Source of the DNA: Hymenobacter psoromatis
GTDB lineage: Bacteria > Bacteroidota > Bacteroidia > Cytophagales > Hymenobacteraceae
Length of the DNA: 64,000 bases
Direction of reading: 5' to 3'
NCBI GenBank assembly: GCA_001596155.1
Contig: CP014771.1
Coordinates: 4,216,001 to 4,280,000, forward strand
Shown here in pieces: positions 1 to 64,000 of this stretch (its first letter is position 1; every line of letters starts with the position of its first letter). A program made the position numbers and the translations under genes. The notes under the pieces were generated by a model. That model was not told the origin of the DNA, did not search any database, and saw only the letters and a list, made by a program, of their open reading frames with translations.

Positions 1-722
1 ACCGCTTTCGCGACGCGCTGGCGGAGGTGATGAGCCTGGCGCGCCTCGGCAATAAATACCTCGCCGATACGCAGCCCTGGCACCTTATCAAAACCGACGC
101 GGTCCGCACCGGCACGGTGCTGCACGTGGCGCTGCAAGTGGCGGCCGCGCTGGTTCCATTGCTCACGCCCTTCCTGCCCGAATCGGCCGAAAAGCTGGCG
201 AAAATGCTGAATTTTGAGCCCGGCGACTGGCCGAGCGCGGCCCGCGCCGAGCAGTTGCCGGCCGGCCATCAATTGCAGGAACCCGCGCTGTTATTTGCCA
301 AAATTGACGATGCCGTGGTGCAAACGCAAGTGCAGAAATTGCTCGATACCAAGCAGGCCAACGCGCTGGCCGCTACCCCCGTCGCGCCGGCCAAAGAGAA
401 CGTGAGCTTCGACGAATTCGGCAAAATGGATTTGCGAGTGGGAACCATCGTGGCCGCCGAAAAAATCGCCAAAACCAAGAAATTACTCAAGCTCACCATC
501 GAAGTTGGCCTGGAGCAGCGCACCATCGTGAGCGGCATCGCCGAGTCGTTTATTCCCGAGGCGCTGATTGGCCAGCAGGCGATGGTACTGTTGAATTTAG
601 CGCCCCGCGAAATTAAAGGAATTCAAAGCCAGGGCATGTTATTGCTGGCCGAAAGTGCCGACGGTAGCCTGGCGCTGATGCAGCCCGGCAGCGCCGTGCG
701 CAACGGCAGCCCGGTTTTGTAA
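1..722 (+). CDS. metG: Methionyl-tRNA synthetase, C-terminal part (5' end outside window)
   Basis: The frame is open from base 3, so this is the 3' end of a gene that begins before the window. It encodes about 239 residues. The first half matches the MetRS anticodon-binding helical domain (LARLGNKYLAD, then a TQPW motif). The last 100 or so residues form the EMAP-II/Arc1p-like tRNA-binding OB fold (FGKMDLRVGTI, SGIAESF, and an IKGIQSQGM segment near the end). The enzyme charges tRNA-Met in the cytosol. The C-terminal OB fold is an appended dimerization/tRNA-binding module found in many bacterial MetRS. The catalytic HIGH and KMSKS motifs are not in the window. The gene ends in TAA about 14 bases before a long palindrome shared with convergent pth. 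Confidence 0.95.
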   Translation, partial: RFRDALAEVMSLARLGNKYLADTQPWHLIKTDAVRTGTVLHVALQVAAALVPLLTPFLPESAEKLAKMLNFEPGDWPSAARAEQLPAGHQLQEPALLFAKIDDAVVQTQVQKLLDTKQANALAATPVAPAKENVSFDEFGKMDLRVGTIVAAEKIAKTKKLLKLTIEVGLEQRTIVSGIAESFIPEALIGQQAMVLLNLAPREIKGIQSQGMLLLAESADGSLALMQPGSAVRNGSPVL

Positions 723-736
723 TTAATAACGAGTTA

Positions 737-843
737 AAAGAGAACGTCATGCTGAGCCTGCCGAAGCATCTCGCTCACATCGTTGGACTAACCCGAACGA
801 TGCGAGCGAGATGCTTCGGCAGGCTCAGCATGACGTTCTCTTT
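737..843. repeat. Long intergenic palindrome, family A
   Basis: Two nearly perfect arms of about 40 bases (736-775 and 806-843) carry the word GTCATGCTGAGC..GCC, then GAAGCATCTCGC. The element lies between convergent metG and pth and could act as a two-way terminator. It belongs to the same family as the elements at 4313, 42549 and 51159. Confidence 0.9.
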
Positions 844-853
844 ATGATACTAT

Positions 854-1420
854 CTACTTCACATTCACCACGTTCATCGCGCGCTCCAAACCCAGACTGC
901 CGAAGGCCAGCACGGCCTCGCCAGCCTTTTCAATCCGCGTAGGCAGGTCAATGCGCTCATCGGCCGAGAAGGGGTCGAGGACGTAATCGACCTGCCTACC
1001 CTTCGGAAAATTGGCATCAACGCCGAAGCGCAGCCGGGCGTACATGTCATTGCCCAGCGTGGCCTGAATATCCTTAAGGCCGTTGTGGCCGCCGGCTGAG
1101 CCCTGGCCTTTTAGGCGCAGCTTGCCAAAGGGGAGGGCCAGGTCGTCGGTGACGACCAGCATATTTTCGGCCGTAATTTTCAGCGTGCTCAACCAGTGCG
1201 CGGCGGCCTTGCCACTGAGATTCATAAACGTGGTGGGCTTCACCAGCACGTAGCGGTGGCCTTTGTTCTTGAATTCGGTGGTGAAAGCGTGGCGGCCCAG
1301 CTCAAAGCGCGGTGCCTCGAATTTAGCGGCCAAATAATCGGCTACCATGAAGCCAATATTATGGCGCGTATCGGCATATTCGGGGCCGATATTACCCAGG
1401 CAAAGTACTAAGAAAATCAC
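854..1420 (-). CDS. pth: Peptidyl-tRNA hydrolase
   Basis: This 188-residue protein is of normal length for the family. It frees tRNA from peptidyl-tRNA released during stalled translation. Family residues are visible: Asn10 in the LGN motif, catalytic His20 in TRHNIGFM, Asp93 in TDDLALP and Asn113 in GGHNG. The start is a GTG at 1418-1420, because no ATG fits the conserved N-terminus. That GTG is formed by the outermost bases of the palindrome at 1418-1624, so the repeat runs right up to the start codon. The gene follows rplY on the same strand, a common pairing in Bacteroidota. A terminator lies between them, so pth may need its own promoter, which I could not identify. Confidence 0.95.
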   Translation of the reverse strand: MIFLVLCLGNIGPEYADTRHNIGFMVADYLAAKFEAPRFELGRHAFTTEFKNKGHRYVLVKPTTFMNLSGKAAAHWLSTLKITAENMLVVTDDLALPFGKLRLKGQGSAGGHNGLKDIQATLGNDMYARLRFGVDANFPKGRQVDYVLDPFSADERIDLPTRIEKAGEAVLAFGSLGLERAMNVVNVK

Positions 1421-1624
1421 GGATTACGCGGATTTAAACGGATTTCACGGATTTTGTGGACGAGATAAATTCCCTGGCTGTACGACCAGGCTTCAGGCAA
1501 TTCGTCTCTATTTACCTCTACTTAACAAAAAAGAAAGCCACCCCAAAAAGGTGGCTTTCCGGTACGAATTGACGGTGCCGTTCACAAAATCCGTGAAATC
1601 CGCTAAAATCCGCGTAATCCGTGG
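1418..1624. repeat. Palindromic element of family F filling the rplY-pth gap
   Basis: The 43-base arms 1418-1460 and 1581-1624 are inverted copies with few mismatches. Each is built from the repeating word CGGATTT with variants (CACGGATTACGCGGATT). The element reaches from 3 bases after the rplY stop to inside the pth start codon. A separate terminator hairpin sits in its central loop. An unpaired fragment of the same word occurs at 6640-6665. Confidence 0.9.
1524..1559 (-). terminator. Intrinsic terminator of rplY
   Basis: The 10-base-pair stem GAAAGCCACC (1533-1542) and its complement (1550-1559) closes on a 7-base loop. On the minus strand it is followed by a run of six T. It sits 68-100 bases after the rplY stop, inside the loop of a larger palindrome. 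Confidence 0.85.
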
Positions 1625-1626
1625 TT

Positions 1627-2199
1627 CTATTTGGTCGCGGCTATTTCGCCTTTCAGGGCGCGCGGGATGGTGACGGTGGCAATCGGGGCCTGGTCGCTGG
1701 TGAGGATGACGTAGTTGGTGGGCTTCACCGCGCCTACTTTCACCGACTTGCCCAGCTCCAGGGTGCTGATGTCCACTTCCACGTAGTCGGGCAGGTTTTC
1801 GGGCGTAGCCTTCACCTTTACTTTACGGATTTTGCTGGCTAGCTTGCCACCGGCCAATACGCCCGGCGATACGCCGACGTACTTCACGGGGATGTCCATT
1901 TTCACTTCTTTGCCGTCGGCAATTTCCAGGAAGTCAACGTGCAGCAGCATTTCGTTAACGGGGTGGAACTGAGCTTCCTGCACGATGGCGCGGTACGTGG
2001 CGCCCTCTACGTTCAGGTCCACGATGTGGGCTTCGGGGGTATATAGCAACTCGCGAAACAGGATGGCGGGCACCGCGAAATGCACCGTTTCCTGGCCGCC
2101 GTACAGCACGCACGGCACCTGCGCGTCGAGGCGCAGCGCCTTAGCGTCCGTCTTGCCGAGATTCGCTCTTTTAAACCCTACAATCTCCAGGCTTTTCAT
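1627..2199 (-). CDS. rplY: 50S ribosomal protein L25 (Ctc family)
   Basis: The protein has 190 residues from the ATG at 2197-2199 (MKSLEIVGFKR). A longer frame exists, but this start fits the family. It is the long, two-domain L25/Ctc form: an N-terminal 5S rRNA-binding beta barrel, then a C-terminal domain of about 100 residues containing PVKYVGVSPGV and the ATPENLPD loop. It binds 5S rRNA in the large subunit. A minus-strand TACCTTTG box lies at 2256-2263. In many Bacteroidota rplY directly follows prs. Here a gene on the other strand (2401-4293) separates them. Confidence 0.95.
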   Translation of the reverse strand: MKSLEIVGFKRANLGKTDAKALRLDAQVPCVLYGGQETVHFAVPAILFRELLYTPEAHIVDLNVEGATYRAIVQEAQFHPVNEMLLHVDFLEIADGKEVKMDIPVKYVGVSPGVLAGGKLASKIRKVKVKATPENLPDYVEVDISTLELGKSVKVGAVKPTNYVILTSDQAPIATVTIPRALKGEIAATK

Positions 2200-2255
2200 A
2201 AAAGAAGTTGATTTGGAATGAATTGACCGCTCGGCAACCCTTGCCGAAACGGGCC

Positions 2256-2263
2256 GCAAAGGT
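2256..2263 (-). promoter_or_regulatory. Probable -7 promoter box for rplY
   Basis: The minus strand reads TACCTTTG, an exact match to the Bacteroidota TAnnTTTG box, about 57 bases upstream of the rplY start. No TTTG sits at the ideal 19-20 base distance. The nearest is only 12 bases away, so the call rests on the -7 box alone. Confidence 0.5.
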
Positions 2264-2400
2264 AGGCATTTTTAGGCAAATTTGCCAGGGCTGCCGCGAG
2301 ATTAGGCTGGTGCCGGCCGAAGCCAACGGCGGCGGCCTTACGGGGACTATTCCAGTATCTTGTAGCACTTTTCAGCCTACCCATACCCCTTCCCCACCTC

Positions 2401-4293
2401 ATGACCAAAATTTTCGCCCTCACCTGGCTGGTGCTGCTGTGCGGCGGCTCCCTGCTAGCCCAAACTCCCGCCCCGGCCCCGGCCGATTATGCCCCACAGC
2501 ACTACACCAAGCAGGAAGTGTACGTGACCATGCGCGATGGCGTGAAGCTCTTCACGGCCATTTACACGCCCAAAGACGCGAGCGCCGGGAAGAAATATCC
2601 GATACTGATGCAGCGCACCTGCTACAGCATCGCGCCCTACGGCGTGGGCCACTACCCGGCCCGCCTCGGCCCGTCCGAAACGATGATGAAGCAGGGCTAC
2701 ATATTTGTGTATCAGGACGTGCGGGGTCGCTGGAAAAGCCAGGGCACCTGGACCAACATGACGCCCGAAATCGACCACAAAAAGGGTAAAAAAGAAGTGG
2801 ACGAGGGCTCCGACACCTACGACACCATCGACTGGCTGGTGAAAAAAGTGGCCAGCAACAACGGCCGCGTGGGGCAGTGGGGCATTTCTTACCCCGGCTT
2901 CTACACGGCGGCCGGCATCCTGTCGAACCACCCGGCGCTGAAAGCGTCGTCGCCCCAGGCCCCGGTGTCGGACTTCTTCTTTGATGACTTCCACCACAAC
3001 GGCGCGTTTTTGGAATCGTACCTGTTTGCCTACCCCGTGTTTGGCTTGCAGAAGCAGGACACGACCAGCAAGGCTTGGTACGGGGCGCAAAATATCAAGG
3101 CGGGCACGCAGGATGGCTACCAGTTTTTGCTGGACCTGGGGCCGCTGAAAAATGTGGATAAGTACTACGCCAACAATTTTTTCTGGCAGGAAACCATCAA
3201 CCATCCCAATTACGATGACTTCTGGCAGAAGCGCGCCCTACCCCCCCACTACACGGCCGGCGTGAAACCCGCCGTGATGACGGTGGGCGGCTGGTTTGAC
3301 GCCGAGGACCTGCGCGGCCCGCTCACCATCTACAAAACCATTGAGAAGAAGAGCCCCGGCACCTACAACACGCTGGTAATGGGGCCGTTCGGGCACGGAC
3401 GCTGGTCGCGCGAAACCGGCCACACCATGCACAGCAACGTGTATTTTGGCGACAGCATCGCCACGTTTTACCAGCGCAATATTGAGGCGAAATTCTTCGA
3501 GCATTTCCTGAAAGGCTCAGGTGATAAAAACTCGGGCCTGCCCGAAGCCTACCTGTTCGACACCGGCAAAAAGCAGTGGGAAACCTTCGATAAGTGGCCC
3601 GCCGCCACCGCCACCCACCAAAAGCTGTACCTGAGCGCCAACGGTAAGCTGGACCAGCAAGCCGCCGCGCCCGGCACCATGAGCTTCGTGAGCGACCCGC
3701 TGAAACCCGTGCCCTACACCGAGGACAACACGACCACGATGGGCTTCACGCCGCACAACTACATGAGTGAGGACCAGCGCTTTGCCGGCCGCCGGCCCGA
3801 CGTGCTGGTGTACCAGACCGACGTGCTGACCGACGACGTGACGCTGGGCGGCGAAATTATGGCCAACTTGAAAGTGGCCAGCACCGGCACCGACGCCGAT
3901 TGGGTGGTGAAGCTCATCGACGTGTATCCGGCCGATGAGCCCAACAATGCCTACATGCCCAACAAGAACATCATCCTTAGCAACTACTGGCAAATGGTGC
4001 GCTCGGAGGTGATGCCGGCCCGCTTCCGCAACAGCTTTGAGAAGCCCGAGGCAATGGTGCCCAACCAGAAAACTGACGTGGATTTCCGGCTGCAAGACGT
4101 GTTGCACACCTTCAAAAAAGGCCACCGCATCATGGTGCAGGTGCAGAGCACGTGGTTCCCGTTCATTGCCCGCAACCCGCAAACCTTCGTGCCTAACCCG
4201 TATAAAGCCAGCGAAAGCGACTACGTGAAAGCCACGCACAGCGTGTACGGCGACAGCTTTCTGGACGTGGAAGTGCTGCCGGCGGGCAAGTAA
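2401..4293 (+). CDS. Secreted CocE/NonD-family hydrolase (peptidase S15-like)
   Basis: This 630-residue protein begins with a signal peptide (residues 1-20, ending LLA/Q), so it is likely periplasmic or secreted. An alpha/beta-hydrolase fold of the X-Pro dipeptidyl-peptidase/CocE class follows. The nucleophile is Ser163 in GISYPGF, the acid is probably Asp300 in GGWFDAED, and the base is His332 in PFGHGRW. The last 200 residues form the galactose-binding-like jelly roll usual in this family (PXPP_C type). Relatives cleave acyl or alpha-amino-acid ester/amide bonds, including glutaryl-7-ACA and cocaine, so the substrate cannot be read from sequence. The gene points away from rplY, sits between rplY and prs, and converges on prs across a palindrome. 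Confidence 0.88.
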   Translation: MTKIFALTWLVLLCGGSLLAQTPAPAPADYAPQHYTKQEVYVTMRDGVKLFTAIYTPKDASAGKKYPILMQRTCYSIAPYGVGHYPARLGPSETMMKQGYIFVYQDVRGRWKSQGTWTNMTPEIDHKKGKKEVDEGSDTYDTIDWLVKKVASNNGRVGQWGISYPGFYTAAGILSNHPALKASSPQAPVSDFFFDDFHHNGAFLESYLFAYPVFGLQKQDTTSKAWYGAQNIKAGTQDGYQFLLDLGPLKNVDKYYANNFFWQETINHPNYDDFWQKRALPPHYTAGVKPAVMTVGGWFDAEDLRGPLTIYKTIEKKSPGTYNTLVMGPFGHGRWSRETGHTMHSNVYFGDSIATFYQRNIEAKFFEHFLKGSGDKNSGLPEAYLFDTGKKQWETFDKWPAATATHQKLYLSANGKLDQQAAAPGTMSFVSDPLKPVPYTEDNTTTMGFTPHNYMSEDQRFAGRRPDVLVYQTDVLTDDVTLGGEIMANLKVASTGTDADWVVKLIDVYPADEPNNAYMPNKNIILSNYWQMVRSEVMPARFRNSFEKPEAMVPNQKTDVDFRLQDVLHTFKKGHRIMVQVQSTWFPFIARNPQTFVPNPYKASESDYVKATHSVYGDSFLDVEVLPAGK

Positions 4294-4312
4294 GCCGCCG
4301 CTGATATAGTCG

Positions 4313-4420
4313 CAAAAAAGGACGTGTCATGCTGAGCTTGTCGAAGCATCTCTACCGCGCCGTTCGAGTTTCGTTCGGTAGAGATGCTTCGACAAGCTCA
4401 GCATGACACGTCCTTTTTGT
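4313..4420. repeat. Long intergenic palindrome, family A, with flanking A/T runs
   Basis: The arms (about 4313-4358 and 4378-4420) carry GTCATGCTGAGCTTG, then TCGAAGCATCTC, in inverted copies. The outer ends are AAAAAA and TTTTT. It lies between the convergent CocE-type gene and prs, so it has the form of a two-way intrinsic terminator. Confidence 0.9.
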
Positions 4421-4430
4421 AAACAGATGC

Positions 4431-5360
4431 CTAGCCAAACAGCGAGCTTATGCTCTCGTGCGTGACCACATTGCGGATGGCGGCGGCGAAGAGCGGGGCC
4501 AGCGAAATTACCCGCACTTTATCGTTCTCCTCGCGTTGCGGAATGGTGTCGGTCGTAATCAGCTCCGTTAGCACCGAGGCGCGGAGGCGGGCGTGGGCCG
4601 GGCCGCTGAGCAGCGGGTGCGTGATAACGGCGCGCACCGAGTTGGCCCCGCGCTCCATCACCAGCTCGGCGGCCTTGCAGATGGTGCCGGCGGTGTCCAC
4701 CATGTCATCCACGAAAACCACGTCCATGCCCTTCACGTCGCCGATTATCTGCATGGAGGCAATTTCGTTGGCCCGCAGGCGCATCTTGTCACACACCACG
4801 ATTTCGGCCCCGAATTTCTTGGCGAAGGCGCGCGTGCGCACTACCCCTCCCACATCGGGCGAAGCGAACAGTAGGTTTTTCAGGTTCAACGACTGAATGT
4901 AAGGAGCCGTGACGGTGGCCCCGTCGAGGTGGTCCACCGGAATGTCAAAAAAGCCCTGAATCTGGCCGGCGTGCAGGTCGCAGGTCATCAGGCGGTCGGT
5001 GCCCACGCTCTGAATGATGTTGGCCACCACCTTGGCCCCGATGCTCACGCGCGGCTTGTCCTTGCGGTCCTGGCGGGCGTAGCCCATGTAGGGCATCACA
5101 ATGTTGACCTTGTGGGCCGAGGCGCGCTTGCAGGCGTCCACCATCAGCATCAGCTCCATCAGGTGTTCGGAGGGGGGGTAGGTGCTCTGGATGAGGAACA
5201 CCTCGCAGCCGCGCACGCTCTCGTCGAAGCTGGGACCCAGCTCGCTGTCGGCGAAGCGCTGGATGGTGAGGTCGCCCAGGGGCTGGCCGTAGGCTTCGGC
5301 AATTTTGCGGCCCAGCTCCTGCGAGGCGCTGCCGGCGAATAGTTTAACGTGCGGGTCCAT
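4431..5360 (-). CDS. prs: Ribose-phosphate pyrophosphokinase
   Basis: The protein has 309 residues, the normal class I length. It makes PRPP from ribose-5-phosphate and ATP for purine, pyrimidine, histidine, tryptophan and NAD synthesis. Visible motifs are the ATP-binding flexible loop around YARQDRK (94-100), His130 in CDLHAGQIQGFF, and the PRPP-binding loop VFVDDMVDTAGT (215-226). The start at 5358-5360 is an ATG giving MDPHVKLFAGSA, as in relatives. Upstream is a 446-base region without a gene, containing a palindrome and several stable hairpins that could form part of a leader. The CocE-type gene and a palindrome cut prs off from rplY-pth, its common partners in Bacteroidota. Confidence 0.97.
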   Translation of the reverse strand: MDPHVKLFAGSASQELGRKIAEAYGQPLGDLTIQRFADSELGPSFDESVRGCEVFLIQSTYPPSEHLMELMLMVDACKRASAHKVNIVMPYMGYARQDRKDKPRVSIGAKVVANIIQSVGTDRLMTCDLHAGQIQGFFDIPVDHLDGATVTAPYIQSLNLKNLLFASPDVGGVVRTRAFAKKFGAEIVVCDKMRLRANEIASMQIIGDVKGMDVVFVDDMVDTAGTICKAAELVMERGANSVRAVITHPLLSGPAHARLRASVLTELITTDTIPQREENDKVRVISLAPLFAAAIRNVVTHESISSLFG

Positions 5361-5368
5361 ACAAGAAA

Positions 5369-5479
5369 GTGCGGTAAGCGTTAGCTCGCCGGGTAGAGGG
5401 TGAGGTAAGCGTTAGTTCGCCGGCTTACGGTTTAAGATAAAAATCAAGGCCCCAAACGGCAAGCTAAAGCTTACCGCAC
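5369..5479. repeat. Intergenic palindrome, family D
   Basis: The arms 5369-5391 and 5457-5479 are 23 bases long with three mismatches (GTGCGGTAAGC..TTAGC and its complement). A partial direct copy of the left arm lies at 5402-5423. The element sits just upstream of the prs start and uses the same word as the elements at 33152 and 63850. Confidence 0.8.
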
Positions 5480-5496
5480 GGGCAGCGCCATAAAGC

Positions 5497-5806
5497 GAAA
5501 GGCGCCGGCCCGCTCCCAAAAGGGAGAAGCCAGCGCCTCGAAATCGGTCAAAAAGCAAGGTCGTCGGTGTTCGGTCGGGACTACTCAGGTCGCGGGCTTT
5601 CGGGGGAAAATCCCCCCGCAGATTGGCAGGCCGGTAGTCCATAGAGTTACGCGCAGGTTTCCGAATCAGCCCGCAAGGTAAACCTGCTTTCGCCAAACCG
5701 GGTTGGCGGCGGTGCCGTTGGCCCGGATATTCGCTGAAAAGCGCGGCCGCGTCGCCCGCCGCCGCCAGCGTGCCAGCCAGGTCATAAGAGATTTAGGCAG
5801 AAAGCA
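5497..5806 (-). other. Gene-free region upstream of prs with several strong hairpins
   Basis: No frame here looks like a real gene. On the minus strand it can fold into several stems: CGGGGGA around 5601-5618, GGACTAC/GTAGTCC (5578-5584 with 5634-5640) enclosing that stem, GCAGGTTT/AAACCTGC (5653-5660 with 5680-5687), and a terminator-like GC-rich hairpin at 5501-5538 with CTCCC/GGGAG next to the loop. This could be a structured leader of prs, a small RNA, or the 3' end of the kduI transcript. I tested it by eye against tmRNA, RNase P and SRP RNA signatures and saw no match. Confidence 0.35.
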
Positions 5807-6637
5807 TTAGCGCAGGTCGGCCAACGCCACGGCGTCCATGTCGGTGTATTCGAGGTTTTCGCCGGCCATGCCCCAGATGAAGGCGTAGGCCGCGCTGCCG
5901 CAGCCGGTGTGAATGGACCACGGCGGCGACAGAATCGCCTGTTCGTTGCTCACCCACAGCGGGCGCGTCTCCTGCGGCTCGCCCAGCATATGCAGCACGC
6001 GCTGGCCCTGGGGCAGGTTGAAGTAGAGGTAGGCTTCCATGCGCCGGTCGTGGACGTGCGAAGGCATGGTGTTCCACACCGAGCCGGGCTTGAGCTGCGT
6101 GAGGCCCATCACGAGCTGACAGCTGGGCAGGCCCTCGTTGAAAATGTACTTGTAGATGGTGCGCGCGTTGGCCGTTTCCTGGCTGCCCATTTCCACGGGC
6201 GTAGCCTCGGCCTGGGTGCGGCGCGCGGTCGGATATTCCTTATGAGCCGGGGCAGAGAGCAGGTAAAACTTGGCCGGATTGGCCGCGTCGGTGCTCTCAA
6301 AAAATACTTGCTGGCTGCCTTTGCCCACGTAGAGGCAGTCCTGCGTGCCCAGCTCGTAGGTGGTGCCATCGACCACGATGCGGCCCGGCCCGCCCACGTT
6401 GAGCGCGCCCAGCTCGCGGCGCTCCAGAAAATAATTGGCCTTCAGCCCGTCGGGGCAGGGTAGGGGCAGCGGCGCGGCGGTGGGCATGGCTCCGCCCACT
6501 ATCATGCGGTCGTAGTGGGTGTAAGTCAGCTCGATAGCGCCGGGCGTGAAGATATTCTCAATCAGAAAATGCGCGCGCAGGCCGGCCGTGTTCAGGCTGG
6601 CGGTTTCGCGGGGGCCAATGGCAAAGCGGGAATTCAT
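5807..6637 (-). CDS. kduI: 5-dehydro-4-deoxy-D-glucuronate isomerase
   Basis: The 276-residue length is normal for KduI. The enzyme converts 5-keto-4-deoxyuronate, the product of unsaturated uronic acids released by polysaccharide lyases, to 3-deoxy-D-glycero-2,5-hexodiulosonate. The four zinc ligands fit the family: His194 and His196 in SHVHDR, Glu201 in MEAYLYF and His243 in WSIHTGCG. It acts in the cytosol with KduD, whose gene lies upstream on the same strand. A 225-base gap separates them, so co-transcription is likely but not certain. No polysaccharide lyase lies in the window, so the lyase feeding this pathway must be elsewhere. Confidence 0.95.
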   Translation of the reverse strand: MNSRFAIGPRETASLNTAGLRAHFLIENIFTPGAIELTYTHYDRMIVGGAMPTAAPLPLPCPDGLKANYFLERRELGALNVGGPGRIVVDGTTYELGTQDCLYVGKGSQQVFFESTDAANPAKFYLLSAPAHKEYPTARRTQAEATPVEMGSQETANARTIYKYIFNEGLPSCQLVMGLTQLKPGSVWNTMPSHVHDRRMEAYLYFNLPQGQRVLHMLGEPQETRPLWVSNEQAILSPPWSIHTGCGSAAYAFIWGMAGENLEYTDMDAVALADLR

Positions 6638-6862
6638 AAATCGCAGATTTAACGGATTTAACGGCTGGCGCAGATACGCCTGCTACGCCGGCTGGCTAGC
6701 ACCTTTTACTTCAGGCAGTTTGATAACCAGCTAATGAGTAGTTAAATTGACTTTTTAATTACATACAGGGAGCCGTTTGCTTCTGCGTCTTCTGCGGAAA
6801 CCTCTGCGTCTTCTGCGGGCTAAAAACTCCTGACACTGTATGCCAATTCAATTAATCATTAC
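6638..6862. other. kduD-kduI gap with partial repeat words
   Basis: The gap holds an unpaired arm of the CGGATTT word family (6640-6665, next to the kduI start). It also holds a tandem of CTGCGTCTTCTGCGG-like words near 6783-6818. I see no gene and no clear terminator. Confidence 0.5.
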
Positions 6863-7627
6863 TTATCGTCCCATCCAGCCGCCATCGACAGTGAGGATGG
6901 TGCCGTGTACGTAGTCGCTGGCGGCCGAGGCCAGGAACACGATGGGGCCTTTGAAATCGGCGGGCTGACCCCAGCGGCCGGCCGGAATGCGGCTCAGAAT
7001 GGCGGCCGAGCGGTTTTCGTCCTGGCGCAGGGCCTCGGTGTTGTCGGTGGCGACGTAGCCGGGGGCGATGGCATTTACGTTCACGCCGCGGCCGGCCCAC
7101 TCGTTGGCCAGGGCCTTCACCAGGCTCCCTACCCCCCCCTTGCTGGCCGCATAGCCCGGCACGTTGATGCCGCCCTGAAAGGTGAGCAGCGAGGCCGTGA
7201 AAATGATTTTGCCCCGGCCGCGCGCCAGCATCTGGCCGCCCACGGCGCGGGCCAGCCGAAAAGGCGCGTCAAGGTTGATGCTGAGTACGTTGTCCCAGTC
7301 CTCATCTGAATGTTCGGCGGCCGGCGCGCGCCGGATAGTGCCGGCATTATTAACCAGAATATCAATCGCCGGGAAGTCGGCCAGCACTTGCCTGGTGAAC
7401 GCGTCGGCCGAAGGGCGCTGGCTGAAATCGGCCTGGTAGGCGAAAAACTGCCGACCCAGTGCCCGCACCTGCCGGCCGGTGTCGCCGCCATCGGCGGCCA
7501 GCGTGGCCGACACGCCGATGATATCGGCCCCCGCCTCGGCCAGGCCCAGCGCCAGCGCCTGCCCAATGCCCCGGTTGCAGCCCGTGACAAGGGCAGTCTG
7601 GCCCGTTAAATCAAAGGGTTGTTGCAT
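6863..7627 (-). CDS. kduD: 2-dehydro-3-deoxy-D-gluconate 5-dehydrogenase (SDR family)
   Basis: The protein has 254 residues and is a classical short-chain dehydrogenase. The cofactor motif is TGCNRGIG at 15-22, NNAG is at 93-96, and the catalytic set is Ser146, Tyr159 and Lys163 (YAASK). It reduces 3-deoxy-D-glycero-2,5-hexodiulosonate to 2-keto-3-deoxygluconate, the step after KduI. The family assignment as KduD rests on overall sequence and on kduI next door. SDR proteins are easily confused, but the N-terminal FDLTGQTALVTG and C-terminal DGGWMGR segments fit KduD. A TACCTTTA box on the minus strand at 7649-7656 is a weak promoter candidate. Confidence 0.92.
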   Translation of the reverse strand: MQQPFDLTGQTALVTGCNRGIGQALALGLAEAGADIIGVSATLAADGGDTGRQVRALGRQFFAYQADFSQRPSADAFTRQVLADFPAIDILVNNAGTIRRAPAAEHSDEDWDNVLSINLDAPFRLARAVGGQMLARGRGKIIFTASLLTFQGGINVPGYAASKGGVGSLVKALANEWAGRGVNVNAIAPGYVATDNTEALRQDENRSAAILSRIPAGRWGQPADFKGPIVFLASAASDYVHGTILTVDGGWMGR

Positions 7628-7685
7628 AAAAATCGGTAGTGAACGCGCTAAAGGTAGGGCAGTAGTTTGGCGGCATCTACGATAA

Positions 7686-7794
7686 GTAGCGCGAACTTTC
7701 CAGTTCGTGCGCGAGCGAAGCGAGCAGGCGGGACCGGGCGGCGCGAACGACCATGCTCGCTTTGCTCGCGCACGAACTGGAAAGTTCGCGCTAC
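7686..7794. repeat. Long intergenic palindrome, family E
   Basis: The 41-base arms 7686-7726 and 7754-7794 begin GTAGCGCGAACTTTCCAG and match almost perfectly as inverted copies. The element sits between the regulator gene and kduD, which run in the same direction. A second member is at 38850-38934. Confidence 0.9.
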
Positions 7795-7843
7795 TGCCGA
7801 TAGCGCACAGACGGTTTTCAGTGGAATATTAAATTTATATAAA

Positions 7844-10800
7844 TTATTGATAATCAACTCGTAATTGGTTCGCTCCGCCCGCAGGGGGTAGGGCGTCTTC
7901 CGCGCCGGCCGCCACCGGCTCGCGGCTCGCCCGGTGCTGCTTGGCATATTCGGACGGGGCCATGCCGTAGATTTTCTGGAAGGTTTTGCGGAAGTACTTG
8001 GCATCTTCTACCCCCACCTGAAAGGCCACTTCCGAGATGCGCAGCTGGGTGTGGGTCAGCAGTTGGGCCGCCCGCTTCATGCGCACGTCGCGGATAAACT
8101 CGACCGCCGTCTGGCCCGTGATGCTCTTGATGCGGCGGTAAAAAACCGACTGGCTCATGGCCACTTCGCGCGCCAGGCCCTGCACGCTAAACTCGGGGTC
8201 GTCGAGGTGCTGCTCCACCACGCGCATGGCCTGCTCCAGGAAGTCGCGGTCGGCATCGGCGATAACTATCTCGGTGGGTTCCAGCAGTATCTGGCGCTGG
8301 TAATAGGTGCGCAGCTGGTGGCGGTTGCGCAGCAGCGCGGTCGCCTTGGCTTGCAGCACCAGCGGGTTGAAGGGCTTGCTCACGTAGGCATCGGCCCCGG
8401 TTTCGAGGCCCTCCACCTCGTGCAAGGCAGCGGTGCGGGCCGTGAGCAGCAGCACCGGAATGTGGGCCGTTTTGGGGTGCTGCTTGAGTTGGCGGCACAG
8501 CTCCAGGCCGTCGCTGCGCGGCATCATCACATCGCTGATAATGAGGTCGGGGAGCTGAGCCAGGGCCTGCGCCCAGCCCGCCAGGCCATCGGCGGCGCTG
8601 GTCACCTCAAAATCGGCCTGAAAGAGCTGCTGCAAGTACTGGCTCACCTCGTCGTTGTCTTCCACCACCAGCAGGCGCGGGCGGGTGCCCAGCGCGGTGG
8701 GCGCGGCCCACTGGGCCAGGGCTTCGGCGCTGGGTGGGGGGGTAGGGTCTTGCAAATCAAGGTTTTCGGCGTCGGGGAGCAGGTCGGTGGGCCGCAGGTG
8801 GGCCTGCCCAAACGGCAGCCGCAGCCGGAACGTGGTGCCCGCGCCCACCCGGCTCGCCACCTGCACCGTGCCCGCGTGGCGCTCGGCAAACTGCTTGACC
8901 AGCGACAGCCCGATGCCGGTGCCCGTCATGCGCAGCGTGTCGGTGTGCGAGGCTTGGTAATAAGGGTCAAAAATGTGGGACAGCTCGTCGGGCTTAATCC
9001 CTACCCCCTCGTCAAAGACGCTTACCTCCAGGTAGTTGCCGGTGAGCTGGCCATCCTGAAAAACGGCCTCGCCACCGGGATTGCCTACCACCGTGGCCGC
9101 CAGCCCCAGCCGCCCGCCCTCGGGCGTGTACTTGAAAGCATTGGCCAGCAGGTTGGTGAGAATAATCTCCAGCTTGCTGCGGTCAAAGTAGAGCTGCACC
9201 GGCTCGGCGGGCACGTCGAGGGTGTAGTCGAGGCGGCGCTCCTCGGCTTTGAGCCTGAATACCTGGTAGATATCGCTGATGAAATGCAGCGCGTCGCCGT
9301 AGCTGGCGCGCAGCGGCACGTTGCCGGCCTCCACCTTGCGGAAGTCGAGCAGCTGGTTCACCAGGTCGAGCAGCTTGCGGGTTTGCTTGTGCATCAGCAA
9401 GAGCTTGTTGCGCAGGTTATTGACCGGGGCCGGGCTACCGATTATCTCCTCCATCGGCCCCAAAATCAGCGTGAGCGGGGTGCGCAGCTCGTGGCTCACA
9501 TTGGTGAAAAAGCCCAGCTTGAGGTCGGTCAATTCCTTCTCCTTTTCAGCCTGAAAATGCTCCAGCGCCAGCTTGTTCTTTAGCTCCTGCTGGGCCATCT
9601 CGAAGCGCCGGTACAGCACGATGGAGCCCAGCAGCGCGCTGAGGTACAGCAGGTAAGCCCACGGCGACTTGTACCACGGGGCCAGCACGTCGAAGGCCAT
9701 CGTGGCGGGCCGTTGCGACCACGCGCCCTCGCCGTTGCTGGCCTTCACCTCCAGGGTGTAGTGGCCGGGCGGCAGGTTGGCAAAGCTGGCGGTGCGCTGG
9801 CCGGGGCCGGGGTCCACCCAGTCGTGGTTGTAGCCCAGCAGGCGATACAAGTAGCGGTTCTTCTGCGGATTAGCGAAGCTGAGGGCCACGAATTCAACCG
9901 AAAAATCGTTCTCCGCCGCCCGAATAGTCACCGTCTGGGGCTGCGACAGGGCTTTTTCGAGCAGCACGCGGCCGTTCAGCTTTTCGCCCACGCTCACCGG
10001 CCGGTTCATCACGCGCAGGCCCGTTAGCTGCACCACGGGGGGGTAGGGATTAGGCTGAATGGCCGAGGGCTGGAAGTAATTAATGCCATTGATGCCCCCG
10101 AAATATAGCGTGCCATCCTGGGCACGGGTGGCCGAGGCAATCTTAAATGAGTTGCTTTGCAGGCCATCGGCCACGCCGTAGCGCAGGTATTGGCGGGTGC
10201 CGGGCGAGTAGCGGTAGAGGCCGGTGCCGCCAATCCAGAGGTTGCCCGCATCGTCGGCCAGCAGGCTTTCTACATCGCTCTCCGGCAAGTATTTAGCTAG
10301 TGGCTGAATGATTTCCCGGCCCTGCGCGTCGGTGCCGAGCCGGTGCAGCCCGCCGCCGATGGTGCCAATCCAGAGCATGCCCTGCTCGCCCAGCAGCAGC
10401 GGCCACACGTAGTTCACGCGCAGGCCGTCTGCCCGGCCCGGCGCGTAGCGAAAATGCCGCAGCACGGCCAGCGAATCGGGGGTAGGGCGCAGTTTGAGCA
10501 GGCCCGCGTCGCGGGTGCTGGCCCACAGCACGTCGCGCCCGCGGTCGTAAAGCAAAAAGGTAAAATTGTTGCTGGGCAGGCGGCTGTTGCGCCGGTCCAC
10601 GGTGCCCAGGTAGTGCCCGTCGGGACTGAAGCGCAGCAGGCCCGCCGAAAACGTGGCCACCCAGAGCGTGCCGCGGCCATCCTGGGCCAGGTGCTCGACG
10701 CTGGTGGTGCTGAGGTCGGGGCCGCCGGGCAGGCGCAGGAAGGTGGTCAGCTTTTCGCGGCCGCCGGTGCGCGTGAGGGCCACCAGGCCGTTGTTGCGGG

Positions 10801-12151
10801 TGCCAAACCACAGCGTGCCGTTGGCCGCCTGAAAGATGGTGGCCACGTCCACGCCCGGCGCCGCGTCGGCCTGCTGGCTGAGGTAGGTGCGGTAGGTGTG
10901 GCGCGCTAAGTCGTAGCTGCTCACCCCATTGCGAGTGCCAAACCACAGCAGCCCCGTGGCTTCCTCCTTATAAATGGTATTAATATAGTTATTGGAAAGG
11001 GCCGCCGGACCCGTAAGCTGCCGCCGCAGCCGCCCAAAGGCCTTCTGGCGCAGGTCCACCTTGTTGAGGCCGCCGGCCGAGGCGCAGAGCCACATTATCT
11101 GATTGCGGTCCTCAAAAAGCTGGTGCACCCGCTCCGAGTTAATGCTGTACGGCTCGCCATCCTGGGGCAGGAAGAGGGTAGGACGGGCCGCCTGCACGGG
11201 CGGGGCGCTGCCCGTCACGGTGCCGGCTTCCCACACGTAGAGGCCGTAGAGCGTGCCCGCCCACAGCCGGCCAAACGAGTCGAGCCGCAGCGATTGCAGC
11301 ACGGGGCACTGCTGGGGCAGCGGGTGGGCGGCCAGCTCGCGCACGGTGCGGCGGTTGGCGGCGGCCACCCACAGCACCTGGCGGTCGGTGCCCACCCACA
11401 GGTCGCCGCGCCGGTCGAGGCACAGCGTCCGAATGGGGGTAGGAGTCAGCTCGGTAGCCTGGGTCTTGAACGTGCTTTCAGTGGAGCGAATCACTACCAG
11501 GCCGGCCTCCAGCGTGCCCACCCACACCTTGCCCTCGGCATCAATAACCAGGCTCGTGATGTGGGCCGACGCGGCCTGGCCGGCCACGGGCAGCGGCAGC
11601 TGGCGCAGGCTCCGCAACTGGCCCCGCGCATCGAAGGCCAGCACAAACAGGCCGTGCTGGGCCGTGCCCACCCACAGCCGGCCCTGGCCGTCGAAGGCCA
11701 GCGCGGCCACGTCGCTCTGGGCCAGCAGGCGCGCCGGGGCGCGGTCGGCGGCCGGCACCAAGTGCTCGTCGTAGCTCACGAACGCGTCGTGGCGGGCGTC
11801 GTAGAGGCTGAGGCCCGCGTGCTCGGCGCCCACCCACAGCCGGCCATCAGGCCCCACCAGCAGCACCTCAATGCGGTTGCCCGACAGGCCGTTGAGCGGG
11901 TTAACGGGCAGCGTATATTGCTTGAGGCCGTAGCCGTCGTAGCGGTTCAGGCCGCGGTTGGTGCCAATCCAGATGAAGCCGGCCGGGTCTTGCGCCACGG
12001 CCATCGCGTCGCTGTGCGACAGGCCCTGGTCCACGCCGATGTGCTCGAAGCGGAACTCGCTGGGCGCGGCGTCCTGGGCGCGAGCCAGCGGGGCCAGCAG
12101 CAGCAGCCACAGCCCGGCCGCCGCCCGCAAATAGCCGAAAAATGCCGTCAC
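7844..12151 (-). CDS. Hybrid two-component system sensor-regulator of the polysaccharide locus
   Basis: This 1435-residue protein is a full-length HTCS. A signal peptide (1-25) is followed by a periplasmic sensor made of two-component regulator propeller blades with repeated WIGT/WVGT strands, then a Y_Y_Y domain and one membrane helix near residue 850. The cytoplasmic part has a histidine kinase with phospho-acceptor His887 in SHELRTPLT, an ATPase domain, a receiver with Asp1207 in ISDVMMPRSDG, and a C-terminal AraC-type helix-turn-helix (about 1300-1405). Such proteins bind an oligosaccharide in the periplasm and directly activate the neighbouring sus-type genes. It is transcribed away from the GH35 gene. 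Matching direct-repeat sites before GH35 and susC are its likely targets. No damage is visible. Confidence 0.95.
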   Translation of the reverse strand: MTAFFGYLRAAAGLWLLLLAPLARAQDAAPSEFRFEHIGVDQGLSHSDAMAVAQDPAGFIWIGTNRGLNRYDGYGLKQYTLPVNPLNGLSGNRIEVLLVGPDGRLWVGAEHAGLSLYDARHDAFVSYDEHLVPAADRAPARLLAQSDVAALAFDGQGRLWVGTAQHGLFVLAFDARGQLRSLRQLPLPVAGQAASAHITSLVIDAEGKVWVGTLEAGLVVIRSTESTFKTQATELTPTPIRTLCLDRRGDLWVGTDRQVLWVAAANRRTVRELAAHPLPQQCPVLQSLRLDSFGRLWAGTLYGLYVWEAGTVTGSAPPVQAARPTLFLPQDGEPYSINSERVHQLFEDRNQIMWLCASAGGLNKVDLRQKAFGRLRRQLTGPAALSNNYINTIYKEEATGLLWFGTRNGVSSYDLARHTYRTYLSQQADAAPGVDVATIFQAANGTLWFGTRNNGLVALTRTGGREKLTTFLRLPGGPDLSTTSVEHLAQDGRGTLWVATFSAGLLRFSPDGHYLGTVDRRNSRLPSNNFTFLLYDRGRDVLWASTRDAGLLKLRPTPDSLAVLRHFRYAPGRADGLRVNYVWPLLLGEQGMLWIGTIGGGLHRLGTDAQGREIIQPLAKYLPESDVESLLADDAGNLWIGGTGLYRYSPGTRQYLRYGVADGLQSNSFKIASATRAQDGTLYFGGINGINYFQPSAIQPNPYPPVVQLTGLRVMNRPVSVGEKLNGRVLLEKALSQPQTVTIRAAENDFSVEFVALSFANPQKNRYLYRLLGYNHDWVDPGPGQRTASFANLPPGHYTLEVKASNGEGAWSQRPATMAFDVLAPWYKSPWAYLLYLSALLGSIVLYRRFEMAQQELKNKLALEHFQAEKEKELTDLKLGFFTNVSHELRTPLTLILGPMEEIIGSPAPVNNLRNKLLLMHKQTRKLLDLVNQLLDFRKVEAGNVPLRASYGDALHFISDIYQVFRLKAEERRLDYTLDVPAEPVQLYFDRSKLEIILTNLLANAFKYTPEGGRLGLAATVVGNPGGEAVFQDGQLTGNYLEVSVFDEGVGIKPDELSHIFDPYYQASHTDTLRMTGTGIGLSLVKQFAERHAGTVQVASRVGAGTTFRLRLPFGQAHLRPTDLLPDAENLDLQDPTPPPSAEALAQWAAPTALGTRPRLLVVEDNDEVSQYLQQLFQADFEVTSAADGLAGWAQALAQLPDLIISDVMMPRSDGLELCRQLKQHPKTAHIPVLLLTARTAALHEVEGLETGADAYVSKPFNPLVLQAKATALLRNRHQLRTYYQRQILLEPTEIVIADADRDFLEQAMRVVEQHLDDPEFSVQGLAREVAMSQSVFYRRIKSITGQTAVEFIRDVRMKRAAQLLTHTQLRISEVAFQVGVEDAKYFRKTFQKIYGMAPSEYAKQHRASREPVAAGAEDALPPAGGANQLRVDYQ

Positions 12152-12311
12152 GGTAAAAATAAAAAAGGGTGGGGTAGGGAAGAAGCAACGCCGCCCAGCC
12201 TACAGCGTAGCCAGCCAGCACTCTAAGGTAAGCCGCTGGTAGTAGCAGCGCTACCCCCGCCGCCCGGCCGGGACCCGACGCGCCACTGTTTCGCGGGGAC
12301 AGTCAATTTCG

Positions 12312-12367
12312 TCCCCCTTTTCAGCGAAAATACCCCCTCTCGCCGCTGAGAACGGCCGGTACTTTTG
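12312..12367 (+). promoter_or_regulatory. Putative HTCS operator and promoter of the GH35 gene
   Basis: TCCCCCTTTT starts at 12312 and a second CCCCCTCT starts at 12333, two helix turns later. TACTTTTG, a TAnnTTTG-type -7 box, starts at 12360. There is no good TTTG -33 box, as expected for an activator-dependent promoter. The same arrangement with identical 48-base spacing from the first box to the -7 box occurs before susC (14620-14675). Confidence 0.6.
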
Positions 12368-12453
12368 TCTGGTAAGGTGGCTGCGCTGGCGCGGCTGCTG
12401 GCCCCTGACTTAGCGGCTTCGCTACGCTCGCCCTCTTTTCTCCCATCCCAGCC

Positions 12454-14343
12454 ATGCCCCTCGTGCGGTACCTTTTTCTTTTACTGCTGCTCGGCGGTCT
12501 GGGCCGGTGCCCGGCGCGGGCCCAGGCCCAGTCGGCCCCTACCCCCCGCCACACGTTCACCCTCGGCCAGCGCCAGTTTTTGCTCGATGGCAAGCCGCTG
12601 CAGCTCATCTCGGGCGAGCTGCACTACCCCCGCATTCCGCGCGAGGCCTGGCGCAGCCGCCTGAAAATGGCGAAGGCGATGGGGCTGAATACCATCGGCA
12701 CCTACGTTTTCTGGAACACGCACGAGCCCCAGCCGGGCCAGTATGATTTCACGGGGAATAACGACGTGGCGGCCTTCGTGAAGATGGCCCAGGAAGAAGG
12801 GCTGTGGGTGATTTTGCGGCCCAGTCCCTACGTGTGCGCCGAGTGGGAATTTGGCGGCTACCCCTACTGGCTCCAGAACGTGCCCGGCCTGAAAGTGCGC
12901 AGCGACGAGCTGCAGTACATCGCCGCCTATCGGCGCTACCTGCTGGCCGTGGGCCGGCAGCTGGCCCCGCTGCAAGTCAACCACGGCGGCCCCATCTTGA
13001 TGGTGCAGGTGGAGAACGAGTACGGCTCCTACGGCGCGGACAAAGCGTACTTAGCGGAGAACAAAAAGATGTTCGAGGAGGCCGGCTTCGATGGGCTGCT
13101 CTACACCTGCGACCCAGCCGCCGACGTGGCCAAGGGCCACCTGCCCGGCCTGTTGCCCGCCGTGAACGGCGTGGACAAGCCCGCCCGCATCCGCGAATTG
13201 GTGAACGCCAACCACGACGGGCACGGCCCCTACTTCGTGGCCGAATGGTACCCGGCCTGGTTCGACTGGTGGGGCACCAAGCACCACCGGGTGCCGGCCG
13301 AGAAGTACACTCCCAGCCTCGACTCGGTGCTGCGGGCAGGTATCTCGCTCAATATGTACATGTTTCACGGCGGCACCACGCGGGGCTTCATGAACGGGGC
13401 CAATTTCAAGGGCGACACCTCGCACTACGAGCCGCAGGTGAGCAGCTACGACTACGACGCGCCCCTCGACGAGGCCGGCAACCCCACGGCCAAATTCCGC
13501 GCCTTCCGCGAAGTGATTGCCAAATACCGGCCGGCCGGCGCGCCCGCCCTACCCCCCGTGCCCGCCGCCAAGCCTAGCGCCGCCCTGCCCACCGTGCAGC
13601 TCACGCGGGCCGTGCGCCTGCTCGACCGCCTACCCCCGCCCGTGGCCAGCGCCCGGCCGCTCACCTTCGAAGACCTCAAGCAGGCTTACGGCTTCGTGCT
13701 CTACCGCACCACCGTAGCCAATGCCCGCGCCGGCGAGCAGCTGCTGAAGCTGCGCGACCTGCGCGACTACGCCGTGGTGCTGGTGAACGGCCAGTGCGTG
13801 GGCACCCTCGACCGCCGCGAGCGCCAGGACAGTCTGCGGCTCAAGCTGCCCGCTGGCAAGGTGCAGCTGGATATTTTAGTGGAAAACCTCGGCCGCATCA
13901 ACTTCGGCGAGTATATGCTTCAGAACACGAAGGGCATTACCAAAAGCGTGACGCTCGGCGGCAAGGAGCTGACGGGCTGGCAGCACTACGGCCTACCCTT
14001 CGCCCAGGCCCCGGCCGTGGCGGCCGGAGCCGCCGCGCCCACGGCGGGCAGCGGCCCGGCCCTGCGCACGGGCACCTTTACCCTCACTAGGCCCCTCGAT
14101 TCGTACCTCGATATGCGGCAGTGGGGCAAGGGCGTGGTGTGGATAAATGGCCACAACCTGGGCCGCTACTGGGGCATCGGCCCGCAGCAGACCATCTACG
14201 TGCCGGCCGAGTGGCTGCGCAAGGGCCAGAACGAGGTGACAGTGCTGGAGCTACTCAAGCCCCGGCAGGCTACCCTCACCAGCCTCGACCACGCCATTCT
14301 CAACGAGCTGCGGCCCAGCGCGGCTATCTCGCTTAATGACTAA
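12454..14343 (+). CDS. Secreted beta-galactosidase, glycoside hydrolase family 35
   Basis: The protein has 629 residues with a signal peptide (1-26). The GH35 TIM barrel spans about residues 38-355. The acid/base is Glu189 in VQVENEYGSYG and the nucleophile is Glu264 in VAEWYPAW. The GGTTRGFMNG segment is also typical. The C-terminal half carries the beta-sandwich domains with WINGHNLGRYW, usual for the shorter bacterial and animal-type enzymes. It removes terminal beta-galactose from oligosaccharides, probably in the periplasm. The neighbouring galactan-type GH30 and GH2 remnant suggest galactan or arabinogalactan side chains. It is divergent from the HTCS and about 87 bases downstream of the proposed promoter. 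Confidence 0.92.
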   Translation: MPLVRYLFLLLLLGGLGRCPARAQAQSAPTPRHTFTLGQRQFLLDGKPLQLISGELHYPRIPREAWRSRLKMAKAMGLNTIGTYVFWNTHEPQPGQYDFTGNNDVAAFVKMAQEEGLWVILRPSPYVCAEWEFGGYPYWLQNVPGLKVRSDELQYIAAYRRYLLAVGRQLAPLQVNHGGPILMVQVENEYGSYGADKAYLAENKKMFEEAGFDGLLYTCDPAADVAKGHLPGLLPAVNGVDKPARIRELVNANHDGHGPYFVAEWYPAWFDWWGTKHHRVPAEKYTPSLDSVLRAGISLNMYMFHGGTTRGFMNGANFKGDTSHYEPQVSSYDYDAPLDEAGNPTAKFRAFREVIAKYRPAGAPALPPVPAAKPSAALPTVQLTRAVRLLDRLPPPVASARPLTFEDLKQAYGFVLYRTTVANARAGEQLLKLRDLRDYAVVLVNGQCVGTLDRRERQDSLRLKLPAGKVQLDILVENLGRINFGEYMLQNTKGITKSVTLGGKELTGWQHYGLPFAQAPAVAAGAAAPTAGSGPALRTGTFTLTRPLDSYLDMRQWGKGVVWINGHNLGRYWGIGPQQTIYVPAEWLRKGQNEVTVLELLKPRQATLTSLDHAILNELRPSAAISLND

Positions 14344-14350
14344 TGCTATA

Positions 14351-14533
14351 CAGTCAGCGTCGCCCTCCGCGTCAACCTAACCCCCTCTCCTGCGGAGAGG
14401 GGGGACTAGCCCTAGCTTAGTTTTATAGTGTAAATCAAGTAGTTAATCTAGAGCTAAAACTAGAAACTAGTTCCCCCTCTCCGCAGGAGAGGGGGCTAGG
14501 GGGTGAGGTTGACACGGAGGGCGACGCTGACTG
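14351..14533. repeat. Large palindrome between GH35 and susC, with hairpins inside each arm
   Basis: The outer arms 14351-14378 and 14506-14533 are inverted copies (CAGTCAGCGTCGCCCTCCG). Inside each arm lies a perfect small palindrome, CCCCCTCTCCTGCGGAGAGG, at about 14381-14404 and 14472-14496. The loop is AT-rich. This cruciform of cruciforms starts 8 bases after the GH35 stop and may terminate its transcript. Confidence 0.85.
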
Positions 14534-14619
14534 CATAACATCGCTTAATGAGTAGCGCCGCTGCGAGCGACCACGCTGACGCTTAAAGTCTTTTGCCAGG
14601 GGTAGGGAGCCGGATTTTA

Positions 14620-14675
14620 TCCCCCTTTTAGGCTAAAAAGGCCCCCATTTCCGGCCGGCCGGCCGGGTACTTTTA
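14620..14675 (+). promoter_or_regulatory. Putative HTCS operator and promoter of susCD
   Basis: TCCCCCTTTT starts at 14620, a second CCCCCATTT starts at 14642, and TACTTTTA at 14668 is the -7 box. The order and the 48-base spacing equal those before the GH35 gene. The susC start is 99 bases downstream. Confidence 0.55.
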
Positions 14676-14774
14676 CTTCCGGGTTTCCCGGCCCATCTTC
14701 TTGATTGCCAGGCGACAACTCTGCTGTTTTTTCTTCTTCCCACCCAAGCCGGCCGTAGCTGGCCCCTACCCCCC

Positions 14775-17700
14775 TTGCTTATGCAAGCCAAATCTTTACT
14801 CTTATGCGGAGCCTTACTGCCGCTGGCAGTGGCCGCCGCCCCGGCTGCGCCGGCAGTGGCGGCCCCTACCCCCCGCGCCGCGCGGCACGCCGCCGGCCCC
14901 ATCACCGGCACCATCACGGACGAGAAGGGCCAGCCGCTGCCCGGCGTGACGATACTGATAAAGGGCACCGGAACCGGGGCCACCACCGACCAGGATGGCC
15001 ACTTCACGCTGGGCCTGCCCAGCGGGCCGCCCACCGCTAGCACCCTGCTGGTCATCTCCTTCGTGGGCTTCGAGAAGCAGGAAGTGATGGTGACTGACGG
15101 GCAGGGTAGTATCAACATCAAGCTGCTGCCCAGCTCTCAGGCGCTGGATGAGGCCGTGGTTATCGGCTACGGCACCCAAGAAAAGCGCAACCTCACCAAC
15201 GCCGTGACCACGGTGCAGGGCTCGGAGCTGGCGAAGCTGACGGTGAGCGACGTGGGCTCGGCCCTGCAGGGCAAGGCGGCGGGCGTGTCGGTGGTCAGCT
15301 CCGGCTCGGAGCCGGGCAGCCAGCCCCAGATTTTGATTCGCGGCATCTCGACCATCAACGGCAACAACCCGCTGTACGTGGTGGACGGCTTGCCAGTGAA
15401 CGACATCAATTATTTGAACCCCAAAGATATAGCTAATTTGGTGGTACTCAAGGACGCCGCTTCGGCGGCTATCTACGGCTCGCGGGCGGCCAACGGGGTC
15501 ATTTTGATTACGACCAAGGCCGGGTCGTCGGGCGTGCCCGTGATTACGGTGGATGCCACCACTGGTATCTCAAACCCCACGCGGATACCCAACATGGCCT
15601 CGGCCAGCGAATACGCCAACATTATGAACACCGCGGCGGCCAACTCGGGCTTGCCCGCCGTGTATGCCAACCCCAATCAGTTTACCCAAACCACCGACTG
15701 GTGGAAGGAGATTTCGCAGCCGGGCCTCACCCAGAACTACGCCGTGGGCCTCTCGGGCGGCAGCGACAAGGTGACGTACTCCACGGGCGTGAGCTATTAT
15801 AAGGAGCGCGGCCTGGTGCGCGGCTCCGACTTCGACCGCTTCGTGCTGCGCCTCAAAACGCAGTACCAGGCCGCCAAGCACCTGCGGGTAGGCCAGGATT
15901 TGAACCTCTCCATGACCAACCAGCACTACCAGAACAGCGGCTCGCTGTTTCGGGATGCTTATAACGACGACCCCATCACGTCGGCCAGGATGGACCGCAA
16001 CTCGGGCAACCTCTACGATAACTACGGGGCTTCGCCCACCGACATCAACAACCCGCTGGCCGTGGTGGAGCGCAACGACGACCGCCGCAACCAGTACTAC
16101 TTCGTGGGCAGCGTGTTTGCCAACTACGAGATTGTGCCCGGCCTGCTGCTGGAAACGCGCTTCGGCACCAACACCAACTTTTACCAGCGCAACTCCTTCT
16201 CGCCCAACTACCAGATTGACGCCAACGAGCGCAACCCGCTCAACTCGGTGACCCAGGAAAGCAACACGAATATTTACTGGAACAACACCAACACGCTTAC
16301 TTACAACCACGCTTTCGGCGACCATCACCTCACGGCCCTGGCCGCCGTGACGATGGAGAAGTTCGACAACCGCACCGAGTCGGCCTCGGGCCAGGCCATT
16401 CCTAGCAACGACCCCAGCCTGCGCTACCTCGACGCGGCCACGGCCAACTACAACGCCGGCGGCAACCGCTACGTCAACACCATTGCCTCGCTCATCGGGC
16501 GCATCAACTACGACTACAAGGGCAAGTACCTGCTGGCGGCCAGCGTGCGCCGCGACGCGGCCTCGGTATTTCCCGAAAACAACCGCTGGGGCACGTTCCC
16601 CTCGCTGTCGGCGGGTTAGCTGGTTTCGGAAGAAGAATTTCTGAAAAACCAGAATATTCTGAACTTCCTGAAGGTGCGCGCCAGCGTGGGCCGGGTAGGC
16701 AACCAGAACATCCCGAACACGGCCTACATCGGCACGCTGGGCAAGACCTACTACGTAACCGGCGCTGACCGCACGAACCAGCTGGCGGTGGTGCTCAACA
16801 ACGTGCCCAATGTCAATGTGAAATGGGAAACAGTGGAGGACTACGACCTGGGCACGGACCTCGGCTTTTTGAATAACAAGCTGACGGCCACCTTCGACTT
16901 CTTCCGGCGCAACACCTACGACATGCTCATGGCGCAGTCCATCCCCGGCAGCGCGGGCTACGGCTACAACAGCCCCATCACCAACGTGGGCAGCATGCAC
17001 AGCCAGGGCTTCGACTTCTCGGTGGGCTACGCCCAGAACTCGGGTAAGTTCACCTACGGCATCAGCGCGAACGCGACCCGCGCCATCAGCCGCATCGACC
17101 AGCTGGCCAACGGGCAGGCCATCTACTCGGGCAATACGCCCATCTTCGGGCGGCCCAGCAAAACTGAGGAGGGCGGCTACGTAGGCGCTTTCTACGGCTA
17201 CCAGAACCTGGGCGTATTCCAGAACCAGGGCGATATTGACAACTACAAGTCGGCCAACGGCACCCTGATTCAGCCCAATGCCAAGCCCGGCGACTTCCGC
17301 TTCGCGGACCTCAACGGCGACGGCGTGATTGATTCCAACGACCAGAAGTACATCGGCAACCCGCAACCCAAGCTGACCTTCGGCCTGAACCTGACGGCCG
17401 CCTACGCCGGCTTCGACCTGCAAGCTTCCCTGGTGGGGAGCCTCGGCAACGACCTGGTGAACGCCAACAAAGGCTGGTGGTATTCGGGCAGCTACAACTA
17501 CAACAAGATTGCCGGCCTGGAAAACGTGGCCTGGCACGGCGAAGGCACCTCCAACTCGGTGCCGCGCATCACGGCCAACGACAACAACCAAAACCTGACC
17601 CGCTTCAGCAACTTCTACGTGGAGAATGGCTCGTACGCCCGCCTGCGTAACCTCCAGCTGGGCTACACCTTCCGCAAGGAATGGCTGAGCTACGTGCGCA

Positions 17701-17888
17701 TGAGCAACCTGCGCATCTACGTGAGCGCCCAGAACCTGCTGACCTTCACCAAGTACACCGGCACCGACCCCGAGGTGGGCTACGGCCGCTCCTACACCGA
17801 TGCCTCCTCGGCCCTCAACAAGGGCGTGGACCTGGGCAACTACCCCACCGCCCGCACCTACCTGGCCGGCCTCAACATCGCTTTCTAG
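14775..17888 (+). pseudogene. susC: SusC-like TonB-dependent receptor interrupted by one in-frame TAG
   Basis: The frame runs through 1037 codons, the normal SusC length, broken only by TAG at 16617-16619 (codon 615). Signal peptide (1-28), carboxypeptidase-regulatory-like domain (about 39-120), TonB plug (DEAVVIGYGTQEK near 128, then VLKDAASAAIYGSRAANGV) and the beta barrel follow in order. The barrel continues in the same frame right after the stop (VSEEEFLKNQN) to the C-terminal AGLNIAF. Relatives usually have Trp here (SAGW), so one base change TGG to TAG explains it. A sequencing error, a real nonsense mutation and stop suppression are all possible. If real, glycan import by this locus is lost. 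susD follows 21 bases downstream. Confidence 0.9.
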
Positions 17889-17909
17889 CCTATCCCACCC
17901 ATCACTATC

Positions 17910-19445
17910 ATGAAAAAGTACTGCCTCTATCTGACCCTGACCCTGGGCCTGAGCCTGCAAAGCTGCAAGGATTTTCTGACCCAACTACCCAACGGCCAGC
18001 AGACTACCGCTAATTTTTATACCAACGCCGACCAGTGCAAAGCTGCCGTCATGGGCTGCTACTCGCTCTCGGACCAGAGCGACTGGTGGATGATTGACCG
18101 CTCGCGGATGTTCGGGGATGTCGGCTCGGATGATGCCTGGAAGGGCAACTCCATCGCCGGCGACCAGCACGAGCTGGGCGACTTCTCCCGCTTCTTCTGG
18201 CTGCCTAATAACGAGTGGTTCGACAACCGCTACACCTTTATTTTTCAGGCCATTGGCAACTGCAACTCGGCATTGGTAGGCATTGGCGGCGCCAACATCG
18301 ACGCCACGCTGAAGCAGCAGCTGCTGGGCGAGCTGAAGTTTATCCGGGCCTACAACTACTTCGAGCTGGTGAAGGGCTACGGCGGCGTGCCGCTGGTGCT
18401 GACCCCGATAGCGCCGAGCGATGCGGTGTCGCAGCCGCGGGCTTCAACGGCCGACTGCTACGCCCAGATTATCAAAGACTTGCAGGATGCTGCCGCCGCG
18501 CTGCCCGAGCGAAGCGCGCAGGCCAGCACCGACCTGGGCCGGGCCACCAAGGGCTCAGCCAATGCCTACCTGGCCAAAGCCTACCTCTACACCGAGCAAT
18601 GGATGCTCTGCCAGCAGGCCGCCGAAACGGTGATGAATTCCGGCCAGTACAGCCTGGGCGATTTCGACAAGGTGTGGAACGTAAACAACCCGAACGGGGT
18701 AGAGTCCATTTTTGAAATCAACTACAACGCCGACCAGACCTTTGCCCTGGGCACCGCGCTCACGGTGGTGATGCGCAGCCGCGCCGACAACGGCTGGGGC
18801 TTTGACACGCCCAGCAGCAACCTGGAAAACGCCTTCAAGCAGGAAAATGACCCCCGCCTGAAGTGGACCATTATCAAGCAGGGCGACAACGTGGGGCCGA
18901 AAACGCCTTCGTTTGACTACTCGAACTACGATACCGACCTGGCGCAAAACGAGTCGGGCCGCATCAGCCGCAAGATGTTCGTGCAACTAGCCGACCGCCC
19001 CGCCAACGAGGAAAACCACTCGCCCCTCAACCGCATCGAGCTGCGCTACGCCGACCTGCTGCTAATGCACGCCGAGGCGTCGTCGAAGCTCGGGCAGGAT
19101 GCCAAAGCCCTGTCGTCGCTGAACCTGGTGCGCGCCCGCGCCAACCGCCTGCAGCCCGGCACGGTGCTGCCCCGCACCTCCAGCGGCCCGGCCCTGCTCA
19201 GCCAAATTTGGCTGGAGCGCCGCCTGGAACTGGCAATGGAAGGCCACCGCTACTACGACCTGGTGCGCCAGCACCGCCTGGTGCCAGTGATTCAGGCTTT
19301 CAACACCAGCCAGGCCACCAGCACCGACCCCTACGACAAGGGCAAGGTGAAGGACCAGATTTCGGATAAGAACAACCTCTTCCCGATTCCGACCCCGCAG
19401 CTTCAGCTCTCGAACGGAGCTATCGCGCAGAATCCGGGGTATTAG
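17910..19445 (+). CDS. susD: SusD/RagB-family glycan-binding lipoprotein
   Basis: The protein has 511 residues. A lipoprotein signal ends in LQSC with lipidated Cys19. The SusD fold of TPR helices follows, with conserved segments ELKFIRAYNYFELVK, GSANAYLAKAYLY, ELRYADLLLMHAEAS and WLERRLELAMEGHRYYDLVR. The C-terminus with LFPIPTPQLQLS..NPGY is typical. It sits on the outer surface, caps the SusC barrel and binds the incoming oligosaccharide. It lies 21 bases after susC and is intact, unlike its partner. It is probably co-transcribed from the promoter at 14620-14675. Confidence 0.95.
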   Translation: MKKYCLYLTLTLGLSLQSCKDFLTQLPNGQQTTANFYTNADQCKAAVMGCYSLSDQSDWWMIDRSRMFGDVGSDDAWKGNSIAGDQHELGDFSRFFWLPNNEWFDNRYTFIFQAIGNCNSALVGIGGANIDATLKQQLLGELKFIRAYNYFELVKGYGGVPLVLTPIAPSDAVSQPRASTADCYAQIIKDLQDAAAALPERSAQASTDLGRATKGSANAYLAKAYLYTEQWMLCQQAAETVMNSGQYSLGDFDKVWNVNNPNGVESIFEINYNADQTFALGTALTVVMRSRADNGWGFDTPSSNLENAFKQENDPRLKWTIIKQGDNVGPKTPSFDYSNYDTDLAQNESGRISRKMFVQLADRPANEENHSPLNRIELRYADLLLMHAEASSKLGQDAKALSSLNLVRARANRLQPGTVLPRTSSGPALLSQIWLERRLELAMEGHRYYDLVRQHRLVPVIQAFNTSQATSTDPYDKGKVKDQISDKNNLFPIPTPQLQLSNGAIAQNPGY

Positions 19446-19463
19446 AAAAGGGGCAACCAGCAA

Positions 19464-19507
19464 CGAAGTCCGGGGGGGTAGGCGTAGCCTTACCGCCCCG
19501 GACTTCG
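19464..19507 (+). terminator. Strong hairpin between susD and the GH30 gene
   Basis: CGAAGTCCGGGG (from 19464) pairs with its complement ending at 19507, with a short inner loop around 19484. It starts about 19 bases after the susD stop. No run of T follows, so it may only reduce or process read-through rather than stop it. Confidence 0.5.
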
Positions 19508-19532
19508 CTTAGTAAGAGGGGGGTAGGAAATT

Positions 19533-21095
19533 ATGGCTAGACTAATGCACCTATTTGTAGTTCAACGCACTGCTTTACTCACGCTGCTGGTGGCTGCCTC
19601 GCTGGCCCGCGCGCAAACCGCGCCTACCCCCGTGGTCGTGCGCATTGACCCCACCCGACCTCAGCAGACCATCGCCAACTTCGCGGCTTCCGATGCCTGG
19701 GCAGCGCAGTTTGTGGGCCAGTGGCCCGCGGCCAAGCGCGACGCCATTGCCGACTTGCTATTCAGCACTGCGGCCGGGCCGGGCGGGCAGCCCCAGGGAA
19801 TTGGCCTTTCCATGTGGCGCTTCAACCTGGGGGCGGGCAGCGCCGAGCAGGGCGCGGGTAGCGGCATCAAGGACGAGTGGCGGCGGGCCGAGTCGTTTAT
19901 GAAGCCCGACGGCAGCTATGACTTTACCCGACTGGCCGGGCAGCGGTGGTTTTTGCAGGCCGCGCAGCGGCGGGGCGTGCGGCAGTTTCTGGGCTTTCTC
20001 AACAGCCCGCCCGTGTCGCTGACCATCAACGGCAAAGCCCACGCCGACAAGGACCAGACCAACCTGGACCCGGCCAACTACGCGGCCCTGGGCACCTACT
20101 GCGCCACGGTAGTAGCCGGCGTGCGGCAGGCCACCGGCATCACCTTCGACTACCTCAGCCCCGTCAACGAGCCGCAGTGGGACTGGAGCGGCGACGGCCA
20201 GGAGGGCAGCCCTTTTCGCAACGCCGAACTGGCCGGGGTAGCCAGGGCCTTGAGCGCCGCCTTGGTGGCGAAAAAGCTGCCTACCCAGGTGTTAGTGACG
20301 GAAGCCGGCAAGCTTACGTATCTCACCGAAACGGCCGACAAGCCTGGGCGGGGCGACCAGCTGGGCGCGTTCTTCGGCAATAAAGTGGCCCCGACCTACC
20401 TCGGCAGCACGCCGCAAGTGGCACCAATCATCGCCGGGCACAGCTACTTCACCACCTCGCCTGCCGCGCTGGCGGTGGCCGTGCGCCGGCAGCTGGCGGC
20501 GCGGGTGGCGGCCGTGCCGGGCCTCACCTACTGGCAGAGCGAGTACTGCATTCTGGGCGGTAACGAGGGCGAAATCAACGGTGGTCCGCGCGATTTGGGC
20601 ATGGCCCCGGCCCTGTACCTGGCCCGCGTTATCCACGCCGACCTGGCCGTGGGCAACGCGGCGGCCTGGCAGTGGTGGCTGGCCATTTCGCCCTACGATT
20701 ATAAAGACGGCCTCGTGTACGTGGACCAGAATAAGACCGACGGCAACTACTACCCCAGCAAAATGCTCTGGGCGCTGGGCAACTACAGCCGCTTCGTGCG
20801 GCCGGGGGCCGTGCGCCTCACCGCCGCCCTGGCCGACTCGGCCGGCGGCAACCAGCCGCTAGTATCGGCCTACCGCAGCCCCAATGGCAAGCAGCTGATA
20901 ACCATTGTGGTGAACGACCACGACGCGCCCGCCAGCGTGCGCCTGGAGCTGGCCGGCCGGCAGCGGCTGGGGGCCGGCCGGGCATACATCACGTCGGCAA
21001 TGGCCAGCCTGCAGCCAGGGCCGGCGTTGGCTGCTGGTCAGCCGTTGGTCGTGGCCCCACGCTCCATTACTACCTTGGTGAGCGAGCTGCGCTAA
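19533..21095 (+). CDS. Secreted glycoside hydrolase family 30, probable endo-beta-1,6-galactanase
   Basis: The protein has 520 residues with a signal peptide (1-28). It shows a GH30 barrel plus C-terminal beta-sandwich. The acid/base is Glu213 in SPVNEPQWDW and the nucleophile is Glu337 in YWQSEYCIL. The N-terminal region with GIGLSMWRFNLGAGS resembles the GH30 group that includes endo-beta-1,6-galactanases. Subfamily placement by eye is uncertain, and beta-glucuronidase or other GH30 activities remain possible. Together with GH35 and the GH2 remnant it suggests a galactan-type substrate. It lies 87 bases after susD on the same strand, across a hairpin. Confidence 0.85.
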   Translation: MARLMHLFVVQRTALLTLLVAASLARAQTAPTPVVVRIDPTRPQQTIANFAASDAWAAQFVGQWPAAKRDAIADLLFSTAAGPGGQPQGIGLSMWRFNLGAGSAEQGAGSGIKDEWRRAESFMKPDGSYDFTRLAGQRWFLQAAQRRGVRQFLGFLNSPPVSLTINGKAHADKDQTNLDPANYAALGTYCATVVAGVRQATGITFDYLSPVNEPQWDWSGDGQEGSPFRNAELAGVARALSAALVAKKLPTQVLVTEAGKLTYLTETADKPGRGDQLGAFFGNKVAPTYLGSTPQVAPIIAGHSYFTTSPAALAVAVRRQLAARVAAVPGLTYWQSEYCILGGNEGEINGGPRDLGMAPALYLARVIHADLAVGNAAAWQWWLAISPYDYKDGLVYVDQNKTDGNYYPSKMLWALGNYSRFVRPGAVRLTAALADSAGGNQPLVSAYRSPNGKQLITIVVNDHDAPASVRLELAGRQRLGAGRAYITSAMASLQPGPALAAGQPLVVAPRSITTLVSELR

Positions 21096-21128
21096 GCCGG
21101 GGCAACATGCTGGCCGTGAATATTTTGA

Positions 21129-22037
21129 AAGGATGTCGGCGGCCTGCAAGTGCAGCGCACGGGCGACAAGCTGACCTTCGTGGCCGGCGAGGTGAGCGGC
21201 GAGTTCAACACCGCCCAGGGCCACTTCAGCAGCTACCGCCTGCGCAACGAGCCGGTAATCAGCCAGTATCCCGAGCCGTACTTCTGGCGCGCGCCCACCG
21301 ACAATGACTTTGGCAACCAGATGCCCCAGCGGCTGGGCGCGTGGCGCACGGCCCACGCCCAGCGCCAGGTGCAGCGCGTGGCCGTGCGCGCGCAGTCGGC
21401 CGCCGGCCTACCCATCACGGTCGAGTACCTGCTCACCAGCCTCGGCGTGCCCTACACCGTGAGCTACCTCATCGCCCCCGACGGCGCGGTGCAAGTCACG
21501 GCCGCCCTCGATATGCGCGGTAAAGAACTGCCCGAGCTGCCCCGTTTCGGCATGCGCCTCGAGCTGCCCGGCCGCTTCGACCAGCTGAGCTACTATGGCC
21601 GCGGCCCCCTCGAAAATTACAGCGACCGCCACACCGCCGCCTTCCTGGGCCAGTACCGCGACACCGTGCGCCACCAGTTTGCCAACACCTACATCCGGCC
21701 CCAGGAGGGCGGCTACCACACCGATACGCGCTGGCTCACGCTCACCACGCCCACCGGCCAGGGCCTGCGCGTGGAAGGCGCTCAGCCACTGAGCTTCAGC
21801 GCCCTCGACGTGCCCACCGAGGGGCTGGACCCAGGCCTCACCAAGAAGCAGCAGCACACCAGCGACGTGCGCCACCACCACGACCGCGTGTACCTGAGCG
21901 TGGACCTGGCCCAGCGCGGCGTGGGCGGCGACAACAGTTGGGGCGCCCTGCCCCACGACCAGTACCGCCTGCTGGCCAAGCAGTACAGCTACAGCTATAC
22001 CTTGCGGCTGGTTGATGGAAAGACCATGCAGCCGTAG
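21129..22037 (+). pseudogene. C-terminal remnant of a GH2 LacZ-type beta-galactosidase
   Basis: About 300 residues match the C-terminal domain of LacZ-type GH2 enzymes (Bgal_small_N), with YFWRAPTDNDFGNQMP, SYYGRGPLENYSDR, RPQEGGYHTDTRW and DVPTEGLDP motifs. A full enzyme has about 1000 residues. The N-terminal two thirds, with the catalytic barrel and both catalytic Glu, are absent. In frame, a TGA stands at 21126-21128 just before the homology begins, and the next possible start is GTG at 21150. The remnant follows the GH30 gene by 33 bases. It is best read as what is left after a deletion that brought the GH30 gene next to the LacZ tail. Confidence 0.85.
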
Positions 22038-22052
22038 AGCCGCTATCTTGAG

Positions 22053-22189
22053 ACTTACCCAAAAGCCATCTGTCATTGCGAGCGAAGCGCGGCAATCGCA
22101 TCCGAACGACACCCACGCCAGTCGTTCCGCCATCGTTCTGGTGCGATTGCCGCGCTTCGCTCGCAGTGACAGATGGCTTTTGGGTAAGT
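22053..22189. repeat. Long intergenic palindrome, family B
   Basis: The arms 22053-22100 and 22142-22189 are 48 bases with one mismatch and contain GTCATTGCGAGCGAAGCGC and GGCAATCGCA. It shares its core with the GIY-YIG-flanking arms at 45641-46087. Confidence 0.9.
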
Positions 22190-22239
22190 AAAATATCTTT
22201 TAACAACGTGTTGTTCTACAGAGCTTAAAAAAGTATTGT

Positions 22240-22890
22240 ATGCCTGTGAATCAGTCTGTAAAACTGCTGCTGGCCACGGCCGGCTACCTGGCTGGGCAGC
22301 CAGCCTGGGCGCAGCGCACCGCCGTGGCGCCGCTCGCGCCCCTACCCCCGGTAGTGCGGCCGATGTCATCCACTGCGCAATTATTGGGAGTGCCGGTCGA
22401 TACCCAACTCCCACGCGAGGCGCGGACAACTATGTTCCAGGAACGCCTGACCGCCCGGCACTCTTCACCAGAACCCATCTACCTGCTAAGCTCTCATTTT
22501 ATTATCAGTGAACTGGTCAGCATCAACCCGCGGGATATTGCTGATATACATGTGTATAGAGGGGCTAATGCGCCCGCGCAGTGGCGGAGCCTGACCGAAC
22601 ACGGCCTTATCGACATTACCCTCAAGCCCGGTGTCAAGCTAAAGCTTAAAAGCGAGTCGCTGGCCGCCATTCGCCGGCAAGCCAAGGTATCCGGCGCGGT
22701 TAGTTTTCAGCTGAATGGCCTGCGTCTGGAGGACCCCTCACTGCGGATAGGCGCGGCCATAGCGGGGCTCGACGTGTTGCACAGCGACGGGGCAACAGTC
22801 ATTAATATCCGCTTAGCGCCACCTGAGCCATCGCCGCCCCGCCACGACCCACCCGGCACCATCTATATCCGCGGCGTGGCTAGCCGGTAA
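22240..22890 (+). CDS. Small secreted protein with a TonB-plug-like segment
   Basis: This 216-residue protein has a likely signal peptide (1-24, ending AWA/Q). I recognise no full family. The segment ELVSINPRDIADIHVYRG followed by HGLIDITLK resembles the part of SusC/TonB plug domains where 'I.sIeVlKg' precedes 'GvIlItTK', but there is no barrel. A second such motif is hinted at in the C-terminal half (SFQLNGLR and VINIRLA). Standalone plug-like proteins of this kind occur in Bacteroidota, and their role is unknown to me. It stands alone between a palindrome and a decayed gene. Confidence 0.6.
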   Translation: MPVNQSVKLLLATAGYLAGQPAWAQRTAVAPLAPLPPVVRPMSSTAQLLGVPVDTQLPREARTTMFQERLTARHSSPEPIYLLSSHFIISELVSINPRDIADIHVYRGANAPAQWRSLTEHGLIDITLKPGVKLKLKSESLAAIRRQAKVSGAVSFQLNGLRLEDPSLRIGAAIAGLDVLHSDGATVINIRLAPPEPSPPRHDPPGTIYIRGVASR

Positions 22891-22921
22891 CTTATATAAG
22901 ATAATACTTGTTACTCGTGCC

Positions 22922-23288
22922 GTTCGATTGCTGGTAATTAAGCTGTTAGCGAGTGCGCTAAGTGCCCACGGCCAAGCCGTAGTGGGCCTGGGCTGTGCTC
23001 GCAATAATGTGAGCGGAGCGGGCTTTCGCAAAAACCCGGTCGTGACCCAGGGCCTCGGTGGCGCAATGCGCTGACCTGAAGCAGAATAGCTAGCGGCTGA
23101 GCGACCTCAGCCCTACCCCCCTCGGCAGCTGGGAGCCCAGCTACGACACCGAGCGCTGGCGGCAGGTGGGCATCCTCAGCCTATTCGTGCAGCGCACGGG
23201 CCAGGGCGACGGTGAAACCCTCGAAGCGGTGCCGCCGCAGCCGGTTTCCATCCTCGACTGGCAGCCGGCGGCTCCCAAAGCCAGGTAA
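22922..23288 (+). pseudogene. Decayed gene for a small secreted protein
   Basis: Two coding-like pieces lie in different frames. The first (22922-23074) reads like an export signal (LLASALSAHGQA) followed by VVGLGCARNNVSG, and lacks an ATG. It ends in TGA. The second (from about 23064 to the TAA at 23286-23288) reads RLSDLSPTPLGSW and ERWRQVGILSLFVQRTG, with an in-frame TAG at 23091-23093. A frameshift plus the stop suggest a pseudogene. I do not recognise the family. Confidence 0.5.
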
Positions 23289-23310
23289 GATTAGGCTAAG
23301 TTTCGACGCA

Positions 23311-23350
23311 AAAACGCCCCTTTCAACGAGTTGTGAAAGGGGCGTTTTTT
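23311..23350 (-). terminator. Terminator hairpin downstream of tRNA-Gln (works on both strands)
   Basis: The 15-base-pair stem AAAACGCCCCTTTCA with an 8-base loop and A/T runs on both sides fits a two-way terminator, 28 bases after the 3' end of the tRNA gene. Confidence 0.85.
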
Positions 23351-23377
23351 AATTGGGTTGCCTTCGGGAGGCGGTCG

Positions 23378-23450
23378 TTGTCCGACCAGGGCTCGAACCT
23401 GGACTCTCCTGAATCAAAATCAGACGTGTTGCCAGTTACACCATCGGACA
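23378..23450 (-). tRNA. tRNA-Gln (anticodon TTG)
   Basis: The minus strand folds as a cloverleaf. The acceptor stem is TGTCCGA/TCGGACA, the anticodon loop is TTTTGAT with TTG at positions 34-36, and the T arm contains GGTTCGAGCC. It has 73 bases with discriminator A. CCA is not encoded. Confidence 0.95.
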
Positions 23451-23612
23451 ATTTCCCGGTGGGCGGTGTGCCGTTCGGGGCTGCAAAGGTACTAAAAGAA
23501 TGATACGAGGCAAGCGGACCGATAATTTTTTTTGAAAAAAGTGTCGGGGCTGAAACCAGTTGCTCTCGGCCGTGCGGGCGGGGGTAGGGGCCAGATTCAC
23601 CTTAGCTACAGC

Positions 23613-23643
23613 TTTGAAAAGCCCGGTCTGAGGCGTACTTTTG
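23613..23643 (+). promoter_or_regulatory. Promoter of atpDC
   Basis: TTTG at 23613-23616, a 19-base spacer and TACTTTTG at 23636-23643 match the Bacteroidota primary-sigma consensus exactly. Transcription would begin near 23650, about 40 bases before atpD. Confidence 0.8.
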
Positions 23644-23670
23644 CACCCTCAAAAGATAGTAACTTAGTAA

Positions 23671-25194
<1,524 letters not shown>

Positions 25195-25271
25195 GTTGAG
25201 AGTTGAGAGTTAAGAGTTAAGAGTTGTTGTTCAGCTTTTAACTCTTAACTCTCAACTCTTAACTCTTAACT
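25195..25271. repeat. AT-rich palindrome of tandem heptamers between atpD and atpC, family G
   Basis: The left arm (25195-25225) is a tandem of AGAGTTG/AGAGTTA heptamers, and the right arm (25240-25271) is its inverted complement. It starts at the base after the atpD stop and ends 10 bases before the atpC start, so it lies within an expected operon. Confidence 0.85.
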
Positions 25272-25281
25272 TAAAAGAGTT

Positions 25282-25524
25282 ATGCATTTAGAAATCATCA
25301 CCCCCGACCGGAAAGTATATGAGGGCGAGGTAACCGCGGTGCGGTTTCCGGGCACCGATGGCTCGTTTGAGGTGCTTAATAACCACGCGCCGCTGATTGC
25401 AGCGCTGCGTGAGGGCGACGTGACGGTGACGGGCGCGGGCGGCGGCACGTTTCACATCAGCGGCGGCATCGTGGAGGTGCTGCGCAATCAAGTGACTGTG
25501 CTGGCTGAGTCGGCTTCGGCCTAA
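25282..25524 (+). CDS. atpC: ATP synthase F1 subunit epsilon, short form
   Basis: The 80-residue protein contains only the N-terminal beta-sandwich domain (ITPDRKVYEGEV, FPGTDGSFEVLNNHAPLI, ISGGIVEVLRNQVTVL). The C-terminal two-helix domain that inhibits ATP hydrolysis in other bacteria is absent, as is usual in Bacteroidota. It links the F1 head to the c-ring. It is very likely in one transcript with atpD, although an 87-base gap with a palindrome separates them. A terminator follows. Confidence 0.95.
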   Translation: MHLEIITPDRKVYEGEVTAVRFPGTDGSFEVLNNHAPLIAALREGDVTVTGAGGGTFHISGGIVEVLRNQVTVLAESASA

Positions 25525-25546
25525 CGCTTAATGCAGTGGCATACGG

Positions 25547-25586
25547 AAGCGCCCGCGCTGGCTTTGGCCGGCGCGGGCGCTTTTTT
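25547..25586 (+). terminator. Intrinsic terminator of atpDC
   Basis: The 12-base-pair stem AAGCGCCCGCGC (25547-25558) and its complement (25571-25582) is followed by a run of six T. It starts 23 bases after the atpC stop. Confidence 0.9.
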
Positions 25587-25684
25587 GTGGCGAGTTAGGT
25601 GAAAATTGGCTGAGTGCGGCTATATCTTGGAGTGCCGGGCGCACTAGTTGGGCCAGGTATTTACACGTTTAAACCACCCGCGTT

Positions 25685-26587
25685 ATGCGCTTTTTTACCT
25701 TGGGCTGGCTGTGGCTGGCAGTTGGACTGTTGAGTTTTGGGCCGGGGCCGGGCTTTTGGACCCGCTACCAGGCGCTGATGCGCCAAAACAAAGTCAAAGA
25801 GGCCAGGGCCGTGGTGGCGCAGTGGGAAAAAGCCCAGCCGCAGGACCCTGATGTGTACGTGGCGAAGTTTAACCTTATTCTGAGCGACGCGCAGGCGCTG
25901 GTTGTTTCGACCGGCAAGCCAGCTGCTGGGGGAGATTATGTCAGCATCAACGACCCCAAAACCGACAAAGCAGTTGGCAGTATTGGGGAAGGCGGCTACA
26001 ACCCTTTGAAGGTGCAGGAAGCGATAGCGGTGCTGCGCAAGGGCCTGGCGTTGGCACCCGACCGGCTTGATATCCGGTTTGGGTTGGCAAAGGCGGCCGA
26101 ATTTATGGACGACGCGCCGCAGCAGTACCAGATTCTGAGTGCGGCGCTGGCGTGGCGGCAATCGGCCGCTGGCAAGCCCTGGCGCTGGCGCGCTGGTGGC
26201 CCGCTGCCAGCACCGGAAGACGCTTTTGTGGCGAGCAGTATAGAAGAATATATGGTGCCTTATTGGCAGCGTGGCACCGCCGAAAGCGGCCAAAGCGCTT
26301 TGGCGCTGGCTGAGCTGCTGCTGAAATATTATTCGCAAAGCTCATTGGGCTATTTCAACAAGGGCAATTATTACGCTTTCGCTAAGAACGACGCGGAAGC
26401 GTATAGGTGGTACGCGCAGGCCGATAAACTGAATCCTGCTGACCCGCAAAACATCAATAATCTGCTGATTATCAGTCTTAGTCTCAAGAACAAAGCCGCC
26501 GCCCAAGGTTACCTGGCCCGCCTCTGCAAGTACCCCGATTTTCAAAAGGACTGCCAGCAGCACACCGACGAATTAAAGAAACTGTAA
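25685..26587 (+). CDS. TPR-like helical protein, probably exported
   Basis: The 300-residue protein begins with a hydrophobic leader (about 1-19) that could be a signal peptide or anchor. It has scattered tetratricopeptide-like helical pairs, clearest at residues 225-262 (GYFNKGNYYAFAKNDAEAYRW, then A-D-KLNPADPQNI). Such proteins are usually scaffolds, and no enzymatic motif is visible. It lies 25 bases before the AI-2E family transporter gene on the same strand, so the two probably form one transcript. I do not recognise a specific family. Confidence 0.65.
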   Translation: MRFFTLGWLWLAVGLLSFGPGPGFWTRYQALMRQNKVKEARAVVAQWEKAQPQDPDVYVAKFNLILSDAQALVVSTGKPAAGGDYVSINDPKTDKAVGSIGEGGYNPLKVQEAIAVLRKGLALAPDRLDIRFGLAKAAEFMDDAPQQYQILSAALAWRQSAAGKPWRWRAGGPLPAPEDAFVASSIEEYMVPYWQRGTAESGQSALALAELLLKYYSQSSLGYFNKGNYYAFAKNDAEAYRWYAQADKLNPADPQNINNLLIISLSLKNKAAAQGYLARLCKYPDFQKDCQQHTDELKKL

Positions 26588-26611
26588 CTACTACCCGCTA
26601 CCCGCCGCGCT

Positions 26612-27736
26612 ATGCCGCAAACTTCTGAAACCAATATTTATTCGCCCCACCAGCGCTTTGTGCTGCTCATCGTTACGCTGGTGATGCTGGGCGCGCTGGC
26701 CTTGTTTGGGCTGCTGCAATACCTGACGGCCTTTCTGGGCGCGGGCATTTTATATGTGGTGCTGCGGCCGTGGTTTACGGCGCTGGTGCATCGGCACCAC
26801 TGGAACCGCACCTTCGTGACGGTGCTGCTGCTGGTGTTCGCGGTGGTGGTGCTGGTGATTCCGTTTTTCGCCCTGTCGTCGCTGCTCATCGACCGCGTGA
26901 CCGAGCTGGCCAGGCACCCCGACCAGCTGCTGGCCGCCGCGCAGGGCGTGGAGCGCAAAGTGGGAATGCAGGTGACGCAGCAGGACCAGGTGCGCCAACT
27001 GCTGCAACAAGGCGCGGCCCGCGTGAGCCAGTGGCTGCCCACGCTGGCCAGCAGCGTGCTCAACGTCATCGTCATCGTGGGCCTCATGCTGTTCACGCTC
27101 TACTATCTCTTCACGCAGGAAGAAGCCTTTTTGGCCGGGCTGCACCGCTACCTGCCCTTCCGCGAAAAGACGATGGAAGAGCTGAGCGAGTCGCTGCGCA
27201 ACAACGTGAATGCCAACGTGCTGGGCTCGGGCCTGGTGGCGCTGGTGCAGGGCCTGCTCACGGGCGCGACGCTCTGGATATTCGGGGTTCCTACCCCCCT
27301 GTTCTGGACGGTTATCGCTTTTTTCGTGGCCTTTATTCCGGTGCTGGGCACGCCGCTGGTGTGGGGGCCGGCGGCCATCTACCAGTTCACGCAGGGCCAC
27401 CCCGGCCAGGCCATTGGTATTGTGCTAGTTGGCAGCGTCATTATTATCAATATTGACAACCTGCTGCGCATCTGGCTGGCCAAATATATGGGCAATATTC
27501 ACCCTTGGGTAACGCTGGTGGGCCTCACGCTGGGCGTCGAGATTTTTGGCATCGTGGGCCTGGTCATCGGGCCGCTGCTGCTGTCCTATCTCATTGTGCT
27601 GATGCAGGTGTTTGCCCGCGAAAACGCGGCCCTGCGCCACTTGCTGCCCGAGGGCGCGGTAGCCAAAGCTGAGCGCGACATGGAGGTGGAAACGCGGATA
27701 AAAGAGGCCGCCAGCGAGGTGCGGCGCACCCAGTAG
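26612..27736 (+). CDS. AI-2E family transporter (UPF0118)
   Basis: The 374-residue membrane protein has paired helices at about 18-45 and 65-90, a central soluble stretch (about 95-145), and a cluster of helices from about 150 to 345. The late segment with VLGTPLVWGPAAIYQF and the GLVIGPLLLSYL motif is typical of the AI-2E/PerM family. Members are inner-membrane exporters. Autoinducer-2 export is documented for few, and others move Na+ or unknown solutes, so the substrate is open. The C-terminal 30 residues are charged and cytoplasmic. Confidence 0.88.
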   Translation: MPQTSETNIYSPHQRFVLLIVTLVMLGALALFGLLQYLTAFLGAGILYVVLRPWFTALVHRHHWNRTFVTVLLLVFAVVVLVIPFFALSSLLIDRVTELARHPDQLLAAAQGVERKVGMQVTQQDQVRQLLQQGAARVSQWLPTLASSVLNVIVIVGLMLFTLYYLFTQEEAFLAGLHRYLPFREKTMEELSESLRNNVNANVLGSGLVALVQGLLTGATLWIFGVPTPLFWTVIAFFVAFIPVLGTPLVWGPAAIYQFTQGHPGQAIGIVLVGSVIIINIDNLLRIWLAKYMGNIHPWVTLVGLTLGVEIFGIVGLVIGPLLLSYLIVLMQVFARENAALRHLLPEGAVAKAERDMEVETRIKEAASEVRRTQ

Positions 27737-27778
27737 GGTCGCGGCATCAACGGCCCCGGCGCTACCTTCGCCTGCTAT

Positions 27779-28942
27779 ATGGACCTGACCTCAATTCACC
27801 CCAAAGTCACCCCGATTTACCAGACCTCGGTTTTCAAGTTTGGCTCCCTGGCCGAGCTGGAAACCTACTATACTACCCCCGACCACGGCGGCATGTATGG
27901 CTACTCGCGCTCCGAGCACCCCAACTCCGACGAGTTGGTGGCCGAGGTGGCCAAGCTCGAAGGCGCGGCCGGCGGGGGGGTAGCAACCGGCGCGGGCCTG
28001 GCCGGCCTGCTGGCCGCCGTGCTGGCCACCTGCCAGGCCGGCGACCATGTGCTGTGCCCCGCCGAGCTCTACGGCGGCTCGGTGGTGCTGCTCTCGAATG
28101 AGCTGGCCCGCCTGGGCATCGAAACGAGCTACGTGCCGCTGGCCGACCTATACGACGTGGCCCGCCACCGCCGGCCGAACACCAAACTGGTGCTGGCCGA
28201 AGTGCTCAGCAACCCGCTGCTGGTGGTGCTCGACGGCCCGCGCCTGGCCCAGGCCTGCCAGGCCGAAGGCATTTTGCTGCTGATTGACAGCTCGTTCACC
28301 TCCCCCATTTTAACGCAGCCGCTGAGCTGGGGAGCCGATATGGTGTGGCACTCGGCCACCAAATACCTGGCCGGACACTCCGACGTGACGGCCGGCGTGG
28401 TGGTGGCCCGCGACCCGGCCATCGGCAAGCGCCTGCGCCAAGTAGCTACCAACCTCGGCCTCATGCTGGCCCCGCTCGACAGCTGGCTGGCCGTGCGCGG
28501 CCTCAAAACCCTGCGCCTGCGCATGCGCCAGCACTCCGAAAACGCCATGACGCTGGCCCGGTTCCTGGCCGACAGCCCGGCCGTGGCCCAGGTATTCTAT
28601 CCTGGTCTGGAGAATCATCCTGGCCACGACCTGGCCGCGCACCAGCTGCTGGGCGGTCTCTACGGCGGTATGATGTCCATTCGGCTAGCCGACGACTCGG
28701 CGGCGGCCGTCGATGCGTTCATCCAAAAAACCAAGCTCTTCCCGCTGGCCCCGTCGCTGGCGGGCGTGCAGTCGTCGTGCTCCTACCCGGCGGCTACTTC
28801 GCACCGGGCCCTCACACCGGCCCAGCGCGCGGCGCTGGGCATCACGCCCGGCGTACTGCGCCTGAGCGTGGGCATTGAGGAAGTAGCCGACCTGCTCGTT
28901 GATTTGGAGCACGCGCTGGGCGAAGGCGAAGGCAGTCACTAA
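27779..28942 (+). CDS. PLP-dependent Cys/Met-metabolism enzyme (trans-sulfuration family)
   Basis: The 387-residue length is normal for the cystathionine gamma-synthase/gamma-lyase/methionine gamma-lyase family. The PLP lysine is Lys195 in WHSATKYLAGHSD. Other family marks are YSRSEHPN near the N-terminus, DSSFTSP with Asp170, and the C-terminal VLRLSVGIEEVADLLVDLEHAL. The exact reaction (gamma-synthase, gamma-lyase or homocysteine-forming) cannot be told by eye. It stands 42 bases after the transporter gene and may share its transcript. A family C palindrome follows. Confidence 0.9.
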   Translation: MDLTSIHPKVTPIYQTSVFKFGSLAELETYYTTPDHGGMYGYSRSEHPNSDELVAEVAKLEGAAGGGVATGAGLAGLLAAVLATCQAGDHVLCPAELYGGSVVLLSNELARLGIETSYVPLADLYDVARHRRPNTKLVLAEVLSNPLLVVLDGPRLAQACQAEGILLLIDSSFTSPILTQPLSWGADMVWHSATKYLAGHSDVTAGVVVARDPAIGKRLRQVATNLGLMLAPLDSWLAVRGLKTLRLRMRQHSENAMTLARFLADSPAVAQVFYPGLENHPGHDLAAHQLLGGLYGGMMSIRLADDSAAAVDAFIQKTKLFPLAPSLAGVQSSCSYPAATSHRALTPAQRAALGITPGVLRLSVGIEEVADLLVDLEHALGEGEGSH

Positions 28943-28978
28943 GCACCCGGCTTTTTTGCGGAATTTATACGCATTGCG

Positions 28979-29066
28979 GTAGGGTGCGGGGCTTGCCCCC
29001 GCCCGTCGTTGAACAAAACCAATGCGAGTCGTTCAACGACGGGCGGGGACAAGCCCCGCACCCTAC
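28979..29066. repeat. Intergenic palindrome, family C
   Basis: The arms 28979-29014 and 29031-29066 are inverted copies containing GTAGGGTGCGGGGCTTG and CCCCGCCCG, with one mismatch. The same word forms the element at 41818-41906. Confidence 0.9.
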
Positions 29067-29165
29067 TTCTTGTTCGCAAGCTGGGTTGAAGGCGATTAAA
29101 GAGCGCTCATAAATAGCATATTCCGTAGGTTTTATAACGCGTGAACAGTACCTTTCGCACGCGTT

Positions 29166-30125
29166 ATGAATAACCCGCCCATCTATGTTGAAGCCCGTAT
29201 CCGGTGCCCGCTGGAGGCCCTGTGGCAGCACACCCAGCAGCCCGAGCTGCACCAGCAATGGGACCTGCGCTTCACCGAAATAACTTACCTGCCCCGGCCC
29301 TCGGAGGCCGCGCCGCAACAGTTTCTGTACGCTACGCGCATCGGCTTCGGGCTAGGCGTGGCGGGTAGGGGCGAGAGCCTGGGCACCCGCGAGAAGAACG
29401 GCGAGCGCACCTCCATCCTCAAGTTTTGGTCTGATGAATGGGTGTCGCTCATTCGCGAGGGCGCCGGCTTCTGGAAATACGTGCCGACCGACGACGGCCT
29501 GCGGTTTTTCACGAAATATGATTATCAGACGCGCTTCGGGGGGCTAGGGCAGTGGCTCGACCGGCTGGCATTTCGGCCGCTCATCGGCTGGGCCACGGCC
29601 TGGAGCTTCGATTGCCTGCGGCTGTGGCTCGAAACCGGCCAGCGCCCTGCCATCTCGCGCCGGCTGGCCCTGGCCGACTGGCTCACGCGGGCCACGCTAG
29701 GCGCGGTGTGGGTGTATCAGGGCGTGGTGCCCAAGCTGCTTTTTCCCGACACCGGCGAGCTGCGCATCTTGCAGGGCGTGGGCTTTTCGGCCGGCGCGGC
29801 GCACCGCGTGGCGGCGGGGGTAGGGGTGGGCGAAATCCTGTTTGGCCTGCTGTTCTGGCTGTTGCCCGCGCGGCGGCTGCGGCCGGTGTACTGGCTGCAC
29901 CTCATGGGCCTGCTGGTGCTGGGCGCGGGCGCGCTGTTCAGCCAGCCGGCCGTGTTCGTGGCCCCCTTCAACCCGCTCACTCTCAACGCGTCCCTGATGG
30001 CGATGGCCGCCGTGCGTCTGCTGCTCCCCGACGACCTGCTACCCCGCGCCGCCCGCTGCCTGCGCCGCCCGCCTGCGGTAGAACGCACGGCCGCCCCGCC
30101 GCGCCCCACGCCGCAAGTGGCCTAA
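29166..30125 (+). CDS. SRPBCC-DoxX-like fusion protein
   Basis: This 319-residue protein appears to have two parts. Residues 1-150 look like a START/SRPBCC ligand-binding fold (PIYVEARIRCPLEALWQHTQQPELHQQWD, a strand-rich region, then TKYDYQTRFGGLG). From about residue 170 there are four membrane helices of the DoxX-like type (WLTRATLGAVWVYQGVVPKL, AAGVGVGEILFGLL, LMGLLVLGAGALF, NASLMAMAAVRLLL). DoxX-like proteins are inner-membrane proteins of poorly known role. The next gene, DUF4166, starts 38 bases later, and such pairs or fusions are common, which suggests one function. The substrate is unknown. Confidence 0.8.
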   Translation: MNNPPIYVEARIRCPLEALWQHTQQPELHQQWDLRFTEITYLPRPSEAAPQQFLYATRIGFGLGVAGRGESLGTREKNGERTSILKFWSDEWVSLIREGAGFWKYVPTDDGLRFFTKYDYQTRFGGLGQWLDRLAFRPLIGWATAWSFDCLRLWLETGQRPAISRRLALADWLTRATLGAVWVYQGVVPKLLFPDTGELRILQGVGFSAGAAHRVAAGVGVGEILFGLLFWLLPARRLRPVYWLHLMGLLVLGAGALFSQPAVFVAPFNPLTLNASLMAMAAVRLLLPDDLLPRAARCLRRPPAVERTAAPPRPTPQVA

Positions 30126-30163
30126 AACCTTGTTCCCTGCTCCTTGCTAACTGTTCATTACCA

Positions 30164-30844
30164 ATGCCTTCCATCTACCAACAGCAGTTGGGTGCCGATT
30201 TTCAAAAGCTGCACCCGCGTATTCAGGAGCGACTGGCCTTTAGCAGCCACGACAACCGGGCTTTCGTGGGCGAAGGCACGATGGAGCGGGTCTGGCACGG
30301 GCCGTTTTACACGCAGCCGTTTTTGCGCATCGGGCTGCTGCGCAACATTATGTTTCCCGATGCCGGCCGCAACGTGCCGTTTCGCATCGAAAACTACGCC
30401 TACCGCGACCCGCTGGGCCGCGAAACCGTGACCTGGATTCGGCGCTTCACCTTCCCGCGCCACGTGCGCTGCTTCGACGCCACCATGATTCGCAGCGTCG
30501 AGCGCGACCGCATCGTGGATTACCTGGGCACGCATCAGCACCTGGCCGTGGATATTGACCTGGCCGTGACCGCGCGCGGCGGCCTGCGCCTGCGCTCGGG
30601 CGAGCAGCGCTTTTACGAGGGTCGCTTCACGTTCAAATTTCCGATGCTGCTCTCGGGCCTGGCCGACGTGGAGGAATGGTACGACGACGCGGCCGGCTGC
30701 TACCGCATTCAGGTGGAGGTGCGCAACAAGCTGTTTGGCAAGCTCTTCGGCTACCACGGCTCCTTCCAGCCCGCGTGGCGCGAGGTAATGCCCGAGGCCA
30801 TTCCGACTTACGCCCTGCCCGTGCGTCATGAAGGCCGGGAATAG
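30164..30844 (+). CDS. DUF4166 domain protein
   Basis: The 226-residue protein starts at the ATG 30164 (MPSIYQQQLGADFQKLHP), although a longer open frame exists upstream. It matches the DUF4166 family by its LHPRIQERL start, the GTMERVWHG segment, the TWIRRFTFP strand and the late FGYHGSFQP motif. DUF4166 often stands at the C-terminus of saccharopine-dehydrogenase-like proteins or next to DoxX-like genes, as here. Its function is not known. It forms a likely two-gene operon with the upstream fusion protein. Confidence 0.8.
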   Translation: MPSIYQQQLGADFQKLHPRIQERLAFSSHDNRAFVGEGTMERVWHGPFYTQPFLRIGLLRNIMFPDAGRNVPFRIENYAYRDPLGRETVTWIRRFTFPRHVRCFDATMIRSVERDRIVDYLGTHQHLAVDIDLAVTARGGLRLRSGEQRFYEGRFTFKFPMLLSGLADVEEWYDDAAGCYRIQVEVRNKLFGKLFGYHGSFQPAWREVMPEAIPTYALPVRHEGRE

Positions 30845-30888
30845 GGGTAGGGGGTAGGGAGGGTGCAAGAAGCAATCAGCTGATTATA

Positions 30889-31004
30889 AAATTACCAGAA
30901 CGTCATTCCGAGCTTGCCGAGGAATCTCGCTCGGGCCGTCCGGGCCTCGTTCAACGAACCGAGCGAGATTCCTCGGCAAGCTCGGAATGACGTTCTGGTA
31001 ATTT
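30889..31004. repeat. Long intergenic palindrome, family A' (ATTCC/GGAAT type)
   Basis: The arms of about 43 bases (30889-30933 and 30960-31004) are near-perfect inverted copies containing GTCATTCCGAGCTTGCCGAG and GAATCTCGC. It is closely related to the element at 53841-53935. Confidence 0.92.
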
Positions 31005-31061
31005 CTCTACTTTCTAAACAGCATCAGTTGTCAGAAAAGCCAATTCTCACTTCAATAAGCT

Positions 31062-31808
31062 ATGAATCTCCAACTTACTTCGGCCCAGCGCCGCGTCGAG
31101 CTGGCCCGGCCCTGGGTGCTGCTGGCTGGCTACCTTGGGCTGGCGCTGGCCGGCTGGTGGTGGCTGGCCGTGCCGCTGGCGGTGGTGATGTGCCTGGCCG
31201 CCTTCGTGCAGATGCACGACGCCATGCACAACTCGCTGGGCCTGAGTAAAATGGCCAATAAGCGCGTGCTCACCCTCAGTGGCCTGCTCATTCTGAAAAG
31301 CGGCCACGGCCTGCAAGTGACCCACCTGCGCCACCACGGCCGCTGCCTCACCGAGGCCGACCCCGAGGGCGCGCCCGCCACCTGGAGCTTCGGCCGGGTG
31401 CTGTGGCAAGGTCCCTGGCACACGCTGATGCTGCGGCGCGAATCATTGCGCATCGCGCCCAATACCCGGCATATTCAGCTGCTCGAAACCGGCCTCACGC
31501 TGGCGCTGCTGGTGGGTTTTGGGGCACTGTACTTTCTTACTGGTTCGCTGGTAGGGCTGGTGTACTGGGGCGTGGCGTTTTTTATGAGCGCGACTATGCC
31601 CATCTGGGCTTCTTACGTGCCGCACCACGTGTCGGCGCGCAACCCGGCGGCGCGCGCCGCCGGCGCGCTGGCCCAGGCCTGGACGCCCATCACGGCCTCG
31701 TTTGCCTTCCACCACCTGCACCACCACTACCCGCGCGTGCCCACTGCGCTGCTCTCCCGCGCCGCCGCCGAGCTGCCCCCGCCGCCCGAAGAAGCGCACC
31801 ATCACTAG
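31062..31808 (+). CDS. Fatty acid desaturase-family membrane protein
   Basis: The 248-residue protein has the three histidine boxes of the membrane di-iron desaturase/hydroxylase superfamily: HDAMH at 52-56, HLRHH at 88-92 and HHLHHH at 217-222. Hydrophobic segments lie at about 18-50, 140-162 and 165-188. It is shorter than a typical acyl desaturase (300-380), which fits the beta-carotene ketolase/hydroxylase-like or small desaturase branches. The substrate (acyl lipid or carotenoid) is therefore open. No carotenoid genes are near. The next gene starts 34 bases downstream. Confidence 0.85.
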   Translation: MNLQLTSAQRRVELARPWVLLAGYLGLALAGWWWLAVPLAVVMCLAAFVQMHDAMHNSLGLSKMANKRVLTLSGLLILKSGHGLQVTHLRHHGRCLTEADPEGAPATWSFGRVLWQGPWHTLMLRRESLRIAPNTRHIQLLETGLTLALLVGFGALYFLTGSLVGLVYWGVAFFMSATMPIWASYVPHHVSARNPAARAAGALAQAWTPITASFAFHHLHHHYPRVPTALLSRAAAELPPPPEEAHHH

Positions 31809-31842
31809 GCGCGCAGCGGCCGGCGTGCCGACCTTTGCCCCC

Positions 31843-33159
31843 ATGCACACGCTTGAAGAACTACGCGCCGGTAAGCTGGCGGGCCTGCGCCGCCTCAGCC
31901 TGGCCGCGGACCTCACCGAATTTCCCGAGGAGATATTTGGCCTGGCCGATACGCTCGAAATCCTCGATTTATCGGGCAACCGGCTTTCGTCCCTACCCCC
32001 CGATTTTTATCGGCTGCACCGGCTGCGCATTCTGTTTTGCGCTGATAATCAGTTCACCGCCGTGCCCGAGGTACTGGGCCAGTGTCCGCAGTTGAGCATG
32101 GTGGCCTTCAAGGCCAATAAAATTCGCACGCTGCCGGCCGCCGCGCTGCCGCCCAACCTGCGCTGGCTCATTCTGACGGATAACCAGCTCGACGCCCTAC
32201 CCCCCGAAATTGGCCGGTGCGGGCAGCTGCAAAAGCTGCTGCTGGCCGGCAACCAGTTGCGGCACCTGCCCGCCGAGCTGGCCTACTGCACGCAGCTGGG
32301 CCTGCTGCGCATAGCCGCCAACCAGCTCGAAGAGTTGCCCGCCTGGCTCCTCATGATGCCCAACCTAGCCTGGCTGGCCTACGCCGCCAATCCATTTTGC
32401 GCGGCGGCTGAGGCGGCTGTGGTGGCGCGCCACCCCATCGGCCGCATTGCCTGGCCCGAGCTGGCCGTGGAGCAGCAACTGGGCGAAGGTGCCTCGGGCG
32501 TCATTTACCGCGCGCGTTGGCAGCGGCCCGCCGCGTCGGCTACGGAGGTGGCCGTCAAGCTCTTCAAAGGAGCCGTGACGAGCGACGGCCTGCCCCACAG
32601 CGAGATGGCGGCCTGCATCGGCGCGGGCCAGCACCCCAATCTGATTGCGGTTGAAGGCAAAATCAGCCAGCACCCGGCCAGGGCCGAAGGGCTGGTATTG
32701 GAGCTGATTGACCCGGCCTACGGCAACCTGGCCGGCCCGCCCAGCCTCGACACCTGCACCCGCGATGTGTACGCGCCCGGTACCATATTTACGCTGGCGG
32801 CGGCCCTGCGCCTGGCTCACGGCATGGCGGCGGCAGCGGCGCATTTGCACGCGCAGGGCATTTTGCACGGTGATTTTTACGCCCACAATATCCTGGCTAC
32901 TCCGGCCGGCGACGCGCTGCTGGGCGACTTTGGCGCCGCCAGCTTCTTCAACGAAGCCGCCCCGCCCGCCCGCAGCTTGCAGCGCCTCGAAGCCCGCGCC
33001 TTCGGCTGCCTGCTCGAAGAGCTGCTGGCCCACTGCCCGGCCGGCGACGCCGCCGCGCTGGCCGCGCTGGCCGACTTGCAGCGCCGCTGCACGCAGCCCA
33101 CGGTGGCCGCGCGGCCGCTGTTTGCGGAGATTGAGCGGGAACTGGCAAGCATAGGGTAA
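31843..33159 (+). CDS. Leucine-rich-repeat protein fused to a protein kinase
   Basis: The 438-residue protein starts at ATG 31843 (MHTLEELRAGKL). Residues 14-185 are seven or so leucine-rich repeats (ILDLSGNRLSSLPPDFYRL type). From residue 205 a compact Ser/Thr-type kinase follows: glycine loop GEGASGVIYRA (214-224), Lys239 in VAVKLFKG, HGDFYAHN with Asp344 and Asn349 (HGD instead of HRD), and DFG at 362-364. All catalytic residues are present, but the C-lobe is short (about 75 residues after DFG). No membrane segment or signal is seen, so it is cytoplasmic. The TAA stop lies inside a repeat arm. Its partner is unknown. Confidence 0.9.
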   Translation: MHTLEELRAGKLAGLRRLSLAADLTEFPEEIFGLADTLEILDLSGNRLSSLPPDFYRLHRLRILFCADNQFTAVPEVLGQCPQLSMVAFKANKIRTLPAAALPPNLRWLILTDNQLDALPPEIGRCGQLQKLLLAGNQLRHLPAELAYCTQLGLLRIAANQLEELPAWLLMMPNLAWLAYAANPFCAAAEAAVVARHPIGRIAWPELAVEQQLGEGASGVIYRARWQRPAASATEVAVKLFKGAVTSDGLPHSEMAACIGAGQHPNLIAVEGKISQHPARAEGLVLELIDPAYGNLAGPPSLDTCTRDVYAPGTIFTLAAALRLAHGMAAAAAHLHAQGILHGDFYAHNILATPAGDALLGDFGAASFFNEAAPPARSLQRLEARAFGCLLEELLAHCPAGDAAALAALADLQRRCTQPTVAARPLFAEIERELASIG

Positions 33160-33280
33160 GCTTTAGCCTACCAAGGGATGTGCGGTAAGCTCTAGCTTGC
33201 CGTTTTAGCGGTTGCGAACTACTGGTGGCAGGCTAAAGCCTACCCTACGCTGCGCACGGCAAGCTGAAGCTTACCGCACA
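33152..33280. repeat. Two interleaved palindromes, family D
   Basis: Arm A (33152-33173, TAGGGTAAGCTTTAGCCT) pairs with 33230-33248. Arm B (33179-33202, TGTGCGGTAAGC..) pairs with 33257-33280. The order A, B, A', B' means that both stems cannot form together without a pseudoknot. Arm A overlaps the end of the kinase gene and supplies its stop codon. Arm B ends 5 bases before the convergent aminotransferase stop. Confidence 0.8.
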
Positions 33281-33284
33281 TTCG

Positions 33285-34424
33285 TTACACTATCTCGCGC
33301 AGGGCTTTGGCTACGCGGCGCAGCTCGTCGTCGCCCAGCGCGGTGCCGCTAGGCAGGCACAGGCCGCGGGCGAAAAGGCCCGCGCACACCGCGCCGCCGT
33401 ACATGGGCGCGTTGGCAAAGAGCGGCTGCAGGTGCATGGGTTTCCAGAGCGGGCGGCTCTCGATATTATGCGTTTCGAGGTGCTGGCGTACGCTTTCGGG
33501 GGTAGCGGCGGTGGCTTCCGGGTCGAGCAGGAGGGTCGTGAGCCAGCGGTTGCTGAGGCTGCCGGCGGGCTCGGGACTCGGGGCCAGCGCCAGGCCGGGC
33601 AGGCCGGCAAGGTGCTCGCGGTACCAGTTGAAAATCTCGCGGCGACGCTTCACGCGGTCGGGCAGCAATTCCATCTGGCCCCGGCCAATGCCGGCCAACA
33701 GGTTGGATAAGCGGTAGTTATAGCCCACCTCCGAGTGCTGATAGTGCGGGGCCGGGTCCTTGGCCTGGGTAGCCAGAAAGCGCGCCCGCGCCGCCAGCTC
33801 ACGGTCGTGGGTGACGAGCGCGCCGCCGCCGCTGGTCGTCAGTATCTTATTGCCATTAAATGAAAACACGCCTACCCGCCCAAAGCCGCCCAGCGGCTGC
33901 TGCTGCCAACTGGAACCCAGCGCCTCGGCCGCGTCCTCCAGGATGGGAATATCGAACTCGGTGGCCAAGGCCAGGATTTCGGCCAGCTTGGCGGGCATGC
34001 CATAGAGATGCACCAGCAGCAGCGCCTTCGGCTTTTTGCCCTGCCTGATGCGGTCCACGATGGCTTCGCGCAGGCGCGCGGGGCACAGGTTCCAGGTTTC
34101 GGCCTCGCTATCCACAAACACGGGGGTAGCGCCGCAGTACAGAATGGCGTTGGCCGTGGCTACGAACGTGAAAGATGGGCACAGCACCTCATCGCCCGGC
34201 CCCACGCCCAGCAGCAGCAGGCCCAGGTGTAGCGCGGCCGTGCCCGAATTCAGCGCCACGCAGTAGGGCACGCCCACCGCCGCGCAAATGTCGGCCTCGA
34301 AGCCAGCCAGGTTCGGTCCCACGGGGGCTACCCAGTTGTCTTCCACCGCTTTGTGCAGATAGTTCAGCTCGTGGCGGCCCAGGTGCGGGGGCGAAAGGTA
34401 AATACGGTCCAAATCAATGCGCAA
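33285..34424 (-). CDS. DegT/DnrJ/EryC1/StrS-family nucleotide-sugar aminotransferase
   Basis: The 379-residue protein is a type I fold PLP enzyme of the sugar aminotransferase family. PLP Lys193 is in FSFNGNKILTTSGGG and Asp164 is in EDAAEALG. The N-terminus IYLSPPHLGRHEL with NWVAPVGPNL matches the PglE/PseC-like group that aminates 4-keto sugars on UDP or dTDP. The NeuD/PglD-type acetyltransferase gene lies just upstream on the same strand (52 bases). Together they could make an acetamido sugar like UDP-diacetylbacillosamine for surface glycans. The third expected member, a PglC-like transferase, is at 49369. Confidence 0.92.
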   Translation of the reverse strand: MRIDLDRIYLSPPHLGRHELNYLHKAVEDNWVAPVGPNLAGFEADICAAVGVPYCVALNSGTAALHLGLLLLGVGPGDEVLCPSFTFVATANAILYCGATPVFVDSEAETWNLCPARLREAIVDRIRQGKKPKALLLVHLYGMPAKLAEILALATEFDIPILEDAAEALGSSWQQQPLGGFGRVGVFSFNGNKILTTSGGGALVTHDRELAARARFLATQAKDPAPHYQHSEVGYNYRLSNLLAGIGRGQMELLPDRVKRRREIFNWYREHLAGLPGLALAPSPEPAGSLSNRWLTTLLLDPEATAATPESVRQHLETHNIESRPLWKPMHLQPLFANAPMYGGAVCAGLFARGLCLPSGTALGDDELRRVAKALREIV

Positions 34425-34476
34425 TTAACAATGAGCAAGTAGCAAGAAACAGCAAGTCCTGGAGCAAAATAATTGC

Positions 34477-35187
34477 TCACTGTTCCTGGCTAATTATTTT
34501 CGCCGGTACGCCCACGGCGGTGCAGCCGGCTGGCAAATGTCGCACCACTACGGCACCGGCGCCCACGGTAGTGCGCGCGCCCACCCGCACCTGGTGGATA
34601 ACGGTCGCGTTGGTGCCCAGGTAAACGCCGGTTTCGAGGTGAGCGCCGCCACCCACGTTGGCGTGCGGCATCAGCGAACAAAAGTCTTCGAGCACTGCAT
34701 CGTGGCCCACCGTGCAGCCCAGGTTGAGCAGCACGAAGCGGCCCAGCGTGATATCGCAGGTCAGAATGCAGCCGCGCTGAATGAGGCAGCCCGCGCCGAG
34801 GCTAATGCGCTGGTGCGCGCGCAAGGCCACCTGCGGGTGCACCAGCGCCGGAAACGACAGCCGCGCCGACGTGAGCCGGCCCACCACAGCGGCCCGCCCG
34901 GTGCTGCTGCCCAAGGCTACGGCCACGGCCAGGGGGGTAGGGGCCGCGGCGAGGTCGGCCACGGTGCCGAGGTAGGGCAGGCCCGATACGGTGGGGGTAG
35001 CCGGCACCTTGTCGTCGTAAAAACCCTGCAAATCCCAGTTGCTGCCCGCTTCGTTGAGCTGGGCCACCAGCACGGCTATTTCGCGGCCCAGGCCGCCCGC
35101 GCCCACGATAACCAGGGGCCGGGGCGAGCCAGTAGAGGCGTTTAGGTTGTTATCGTCTTGAAATTCTGAGAAAAATAACTGGGTCAC
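34477..35187 (-). CDS. NeuD/PglD-family sugar O- or N-acetyltransferase
   Basis: The 236-residue protein has an N-terminal Rossmann-like part (VIVGAGGLGREIAVL, about 25-40) that binds the nucleotide sugar. A left-handed beta helix of hexapeptide repeats follows (about 115-225: GAGCLIQRG, GTNATVIHQV, VGAGAVVVRHL) that binds acetyl-CoA, with a catalytic His in the region TVGHDAVLED. Relatives are PglD, NeuD and PerB. The gene precedes the sugar aminotransferase on the same strand, which fits acetylation of the new amino group. The unusual N-terminal 20 residues may be extra if a later start is used. Confidence 0.9.
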   Translation of the reverse strand: MTQLFFSEFQDDNNLNASTGSPRPLVIVGAGGLGREIAVLVAQLNEAGSNWDLQGFYDDKVPATPTVSGLPYLGTVADLAAAPTPLAVAVALGSSTGRAAVVGRLTSARLSFPALVHPQVALRAHQRISLGAGCLIQRGCILTCDITLGRFVLLNLGCTVGHDAVLEDFCSLMPHANVGGGAHLETGVYLGTNATVIHQVRVGARTTVGAGAVVVRHLPAGCTAVGVPAKIISQEQ

Positions 35188-35188
35188 G

Positions 35189-35281
35189 GGGAATTATGAA
35201 TTACAAATGCTGAATTCTAAATTAGAAATCGAAATTTACCCGTGCTAATTCATAATTCAGCATTTATAACTCATGATTCCC
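35189..35281. repeat. AT-rich palindrome filling the amt-acetyltransferase gap, family H
   Basis: The left arm from 35189 (GGGAATTATGAATTACAAAT) and the right arm ending 35281 are imperfect inverted copies. It spans exactly from one base after the acetyltransferase start codon to the amt stop codon, both on the minus strand. A related element lies at 49231-49358. Confidence 0.8.
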
Positions 35282-36597
35282 TACGCCGCCAGCATAGTTT
35301 CGCCGTGCTGACTGGTGTCGAGGCCGCGGGTTTCATTCTCGGCATTTACCCGGATGGGCACGATAAAGTTAGTAACCCGGTACAAAATCCAGGAGCCGCC
35401 GAAGGTAAACACGCCCACCACCACCAGCGTGAGCAGGTGGTAGTAGAGCAGGGTAGGCCCGCCGCCCGTAAACAGGCCGCCTTTCTGGGCGAACAGCGCC
35501 GTGGCCAGCATCCCCACCATGCCGCCCACCCCGTGGCACGGAAACACGTCGAGCGTATCGTCGAGGGTAGTGCGGTTTTTTAGAATAACGGCGGCGAAGC
35601 TCACGCTCGACGCCAGAATGCCGATGGCAATGGCCGGCCCGTAGGCCACGTAGCCCGCCGCCGGCGTAATGGCCACCAGCCCCACCACCGCGCCCACGGC
35701 AGCGCCCATCGCGGAGGGCCGCTGCCCGCGCGCGGCTTCCAGCACCATCCAGGTGAGCATGGCGGCGGCCGAGGCAAAATGCGTGGTCACGAACGCCTGC
35801 ACGGCCTGGGCATTGGCCCCCATTGCCGAGCCGGCATTGAAGCCAAACCAGCCAAACCACAGCAGCCCGGTGCCCAGAATCACGAACGGAATGTTGACCG
35901 GCGCGTGGGCGTGGCCGTCGAGGTGCGAGCGGCGGCGGCCAATGGCCAGCGCCCCGGCCAGCGCCGCGAAACCCGCCGAAATATGCACCACCGTGCCGCC
36001 CGCAAAGTCGAGCACGCCCCACTTAAACAGGAAGCCATCGGGGTGCCAGGCCCAGTGCGCCAGCGGGCAGTAGATAAACAGGCTGAAAAAGCAGATAAAA
36101 ATGAGGTAGCCCCAAAACCGGATGCGCTCGGCAAAACCACCGGTAATGAGCGCCGGCGTGATGATGGCAAACTTGAGCTGAAACGCCGCGAACAGCACCA
36201 GCGGCAGCCCCGCGCCCAGCGTAGGGTGGGGCGCGGTGCCCACATTATTAAACATGAAAAACGTGCGCGGGTCCCCAATTACCCCGCCAATGTCATCGCC
36301 AAACGCCAGCGAAAAACCCACCACGTACCACAGCAACGAAATGACACCCAGCGAGATAAAGCTTTGCAGCATCGTGGAAATAATGTTGCCCCGGTTGACC
36401 ATGCCGCCGTAGAAAAATGCTAGCCCCGGCGTCATCAGCAGCACCAGCGCCGTCGAAACCAGCATCCAAGCAATGTCGGCGGCTTGCAGCGAGTTGGGGG
36501 CGGCATCGGGGTGGTGATGGGGTAGGAAAGCAGCGCCGAGCGCCAGCACCGCCAGCACCACCAGCGAAGGACGGGCAAGTAGTTGTTTGCGCGACAT
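35281..36597 (-). CDS. amt: Ammonium transporter
   Basis: The 438-residue inner-membrane protein has about eleven helices. Signature segments are visible: MTPGLAFFYGGMV, GGFAERIRFWGYL, DFAGGTVVHISAG with the first pore His, and CHGVGGMVG with the second pore His. It carries ammonium into the cell. The N-terminal 25 residues resemble a signal peptide followed by a His-rich bit (PHHHPD). No glnK/glnB gene follows, unlike in many bacteria. The stop is immediately next to a palindrome shared with the acetyltransferase start. No consensus promoter was found in the 266-base upstream gap. Confidence 0.96.
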   Translation of the reverse strand: MSRKQLLARPSLVVLAVLALGAAFLPHHHPDAAPNSLQAADIAWMLVSTALVLLMTPGLAFFYGGMVNRGNIISTMLQSFISLGVISLLWYVVGFSLAFGDDIGGVIGDPRTFFMFNNVGTAPHPTLGAGLPLVLFAAFQLKFAIITPALITGGFAERIRFWGYLIFICFFSLFIYCPLAHWAWHPDGFLFKWGVLDFAGGTVVHISAGFAALAGALAIGRRRSHLDGHAHAPVNIPFVILGTGLLWFGWFGFNAGSAMGANAQAVQAFVTTHFASAAAMLTWMVLEAARGQRPSAMGAAVGAVVGLVAITPAAGYVAYGPAIAIGILASSVSFAAVILKNRTTLDDTLDVFPCHGVGGMVGMLATALFAQKGGLFTGGGPTLLYYHLLTLVVVGVFTFGGSWILYRVTNFIVPIRVNAENETRGLDTSQHGETMLAA

Positions 36598-36863
36598 ACG
36601 GAAATAATTTAGCTTAATGACCCCTGCGAAGTTAGGGGGCGATGTCGGATTTTAGTTATTTTCCGTCAAAATGGCCTCTAGTTTTAGGGCAGCTTCTAAG
36701 AAAATAGAGAAAATAATTTTTGAACCCTATTCAATCTTAACCCATTAATTTTTCTGATAACGAAGAGTAAAGACCCGTAACAACCTCGCTGGCCGCTAGC
36801 AAGTATGTAGTAGCCGGGGCGTCGCCTCCTGCTTTCACAAACCGCGCGTTCCTACCTCTACTC

Positions 36864-37112
36864 ATGACACACAAAGAAAAATGGCTGCTTTTCGCGCCCG
36901 CTGGGCTGCTCGCTATCGGGGCGGGGGCAAGCTTGGTTGACTGGGCCGGCAGCCTGAAAGCGAAGGGCCGGCCGGCGGGCACCTGGGTGCCCGCCGGCAC
37001 GGCAGCGCTGGTGGTGCTCAATGCGGGCATGAGCCTCTTTGGCCATGCCGTAGTGGAAAAAACCCTGTACGAGCTGCGCGAAAAAGCCCCTGGTGATGCG
37101 GCCGGCAACTAA
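36864..37112 (+). CDS. Small two-helix membrane protein
   Basis: The 82-residue protein starts MTHKEKWLLFAP and has hydrophobic helices at about 7-28 and 43-62, with a charged C-terminal tail. I recognise no family. An overlapping frame on the other strand also looks open. The plus frame is preferred because it has a membrane-protein pattern, a Lys-rich start and a terminator 38 bases downstream. Confidence 0.6.
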   Translation: MTHKEKWLLFAPAGLLAIGAGASLVDWAGSLKAKGRPAGTWVPAGTAALVVLNAGMSLFGHAVVEKTLYELREKAPGDAAGN

Positions 37113-37142
37113 CGCCTACCCCCTCACCAGTCCGTAGCGCAC

Positions 37143-37176
37143 AAAAAAAAGCCCTGGCCGGAGCCAGGGCTTTTTT
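37143..37176. terminator. Two-way intrinsic terminator
   Basis: The stem GCCCTGGC (37151-37158) with its complement (37163-37170) has a run of A before and six T after. It serves the convergent genes at 36864 and 37193. Confidence 0.92.
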
Positions 37177-37192
37177 GAAAAAGTGAGCAAGA

Positions 37193-37465
37193 CTACTGGC
37201 TCTTTTTATCCATTTTCTTGGTGTCTTTGCGCAGCTTGCGGCTGGCTTTTTGCGAGCCGTGCTTGATTTTGTGGCCGGCTTTCGAAACTACGTTGCCAGC
37301 GGCATCAACCGTGTTTTCGAGGGCCGCGCCGACGTTGGTCTTACCGGTTTTGGTGACGGTCTTCTTGGTGCCGTTGTCGCGAACCTTTGTTTCGGTTTCG
37401 GGAGTCTGGGCGAAAGCGGCAGTGGCGAAGGCGCAGGTAACTGCCAGCAGGAATACTTTTTTCAT
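37193..37465 (-). CDS. Small secreted lysine-rich protein
   Basis: The 90-residue protein has a clear signal peptide (MKKVFLLAVTCAFATAAFAQ). The mature part is about 70 residues, very rich in Lys and Thr (GTKKTVTKTGKT, KKMDKKSQ). The start chosen is the second Met of the open frame, at 37463-37465, because the signal begins there. I recognise no family. Proteins of this kind are common in Hymenobacter-like genomes and may bind nucleic acid or cell surface polymers, but that is a guess. Confidence 0.65.
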   Translation of the reverse strand: MKKVFLLAVTCAFATAAFAQTPETETKVRDNGTKKTVTKTGKTNVGAALENTVDAAGNVVSKAGHKIKHGSQKASRKLRKDTKKMDKKSQ

Positions 37466-37593
37466 GGCGTTGAGGGGAAAGATATTTTCGAGGTCTTTTA
37501 CGCGGCAGCCCAACCTGGGTTGTCACTAAAAGATACGAACTGCTTTTCAAAGCCCGTGCCAAAGTCAATTATTCCCCGAAATCATCCTATCAG

Positions 37594-38838
37594 TTAGGGC
37601 AGCAGCAGCGACGAATCGCCATAGCTCAGGAAGCGGTAGCGGTGGGCCAGCGCATGGTCGTACACCGCGCGCCAGCCCGGCCCCAGCAGGGCAGCCACCA
37701 GCAGCAGCAGCGTGCTTTCGGGCTGATGAAAGTTGGTAATCAGCCCCTGCACTAGCCGAAAGCGATAGCCCGGCGCAATCAGCAGCCGCGTGCTGGCCTC
37801 GATGGCGGCCGAGCCCGATGCCTCCAGGTGCGCCAGCAGCGCGTACAACGCCGTCTCAGCCGAAATTTCGGCTTCGCCGACAGCCAGCGGCTGGTAGGGC
37901 TGCCATTGGTCCACTTGCAGCGCGGCGGGGGGGGTAGGGCTGCGCACCAGCGCCGCGCCCAGCCAGTAGAGGCTTTCCAGGGTGCGTAAACTGGTGGTGC
38001 CCACCGCGATAACCGGCCGCGGCCGGTGCGCCAGCAGCTGCCGCAGCAGCTTAGCCGACACAATTATCGGCTCGGCGTGCATAGCATGGTCGGCCATCGT
38101 ATCGGCTTTCACCGGCTGAAAAGTGCCGGCCCCCACGTGCAGCGTTAGCTGGCCGGTGGCGATGCCGCGCCGGCCCAGTTCGGCCAGCAGTGCGGGGGTG
38201 AAGTGCAGGCCGGCGGTGGGCGCGGCCACCGCCCCCTCGTGGGCGGCGTACACGGTCTGGTAGCGCACGGCGTCGGCCGCCGTGTCCGTCCGGTGCAGGT
38301 AGGGGGGTAGGGGCAGGTGCCCGGCCGCCCGCAGCACCTCAGCAAAGGGTAGCGAAGCGGGTTCCCAGCGGAAATCAAGCAGGCTTTCGCCGCCCGTTTC
38401 GGTGGCCTGGCGCTCGGCCCACAGCGTGGCCGGCTGGCCCGCGAAGCGGAATTCCAGGCTTACCGGGCCGCTTTTCCAGCGGCGGCCATTGCCCACCAGG
38501 CAGCGCCAGGTGCAGGCCGCCGTTTGCTGCAAGGCCGGCTCCAAGGCCCGGTGCGGGGCCACGGGCTCCAGGCAAAACAGCTCGACCGCGCCGCCCGTGG
38601 GCCGCTGGGCCAGCAGCCGCGCCCGCACCACGCGCGTGTCGTTGAAAATCAATAAGCTATCGGCCGGCAGCTCATCGGGCAGGTCCCGGAAAGTCTTGTC
38701 CGAAATAACGCCCGCGCGGCTTACCAGCAGGCGGCTGGCGGCGCGGTCGGCCAGCGGCTCGGGCGCGATGCGCCCGGCCGGCAGGTCGTAGTGAAAATCC
38801 TGGATGCGAAGCTGGTGCGGGTCGGGGGGGGTAGGCAT
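37594..38838 (-). CDS. queA: S-adenosylmethionine:tRNA ribosyltransferase-isomerase
   Basis: The protein has 414 residues, longer than E. coli QueA (356) but like other Bacteroidota. It moves the ribosyl part of SAM onto preQ1 in tRNA, giving epoxyqueuosine. Family motifs are FNDTRVVRARL, AAPTAGLHFTP, LHVGAGTFQPV, AVGTTSLRTLES and LITNFHQPESTL. It acts after Tgt, whose gene is also in this window (44487) but in another transcript. A palindrome separates it from the divergent HEAT-repeat gene. Confidence 0.95.
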   Translation of the reverse strand: MPTPPDPHQLRIQDFHYDLPAGRIAPEPLADRAASRLLVSRAGVISDKTFRDLPDELPADSLLIFNDTRVVRARLLAQRPTGGAVELFCLEPVAPHRALEPALQQTAACTWRCLVGNGRRWKSGPVSLEFRFAGQPATLWAERQATETGGESLLDFRWEPASLPFAEVLRAAGHLPLPPYLHRTDTAADAVRYQTVYAAHEGAVAAPTAGLHFTPALLAELGRRGIATGQLTLHVGAGTFQPVKADTMADHAMHAEPIIVSAKLLRQLLAHRPRPVIAVGTTSLRTLESLYWLGAALVRSPTPPAALQVDQWQPYQPLAVGEAEISAETALYALLAHLEASGSAAIEASTRLLIAPGYRFRLVQGLITNFHQPESTLLLLVAALLGPGWRAVYDHALAHRYRFLSYGDSSLLLP

Positions 38839-38849
38839 AGTAGTACAGA

Positions 38850-38934
38850 GTAGCGCGAACTTTGCAGTTCGCGTCCCCGCGCAGTTTGGTTAGCTCACAC
38901 GGCGCGGGGACGCGAACTACAAAGTTCGCGCTAC
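38850..38934. repeat. Intergenic palindrome, family E
   Basis: The 33-base arms 38850-38882 and 38902-38934 match with one mismatch and begin GTAGCGCGAACTTTGCAG. The element lies between the divergent queA and HEAT-cyclophilin genes, so it may overlap their promoters. Confidence 0.9.
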
Positions 38935-38998
38935 GGAGCGCTACCGGCGCATAAGCTGGATTGGGTGCTATTTGCGGCGGCAAATTTCTATTTGGCTT

Positions 38999-40957
38999 AT
39001 GCTCTCATTTTTTCTGGCGTTGCTGCTCGTCGCGCCACCCACCCGGCCCGCTCACTCCTACGCCGACGCCACGCGCCGCCGCATCGCCACCGCCCAGGAC
39101 GAGCGCCGAACGGCCGTTTTGCTGCCTTTTCTGCAAGATAAAACCCCCGCTTACCGCGCCGCCGCCGCCGAGGCCCTCGCCTCGGTGCAGGATAAAAAAG
39201 CCACGCCCGCGCTCCTACCCCTGCTCCACGATGCCAACGCCGCCGTGCGCCGCGCGGCGGCCTACGCCCTGGGCCAGAGTGGCGACAGCACCGCCGTGCC
39301 CGCCTTGGCCCAGCGCCTGGCCCAGCCCGAAGCCAGCGCCCCCGCCCGCCGCGCCGCCTACGAGGCGCTGGGCCGCTGCGTCACCCGGCGCACGGTCAGT
39401 CAGATTTGGGAAATAAAGCCACCCGGCCCCGATTCGGCCGCCGCGCCCGGCCGGGCCTGGGCGCTGTACCGGGCCACGCTGCGCGGCCTCGCCACGCCCG
39501 AGGCCGTGCGCCAAACCACGGCGTTGCTGGCGCAAGGGGGGGTAGGGCTGGCCCCGGCGCGGGCCGGCGCGTCGGCCGCCCTGGCGCGGGTGCGCGGCCA
39601 GGATTCGACGCTGGCGCAAGTGGCGCTGCCGGTGCTGCTAAAAGTGGTGGCGAATGACCCCGATTATTTCGTGCGCGAAAACTGCGCGTCGGCGCTGGGC
39701 CGGGTGGCGCGACCAGCGGCGTATGAAGCGCTGATAAAAACAGCGGGCTCGGATGTTGACCACCGGCCACGCATCGCAGCACTGCGGGCGCTGCCGGCCC
39801 GGCCCGCCATTGGCGTAGTCGCCAGCATCGACCAGGGCCTGCTGCGGCCGCTGCCCCAGGAGTCGCTGACGGCAGCGGAATGGCTGCTGCGCGTGCCCAC
39901 TGACAGCCTGTGGGCCAAGGCCGATTTCCTGGCCTACGTGCAGCGCGCGCCGCACTGGCGCACCCGCGCCACACTGCTGCAAGCGGCGCTGCACCACGCC
40001 CAAGCCGCCCGCCGCCCCGTGCTGGCCGATACCATCCGCGCTCGCTATCAGCATACTACCAATCAATACGAGAAAGCCGCGCTGCTCACCGCGCTTAGTG
40101 AAGACCCCGCGCAGTTCGATTTTCTAGCGAAAGAAGCCGCGCTGACCACCGGCCCGCCCGTGGTGCCTGGCACGGCGCTGGCGGCGCTGGTGAGCCTGCG
40201 CGGCAACAAGAATTTTCCCGCCGCCCGGCAGGCCGATTTCACGGCTGCCCTGCGGCGGGCGCTGGCCGGCGGCGACGTGGCCCAGCTCGCTACCGCCGCC
40301 GAGGCGCTGGCCAACCCCGCGCTCGTCCCTACCCCCCAGCCCGAAGACCAAGCCGCCCTGCGCCAGGCCCAAAGCAAGCGCACGCTGCCCCGCGAAATCG
40401 AGGCCTGGCTGGGTTTGCAGCAAGCTTTGGACAAGCTCACAAAAGCCCCCAAACCGACGCCCGCGCCGGTGGGGCCGGCGGGCCAGCACCCCATCGACTG
40501 GGCGCTGGTGCAGCGCATTCCGGTGGGCCAGCGCGTGCAAATAGCAACCACCAAGGGCGTTATCATCTTAGAATTGAAAGTAGTGGAAGCGCCCGGCTCG
40601 GTGGCCAGCTTCGTGAGTTTGGTTACTAAACACTTCTACGACGGGCTGTATTTCCACCGCGTGGTGCCCGATTTCGTGGCCCAGGGCGGCGACCCGCGCG
40701 GCGATGGCTCGGGCAGCACGCCGTATAATCTGCGCTCCGAATTTTCGCAGCTCACCTACGGGGCGGGCGCGGTGGGCCTGGCCTCGGCCGGCAAGGACAC
40801 GGAAAGCTGCCAGTTCTTTTTCACCCATCAGCCGACCCCTCATCTCGACGGCCGCTACACCATCTTCGCCCAGGTGGTGCAGGGCCTGGCCGTGGTGCAG
40901 CAGCTTGAAATCGGCGACAAAATGCTGCGCGTCGAGCTGCTGCCCGCCGGGCGCTAA
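38999..40957 (+). CDS. HEAT-repeat protein fused to a cyclophilin-type peptidyl-prolyl isomerase
   Basis: The protein has 652 residues from ATG 38999. A TTG nine codons earlier would add MRRQISIWL and give a better-charged signal peptide. After the export signal come HEAT-like repeats (about 35-470, e.g. YRAAAAEALASVQDKKATPALLPLL), some interrupted by long insertions. A cyclophilin domain forms the C-terminal 160 residues (GVIILELKVVEAPGSVASFVSL, GLYFHRVVPDFVAQGGDPRGDG, CQFFFTHQPTPHLDGRYTIFAQVVQG). The combination suggests an exported folding factor that holds client proteins. The FHRVVPDF and FFFTHQPTPHLD motifs imply an active isomerase. Confidence 0.88.
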   Translation: MLSFFLALLLVAPPTRPAHSYADATRRRIATAQDERRTAVLLPFLQDKTPAYRAAAAEALASVQDKKATPALLPLLHDANAAVRRAAAYALGQSGDSTAVPALAQRLAQPEASAPARRAAYEALGRCVTRRTVSQIWEIKPPGPDSAAAPGRAWALYRATLRGLATPEAVRQTTALLAQGGVGLAPARAGASAALARVRGQDSTLAQVALPVLLKVVANDPDYFVRENCASALGRVARPAAYEALIKTAGSDVDHRPRIAALRALPARPAIGVVASIDQGLLRPLPQESLTAAEWLLRVPTDSLWAKADFLAYVQRAPHWRTRATLLQAALHHAQAARRPVLADTIRARYQHTTNQYEKAALLTALSEDPAQFDFLAKEAALTTGPPVVPGTALAALVSLRGNKNFPAARQADFTAALRRALAGGDVAQLATAAEALANPALVPTPQPEDQAALRQAQSKRTLPREIEAWLGLQQALDKLTKAPKPTPAPVGPAGQHPIDWALVQRIPVGQRVQIATTKGVIILELKVVEAPGSVASFVSLVTKHFYDGLYFHRVVPDFVAQGGDPRGDGSGSTPYNLRSEFSQLTYGAGAVGLASAGKDTESCQFFFTHQPTPHLDGRYTIFAQVVQGLAVVQQLEIGDKMLRVELLPAGR

Positions 40958-40970
40958 AGGTAACATTCTC

Positions 40971-40978
40971 TACTTTTG
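40971..40978 (+). promoter_or_regulatory. Probable -7 promoter box for mscS
   Basis: TACTTTTG matches TAnnTTTG and lies 14 bases after the HEAT-cyclophilin stop and 40 bases before the mscS GTG. No TTTG box is found upstream. Confidence 0.45.
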
Positions 40979-41017
40979 CCCCGCCATTTATCTCACTTAT
41001 CTCACCGCTCTTTCGCC

Positions 41018-41821
41018 GTGCCCCTTCCTACCCCCCCCATTTCGCTCAGCAACGTTGATTTTTATGTGGACCACCTGCGCACGCTGGCGGCGTTGTATCT
41101 GCCGCGCCTGGCGGCGGCCGTGCTGGTGCTGGTGGTGGGCTGGTGGATTATCAGCTGGCTGAGCCGGCTGGTGGAGGAGGCCACTTCGCGGCTCGATGTG
41201 TCGCTCAGCTCGTTTCTGACCAGCATGTTCAGCATCTTGCTCAAGGTGCTGCTGCTCATCTCGGCTGCGGGCATGGTCGGGTTTCAGACTACCTCGTTCG
41301 TGGCCATTCTGGGCGCGGCGGGCCTGGCGGTGGGCCTGGCCTTGCAGGGCACGCTGGCCAATTTCGCGGGCGGCGTGCTGATTCTGGTTTTCAAGCCCTT
41401 CACCGTGGGCGATGTTATTGAGAGCCAGGGCAAAAGCGGCACCGTGCGGGCCATCCAGATTTTCAATACCATCCTGCTCACTTCGCAGGGCGACACCGTG
41501 ATTTTGCCCAATGGCGCGACCTCCAACGGCGTCCTGGTCAACAAAGTCAACCCCCAGCAGGCGCTGGTCGAAGTGCCGCTCGACCTGCCCAGCACCACCG
41601 ACCTCGACGGGCTGCGCCACCGGGTGCTCCCGCTCCTTCAGGCGCTGCCCGATGTGCTCCCTACCCCCCCGCCAGAGGTTGACATCACCACCCTCGCGCC
41701 GGGCGCGAATATGACGTTGACCTTCCAGGCGCACACCACGCCGGCCAAGGTAGATGCGGTGCGCAAGGCCATGATAGAGGCGCTACAGCAGTTTTTTGCC
41801 CAGGAAAGCGAGAAGAAGTAG
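41018..41821 (+). CDS. mscS: Small-conductance mechanosensitive channel (MscS family)
   Basis: The protein has 267 residues from GTG 41018. A longer frame begins inside the promoter box and is rejected. Three N-terminal helices (about 28-50, 70-92 and the pore-lining helix) are followed by the MscS beta domain. The pore helix reads GAAGLAVGLALQGTLANFAGGVLIL, and the next motif KPFTVGDVIE..GKSGTVRAI is diagnostic. It releases solutes on hypo-osmotic shock from the inner membrane. The TAG stop at 41819-41821 is formed by the first bases of a family C palindrome. Confidence 0.94.
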   Translation: MPLPTPPISLSNVDFYVDHLRTLAALYLPRLAAAVLVLVVGWWIISWLSRLVEEATSRLDVSLSSFLTSMFSILLKVLLLISAAGMVGFQTTSFVAILGAAGLAVGLALQGTLANFAGGVLILVFKPFTVGDVIESQGKSGTVRAIQIFNTILLTSQGDTVILPNGATSNGVLVNKVNPQQALVEVPLDLPSTTDLDGLRHRVLPLLQALPDVLPTPPPEVDITTLAPGANMTLTFQAHTTPAKVDAVRKAMIEALQQFFAQESEKK

Positions 41822-41906
41822 GGTGCGGGGCCTTGCCCCCGCCCGGCGTTGAACGAATACGCTACGAATCGTTCAACGCCGGGCGGGGGCAAGCCCCGCA
41901 CCCTAC
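41818..41906. repeat. Family C palindrome that provides both flanking stop codons
   Basis: The arms (41818-41855 and 41869-41906) are near-perfect inverted copies that begin GTAGGGTGCGGGGC and contain CCCCGCCCGGCG and TTGAACGA. The TAG in the outer end of each arm is the stop codon of mscS on the plus strand and of rsmG on the minus strand. Confidence 0.92.
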
Positions 41907-42517
41907 GCCGGCACTACCACCACTTTCTTCGTCTCGAAAAACGCTTCCTCAAAAAACTCGCTCAGGTCCACAACCCGCGCCACGAGGCCGCTTTCGGCGA
42001 TTTCTTCTTCTAAATCGCCGCCTTTTAGGTAATATAACCCAGCGCCTTTGGCGGGCTTGGCCTTGTAGCGGTGGGCTATCCAGGGGTGGAAGGTGGCCAG
42101 GCGGGCCACGGCGCGGCTCACCACGAAGTCGAATTTTTCGCGCACGTCCTCGGCGCGGATTTGGGCGGCCGTCACGTTGGTCAGGCCCAGGTCGGCGGCC
42201 ATAAACTGCACGGCGCGAATCTTTTTGCCAATGCTATCGACGAGGTGAAAATTTACCTCGGGAAACATGATGGCCAGCGGCAGGCCGGGCAGGCCGCCGC
42301 CGGTGCCCACGTCGAGCACTGCGCTGCCGGCCGGAAACTGCACCACCTTGGACAGGGCCAGCGAGTGCAACAGGTGGCGCTCCACGAGGTTGTCGGCGTC
42401 GGGGCGGGCCACCAGGTTTATTTGTGCGTTCCACGCTTTGAACTCGGTTTCGAGGCGCGCAAACTGGGCCAGCTGCTGCTTGGTGAGGGTAGGGAAGTAC
42501 TTGGTGAGGAGCGACAT
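41903..42517 (-). CDS. rsmG: 16S rRNA (guanine527-N7)-methyltransferase
   Basis: The protein has 204 residues from ATG 42515-42517 (MSLLTKYFPTLT), the usual RsmG length. It methylates G527 in the 530 loop of 16S rRNA. The SAM-binding motif VLDVGTGGGLPGLPLA (about 66-82) and the HLVDSIGKK segment are as expected, and SRAVARL lies later. The stop codon comes from the family C palindrome. A 47-base perfect palindrome lies upstream, between this gene and the sigma factor gene. Confidence 0.95.
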   Translation of the reverse strand: MSLLTKYFPTLTKQQLAQFARLETEFKAWNAQINLVARPDADNLVERHLLHSLALSKVVQFPAGSAVLDVGTGGGLPGLPLAIMFPEVNFHLVDSIGKKIRAVQFMAADLGLTNVTAAQIRAEDVREKFDFVVSRAVARLATFHPWIAHRYKAKPAKGAGLYYLKGGDLEEEIAESGLVARVVDLSEFFEEAFFETKKVVVVPA

Positions 42518-42548
42518 GCGGAGTGGCAGGGGTGGTAGGAAAATAAAT

Positions 42549-42651
42549 AAGAACGTCATGCTGAGCTTGCCGAAGCATCTCGCTCGCATCGTTGGAGTTC
42601 TTAGCCAACGATGCGAGCGAGATGCTTCGGCAAGCTCAGCATGACGTTCTT
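42549..42651. repeat. Perfect 47-base-arm palindrome, family A
   Basis: The arms 42549-42595 and 42605-42651 are identical inverted copies (AAGAACGTCATGCTGAGC at the outside, CGCATCGTTGG at the inside) with a 9-base loop. Perfect identity suggests a recent origin or ongoing repair between the arms. Confidence 0.95.
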
Positions 42652-42672
42652 TTTGTCATGCCGACGGCAAAA

Positions 42673-43296
42673 TTAAATAAACTCCTTCTTGTCCTTCACC
42701 ATGTCATAGAGCAGTTCGCGGGCGCGGTGTAGCTGCGCTTTCACGGTGCCGAGGGGCGCTTTTAGCTCAGTGGCGATTTCCTCGTAGCTCAGCTCATCAA
42801 AATAGCGCAGGCTCACCAGGCGCTGGTATTTATCGGGCAGGCGCGACACGACGTGGCGCATAATTTCGATTTTCTGGTTCTTAATCGTCGTGTCGGCCGG
42901 GTTGAGGTCGTTGTCCCGGAATTCGAGCTGAATCTCGTCGCCGTCGCCCATCTTCACGGCCGAGTCAATGCTCATGGTCTTGATTTTATTCTTGCGAATA
43001 AAATCGATGCAGTTGTTGGTGGCGATGCGGAACAGCCAGGTGCTGAACGCAAATTCGGGGTTGAATTTATGCAGGTTCTTAAACGCCTTGGCGAAGGCTT
43101 CGATGGTGAGGTCCTCGGCGTCGTCGGGGTTGCGCACCATCTTGAGCACCACGTGAAACACGGGCTTTTTGTAGATGTGCATCAGCTCGGCGTAGGCCTT
43201 TTCGTCGCCGTGGTCCACGGCGGCCCGAATCAGCTTGAAGTCGTGCTTGGCCTTGGTCGAGAACTGTTTTTGAACGTCAGCGGGGTTTACTTCCAT
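42673..43296 (-). CDS. ECF-type RNA polymerase sigma factor
   Basis: The protein has 207 residues from ATG 43294-43296. Region 2 is visible (NPDDAEDLTIEAFAKAFKNL, then FSTWLFRIATNNCIDFIRKN), and region 4 follows (LPDKYQRLVSLRYFDELSYEEIATEL, GTVKAQLHRAREL). Region 3 is absent, as in ECF sigma factors. Its ATG overlaps the last codons of the GT2 gene (the overlap is 10 bases), so translation is probably coupled. No anti-sigma gene is adjacent. Signal and targets are unknown. Confidence 0.93.
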   Translation of the reverse strand: MEVNPADVQKQFSTKAKHDFKLIRAAVDHGDEKAYAELMHIYKKPVFHVVLKMVRNPDDAEDLTIEAFAKAFKNLHKFNPEFAFSTWLFRIATNNCIDFIRKNKIKTMSIDSAVKMGDGDEIQLEFRDNDLNPADTTIKNQKIEIMRHVVSRLPDKYQRLVSLRYFDELSYEEIATELKAPLGTVKAQLHRARELLYDMVKDKKEFI

Positions 43297-44399
43297 TGGA
43301 GCGGGCGGCGCAGAAAAAGGGACAAGCCCCAGGCGCAATAAAGAGCAAAGTAGAGAAAGTCGAGCGCCGGCAGCAGCAACGGCGGGAAAGTGGCGCGCAA
43401 CCGGCGTGCCAGCGGTACATAAGCGGCCCAAAGCAGCAATGTTCGCGCCAACCAGATTATTGCCAAAGATACCAAGTTTTCGCGGTTCCATCCAACTGCC
43501 AAAACGGCCGGTGTCAGCAGGTAAAAAAGCGCGTTGCTGCCCACGAAAAGGCCAATTCGGCGGCGGTCCGCCGCCCGGTAGCGGCTGCCGGCCGAGAGGT
43601 GCCGGCGCTTCTGCCGCCACCAGGCGGCCCAGGTTTCGGCGGGCTGGCTCAGGGTGTGGGCGGGCGCGTCGGCCACCACGGCGGCGCGCCCGCCGACGGC
43701 CACCGCATCCTGCACCAGCAGGTCGTCGTCGCCGCTCAAGCGCCGCATGTGGCTGGCAAAACCCTTGGTGCTGTGAAAGGTGCTTTTGGTATAGGCCAGG
43801 TTGCGCCCCACTCCCATGTAGGGCTTGCCCGCCCAGGCAAAGCTCAAATATTGGCCCGCCGTGAGCAGCGTTTCGTAGCGAATAAGCTGGTTGAGCAGCC
43901 CCGGTAATTCGGCGTAGCCTGAGTAGCCGAGCACGATAGCAGCCCCGTTTTTTTGGGCAAAGCCGCGCTGCATCAGGCGCAGCCAGTCGGGGCCGGCGGG
44001 CCGGCAGTCGGCGTCGGTGAAAAGCAGCCGCTCGTAGCGCGCCGCCTTGATGCCCAGCGTGAGGGCGTATTTTTTGGGCGCGAAGCCGGCCGGCGTGTGC
44101 GCCACCGTCACGAGCCGGAAGCGGCCGGGGTAATACTGGCTCAGCTGCTGGGCGTAGAGGTAGGTGTCGTCCTGGCTGCGGTCGTCAATCAGGACTAGCT
44201 CAAAACCAGGGGGGTAGGCCTGGCGCAGCAGCAGCGGCACCAGCTCGCGCAGGTTGTCCAGCTCGTTGTGGGCGCACACGATAATCGATACCGGCTCGGC
44301 ATCGGGGCCAGGCTCATCGACCGCCGCCTCCGGGGGCCGCCGCGTGAATGGCCGGAAATACCGCAGCCCAAACCACAGCTGCACCGCCAGCAGTGGCAT
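43287..44399 (-). CDS. Membrane-bound family 2 glycosyltransferase
   Basis: The protein has 370 residues from ATG 44397-44399. A GTG at 44442-44444 is an alternative start but would make the transcript leaderless. An N-terminal hydrophobic helix precedes the GT2 domain: VSIIVCAHNELDNLRELVPLLL, then LIDDRSQDDT, LFTDADCRPAG with the DxD-like pair, and QKRRHLSAGSRY (a Q-x-R-R-x-x type motif). Three C-terminal helices follow (about 290-360). It transfers a sugar at the inner face of the membrane, and the acceptor is unknown. It is followed by and overlaps the ECF sigma gene. Confidence 0.88.
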   Translation of the reverse strand: MPLLAVQLWFGLRYFRPFTRRPPEAAVDEPGPDAEPVSIIVCAHNELDNLRELVPLLLRQAYPPGFELVLIDDRSQDDTYLYAQQLSQYYPGRFRLVTVAHTPAGFAPKKYALTLGIKAARYERLLFTDADCRPAGPDWLRLMQRGFAQKNGAAIVLGYSGYAELPGLLNQLIRYETLLTAGQYLSFAWAGKPYMGVGRNLAYTKSTFHSTKGFASHMRRLSGDDDLLVQDAVAVGGRAAVVADAPAHTLSQPAETWAAWWRQKRRHLSAGSRYRAADRRRIGLFVGSNALFYLLTPAVLAVGWNRENLVSLAIIWLARTLLLWAAYVPLARRLRATFPPLLLPALDFLYFALYCAWGLSLFLRRPLQWK

Positions 44400-44456
44400 C
44401 AGCAAAAGCGCGGGGGGTAGGAAAGTGAAAGAAGGGAAGGACACGGAACTGGTCCG

Positions 44457-44464
44457 CAAAGGTA
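44457..44464 (-). promoter_or_regulatory. Probable -7 box for the GT2-sigma operon
   Basis: The minus strand reads TACCTTTG, 58 bases upstream of the GT2 ATG. It lies back-to-back with the tgt box at 44474-44481, only 9 bases apart. No -33 box is clear. Confidence 0.5.
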
Positions 44465-44473
44465 AGTCGGCGG

Positions 44474-44481
44474 TAATTTTG
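44474..44481 (+). promoter_or_regulatory. Probable -7 box for tgt, very close to its start codon
   Basis: TAATTTTG fits TAnnTTTG. The tgt ATG begins only 6 bases later (44487), so the mRNA would start at or near the AUG. No TTTG box is found at the right distance. Confidence 0.45.
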
Positions 44482-44486
44482 GCAGA

Positions 44487-45617
44487 ATGAAGTTTGACCT
44501 CCTGGCCCGCGACCCGGCCACCAAAGCCCGCGCCGGCCGCCTCACCACGGCGCACGGCACCATCGAAACGCCCATTTTTATGCCCGTCGGCACGGCCGGC
44601 ACCGTGAAAGCCGTGGGCCAGCGCGAACTGAAAAACGACGTGCAGGCCCAGATTATCCTCGGCAATACCTACCACCTCTACTTGCGCCCCGGCCTGGAGG
44701 TGCTGCAAGCCGCCGGCGGCCTGCACCAATTCAACGGCTGGGTCGGTCCCATTCTCACCGATAGCGGTGGCTACCAGGTGTTTTCGCTCAGCAACACCCG
44801 CAAGATTAAGGAAGAAGGCGTCACGTTTCGCTCGCACATCGACGGCAGCAAGCACCTGTTTTCGCCCGAAGGCGTGATGGATATTCAGCGCCGCATCGGG
44901 GCCGATATCGTCATGGCCTTTGACGAATGCACGCCCTGGCCCTGCGAATACGACTACGCCCGCCGCTCCCTGGACATGACGCACCGCTGGCTCCGGCGCT
45001 GCATCCAGCGCTTGGACAGCACCGAGCCTCTCTACGGCTACGAGCAGACGCTGTTCCCCATCGTGCAGGGCAGCACCTTCAAGGATTTGCGCGTGCAGTC
45101 GGCCGAGTTTATTGCCGCGCAGGGCCGGGCCGGCAACGCCATCGGCGGCCTCAGCGTGGGCGAGCCCGCCGAGCTGATGTACGAGATGACCGAGCTGGTC
45201 TGCGACATTCTGCCCGCCGACAAGCCGCGCTACTTGATGGGGGTAGGGACGCCGGCCAACATCTTGGAAAACATCGCGTTGGGCGTCGATATGTTCGACT
45301 GCGTGCTGCCCACCCGCAACGCCCGCAACGGAATGCTCTTCACCACGCAAGGCATCATCAACGTGGGCAGTAAGAAGTGGGCCGACGATTTTTCGCCTAT
45401 TGATGAAGAATTGGGCGGGCACGTCAGCACGTTTTACACCAAGGCTTATTTGCGGCACCTCATTCACTCCAAAGAAATACTGGGCGCGCAAATTGCCTCG
45501 CAGCACAATCTTACTTTTTACCTGTGGCTGGTGAAAGAGGCGCGCAAGCAAATCGTGGCCGGCACGTTTGGGGAGTGGAAAAAGGGCATGGTGGAGAAGT
45601 TGATGACTAGGTTGTAA
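44487..45617 (+). CDS. tgt: tRNA-guanine transglycosylase
   Basis: The protein has 376 residues, normal for Tgt. It swaps G34 for preQ1 in tRNAs with GUN anticodons. Asp92 is in TDSGGYQVFSLS, and the nucleophile Asp is in GVDMFDCVLPTRNARNG. The usual zinc site C-x-C-x2-C with a later His is not present: the region after INVGSKKWADDFSPIDEELG has no cysteine. As far as I recall, this zinc-less version is usual in Bacteroidota. The start at 44487 fits the family exactly. In many Bacteroidota an lptF/G-type gene follows tgt directly. Here a GIY-YIG gene with repeat arms stands between them. Confidence 0.95.
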   Translation: MKFDLLARDPATKARAGRLTTAHGTIETPIFMPVGTAGTVKAVGQRELKNDVQAQIILGNTYHLYLRPGLEVLQAAGGLHQFNGWVGPILTDSGGYQVFSLSNTRKIKEEGVTFRSHIDGSKHLFSPEGVMDIQRRIGADIVMAFDECTPWPCEYDYARRSLDMTHRWLRRCIQRLDSTEPLYGYEQTLFPIVQGSTFKDLRVQSAEFIAAQGRAGNAIGGLSVGEPAELMYEMTELVCDILPADKPRYLMGVGTPANILENIALGVDMFDCVLPTRNARNGMLFTTQGIINVGSKKWADDFSPIDEELGGHVSTFYTKAYLRHLIHSKEILGAQIASQHNLTFYLWLVKEARKQIVAGTFGEWKKGMVEKLMTRL

Positions 45618-45640
45618 ATCGCTTGTTATAGAAGACGCTT

Positions 45641-46087
45641 GTCATTGCGAGCTTGCGAAGCAATCGCACCAGAACGAGCCAATAGAACGACTACAATCCA
45701 TGCCTTTTGTCATTGCGAGTCCCGCAAAGCAATCGCACCCGAACGAAATCGCATGAATGCCTATTGCGTCTATATTCTCACCAATCCTTATCACACCGTG
45801 CTTTACGTCGGTGTGACAAATAACTTGGTGCGTCGGGTAAGCGAGCATAAAACTGGCGCAGTGGAAGGATTTACCAAGAAATACAATGTGAGTAAACTGG
45901 TTTATTTTGAAACGTCACCCAGCATCATGCAAGCCATTGAACGTGAAAAGCAGTTGAAAGCTGGCTCGCGGGCGAAAAAGCTGGCACTGATAGAAGAAAT
46001 GAATCCTGCATGGCGCGACTTACTAGAAGAATAAGCGGGCGGCGCGGGTATCGTTCGGGTGCGATTGCTTCGCAGGCTCGCAATGAC
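45641..46087. mobile_element. Candidate mobile element: GIY-YIG gene between inverted family B arms
   Basis: The left side has two direct copies of the family B arm (45641-45677 and 45709-45746). The right side has one inverted copy (46051-46087). Over 37 bases the first left copy differs from the right arm at two positions. The GIY-YIG gene (45753-46034) is the only content. The same arm without a gene forms the palindromes at 22053, 47206 and 48292, so this may be the autonomous form and those the empty derivatives. This is inferred from structure, and no target duplication has been verified. Confidence 0.5.
45753..46034 (+). CDS. Single-domain GIY-YIG endonuclease
   Basis: The 93-residue protein starts at ATG 45753 (MNAYCVYIL). 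An open frame reaches further upstream but only translates the repeat arms. The motif pair is present as VYI (6-8) and YVG (18-20), followed by a catalytic Arg in NNLVRR (27 or 28), His32, Glu63 in AIEREKQLK and Asn84. So it is expected to cut DNA with a metal ion. It belongs to the short UPF0213/YhbQ-like branch that is abundant in Bacteroidota. It lies 136 bases after tgt and 84 before lptF/G, flanked by inverted repeats that occur elsewhere in the window without the gene. Confidence 0.9.
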   Translation: MNAYCVYILTNPYHTVLYVGVTNNLVRRVSEHKTGAVEGFTKKYNVSKLVYFETSPSIMQAIEREKQLKAGSRAKKLALIEEMNPAWRDLLEE

Positions 46088-46117
46088 AGACGACTTTGTA
46101 AAGATAAAATTTGTTAA

Positions 46118-47197
46118 ATGCGCATCCTCGACAAATACATCATCAGCAAGTTTCTCACCGCGTTCTTTTTCACGGTGATAATGCTCGTGTCGGTGATTTG
46201 CGTGATTGACTACACGGAAAAAAACGACGACTTCCTGCACCACAACCTCACGTTCTGGCACGTTTTCACGCACTATTATATTTATCTGTTTCCGTATTTT
46301 GCCAATTTATTGGCCCCGATTACTATTTTCATCGCGGTGGTGTTCGTGACCTCGCGGCTGGCGGCGCGCACCGAGCTGGTGGCCATGCTGGCCAGCGGCA
46401 TGAGCTTCGAGCGGTTGCTGCTGCCCTACACGATGGGCGCGAGCGTTATCGGCCTGCTCACGTTTGGGCTCATCAGCTGGGTTATTCCGAAGGGTACCAA
46501 GGAGATAGTGAAGTTTGAGAACCTGCACGTGCAGGAGCCCTGGAAGTACGAAGGCCGCAACATTCACGTCAAAATCGGGCCGCGCAGCTACGTATATCTG
46601 GAGAGTTACGACGCCGACCGCAACATCGGCTACCGCTTCGCCCTCGAAACCATCGACAGCACGGTGCTGCGCCGCCGCCTCACGGCCGACGCCATCACCT
46701 GGGATTCGACCAAGCAGGCCTGGAAAATGACCACCCAAACGGTGCGCACCTTCCGTGGCCAAACCGGCGAATCGCTGCAATCCCTCCCGGCCCGCGACAC
46801 TACCCTCAACCTCTACCCCAAGGACTTCGCCAGCACCTACCGCCTGGCCGAAACCCTGACTTCACCCCAGCTCAACGACCTGATAAAGACCAAAATAATG
46901 CGCGGGGCCAACGACACGGCGCAATTCCTGAGCGTGAAATACGAGCGCTACGCCTACCCATTCGACACCATTATTCTGACCCTCATCGGGGTGGTGCTGA
47001 GCGCCCGCAAGAGCCGCGCCGGCGTGGGCGGGCAAATCGCGCTGGGCTTCGTGCTGGCCTTTATTTTCATCATCTTCGTGATGCTGTCCCGCAATCTGGC
47101 CTCCGTCGGCAGCGTGCCGCCCATGCTGGCGGCCTGGATTCCGGGCCTGGTCTTTTCAGTTATCGGGCTTTTCCTATATCGCGTGGTGCCGAAGTAA
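46118..47197 (+). CDS. LptF/LptG-family lipopolysaccharide export permease (YjgP/YjgQ)
   Basis: The 359-residue protein has three N-terminal helices (about 10-30, 55-78, 100-122), a periplasmic beta-jellyroll (about 130-260) and three C-terminal helices (about 277-357). The start MRILDKYIISKFL and the segment ARTELVAMLASGMSFERLL with LSARKSRAGVGGQIALGF are typical of the family. It works with LptB and LptC to move LPS out of the inner membrane. LptF and LptG cannot be told apart here. Only one is encoded, so the second must be elsewhere. In the usual Bacteroidota order it follows tgt directly. Confidence 0.93.
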   Translation: MRILDKYIISKFLTAFFFTVIMLVSVICVIDYTEKNDDFLHHNLTFWHVFTHYYIYLFPYFANLLAPITIFIAVVFVTSRLAARTELVAMLASGMSFERLLLPYTMGASVIGLLTFGLISWVIPKGTKEIVKFENLHVQEPWKYEGRNIHVKIGPRSYVYLESYDADRNIGYRFALETIDSTVLRRRLTADAITWDSTKQAWKMTTQTVRTFRGQTGESLQSLPARDTTLNLYPKDFASTYRLAETLTSPQLNDLIKTKIMRGANDTAQFLSVKYERYAYPFDTIILTLIGVVLSARKSRAGVGGQIALGFVLAFIFIIFVMLSRNLASVGSVPPMLAAWIPGLVFSVIGLFLYRVVPK

Positions 47198-47205
47198 AAT
47201 TGTCT

Positions 47206-47324
47206 GTCATGGCGAGCGTAACGAAGTGGAGCGCGGCAATCTTTCCTGGTCGTTCGCTTCACTGAGGTGGTAATCCTGACGTGAAGGAAAGATTGCCGCG
47301 CTCCACTTCGTTGCACTCGCCATG
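47206..47324. repeat. Long intergenic palindrome, family B
   Basis: The arms 47206-47247 and 47285-47324 are inverted copies with a few mismatches (GTCATGGCGAGCGTAACG and its complement; CGCGGCAATCTTTCC). It lies in the co-directional gap between lptF/G and the EamA gene. Confidence 0.9.
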
Positions 47325-47337
47325 AAAAAATAGAATT

Positions 47338-48270
47338 ATGCTCAAAGACTACCTCAAGCTGCATTTTATCGTCCTGCTGTGGGGCTTCACGGCCATTTTG
47401 GGCAAGCTGCTGACGGTGCCGCCGGTCGAGCTGGTGTTTTGGCGCACGCTGCTGGCCAGCACCGGGCTGGCGGGGCTGCTGCTGGCGCGCCGCCTGGGCT
47501 GGCGCGTGGCCCCGGCCGAGGCGCTGAAATTGCTGGGGGTAGGGGCGCTGGTGGCCGCGCACTGGATTACGTTTTTCCTGGCCGCGCGCTTGTCGTCAGT
47601 AAGCGTGTGCCTGGCCGGCCTGGCCACGCTGGCCCTCTGGACCTCGCTGCTGGAGCCGCTGCTGCTGTGGCGGCGGGTGCGGCCCTACGAGGTGGGCCTG
47701 GGCCTGCTGGCCATGCTGGGGCTGTATTTGATTTCGCAGGCCGAGTTCAACCAGCTCACCGGCCTGCTGGTGGCGGTGGCTTCGGCGGGCCTGTCGGCGC
47801 TGTTTAGCGTGCTCAATTCGCAGCTGGTGAAGCGCCACGCGCCGGTGCGGCTCACGTTTTATGAGATGCTGGGCGCGTGCGGGAGCATCGTGCTGTTCTT
47901 CCCAATTTACAGCCGCTACTTCACGCAGGGGGTAGGGCTGCGGCTGGCCTGGCACGGCCTCGACTGGCTGTGGCTGCTGCTGCTGGCCGGCGTCTGCACG
48001 GTGTACGCTTTCTCGTCGTCGGTGGAGCTGATGAAGCGGCTTTCGGCCTTCGTCGTCAACCTCACCATCAACCTGGAGCCGGTTTACGGCATCGTGCTGG
48101 CGCAGGCGCTGTTTGTGCTGCGCGTGCCGGGCTTTGGGCAGGAAAAGATGGCGGGCGGCTTCTACGCCGGCACGGTGCTCATCCTGGCCAGCGTGCTCGT
48201 GCATCCCGTGCTCGACCGCTGGAACCAGCGCCGCGCCCGCAAGCGGCAGGCCGTTGAGGCGGTTGCTTAA
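47338..48270 (+). CDS. EamA/DMT-family membrane transporter
   Basis: The 310-residue protein has ten helices in two EamA repeats (about 5-137 and 150-292). The first contains LLWGFTAILGKLL and VAAHWITFFLAARLSSVS. The second contains TVYAFSSSVELMKRLSAFVVNLTINLEPVYGIVLA, the conserved motif region of the drug/metabolite transporter superfamily. The cargo is unknown. The start ATG at 47338 follows the palindrome end by 13 bases. Confidence 0.92.
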   Translation: MLKDYLKLHFIVLLWGFTAILGKLLTVPPVELVFWRTLLASTGLAGLLLARRLGWRVAPAEALKLLGVGALVAAHWITFFLAARLSSVSVCLAGLATLALWTSLLEPLLLWRRVRPYEVGLGLLAMLGLYLISQAEFNQLTGLLVAVASAGLSALFSVLNSQLVKRHAPVRLTFYEMLGACGSIVLFFPIYSRYFTQGVGLRLAWHGLDWLWLLLLAGVCTVYAFSSSVELMKRLSAFVVNLTINLEPVYGIVLAQALFVLRVPGFGQEKMAGGFYAGTVLILASVLVHPVLDRWNQRRARKRQAVEAVA

Positions 48271-48291
48271 GAATTAGCTGGTTTTTAGTAT

Positions 48292-48384
48292 TTTGTCATT
48301 GCGAGCCTGCGAAGCAATCGCACCCGCACGATAGCCGCACGTCGTCGTGCGGGTGCGATTGCTTCGCAGGCTCGCCATGACAAA
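48292..48384. repeat. Long intergenic palindrome, family B
   Basis: The 40-base arms 48292-48331 and 48345-48384 match with one mismatch and contain GTCATTGCGAGCCTGCGAAG and CAATCGCACC. It lies between the convergent EamA and ispE genes. The half-arm is almost identical to the GIY-YIG right arm. Confidence 0.93.
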
Positions 48385-48390
48385 CGGCGC

Positions 48391-49218
48391 TTATAAAACT
48401 CCGCGCCACACCAGATACTGCGTCGGCCACACCAAAACCGGCGCCTCGCCTACCCCCTCAAAAAGCCCGTACACCGCCGAGCCCGAGCCCGACAGGCTGG
48501 CATAAGTAGCGCCCGCCGCGTAGAGCCGCTGCTTGATATCGGTCAAAACCGGGTGGGTAGGGGCCAGTGATTTTTCAAAATCATTGCCCACGGTGGCGCG
48601 CCAGGTGGGCATGGGCTGGGCCAGCGCCGCCCGCAGGGGGTAGGCCGGGGCCTGGGGCACGATGCCCGCAAACGCCTGCGCCGTGCTGATGTGCAGCCCC
48701 GGATATACCACCACGCACGCCGTGCCGCTGACGCTCAGCGCAATCGGCTCAAAAATATCGCCCTTGCCGCGCGCCAGCCGGGGCGTGTTTTCGATAAAAA
48801 AAGCGCAGTCGGCCCCCAGGTGTCGGGCGTAGTTTTCGAGCTGCTCGGTGGTCAGATTCAGCCCAAACACCTCGCCGATGGCCCGCAGCGCAAACGCCGC
48901 GTCGGCCGAGCCGCCGCCCAGCCCCGCGCCGATGGGCACTATTTTGTGCAGCTGCATCTGGGCGGCCGGCAGGTCGGGGAAATCAGCTTTGAGTAGGTCG
49001 TAGGCCTTGAGGCACAGGTTAGTAGCCGCCTCGCCGGGAATGGGCCGGCCGGTGAGCGTGAGGTCGGAGGCGGCCTGGCCCTTGGGGGCGGGCAGCACTT
49101 CGAGCACGTCGGTCCAGGGCAGGGGTAGGAACACGGTTTCGAGTTCGTGGTAGCCATCGGGCCGCCGCGCCGTCACGTAGAGGCCTAGGTTGAGCTTGGC
49201 GTTGGGGAAGGTGAGCAC
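48391..49218 (-). CDS. ispE: 4-diphosphocytidyl-2-C-methyl-D-erythritol kinase
   Basis: The 275-residue GHMP kinase phosphorylates CDP-ME in the non-mevalonate isoprenoid pathway. The N-terminus FPNAKLNLGLYV with Lys8 and Asn10, the ATP loop PIGAGLGGGSADAA (95-108) and the late ASLSGSGSAVYGLF segment are clear. The start at 49216-49218 fits. It lies between two palindromes and may be a single-gene unit. Confidence 0.96.
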   Translation of the reverse strand: MLTFPNAKLNLGLYVTARRPDGYHELETVFLPLPWTDVLEVLPAPKGQAASDLTLTGRPIPGEAATNLCLKAYDLLKADFPDLPAAQMQLHKIVPIGAGLGGGSADAAFALRAIGEVFGLNLTTEQLENYARHLGADCAFFIENTPRLARGKGDIFEPIALSVSGTACVVVYPGLHISTAQAFAGIVPQAPAYPLRAALAQPMPTWRATVGNDFEKSLAPTHPVLTDIKQRLYAAGATYASLSGSGSAVYGLFEGVGEAPVLVWPTQYLVWRGVL

Positions 49219-49230
49219 GATTGAATTATA

Positions 49231-49358
49231 AATTATGAATTAGAAATTATGAATTGAACTTGCAGGGGTTTTCAACTCATCATCGTCTTATTTCGCATCA
49301 GGCACAAAGAAACAGCCGATACAACCCGTGTCCAATTCATGATTTCTAATTCATAATT
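49231..49358. repeat. AT-rich palindrome between ispE and the sugar transferase, family H
   Basis: The arms 49231-49256 and 49333-49358 are 26 bases with one mismatch (AATTATGAATTAGAAAT). The element covers the divergent gap between the ispE start and the next gene, so promoters must lie in it or overlap it. Confidence 0.9.
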
Positions 49359-49368
49359 CCCAAAAAAG

Positions 49369-50034
49369 ATGTACCGTGGCAAACGCCTGCTCGACCTGGC
49401 CGTGGCCCTGCCGCTGGCGGTGCTCACGGCCCCGCTGCTGGGGCTGGGCGCGGCGCTGGCCGCCGCGCAAAACGGCGGCAGCTGGCTGTTTCGGCAGGCG
49501 CGGCCGGGGCTGGGCGGGCGGCTGTTCACGCTCTACAAGCTGCAAACCATGACCAGCGCCCGCGACCCCGCCACTGGCCAGCTGCTGCCCGATGCCCAGC
49601 GCCTACCCCCCCTGGGGCGCTGGCTGCGCGCCACGTCGCTCGACGAACTGCCCCAGCTCTGGAACATCGTGCGCGGCGACATGAGCCTGGTGGGTCCGCG
49701 CCCGCTGCTGCCCCACTACCTGCCGCTGTACTCGCCGCCGCAGGCGCGCCGCCACCTCGTGCGGCCCGGCCTCACGGGCTGGGCGCAGGTGAATGGCCGC
49801 AACGCCATTGGCTGGGAAGAAAAATTTGCCTACGACGTCTGGTACGTCGAGCACGCGAGCTTAGGATTCGACTTGGTTGTCCTGTGGCGGACGCTGGGGC
49901 GGGTGCTGCGCCGCCGCGGCATCGCGGCGGCTGGGGCGGCGACGATGCCGCCGTTTCGGGGCAGTGAGGCTGGCGCACTCGCTGAAAAGCAGGTAAATCC
50001 GGTCGATGGTCATGGCTCCGGCGGGCTAGGGTAG
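49369..50034 (+). CDS. PglC/WcaJ-type phosphoglycosyl transferase
   Basis: The 221-residue monotopic enzyme has one N-terminal hydrophobic re-entrant helix (8-33) and the bacterial sugar transferase domain: YKLQTMTSARD, the Asp-Glu pair in TSLDELPQLWNIVRGDMSLVGPRPLL, RPGLTGWAQVNGRN and the late EKFAYDVWYVEHASL. It moves a phospho-sugar from a UDP-sugar to undecaprenyl phosphate to begin a surface glycan. It could use the amino sugar made by the pair at 33285-35187, but they are 14 kb apart. The C-terminal 40 residues look unstructured. Confidence 0.93.
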   Translation: MYRGKRLLDLAVALPLAVLTAPLLGLGAALAAAQNGGSWLFRQARPGLGGRLFTLYKLQTMTSARDPATGQLLPDAQRLPPLGRWLRATSLDELPQLWNIVRGDMSLVGPRPLLPHYLPLYSPPQARRHLVRPGLTGWAQVNGRNAIGWEEKFAYDVWYVEHASLGFDLVVLWRTLGRVLRRRGIAAAGAATMPPFRGSEAGALAEKQVNPVDGHGSGGLG

Positions 50035-50434
50035 CGTTAGCTTATCACCAGTGCCGGCCGGCCGCGCGCGGCCGGGCTCCTCCAGATAAGCGACGGCAGT
50101 GCGGCGTGCGCGCTTGCGCAATGGCCGCTGGCCCGCCCGGAGGCCGCCAGTTAGTGGTTTGTACATAGCTGAAAAGAAGGGCGGAGGTTTGCGGCAAAGG
50201 TCTGGCCGTGAGAGTAATTTACGCAAGCGTATAAATACGCTATTTCGGGCCCCGGCCAGTGGGAGCTGCGGCCCTACCCCCCTTGCCAGCCGCCAACCCT
50301 AAATGATGCCCGCCGCAAGCAACGCAAGCAGGACGACTTCGGTGCGGAACAGCTTCAAAACCTGGTTTCTTTGCACGGCGGGCTAGCCCCGGCACTTCAT
50401 CTCTTCTCCTTCCCTTTTTAGTTAACTACTTTTT
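50035..50434. other. Gene-free stretch before the DUF2807 gene
   Basis: It has 400 bases, GC-rich in the first half and mixed in the second. Short open frames exist on both strands but have no recognisable content. A small palindrome GCGTATAAATACGC lies at about 50225-50238. I see no consensus promoter or terminator. Confidence 0.5.
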
Positions 50435-51154
50435 ATGAAAAATTTACTGCTTCCGGTGCTGTTGTGGCTCGTGGGCGTAGTGCCGACGCTGGCACAGGCG
50501 GCCAATGGGCCGCAGGTGCGCGCGCTCGCACCCTTCCACGCCATTACGGTGGGTACCGGAATTGAGTTGCTGCTCACCACCGGCCACGCGCAGCAGGTCG
50601 AGGTAAGCGCGAACACGGCCGATTTTCGCGACCATATCCTCACCACGGTGGTCAGCGGCGTGCTTTCCATTCACTACGAAAACCCCGACGACCGGGGCTA
50701 CAGCAGCGCCAAGCGCGAACGGACTAGCAAGCAGCTGCGCGTGGCCGTAACGGCCGACCAGCTCACGGCCCTCACGGCGGGCAGCGGAGCGCAGGTGCGG
50801 GCGTCGGGTAATTTTGCTACCCCCGACTTTCAGCTCGATGTGTCGTCGGGGGCCAGCTGCCAGGCCAGCGACCTGGCGGTGGGCGTGCTCGTGGTGCGCC
50901 AAAGCAGCGGCAGCACCGTCACGCTCAGCGGCCGCGCCCCGCGCTTCGACCTGCGCGTGGCCAGCGGCTCCACTTTCGAAGGCGAAAATCTGCAAACCGA
51001 CCGCGGCCAAATTGAGGCGGCCAACGGCAGCACGGTGCGCCTGGCCGTGCGCGAATCGTTGATGGCCGAAGCGAGCAGCGGCGCCAGTATTCGCTACCTC
51101 GGCTCGCCGGAGGTGACCAAAGAAGTGAGCGGCGGCGGCAGTGTAGGGCGGTAG
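50435..51154 (+). CDS. Secreted DUF2807 (GIN-domain) protein
   Basis: The 239-residue protein has a signal peptide (1-22, ending TLAQ/A). A DUF2807 'head GIN' beta-helix domain covers nearly all the mature part: PFHAITVGTGIELLLTTG at the start, then repeating strands with ASGNF, SSGASCQASDL, SSGSTVTLSG, ASGSTFEGENL and SSGASIRYLGSP. The Ser-Ser-Gly turns recur about every 20 residues. Members are thought to be surface or adhesin-like proteins, and the binding partner is unknown. A palindrome follows at once. Confidence 0.88.
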   Translation: MKNLLLPVLLWLVGVVPTLAQAANGPQVRALAPFHAITVGTGIELLLTTGHAQQVEVSANTADFRDHILTTVVSGVLSIHYENPDDRGYSSAKRERTSKQLRVAVTADQLTALTAGSGAQVRASGNFATPDFQLDVSSGASCQASDLAVGVLVVRQSSGSTVTLSGRAPRFDLRVASGSTFEGENLQTDRGQIEAANGSTVRLAVRESLMAEASSGASIRYLGSPEVTKEVSGGGSVGR

Positions 51155-51158
51155 GGAA

Positions 51159-51273
51159 TACTAATGAGCATCATGCTGACGCAGGAAGCATCTCTACCGC
51201 GTAAGTAATTCCAACGTTTGAGTTTAGTTGCCCGGTAGAGATGCTTCCTTTGTCAGCATGACGCTCATTAGTA
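51159..51273. repeat. Long intergenic palindrome, family A
   Basis: The arms 51159-51199 and 51233-51273 are inverted copies with a few mismatches (ATCATGCTGACGCAGG, then AAGCATCTCTACCG). It lies between the convergent DUF2807 gene and the RsmI-like gene. Confidence 0.9.
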
Positions 51274-51291
51274 ACGACTCGTAATTACCCA

Positions 51292-51996
51292 TTACTTCCC
51301 CAGCGCGAACACCGTGGGGCGCTTGTGCAGCGGCGGCAGCTCGGGCAGCTGCCGCCAGGTGGCCACGGACAGCGTGCGCAGAAACTCGGTGGGGGCGGTG
51401 AGGTCGGCGGCCACGCACAGGCGGGTGGCGGGCTGAAGGTGCGCGAGCAAGTCGGCCAGCAGCTGGTCGTTGCGATAGGGCGTCTCGATAAAGAGTTGGC
51501 TCTGGTCGCGTTGGGCGGCTTCTTTCTCCAGGGTTTTGAGGGCCGCAATGCGGGCCGCCTTCTCGATGGGCAGGTAGCCGTGGAAGGCAAACCGCTGCCC
51601 GTTCAGCCCCGAGCCCATGAGCGCCAGCAGGATGGACGACGGCCCCACCAGCGGCCGCACCACCAGCCCCAGCCGGTGCGCCTCCTGGGCCAGCGCCGCG
51701 CCGGGGTCGGCAATGCCGGGGCAGCCCGCCTCCGAAAGCACGCCAGCCGCCAGGTTTTGCTGCACCAGCGGCACCAGCGCGGCCTTCACCTGGGCGGGCG
51801 TGCTATCCTTGTCAATCAGCTCGAAGCGAATGTCTTCAATGACGCGGTGCGGCGCTACTTCCTTCACGAAGCGGCGCGCCGTGCGCAGGTTTTCGACCAG
51901 GAAGTAGGGCAGCCGGGCCACGGCCGCCACCACCTGCGGCGGCAGCACCTGGGCTGCCGTGCCCTCAGCCAGGGGGGTAGGGATGAGGTAGAGCAT
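51292..51996 (-). CDS. SAM-dependent methyltransferase, RsmI-like tetrapyrrole-methylase family
   Basis: The 234-residue protein has the tetrapyrrole methylase fold: an N-terminal YLIPTPL strand, the glycine-rich LSEAGCPGIADPG region (about 87-99), then GPSSILLALMGSG and IETPYRND. It is related to RsmI, which 2'-O-methylates C1402 of 16S rRNA, but is a separate branch common in Bacteroidota. So its substrate is likely rRNA but unproven. The N-terminus (MLYLIPTPLAEG) supports the start at 51994-51996. Confidence 0.9.
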   Translation of the reverse strand: MLYLIPTPLAEGTAAQVLPPQVVAAVARLPYFLVENLRTARRFVKEVAPHRVIEDIRFELIDKDSTPAQVKAALVPLVQQNLAAGVLSEAGCPGIADPGAALAQEAHRLGLVVRPLVGPSSILLALMGSGLNGQRFAFHGYLPIEKAARIAALKTLEKEAAQRDQSQLFIETPYRNDQLLADLLAHLQPATRLCVAADLTAPTEFLRTLSVATWRQLPELPPLHKRPTVFALGK

Positions 51997-52072
51997 TTGT
52001 TGAAGCGATAATATAAAATACTGGCAAATAGGCAGCCTAGAGATTATGCGGGGGGTAGGGCTGGCGCAGCAG

Positions 52073-52987
52073 CTAGTCGGTTGGGCGCAGGGTCATCACC
52101 AATAACAAAAAAATAACCGCGCCATTACCCAGCCCGGCAAGCCACAAACCCAGGCGCAGCGTGCGCGTGCCGCGCCGCGCAAATGGCGCGCGAATGGGAG
52201 CCAGCAGCAGCGGCGAGCCGTAGTAAGGAGCCAGCCGGCTGGCGCGCACGGCCCGGTAGTGGGCGGGGCCGGGATTATCGACCCGCAGCAGATACGTGAA
52301 GCGGGCGAGCGGCAGCGAATCGAAGCGGGCATCGGTGCGGGCCACGAAGTTCTGGTAGCGCCAATTGCGCTCGCCGGGCGTGAGGTTATTACCCAGGTCG
52401 GCCCGGTAAGAATAGCTCAGCCACGCGGGGGGCGTCAGGCGAAAAAGGCTCGTGTCGGTAGCGTTGGCCAACAAGGGACAGGCAAAATCGTAGGTGGCGA
52501 AATAGTTGATGGTGCCTCCCTTCTGCCGGTCAGCGTGCAAGGCGGGATAGCGACCCAAGTGCAGCTGGTCGACGTAAAAAGGACCGTGCAGCCGAAAAAA
52601 TACCGCATTGCCCGGCTGGGCCAGCTCCCGCACGCTTTGCAGGTCGCGCACCTCGCCCAGCCGGTAGCGCAGGTAGTTGCGCAGGCTCCAGCCCAGCAGC
52701 ACCAGCACCAGCCACAGTAGCAAGAGGGGTAAGCAGCGTGATTCGCCCCTGGCGTTGGCGGCCAGCAACGCCCAGGGCCGCCACAGCCACCAGCACACCC
52801 CAAACGCAGCCAGCGCCGGCACGCCCAGGCTCCACCAGTGGCCCAGTAGCCACGGCCGCCCGGCCGCCGTAGCGCCCGCGTAGCCCACCGTAAAAATGCC
52901 CAACGCCTGGCTATAGGGCACTAATAGGCCCCGCCACCGCACGGGCAACGTACCGCGCCAGGAGGTAAAAAAGGCCGGACCCGTCAT
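52073..52987 (-). CDS. Membrane protein of unknown function
   Basis: The 304-residue protein has helices at about 20-45, 50-70, 88-104 and 280-298, with a large soluble domain (about 110-270) between. I recognise no family. The start is 2 bases after the stop of the upstream alpha/beta-hydrolase gene, so the two are almost certainly one operon. The soluble domain has many aromatic and Arg residues (DLQSVRELAQPGNAVFFRL, then YFATYDFACPLL). Confidence 0.7.
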   Translation of the reverse strand: MTGPAFFTSWRGTLPVRWRGLLVPYSQALGIFTVGYAGATAAGRPWLLGHWWSLGVPALAAFGVCWWLWRPWALLAANARGESRCLPLLLLWLVLVLLGWSLRNYLRYRLGEVRDLQSVRELAQPGNAVFFRLHGPFYVDQLHLGRYPALHADRQKGGTINYFATYDFACPLLANATDTSLFRLTPPAWLSYSYRADLGNNLTPGERNWRYQNFVARTDARFDSLPLARFTYLLRVDNPGPAHYRAVRASRLAPYYGSPLLLAPIRAPFARRGTRTLRLGLWLAGLGNGAVIFLLLVMTLRPTD

Positions 52988-52989
52988 TT

Positions 52990-53781
52990 TCAGAGCTGGC
53001 CCACGAAGTTTTTCACCAACTCAAACACCTCCGCCGGCTTCTCGGCGTGCAGCCAGTGGCCCGCGTCGGGCACGGTCACCACCTGCGAATTGGGAAACAG
53101 CGCCGGGATGCCGTGTAGCTTGTCGTCGGGGGTGATGTAGTCTGACTTGCCGCCGCGCACGAACAGCGCCGGCTTGAGAAAAGGCTGGGCCGAAGTTATC
53201 GCCTCGCCCACATCAGCCAGGCGGGCCACCAGCCCCGGCAGGTTGATGCGCCAGGCAAAGGAATTATCCGCGCGCCGGTACAGATTTTTCAGCAAAAACT
53301 GCCGCACGCCCACCTGCGGAACGTGGGGCAGCAGCGCCGCCTCGGCCTGCTGGCGGCTCTGGATGGCGCCCAGGTCCACGGCTTGCAGGCCGGCCACGAT
53401 GTCTTCCTGGTGCTCCATGTTGGAAAAGCGCGGCGCAATGTCCATCACGATAAGCTGGGCCAGGCGCTGGGGGTAGGCCAGGGCCAGCGTCATGGCCACC
53501 TTGCCACCCATGCTGTGGCCCAGCACCGTGAGGCGGGAGGGGGGTAGGGCCAGGTGGTCGAGCAGCTCAGCCACATCCTGCGCCATGAGCGCGTAGCTGT
53601 GCTCGGGCGAGTGAAACGAGCGCCCGTGGTTGCGCAAATCGGCGCTCACGACGCGCAGGCCGGCCTCATCGGCCCAGCGCCGGGCCAGGGTTTGCCAGTT
53701 GTCGAGGGTGCCAAACAGGCCGTGCAGAATCACCAGCGGCGGGGCCGCCGCGTCGCCTTGGTCGAGGTAGTGCAACATCAT
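52990..53781 (-). CDS. Alpha/beta-fold hydrolase (YbfF-like esterase)
   Basis: The 263-residue protein is a small alpha/beta hydrolase. The oxyanion segment is HGLFGTLDNW, the nucleophile Ser is in LGHSMGGKVA, and the late DAGHWLH motif gives the catalytic His, with the acid Asp probably in GGKSDYITP. The MHYL..GLFG pattern resembles YbfF, an acyl-CoA or short ester hydrolase. The natural substrate is unknown. The first or second Met could be the start. It is the first gene of a two-gene operon with the membrane protein at 52073. Confidence 0.88.
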   Translation of the reverse strand: MMLHYLDQGDAAAPPLVILHGLFGTLDNWQTLARRWADEAGLRVVSADLRNHGRSFHSPEHSYALMAQDVAELLDHLALPPSRLTVLGHSMGGKVAMTLALAYPQRLAQLIVMDIAPRFSNMEHQEDIVAGLQAVDLGAIQSRQQAEAALLPHVPQVGVRQFLLKNLYRRADNSFAWRINLPGLVARLADVGEAITSAQPFLKPALFVRGGKSDYITPDDKLHGIPALFPNSQVVTVPDAGHWLHAEKPAEVFELVKNFVGQL

Positions 53782-53840
53782 GTCAAGTATCAGTTAGCCA
53801 GGAATAAGCAGGCTGTTTAAGAAGCAGAAAAAATTAATAG

Positions 53841-53935
53841 AACGTCCTTCCGAGCTTGCCGAGGAATCTCGCCCGCATCGTGGAACGAGGCCCGGACGAT
53901 TACGGGCGAGATTCCCCGGCAAGCTCGGAAGGACG
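53841..53935. repeat. Long intergenic palindrome, family A'
   Basis: The arms 53841-53875 and 53903-53935 match with one mismatch and contain GTCCTTCCGAGCTTGCCGAG and GAATCTCGCCCG. It lies between the hydrolase start and the end of the next gene on the same strand. Confidence 0.9.
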
Positions 53936-53991
53936 GGCTGACGACTTGCCGAATAGCGTTAGGGCAAACGCAGCGGATGGCTCGCTAAACG

Positions 53992-54588
53992 TCACACCCA
54001 CGCCCAAATGCGCCGCCGCTCCTGCACCACCACGCCGAAGTGGCGCAGGTAGCGCACCAGCGGCTGCATGTCGCTGAGCACGAGGCTGGTGAGCAGGATG
54101 TCGCCCTGGGGCAGGGGTAGGCGCAGGTACTCGTAGCGCCGCCAGAACACGCCCGGCCAGCGGCAGCGGCTCCACTCCACGGGCGCGGGGCCGGGCCAGC
54201 CGTGCCGGGCCGGGTCGTAGGCCAATATATCATCGAGAGCCACTTGCAGATGGCCGCCAGTGGGGTCAAAAATGAGCGTGGTAGCCGCGTTGAGGGTGTA
54301 GTAGCGCAGGTGCAGCAGCAGTGCTGGGGCGGCCAGTGCCAGCACCGCCAGCAGCAGCACCCAGGCCAGGCCGCGCTCCACGGGGGTAGGGGCCAGCAGG
54401 CCGGGGCCGGCGGCGGCCAGCGCCGTGCCCACCGTCAGCAGCGGCCACGTGAGCAGCGCCAGCTGCCGGGCCGGGGTAGGGCGGTAATACGTAGATTTCC
54501 TGCCAAAAAACGCCAGCGCCCAGCGCGCCAGCCCCAGCAGCACAACCAAAGTAATGGCGGTTTCGAGTAAGGAGCGGAGCGCGTTCAT
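53992..54588 (-). CDS. Membrane protein of unknown function
   Basis: The 198-residue protein has three helices (about 8-30, 42-62, 70-92). A soluble C-terminal part follows with a strand-rich core, which could be a pleckstrin-homology-like fold (YYTLNAATTLIFDPTGGHLQVALDDI). I recognise no family. Its ATG overlaps the stop of the GT4 gene by 4 bases (54585-54588), so the two genes are translationally coupled and probably form an operon. Confidence 0.7.
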   Translation of the reverse strand: MNALRSLLETAITLVVLLGLARWALAFFGRKSTYYRPTPARQLALLTWPLLTVGTALAAAGPGLLAPTPVERGLAWVLLLAVLALAAPALLLHLRYYTLNAATTLIFDPTGGHLQVALDDILAYDPARHGWPGPAPVEWSRCRWPGVFWRRYEYLRLPLPQGDILLTSLVLSDMQPLVRYLRHFGVVVQERRRIWAWV

Positions 54589-55796
54589 TGCCCCAAAATA
54601 CGGGCATAGACCGTCCCGAAGGCCCGCCCCACCGCCGGATAGCTGAATTTGGCCACGGCCCGCGCCCGCAGCGCCGCCGCGTCGAAGCGGCCGGCCGGGG
54701 CAGTGAGCACGGCGCGCAGGGCCTCGGCCAGGGCCGCTTCGTCGGCGGGCGGCACCAGCAGGCCGGCCTGGTCGTCGGGCAGTAAAAGCTCGGGCACGCC
54801 GTTCACGCGGGTGGCCACGGCGGGCAGGCCACTGGCTTGGGCCTCAATGAGCACGCAGGGCAGGTTTTCATAATTGGAGAACAGCACGAAGCAGCTGGCC
54901 CGCCGCATCTCCGCCGCCACCTGGGCCGAGGTGAGCTTGCCCAAAAACTCCACCGTGCCATCGGCCAGCAGGCCCAGGTCAGCGGCCAGCTGGTGCATCC
55001 GGGCCTCGGCCGGGCCGTAGCCAGCAATGCGCAAGTGCAGGCCGGGTAGGGGGGGGTAGGCGGCCCGCAGCCGGGCCACGGTGCGCAGCAGGCCGCTCAG
55101 GTTTTTGGCCCTTTCATTAAAAGCCGCCACGTTGAGCAGCCCGTAGCGGGTAGCGGGGTCAGTAGGCGGGTGAAATAGCTCAGTATCAACCACGTTGGGA
55201 ATAACCCGCGTATGGGCATTAACGCCGCCCAGCGCCGCCAGCGCCCGCCGCAGGTCGTCCGATACCGGCGTGTAGGCCGCCGCCTGCCGCACCAGAAAGC
55301 CCGCCAGCCAGCGCCGCAATCGGCCCAGCCGCTCCACATTGCCGGGCTGAAAAGCTGTCAAGTGCTCGGTTATCAAATAAGGAATGCCGTGCCACCGGCG
55401 CAGCCACCACGCCAGCGCGGCGGGCCGAAATAGGATGTGCGTATGCACCACGCTGGGCCGCGCCCCGGCCCAGTGCCGGCGCACCGCCCGCAGCCCACGC
55501 CGCTGGCACTCCAGCCACAGCCCCAGCTTCAGCAGCCGGTCGAGGGGGGGTAGGCTGGTGGGGCGGGCGCGGTAGTAGTAGCGCCAGGTGGGCACCGGCC
55601 CGCACAGGTCGTGGTCCTCCGCAATAAGGGTAGGGAGCGGGCCGCGCGCCACGGCCGCAAACACCACCGCCGACGCCGCCGGCCCGCCGCCGGGGCCGCC
55701 GTGCGCCGCGATAGCCGCCACGTGCCGCGCCACAAAGTCCCCGTCCTGGTCGTCGTAGCGGTGCGGGTACCACTTGGGCAGGTGCAGAATTCTCAC
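54585..55796 (-). CDS. Family 4 glycosyltransferase (GT-B)
   Basis: The protein has 403 residues from the GTG at 55794-55796 (reading MRILHLPKWYPHRYDDQ), which fits family starts better than a longer frame. The C-terminal Rossmann domain contains ERAKNLSGLLRTVA, GTVEFLGKLTSAQVAAEM, and the GT4 signature with the catalytic Glu pair as CVLFSNYENLPCVLIEAQASGLPAVATRVNGVPELL. It adds a sugar to a surface polysaccharide or lipid carrier in the cytosol. No other polysaccharide gene is adjacent except the coupled membrane protein. Confidence 0.93.
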   Translation of the reverse strand: MRILHLPKWYPHRYDDQDGDFVARHVAAIAAHGGPGGGPAASAVVFAAVARGPLPTLIAEDHDLCGPVPTWRYYYRARPTSLPPLDRLLKLGLWLECQRRGLRAVRRHWAGARPSVVHTHILFRPAALAWWLRRWHGIPYLITEHLTAFQPGNVERLGRLRRWLAGFLVRQAAAYTPVSDDLRRALAALGGVNAHTRVIPNVVDTELFHPPTDPATRYGLLNVAAFNERAKNLSGLLRTVARLRAAYPPLPGLHLRIAGYGPAEARMHQLAADLGLLADGTVEFLGKLTSAQVAAEMRRASCFVLFSNYENLPCVLIEAQASGLPAVATRVNGVPELLLPDDQAGLLVPPADEAALAEALRAVLTAPAGRFDAAALRARAVAKFSYPAVGRAFGTVYARILGQ

Positions 55797-55862
55797 GGAT
55801 TGCCGGCGGTTTGTGAATAAATGGAGACTACTATGTGGAAAACTGCCTTCCACCACCAAAAG

Positions 55863-55892
55863 TAAAGCCCGCCCTGGGTAGGGCGGGCTTTA
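55863..55892 (-). terminator. Terminator hairpin after the Oar-like receptor gene
   Basis: The 13-base-pair stem TAAAGCCCGCCCT (55863-55875) with its complement (55880-55892) closes on a 4-base loop. It lies 29 bases after the stop. The minus strand then reads ACTTTTGG, so the T run is short. Confidence 0.75.
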
Positions 55893-55920
55893 CAGCGCAA
55901 GCAGCGAATTCCCTACCCCT

Positions 55921-58900
55921 CTAAAACAGGTACCGCACGCCCAACTGCCCCTGCCAGCGCGAGGCCAGCTGGTCGATGGAGTAGGTGGCGGGGTTGCTGA
56001 AGGTGAAGGCCGGCCGGTTGAAGGTAGAAGAGTAGGTGCCCGACACGTTGCCGGCGGCATCGGCAAAAGCCACCTGCGTGAGGCCGGTGCCCAGCGTCGA
56101 GTTAAACGTGTTGGGCACGAAATACTGGCGGCCCCAGCTGCTGTTGATAAAGTTGCCGAAGTTGATGATATCAAACGAAAGCTGGATGCTGTGGCCGGTG
56201 GGCGTCACGCCCGCCTCGTTGGGCGTGAGCTTGCCGAGTTTGGCTTCCACCATCAGGCGCACATCGGCCTGGTTGTTCCAGGGCGTGCGGGCGGCGTTGC
56301 GCTCGGCATACTGGCCGCGGCGGGTGCTCAGATACGGGTCGTTGCTGATAAAGCTATTGAGGGCGGCGTACTGCGGGCCGTTATTTTCGGCCACGTAGGC
56401 GGCCGCGCTGCTGGCCCGCGACACGAGCACGATGTCATTGGCCGAGCCAGGGATGTAGGCCAGCTGCACGTTTTGCTGGCCGTTGCCCAGGAAGTTGTTG
56501 TTATAGACCCAGGTGTAGGGCGCGCCGCTCTGGTAGGTCAGCACCGAGGTCAGGTAGCCCGTGAAGCGCCCGTCGTTGGTCGATTTGTGCAGGTTGAGGC
56601 TGGCTACCACGCGGTGGCGCAGGTCGAAGTTGGAGTACGACAGGGCCGGGTTGTTCACGTTCAGGGCCGGGTTTAATTCCCAGTTGCTCTGCGGCGAGTT
56701 GCGAATGCCGTTGCTGATGTCGTAGCTCTTGCCGTAGGTGTAGGCCACGTTCACGTCGAGCAGCGTGTTCAAAGTCTGGCCCACCGAGCCGGTCAGCTGG
56801 TAGCGGTAGCCCTGGTGGGTGTTGGTCAGGAAAAAGGCGTTCGAGAAGCTGCTATTCACCTTGGTGCCGCCGTAGGGCGCGGCCACGTAGCGGGGGCTTA
56901 GGTTGGGGCCGTTGGCGCCGGTGCTGTTGAGCTGCGGACCGCCGTTGAAATACGTCACGTTGTCGGCCAGGTTGATGTTCTCAAACTTCACGTCCTCCAG
57001 GGTTTTCGTGTACAGACCCTCCACCGAAAAGCGGGTGCCCGAAGCCAGCTTCACGTCCAGGGCCAGGTTCGAGCGCCACACCTGCGGCATCTTGAAGTTG
57101 TTGTCAATCAGGTTCACCTCCGTCGTGCTCTGCGACGAGGCCGGCAGCTGGGCGTAGATGTTGTTGGGGTTCTGGTTGAGGTAATACTTGCCGGCCGTGG
57201 CGGCGGTAGTCTGAATGTTGTTTAAATCTACCGAGTTGAAATTCACGCCGTTGTTGTAGTAAGCGTAGCCAAACCAGGCAAACGGCACCCGGCCCGTAAA
57301 GATGCCCGAGCCGCCGCGCACCACCACCGAGCCATTGCCGTTCACATCATAGTTGAAGCCCAGGCGCGGCGACACCTGTGGCTTGCCCAAGTAGCCGTTG
57401 TTGAGGTCCTGCCAGGCCGTGTGCGAGTAGGTTTGGTTCAGGGTGCGCTGGTCGTTGGCGGGGTTGTTCACCAGGCCCGAGTTCAGGGACGGCTTGGTGG
57501 GTAGGGAGGCAATGTCGATGCGGATGCCGGGCGTGATTTTCAGGCGGTCCGTCACGTTCCACTCGTCCTGCAGATAGGCGCTGTAAAAGTTGATATTGAA
57601 CGCCGCCGACGGGTTATTATAGTTGTAGTCGTATGAGTTATCGGCCTTGTTATACGTGCCGCGAATACGGCTCGGCAGGTCGTTCAAAAAGTCGCTGGGG
57701 CTGTTGTACTCAATGCGGCCATTCCAGGAGTTGATGAAGCCGTAGTCGATGTGGTAAAACTCGTTGTGCGTGCCCAGCGTGAGGGCGTGCGAGCCGGCGT
57801 AGAAAGTCACGTTATCCGTTACTTCAAACGTTTTCTGGCGCTGGTTGAAAATGCTGGCCTCGCGGTCCGAGCCGAGCAAAATCTGGTTGCTACCCCCCCC
57901 GTAATTCTTGGTGGGGTCGGTGCTCACGTTGTTAATCTGCACCGCCGGAAACAGGTTGGCCTGCCCGCCAATCAGGTTGCGATAATCGTGAATGTTGGTG
58001 TAGCCCAGGATGAGGTTGTTGGCCAACTGGTTCGAGAAGTTTGACTTTACCTCCAGCACCGTCGAGTTCTGGATGTTGTTCTGCGTAAAGTCCTGCGAGC
58101 CAAACTTAAACAAGCTGCCCGAGCGCTCCAGGTTGGTCGCTTCGGCCTTGATGAAATTGTGGCGCAGTGCAATGCTCGTCTTGTCGTTCAGGTTCCAGTC
58201 GAGGCGGCCAAAAATCTTGTTGCTGTTGGCGTAGATGTTATAAGCACCGTAATCGCCCACGTTGTAGCTAGCGGTGCCGAGTGTGCCATCGGCGTTCTTA
58301 ATGGTGTAGCTGTTGAGCTTGGCCGCGATTTGCTGGGCCAGGTCCACCGTCACGGGCGAGCCGGGCGTGCCGGCGGCGTAGAACTGCGGCTCGGTGCGGC
58401 GGGCAACCTCAGCATTCACGAAGAAAAACAGCTTGTTCTGAATAATCGGCCCACCCAGGCGGAAGCCCGTCTGGTAGTCATGGTACGACGAGCCGATTTT
58501 CGAATTGGTGCCGTCGATGCTCTTGCCCGTAATGGCCTGGTTGCGGCCGTAGCCGTAAATGGAGCCGTGGAAGTCGTTGGTGCCCGAGCGCGTCACGGCG
58601 TTTATCGAGCCGCCCGTGAAGTTGCCCAGCTTCACGTCATACGGTGCCACCGAAGCCTGAATTTCCTGGATGGCATCGAGCGAAATCGGGTTCGAGCGGG
58701 CCGAGCCGCCGGGCAGGCCGCTGGTGCCGCCCTGCCCGCCCAGCGAGGGCGAAAAACCGATGGCGTCGTTGTTTACGGCCCCGTCGAGGGTGATGTTGTT
58801 GTAGCGGAACGAGCTGCCCGCGAACGAGTTGTTCGAGTTGCGCGGGTCGAGGCGGGTAAAGTCCTGGATGCTGCGCGAGATGGTGGGCAGCTGCTGCAAC

Positions 58901-59337
58901 TGCTCGCGGCCGATGTTGGTGCCCGCGCCGGTTTTGGTGGCCTGCGTGCTGCCCACCACCACTACCTCGTTCAGGGCCTGGGCCTCGGCCGCCAGCTCAA
59001 AGTTGAGGCGCGTGGTGTTGCCCAGCGTCAGGAATACGTTGTTGATTACCTGCTCCTTATAGCCTACGTAAGTTACCGTTACGGTGTAGGGGCCGCCGGG
59101 CGCCAGGTTCGGGATGGTGAAGCGGCCGTCGGTTTCGGTGGCGGTGCCGCGCTTGCTGCCGGTCGGCACGTGGGTGGCCACCACCGTCACGCCAATCAGG
59201 TCTTCCTTTTTATCTGAAATGACCTTGCCGCTCAGGGAGGAGGTCGTGACCTGCGCCGAGGCCAGCTTGGCCAGCAGCAGCAGGATAAACAAGATTGCCA
59301 ACCGCGTAGCGGTCCGGCTCAACGTAAGAGTGCGCAT
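55921..59337 (-). CDS. Oar-like TonB-dependent outer-membrane receptor
   Basis: The protein has 1138 residues from ATG 59335-59337. The signal peptide (1-29, ends KLASAQ) is followed by a carboxypeptidase-regulatory domain (about 35-110), the plug (about 120-250: EVVVVGSTQATKTG, IQEIQASVAPYDVKLGNF, GGSINAVTRSGTNDFHG) and a large beta barrel that ends LGVRYLF, with the terminal aromatic residue for barrel insertion. The plug pattern and the NPISLDAIQEIQ segment match the Oar group, which transports peptides or other cargo without a SusD partner. No lipoprotein gene follows, in contrast to susCD. An alternative start 10 codons upstream adds no signal-like sequence. Confidence 0.93.
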   Translation of the reverse strand: MRTLTLSRTATRLAILFILLLLAKLASAQVTTSSLSGKVISDKKEDLIGVTVVATHVPTGSKRGTATETDGRFTIPNLAPGGPYTVTVTYVGYKEQVINNVFLTLGNTTRLNFELAAEAQALNEVVVVGSTQATKTGAGTNIGREQLQQLPTISRSIQDFTRLDPRNSNNSFAGSSFRYNNITLDGAVNNDAIGFSPSLGGQGGTSGLPGGSARSNPISLDAIQEIQASVAPYDVKLGNFTGGSINAVTRSGTNDFHGSIYGYGRNQAITGKSIDGTNSKIGSSYHDYQTGFRLGGPIIQNKLFFFVNAEVARRTEPQFYAAGTPGSPVTVDLAQQIAAKLNSYTIKNADGTLGTASYNVGDYGAYNIYANSNKIFGRLDWNLNDKTSIALRHNFIKAEATNLERSGSLFKFGSQDFTQNNIQNSTVLEVKSNFSNQLANNLILGYTNIHDYRNLIGGQANLFPAVQINNVSTDPTKNYGGGSNQILLGSDREASIFNQRQKTFEVTDNVTFYAGSHALTLGTHNEFYHIDYGFINSWNGRIEYNSPSDFLNDLPSRIRGTYNKADNSYDYNYNNPSAAFNINFYSAYLQDEWNVTDRLKITPGIRIDIASLPTKPSLNSGLVNNPANDQRTLNQTYSHTAWQDLNNGYLGKPQVSPRLGFNYDVNGNGSVVVRGGSGIFTGRVPFAWFGYAYYNNGVNFNSVDLNNIQTTAATAGKYYLNQNPNNIYAQLPASSQSTTEVNLIDNNFKMPQVWRSNLALDVKLASGTRFSVEGLYTKTLEDVKFENINLADNVTYFNGGPQLNSTGANGPNLSPRYVAAPYGGTKVNSSFSNAFFLTNTHQGYRYQLTGSVGQTLNTLLDVNVAYTYGKSYDISNGIRNSPQSNWELNPALNVNNPALSYSNFDLRHRVVASLNLHKSTNDGRFTGYLTSVLTYQSGAPYTWVYNNNFLGNGQQNVQLAYIPGSANDIVLVSRASSAAAYVAENNGPQYAALNSFISNDPYLSTRRGQYAERNAARTPWNNQADVRLMVEAKLGKLTPNEAGVTPTGHSIQLSFDIINFGNFINSSWGRQYFVPNTFNSTLGTGLTQVAFADAAGNVSGTYSSTFNRPAFTFSNPATYSIDQLASRWQGQLGVRYLF

Positions 59338-59517
59338 AGAAAGGGGGTTAGGCCAATGCTGCCGCAAAGGTCCCCCGGCTTCTTCACCTGCCAGTCAGGT
59401 TGTCGGTTATCAAATCGTTGGTAATCAGCAAGCGACGTAACACTGACGTAACGTTGCGCTGGCTAGCCCGGCCGGCTAGCGCGGTTTCCAAGCTAGGGTG
59501 TCTGCGGGCTGCCAGCT

Positions 59518-59549
59518 TTTGGGCCGGCCGGCATTTACCGTTACTTTTG
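59518..59549 (+). promoter_or_regulatory. Promoter of yicC
   Basis: TTTG at 59518-59521, a 20-base spacer and TACTTTTG at 59542-59549 fit the Bacteroidota consensus. It precedes yicC with a leader of about 160 bases. Confidence 0.7.
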
Positions 59550-59717
59550 GCGGCTTGCACCCACACTTCTTAATTAGTGTAGCGTGGCATCCGCCCGGCC
59601 CTACCCCCCCTCATCGGGCCGGGTCGCTGGTTGGGCCAAATGTGCCCGTTTGGGTGGTCTGGCCCTTATTTCTTCGTCCTACTTATTCTGGCTGGCGCAG
59701 CTAGCTCCCTGATACTC

Positions 59718-60626
59718 ATGCTACTTTCCATGACCGGCTTCGGCCAGGCCCACCGCGACACCGACCGCTACACCGCCACGGCCGAGCTGCGCTCGCTCAA
59801 TTCCAAAACCCTCGACCTCACGCTGCGCCTACCCCGCTTTCTGCAGGCCCACGAGTTAGAGATTCGCCAGCAAATCACCAAAGCCCTGCTGCGCGGCAAG
59901 GTCAATTTTAACCTCGATTTCAGCCGCCCGGCCAGCACCGCCGCCGCGCCGGTCCTCAACCTCGTGGCGCTCAAAGCCGCTTTTCACGAGTTGCAGCGCA
60001 TCGCCCAAAGCCTGGGCCTGCCCGTGGGCGAAGCGACGCTGCTGGCGGCCCTGCGCCTGCCCGGCGTGGTGCCTACCCCCTCCGAAGCGGCCCAAGCCGC
60101 CCAGACCGAGGCCGGCGCCGACGAGCCCACCTGGGCCGAGCTGCAGCCGCTGCTCACCGAAGCGCTGGCCGCCATGCAACAGTTTCGCCAGGATGAGGGC
60201 CAGACCTTGCAGCAGGAAATTCTGGGCTACGTGGCCACCATCCGGCAGCAGCTGGCGGCCGTGGAGCTGCACGACCCCCAGCGCGTGGCCAACGTGCGCC
60301 AGCGCCTGGCCGCCCACCTCGCCGACCTCACGCAGCACGAGCAGTTCAACGCCACGCGCTTCGAGCAGGAAGTTCTGTATTATATCGAGAAGCTCGACAT
60401 TGCCGAAGAGAAAGTGCGCCTGGCCGCTCACCTTGATTACTTCGAGCTGGCTACCCGGCAGCCCGACGAGGCCGTGGGCAAGAAGCTGGGCTTCCTAGCC
60501 CAGGAAATCGGCCGGGAAATCAACACGATAGGGTCAAAAGCCAATGATGCCACGGTGCAGCATCTGGTAATAGGGATGAAGGAGGAGTTGGAAAAAGTCA
60601 AAGAACAACTCAACAATATTCTCTAG
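59718..60626 (+). CDS. yicC: YicC-family protein (putative endoribonuclease)
   Basis: The protein has 302 residues from ATG 59718 (MLLSMTGFGQAHRDTDRY). Earlier in-frame codons are not part of the family. YicC family marks are SMTGFG, ELRSLNSKTLDLTLRLP, KALLRGKVNFNLDF and the C-terminal LGFLAQEIGREINTIGSKAND. YicC in E. coli is linked to RNA decay and stationary-phase growth, and recent work treats it as an RNase. In the YicC family the gmk gene often follows, but here the next gene is a small secreted protein 324 bases away. Confidence 0.93.
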   Translation: MLLSMTGFGQAHRDTDRYTATAELRSLNSKTLDLTLRLPRFLQAHELEIRQQITKALLRGKVNFNLDFSRPASTAAAPVLNLVALKAAFHELQRIAQSLGLPVGEATLLAALRLPGVVPTPSEAAQAAQTEAGADEPTWAELQPLLTEALAAMQQFRQDEGQTLQQEILGYVATIRQQLAAVELHDPQRVANVRQRLAAHLADLTQHEQFNATRFEQEVLYYIEKLDIAEEKVRLAAHLDYFELATRQPDEAVGKKLGFLAQEIGREINTIGSKANDATVQHLVIGMKEELEKVKEQLNNIL

Positions 60627-60950
60627 GAAAACTAAAAGTGCAAGTTGATTTCGTGAGATTTTCAATAAAAATCACTGTATCTTTCCGCGCCAAAACTGTA
60701 ATTTTCCGATAAAACCACAAATATTTACACACCTGAAACATCTTGGTTTCATTAATTTATTCTTTAATAAACAACTGATAACTTAGTAATTTTCAGTAGG
60801 TTGAATAAATTTAATAATTATCAGAAAGGCCCCTAAGCTACTTTTTTTTAAAGTTGGTCGAGTTAAACAAAAGCTGGATTCCGGGTGTAACTTAGATGCC
60901 CAGAAGGCGCTGACAGACCAAAATCTCTTTACCATTTTTATCATACTCTT
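60627..60950. other. AT-rich intergenic region
   Basis: It has 324 bases with far lower GC than the rest of the window, including runs of A and T. No gene is visible. It probably holds the promoter of the next gene, but I found no exact TAnnTTTG box. TATCTTTC at about 60678 is a partial match only. Confidence 0.5.
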
Positions 60951-61493
60951 ATGAAGACATTAGTACTTTCATTGCTGACTTGCTGCGCGAGCCTGCTGAT
61001 GGCAGCCCGCCCGGCCGCAGAGATTGAGTTGATAAAGAAGCGGGTGCTGAGTGAGCGCGTCGAAGTGCTCATTCCGAAAGGCTTTGAGGTGATGACCGAG
61101 CAGCAGATGGACTTCACCTATGCGCACGCCAGCAGCCGCCCAAGTGTAGTTTTCACGAACAACAACTTAGTGTCACTGGCCTTCAACTACTCCGATAACG
61201 AGGCTGACCAGGACATGGTGGAAGTGTACGAAACCAATTTCGCCAAAGCCTACCACAAGCAGTATAAGCAAGCTACTTTCTTCAGCGAAGGCGTGAAGGA
61301 GGTGAGCAGCCGCAAGGTGGGCTTTATCGAGTATATGAAGCCGGAAATGGGCCACGAGGTGTACACGCTCGTGTTTTTCACCGACGTGCAAGGAAAGCTG
61401 CTCATCTGCACCTTCAACTGCGCCGACCGCCAGAAGCCCGAATGGGAGCCCCTGGCTAAAAAGATTATGGCCTCGCTGAAAGCCAATAGCTAA
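60951..61493 (+). CDS. Secreted protein of unknown function
   Basis: The 180-residue protein has a signal peptide (1-19: KTLVLSLLTCCASLLMA). The mature part is a mixed alpha/beta protein (VLIPKGFEVMTEQQM, SVVFTNNNLVSLAFNYSDN, SSRKVGFIEYMKPE, KLLICTFNCADRQKPEWEPLAKKI), resembling DcrB/Mog1-type small domains. The resemblance is weak. The AT-rich upstream region and a terminator downstream suggest a single-gene unit. Confidence 0.65.
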   Translation: MKTLVLSLLTCCASLLMAARPAAEIELIKKRVLSERVEVLIPKGFEVMTEQQMDFTYAHASSRPSVVFTNNNLVSLAFNYSDNEADQDMVEVYETNFAKAYHKQYKQATFFSEGVKEVSSRKVGFIEYMKPEMGHEVYTLVFFTDVQGKLLICTFNCADRQKPEWEPLAKKIMASLKANS

Positions 61494-61629
61494 CCGCCCA
61501 AGCAGCCCCGCGTGAACGATTATTTGTGACGAATAGGTTATGAATGGCCGCGCCATCCTGCGAAAGCAGTCCGGCGCAGGTCGAATTAGAAAATTAGTCT
61601 ATTTTTACGAATAAGATTATTTTATGGGT

Positions 61630-61665
61630 TGAGCCCCGGCCGATTATCGGCCGGGGTTTTTTATT
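61630..61665 (+). terminator. Intrinsic terminator overlapping the VanZ-M28 stop codon
   Basis: The stem CCCCGGCCGA (61634-61643) with its complement ending 61656 is followed by a run of six T. It serves the gene ending at 61493. The stop codon of the minus-strand VanZ-M28 gene (61644-61646) lies in the loop. Confidence 0.85.
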
Positions 61666-63338
61666 GGGGCTGGCCGGGCACCCTGGACATCCAGAAAGTC
61701 GCGGGCCAGACCGTAGGCCCCGGCAAAGCCCGCCAGCGACAGCGCGGCCGGCCGGTCGTTCACATCGTGGTAGGCGAGGCTGCCGCCGCGGGTGTACATA
61801 AAAAAAGCCGGCACCCCGGCTTCCGAAAACGGAAAGTGGTCGGAGTTGGCGGCCGGGCCGCGGGCCGTGAGGCGCGGCAGGTAGCGGCGGGCCTCGTTGA
61901 GCGCCGCGAGCTGGCGAAACGCCGCCTCGTACACCCGGCCGTTCACGACGGTCGCGCCTTCTTCGCCGGTGCCCAGCAGGTCAAGATTAAGCAGAAACTT
62001 GATGCGCGCCAGCGGCACCAGCGGGTGCCGCACGAAGTAGCTGGAACCCACCAGCCCCGCTTCCTCGGCCCCAAACAGCAGAAACGCGACTGAGTAGGCG
62101 GGCCGGTTTTCGGGCCGGGTGTAGTGCGCGGCCAGCTCCAGCAGCAGTGCCACGCCGCTGGCGTTGTCATTGGCACCGGGAAAATAGGTTTTGCTGCCCA
62201 TCATGCCCAAGTGGTCGTAGTGCGCCGACACCACCAGAAAGCTATCGGGCCGGGCGCTGCCGCGCACCACGGCCGCGAGGTTTTGGGTGGGGTAGGCGTG
62301 GAGGAGCTGGGCGTCGAGCTGCCAGTGAACCAAGTTTTTACCTTGTGGCCAGCGGCTAGCGAGTACTTCAAGCCGGGGCTCCGATGCCTGACTGCTTGCT
62401 AAAGAGGCCGTTAGTTTCGAAACGAGTACGATTTGCGCGGTTGAATCCAGATGCTGCCGCAACGCTGGCGCTGCTTGCGCTAGCTGGGCCTGGTCGCGGC
62501 TGGTAAGCAGCAGCGTGCCACGTAAGGGCCGACGTACCCACGCCGCCGCCGTGTCAGCATTAGAAAAAATAAGCGTATCAAGCGGCCACAAGGAAGAAAA
62601 CGACAGCTTGATGCTGCCCGAATTAGGGGCCGCGATAAAATCAACTCCTGGCTGAAGCGTTTCCCCTCTAGCCAAGCCTTTCGCATTGGTTACTGCCAGC
62701 TCCATCTTCCCCGGAAACGTGTTCACATCCAGCGTAAAGGGCTGGGTATAATTGGGGGCGAGCGGCTGCAGGCCCAGCTCACGCAGGCGGCCGCGCAGGT
62801 AGGCGGCGGCCAAGTGCTCACCCTGTTGCACGTAGCCGCGGCCGCGCATGGCCGGGGAAGCCAGCACTTCGATGGTGCGGCGGGCGCGGGCCAGGTCGGG
62901 CGCGGTGGGCTGCGCGTGGAGGGGTAGGGCCAGCAGCAGCGCGCCCACGGCCAGCGCCGCCGGCTGCTGCCGCTTCAGCAGCGGGAGCAGCAGCACCAGG
63001 CCGGCCCCAATGGTGTCGCTCAGCAGGTCGCTCCATTCGGCGTGGCGGCCCTGGTGCATCACGTATTGCAGCACTTCGATGCTGGCGCCAAATGCGATGC
63101 AGCCCACCAGCACCACGCCCGCGGCCCGGCCCCGCAGCCCCGGCTGGTGACGCGCCCACAGCCAGGCCAGGCCGGCCAGCACGGCAAACACGCCCGCGTG
63201 CGCCGCCGTGTCGAACGAAAGCAGCTTCCAGGCGGGCGTAACGGGCATGTCCCGCGCCGGGGTGAGCGTGAGCAGCAGCATGACGGAAATCCAGAGCAGC
63301 GTCAGGATGCCGTAAAAACGGGGGGTAAGGAAATTCAT
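61644..63338 (-). CDS. VanZ-like membrane domain fused to a family M28 metallopeptidase
   Basis: The protein has 564 residues. The first 122 form a VanZ-like four-helix membrane domain (TLTPARDMPV, FDTAAHAGVFAVLAGL, GASIEVLQYVMHQGRHAEWSDLLSDTIGAG). A hydrophobic segment (126-142, ending LHAQ) looks like the former signal peptide of the peptidase. The M28 part follows with zinc ligands His373 and Asp375 (SAHYDHLG), Asp391 (GANDNASG), catalytic Glu425 and Glu426 (GAEEAGLVGS), Asp453 and His501 (NSDHF). It should be an aminopeptidase held in the membrane facing the periplasm. VanZ genes next to gcvH are common in Bacteroidota, and fusion with M28 is the odd part. Confidence 0.9.
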   Translation of the reverse strand: MNFLTPRFYGILTLLWISVMLLLTLTPARDMPVTPAWKLLSFDTAAHAGVFAVLAGLAWLWARHQPGLRGRAAGVVLVGCIAFGASIEVLQYVMHQGRHAEWSDLLSDTIGAGLVLLLPLLKRQQPAALAVGALLLALPLHAQPTAPDLARARRTIEVLASPAMRGRGYVQQGEHLAAAYLRGRLRELGLQPLAPNYTQPFTLDVNTFPGKMELAVTNAKGLARGETLQPGVDFIAAPNSGSIKLSFSSLWPLDTLIFSNADTAAAWVRRPLRGTLLLTSRDQAQLAQAAPALRQHLDSTAQIVLVSKLTASLASSQASEPRLEVLASRWPQGKNLVHWQLDAQLLHAYPTQNLAAVVRGSARPDSFLVVSAHYDHLGMMGSKTYFPGANDNASGVALLLELAAHYTRPENRPAYSVAFLLFGAEEAGLVGSSYFVRHPLVPLARIKFLLNLDLLGTGEEGATVVNGRVYEAAFRQLAALNEARRYLPRLTARGPAANSDHFPFSEAGVPAFFMYTRGGSLAYHDVNDRPAALSLAGFAGAYGLARDFLDVQGARPAPIKNPGR

Positions 63339-63359
63339 AGCCAGGCGGAATTACGGAAA

Positions 63360-63433
63360 GAACGTCATGCGCAGCTGGCGTTCGCCCCGCGCAGCATCGC
63401 GCGCGGGGCGAACGCCAGCTGCGCATGACGTTC
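63360..63433. repeat. Perfect short palindrome (family A-like)
   Basis: The 33-base arms 63360-63392 and 63401-63433 are perfect inverted copies (GAACGTCATGCGCAGCTGGC..) around an 8-base loop. The outer word GAACGTCATG matches family A, but the inner part differs. It lies between gcvH and the VanZ-M28 gene. Confidence 0.95.
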
Positions 63434-63456
63434 AAAAAAGGTAGGCTCAGAAAGGG

Positions 63457-63837
63457 CTACTCGCCAATCAATTCGCCGTAGGCGGCGGCGGCGAGCAGGC
63501 CCGCGATTTCGCCCTGGTCCTTGATTTTCATCCTGATAAGCCAGCCCTCGCCGTAGGGGTCGGAATTGACGGTTTCGGGAGCGTCGGCGAGCTTGCTGTT
63601 CACTTCCAGCACCGTGCCGCTAATGGGACTAAACAGGTCCGAAACGGTTTTTACGGCCTCCACCGTGCCAAACACGTCGTGCTGGGCAACGTCCTTGTCA
63701 ACCGTGTCAATGTCCACGTACACGATGTCGCCCAGCTCGCGCTGCGCGTGGTCGGTGATGCCGATGGTGGCCGTGTCGCCGTCCACACGTAGCCATTCGT
63801 GGTCTTTCGTGTAGTGCAGGGTGCCGGGAATATTCAT
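63457..63837 (-). CDS. gcvH: Glycine cleavage system H protein
   Basis: The 126-residue protein is the normal length. The lipoylated Lys63 is in GTVEAVKTVSDLF. MNIPGTLHYTKDHEWL at the start and NSDPYGEGWLIRMK near the end are typical. It carries the aminomethyl group between the P and T proteins of glycine cleavage. gcvP and gcvT are not in the window. The gene is flanked by two palindromes. Confidence 0.97.
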   Translation of the reverse strand: MNIPGTLHYTKDHEWLRVDGDTATIGITDHAQRELGDIVYVDIDTVDKDVAQHDVFGTVEAVKTVSDLFSPISGTVLEVNSKLADAPETVNSDPYGEGWLIRMKIKDQGEIAGLLAAAAYGELIGE

Positions 63838-63849
63838 GGGTAAAGGAAT

Positions 63850-63944
63850 GTAGGGTAAGCTTTAGCTTGCCGGGTTGAGGAAGTGAGGCAAAAATACGGC
63901 GGCGCGCCCGTGTGGTGCTCCTGGCAAGCTAAAGCTTACCCTAC
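63850..63944. repeat. Intergenic palindrome, family D
   Basis: The 22-base arms 63850-63871 and 63923-63944 are perfect inverted copies (GTAGGGTAAGCTTTAGCTTG). It lies between gcvH and the next minus-strand gene. Confidence 0.92.
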
Positions 63945-63951
63945 ACACGGA

Positions 63952-64000
63952 CTATTGCAGGCTGTAGCGCAGCTGCACGCCGCCCTCAGTGGTGGCGTTG
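63952..64000 (-). CDS. C-terminus of a probable outer-membrane protein (5' part outside window)
   Basis: Only the last 15 codons and the TAG stop (63952-63954) are in the window. They read GGVQLRYSLQ at the end, a beta-strand pattern like the last strand of an outer-membrane barrel. The position upstream of gcvH and a VanZ gene fits sprA/sov, the T9SS translocon gene often placed there in Bacteroidota, but the fragment is too short to prove that. Confidence 0.4.
   Translation of the reverse strand, partial: NATTEGGVQLRYSLQ

Follow-up and report, generated by a model that had tools for sequence, protein, structure and literature searches.

Why should a gene for a small nuclease lie between the arms of a palindrome that, elsewhere in the same genome, occurs without any gene? 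The question is raised by a locus in the genome of Hymenobacter psoromatis (5.45 Mb), within a stretch of 64,000 nucleotides that was analysed as a whole and is referred to here as the window. The gene (45753–46034, plus strand) has 93 codons, an ATG start, and a GIY-YIG nuclease domain (PF01541), and its neighbours are tgt on one side and lptF/G on the other. A first-pass annotation of this DNA proposed that the gene is a possible autonomous form of a family of intergenic repeats, which its product may mobilize or maintain. The comparisons described below point to a partnership that extends well outside this genome. We think it probable, with some reserve, that certain small GIY-YIG nucleases with a single domain, forming one subfamily, serve the CGTC-tagged REP superfamily as its dedicated enzymes, in the way that RAYT proteins (HUH/Y1) serve GTAG REPs, and this judgement includes the mechanism proposed for it.

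A small nuclease gene within a palindrome

The anatomy of the locus is as first described, with two left arms before the gene and one inverted right arm after it. The outer left arm (45640–45677, plus strand) has an ATTGC stem and defines the N type, the inner left arm (45708–45746, plus strand) is a gapped variant of the N arm, and the right arm (46051–46088, minus strand) is 89% complementary to the outer left arm over 46 nt. A longer, TTG-started frame of the gene opens at 45639, within the arm. The first-pass annotation placed the same arm in three gene-less palindromes, at 22053–22189, 47206–47324, and 48292–48384. This holds for the last of them (48293–48386), whose arm is 92% identical to the outer left arm of the nuclease gene and whose own two arms are 98% complementary; the palindrome at 22053–22190 is closed by a variant of the N arm (GAGCGAAGCGCGGCAATC), and that at 47206–47327 has a more diverged, N-related arm (GTCATGGCGAG..). 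Further closed palindromes in the window belong to another arm family, with an ATGCT stem (745–835, 4325–4408, and 42554–42646), and to a third, with an ATTCC stem (30901–30992).

Across the genome an exact arm pattern gave 84 matches (43 forward, 41 reverse) and a looser pattern 137; as neither control gave any match (the exact pattern being read backward in its control), the arm repeats are not a product of chance. The one palindrome that was folded as a DNA single strand, at 48293–48386, is very stable (−53.5 kcal/mol, z −14.9), and single N arms fold weakly alone (z −1.2, −2.1, and −0.3). Rfam matches on the palindrome were to miRNA families only, below the gathering score, and were taken as chance. 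In 25 sampled closed N palindromes the hairpin stems are 29–59 nt apart, and the gene occupies the place of that spacer. Arm spacing in the closed N palindromes of this genome clusters at 29, 40–41, 51, and 59, in steps near one helical turn. Such steps would suit recognition of both arms on duplex DNA, and a few founding events could equally give them.

Another inverted repeat, GGACTTACGCAAA, matches the genome at 121 places when one mismatch is allowed (7 in the control). In 6 of the 25 sampled closed N palindromes its core is found in the outer flank; it encloses these palindromes and may have carried them. The outer ends of the palindrome at 22053–22190 resemble this repeat by eye. Inverted complementarity continues past the GTC tag into locus-specific flank for at least 10 bp in 10 of 50 palindromes, taken from the window, other loci of the genome, and relatives, compared with 1.8% of shuffled pairs; because part of this extension is family consensus and GGACTTACGCAAA repeat, it was set aside as proof of a fold-back repair footprint.

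The 93-residue protein matches PF01541 with 56 bits (E 5.2e-15), and its AlphaFold model is confident (pLDDT 91.6). Conserved Tyr, Arg, and Glu residues have catalytic roles in the GIY-YIG superfamily, and Y7, Y18, R28, and E65 are invariant among 14 aligned nucleases, so that the protein has both the domain and the conserved residues of the superfamily. The nearest solved fold to the model is UPF0213 protein BH0048 (1zg2); next come Slx1 and the N-terminal domain of UvrC, which belong to enzymes acting on branched or damaged DNA. Sequence and fold matches (1zg2, 1ywl) agree on a single-domain fold of the Slx1-like (UPF0213) branch. This branch is described in PMC1564403 as having no C-terminal Asn; N84 is invariant in the same 14 sequences and may or may not be the Asn meant there.

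The first-pass annotation would have taken armless GIY-YIG genes elsewhere in the genome as a refutation, and this did not come true. The source genome has four GIY-YIG genes, two short and two long; both short ones have arms on each side, and neither long one does (UvrC and a 499-codon frame).

Pairing of arm types with nuclease lineages

Arms were detected as GTCA followed by TNNN and, after a loop of 4–45, the reverse complement of TNNN, at most 300 bp from the matched part of a gene. Of 158 short GIY-YIG loci fetched, 152 were distinct and made up the family sample (147 belonging to the genus and 5 to a sister genus). They came from among the matches listed to about E 6e-13 plus the best of a further search; four loci were left out, two lying at contig ends and two having frames of 190 and 382 codons. 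The controls were 299 ORFs of at least 100 codons in six 64-kb stretches. Outward-tagged arms were present on the left at 104 loci, on the right at 122, on both sides at 90, and with the same stem on both sides at 86, compared with 23, 35, 3, and 1 of the control ORFs. Arms of opposite orientation were found on the left at 57 and on the right at 35 of the 152 loci (20 and 43 of the 299 controls), partly because whole palindromes adjoin the gene. At the 62 other loci the detector, which required GTCAT, missed an outward arm on at least one side, and at 16 of these it gave none; at 136 of the 152 it thus registered one or more. The arms start with GTCAT, before which there is almost always a C or T, and the tags of the counted arms point away from the gene. 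The commonest stem per locus was TGCT at 45 loci, TCCT at 33, TTGC (the N type, that of the window gene) at 24, TTCC at 11, and TGCA at 8, with TGTT (6), TGTC (4), TGCC (4), and TCTT (1) being rarer and 16 loci having none.

The pairing is also found in other phyla. The best 80 matches to the Hymenobacter profile, out of a longer list, included 78 with enough flank, and arms were present on both sides at 49 of these and with the same stem at 33, compared with 2 and 0 of 126 control ORFs in the same loci. Two of the 78 are Hymenobacter loci (L095 and L101), both with arms on both sides, and without them the count is 47 of 76. Species labels in this set are at risk, as many of the records are metagenome bins. 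For genes of this kind the pairing with arms exceeds chance by far, which was the test that the first-pass annotation had set. The idea that all GIY-YIG genes are partners of arms was rejected, as one subfamily stands out: arms on both sides were seen at 3 of the 29 best-scoring PF01541 loci across the phylum, and at 1 of the 26 among these whose score with the cross-phylum profile was below 90 bits.

The type of arm tracks the nuclease more closely than the host, and nuclease genes of one lineage tend to be enclosed by a pair of arms of the type proper to that lineage, with the tags outward (ATTGC, ATCCT, ATGCT, ATGCC, ATTCC, and others). On a quick nuclease tree with many open forks (152 rows, 136 of them labelled with an arm type, 98 columns), arm type changes 21 times, compared with a mean of 78.9 for shuffled labels (0 of 200 as low) and of 58.8 for labels shuffled within each genome (0 of 2000 as low). 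The N type forms a single clade of 24 rows and one unlabelled row (SH-aLRT 100), and 37 of the 40 genomes with two or more armed nucleases have different stem types. Rare stems are not clustered (TGTT, in 6 rows, and TGTC, in 4, need one change per row), and the TCCT part of the tree also contains five TGCT rows. The cross-phylum tree gave 37 changes, compared with 57.8 for shuffled labels (0 of 200 as low), with TTCT, TGCC, and TGCA not clustered beyond the shuffles. One group of 19 rows in it (support 83), of which 18 are TTGC, spans Cyanobacteria, Planctomycetota, Chloroflexota, Deltaproteobacteria, and Patescibacteria by record title. These observations bear on the alternative that small genes land by chance or at hot spots in intergenic palindromes and that the flanking arms are meaningless. 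Several palindrome families do occur at the same intergenic sites, but this account is contradicted by the counts of 90 of 152 loci and 3 of 299 controls, by the specificity for one subfamily, and by the coupling of arms to the tree, and we give it hardly any credence.

The number of arms per genome was compared across 101 genomes of the genus, which were treated as independent though they are not, with genomes 'without' a nuclease being those without a listed matching one. At least ten N arms were present in all 20 genomes with an N-clade nuclease (median 24) and in 21 of the 81 others (median 1, with 38 having none; p 6.7e-8). For ATCCT arms the median was 55 in the 31 genomes with a matching nuclease, 26 of which had at least ten, and 13.5 in the 70 without, 40 of which had at least ten (p 5e-4); their number was not predicted by the N nuclease (p 0.70). 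For ATTCC arms the corresponding medians were 29 (10 genomes, 8 with at least ten) and 2 (91 genomes, 29 with at least ten; p 6e-4). There are exceptions: up to 131 N arms were found in a genome without an N nuclease, and the source genome has 157 ATTCC arms, yet both of its short nucleases have arms of other types beside them. Arms without a matching nuclease would be explained if the enzyme had been lost once the repeats had spread.

Arms that persist in this way, and the sampled N palindromes that lie inside the abundant GGACTTACGCAAA repeat, would also fit palindromes that owe their movement to another agent (a RAYT, an insertion sequence, or the mover of the GGACTTACGCAAA repeat), with the nuclease gene merely resident. 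We find this doubtful, since arm type follows the nuclease even within genomes and since Y1 genes do not share the arrangement. Among the 30 best-scoring Y1 (IS200/RAYT-type) loci in the genus, one of which was too short, 0 of 29 had arms on both sides, and RAYT/Y1 proteins were rejected as the mobiliser of the arms.

Named species were checked in 16 of the 34 plasmid or chromid records that gave a match, at 17 places in all. Inverted arms lie on both sides of the gene in Azospirillum lipoferum (where it is between sufB and sufC), Shinella (two), Neorhizobium, Rhizobium CIAT894, and Neisseria gonorrhoeae, at one place in Sinorhizobium meliloti, where the right arm is without the GTCA tag, and, in CGTCACCCC or CGTCGCCCC forms without AT, in Sphingobium (two) and Novosphingobium aromaticivorans. 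Arm types differ between left and right in Planktothrix and Spirosoma, Photobacterium and Aeromonas have an arm on one side only, and no arms were found at the nuclease flanks in Rhizobium tumorigenes and Sinorhizobium K101 (300-codon frame). At the second S. meliloti place (L362, on pSymB), a second GIY-YIG gene is flanked by a 25-nt inverted repeat of another form, CCTCATTCCTGTG.. on one strand, which may be a CCTC-tagged form.

Other arrangements of GIY-YIG genes were noted in passing. In Planktothrix agardhii plasmid p1 (L368) the gene lies between an MmeI-type restriction gene and DISARM drmA. A gene of another subfamily (L401, G325:C1:1733881-1734727) is repeated three times in tandem, with units of about 317 bp; behind each copy comes the 5' portion of a tRNA-like sequence, and the array ends at an apparently whole one (the tRNA being read by eye); this array is possibly a tRNA-targeting GIY-YIG unit. 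Close-set GIY-YIG matches are also present in G260, G309, G341, and G285.

Turnover of palindromes and a proposed mechanism

The frequent adjacency of tgt and lptF/G that the first-pass annotation mentions is seen in the genus, where a tgt match lies at most 1500 bp upstream of lptF/G at 28 of 30 loci, the source locus included. The content of the site varies. Upstream of lptF/G (30 loci, 28 with tgt), a GIY-YIG gene was found at 5, a gene-less palindrome of another arm type at 5, and neither, as far as these searches show, at 18. One of these 18 (G014) has 14 bp between tgt and lptF/G, and in another (G005) a remnant joins the start of the left arm to sequence like the right flank. The gene is also at this site in G065, with an in-frame stop, and in G071, which brings the species seen with it to seven. 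A gene order fixed in relatives without arms, which would have counted against the first-pass proposal, is therefore not what is found, and the empty site that had been sought in relatives appears in some as nearly empty, scarred, or holding gene-less palindromes. Unrelated A+T-rich inverted repeats, AATGAGGAATGAAGAATT-like, were seen in the tgt–lptF/G regions of other Hymenobacter species (e.g. L209, L210, L212, and L214).

Gene-less palindromes of different families also occupy orthologous sites. For example, the site of the palindrome at 42554–42646 has an ATGCT palindrome in the source genome, G065, G040, and G071, and one of N type in G047 and G033. The arms of one unit change together, since both share the same altered tag in G040 (GTCCTTGCGAG) and in G065 (AAGCAAGC), and left and right loops are identical at 27 of 86 nuclease loci where 8.1 are expected. 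This likeness of the two arms would also be produced by a structure-selective enzyme that processes palindrome cruciforms, either keeping the arms alike or removing them, without spreading them, while its own arms regulate or terminate its transcript. The folds of Slx1 and the UvrC domain, next after UPF0213, are consistent with such an enzyme, as are the great stability of the one closed palindrome that was folded and the presence of the gene at one site in seven species. By itself, however, it does not explain why genomes with a given nuclease lineage have more arms of its own type, and we regard it as unlikely, though deserving of weight.

Within genomes, none of 89 pairs of nuclease copies from the loci fetched is at least 90% identical, and two are at least 80% identical, so the nuclease gene seems not to multiply itself. 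RAYT genes likewise seem not to do so. The proposal of an autonomous form therefore survives as a pairing of nuclease and repeats, and is not supported as a self-multiplying unit, given these identities and the shared site in seven species. A search for insertion junctions (167 comparisons of 30 closed palindromes with the syntenic stretches of nine genomes) gave no clean filled and empty junction and no target duplication; three comparisons were flagged as empty, all in diverged sequence, and hence no target site can be named.

GIY-YIG homing endonucleases are known, and with the differences between species at the tgt–lptF/G site they suggest that the enzyme might cut arm-free alleles and be copied in by repair. 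Homing enzymes do not, however, recognise their own mobile DNA, according to the accessible part of PMC1564403. Homing would also leave the scattered gene-less copies unexplained, and tblastn found a relative in 1 of 50,697 phage records; we consider it very improbable. A defence or phage gene was rejected as an identity on the same phage count, with no PADLOC match and two weak PHROG matches only.

Returning to the nuclease as partner of the repeats, its Slx1/UvrC-like fold, the stability of the closed palindrome, and the arm spacing lead us to propose recognition of an arm pair, nicking, and copying linked to repair. The enzyme would recognise the pair of arms, as a hairpin, as a cruciform, or as two arms on duplex DNA, and would nick near the GTC tag. 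Repair of the break could then copy or move the gene-less palindrome to new intergenic places, and the same repair may keep its two arms alike. Maintenance or mobilisation of the repeats by the nuclease, as first suggested, can accordingly be read in two parts: the matched pair is observed in the genus and in other phyla, as are, within the genus, the link to copy number and the turnover of palindromes, and recognition, cutting with its position, and mobilisation are what this scheme would add.

Comparison with known systems

The first-pass annotation knew of no described system of this kind. In one respect this needs correcting, as the arms agree with the CGTC-tagged REPs that Di Nocera, De Gregorio and Rocco described in 2013. 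According to that paper (PMC3733652), these repeats have a terminal CGTC, in many cases TGTC or CCTC, and stems of 8–9 bp that almost invariably start with complementary AT, with loops of 4–5; they have many copies, mostly paired in opposite orientation, and Bacteroidetes are among their five phyla. The arms described here share the C/TGTC tag at the outer end, the AT at the start of the stem (the Sphingobium and Novosphingobium arms being without it), and the many copies in largely opposite-orientation pairs. Alphaproteobacterial arms such as CGTCATCCCCGCGAAGGCGGGGATCCA fit the stem and loop sizes by eye. A. lipoferum, S. meliloti, N. aromaticivorans, and Neisseriae are named among the CGTC hosts in PMC3733652, and flanking arms were found in A. 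lipoferum, S. meliloti, and Neisseria. The units differ from CGTC REPs as described in that a GIY-YIG gene lies between them, the inverted repeats are longer, and the hairpin of the N arm is weak.

The repeats and the nuclease fold were thus already known, and their pairing appears to be new. A search of titles and abstract openings in the open-licence literature found no paper linking GIY-YIG genes to REPs or to bacterial palindromic repeats, and the main text of a 2025 REP survey, as far as accessible (PMC12306157), has neither 'transposase' nor 'nuclease'. In the words of PMC3733652, CGTC-tagged REPs "apparently lack a dedicated transposase". One of the two REP superfamilies, with reports ranging from Rickettsia and Neisseria to Bacteroidetes, was therefore left without an enzyme by its describers, and the matched nuclease is a candidate mobiliser for each repeat family, ready to purify and test. 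One search gave 4920 relatives, by match alone and flanks aside, and the proposal, if true, would point to what many genes known only by the annotation 'GIY-YIG nuclease family protein' may do. A broader reading, to which we give an even chance, is that this subfamily represents a new class of mobilising enzyme in many phyla, which would cut a structured, tagged palindrome and propagate CGTC REPs, including Neisseria dRS3-type and alphaproteobacterial repeats, in a manner that no known transposase uses. We know of no strand-transfer activity in GIY-YIG enzymes.

Among other systems, the Slx1-like GIY-YIG (UPF0213) proteins have the same single-domain fold, with no repeat partner mentioned in the accessible part of PMC1564403, which does ask whether further members of the family may be molecular parasites. 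Miniature inverted-repeat elements are likewise short, gene-less inverted-repeat units; here, unlike in those elements, the matching unit codes for a nuclease and not for a known transposase, and no target duplication was found in the 167 comparisons. The closest likeness is to RAYTs and REPINs, in which (in part from PMC3733652) an enzyme gene also lies between inverted repeats, the enzyme is of low and the repeat of high copy number, and enzyme lineage is matched to repeat type, as it is here with the exception of rare stem types. The differences are that the tag is GTAG there and C/TGTC here, and that RAYTs are HUH/Y1 transposases whereas the present enzyme has an unrelated GIY-YIG fold (PF01541). 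If the proposal is true, the design of a REP with its own enzyme arose twice, with unrelated enzymes.
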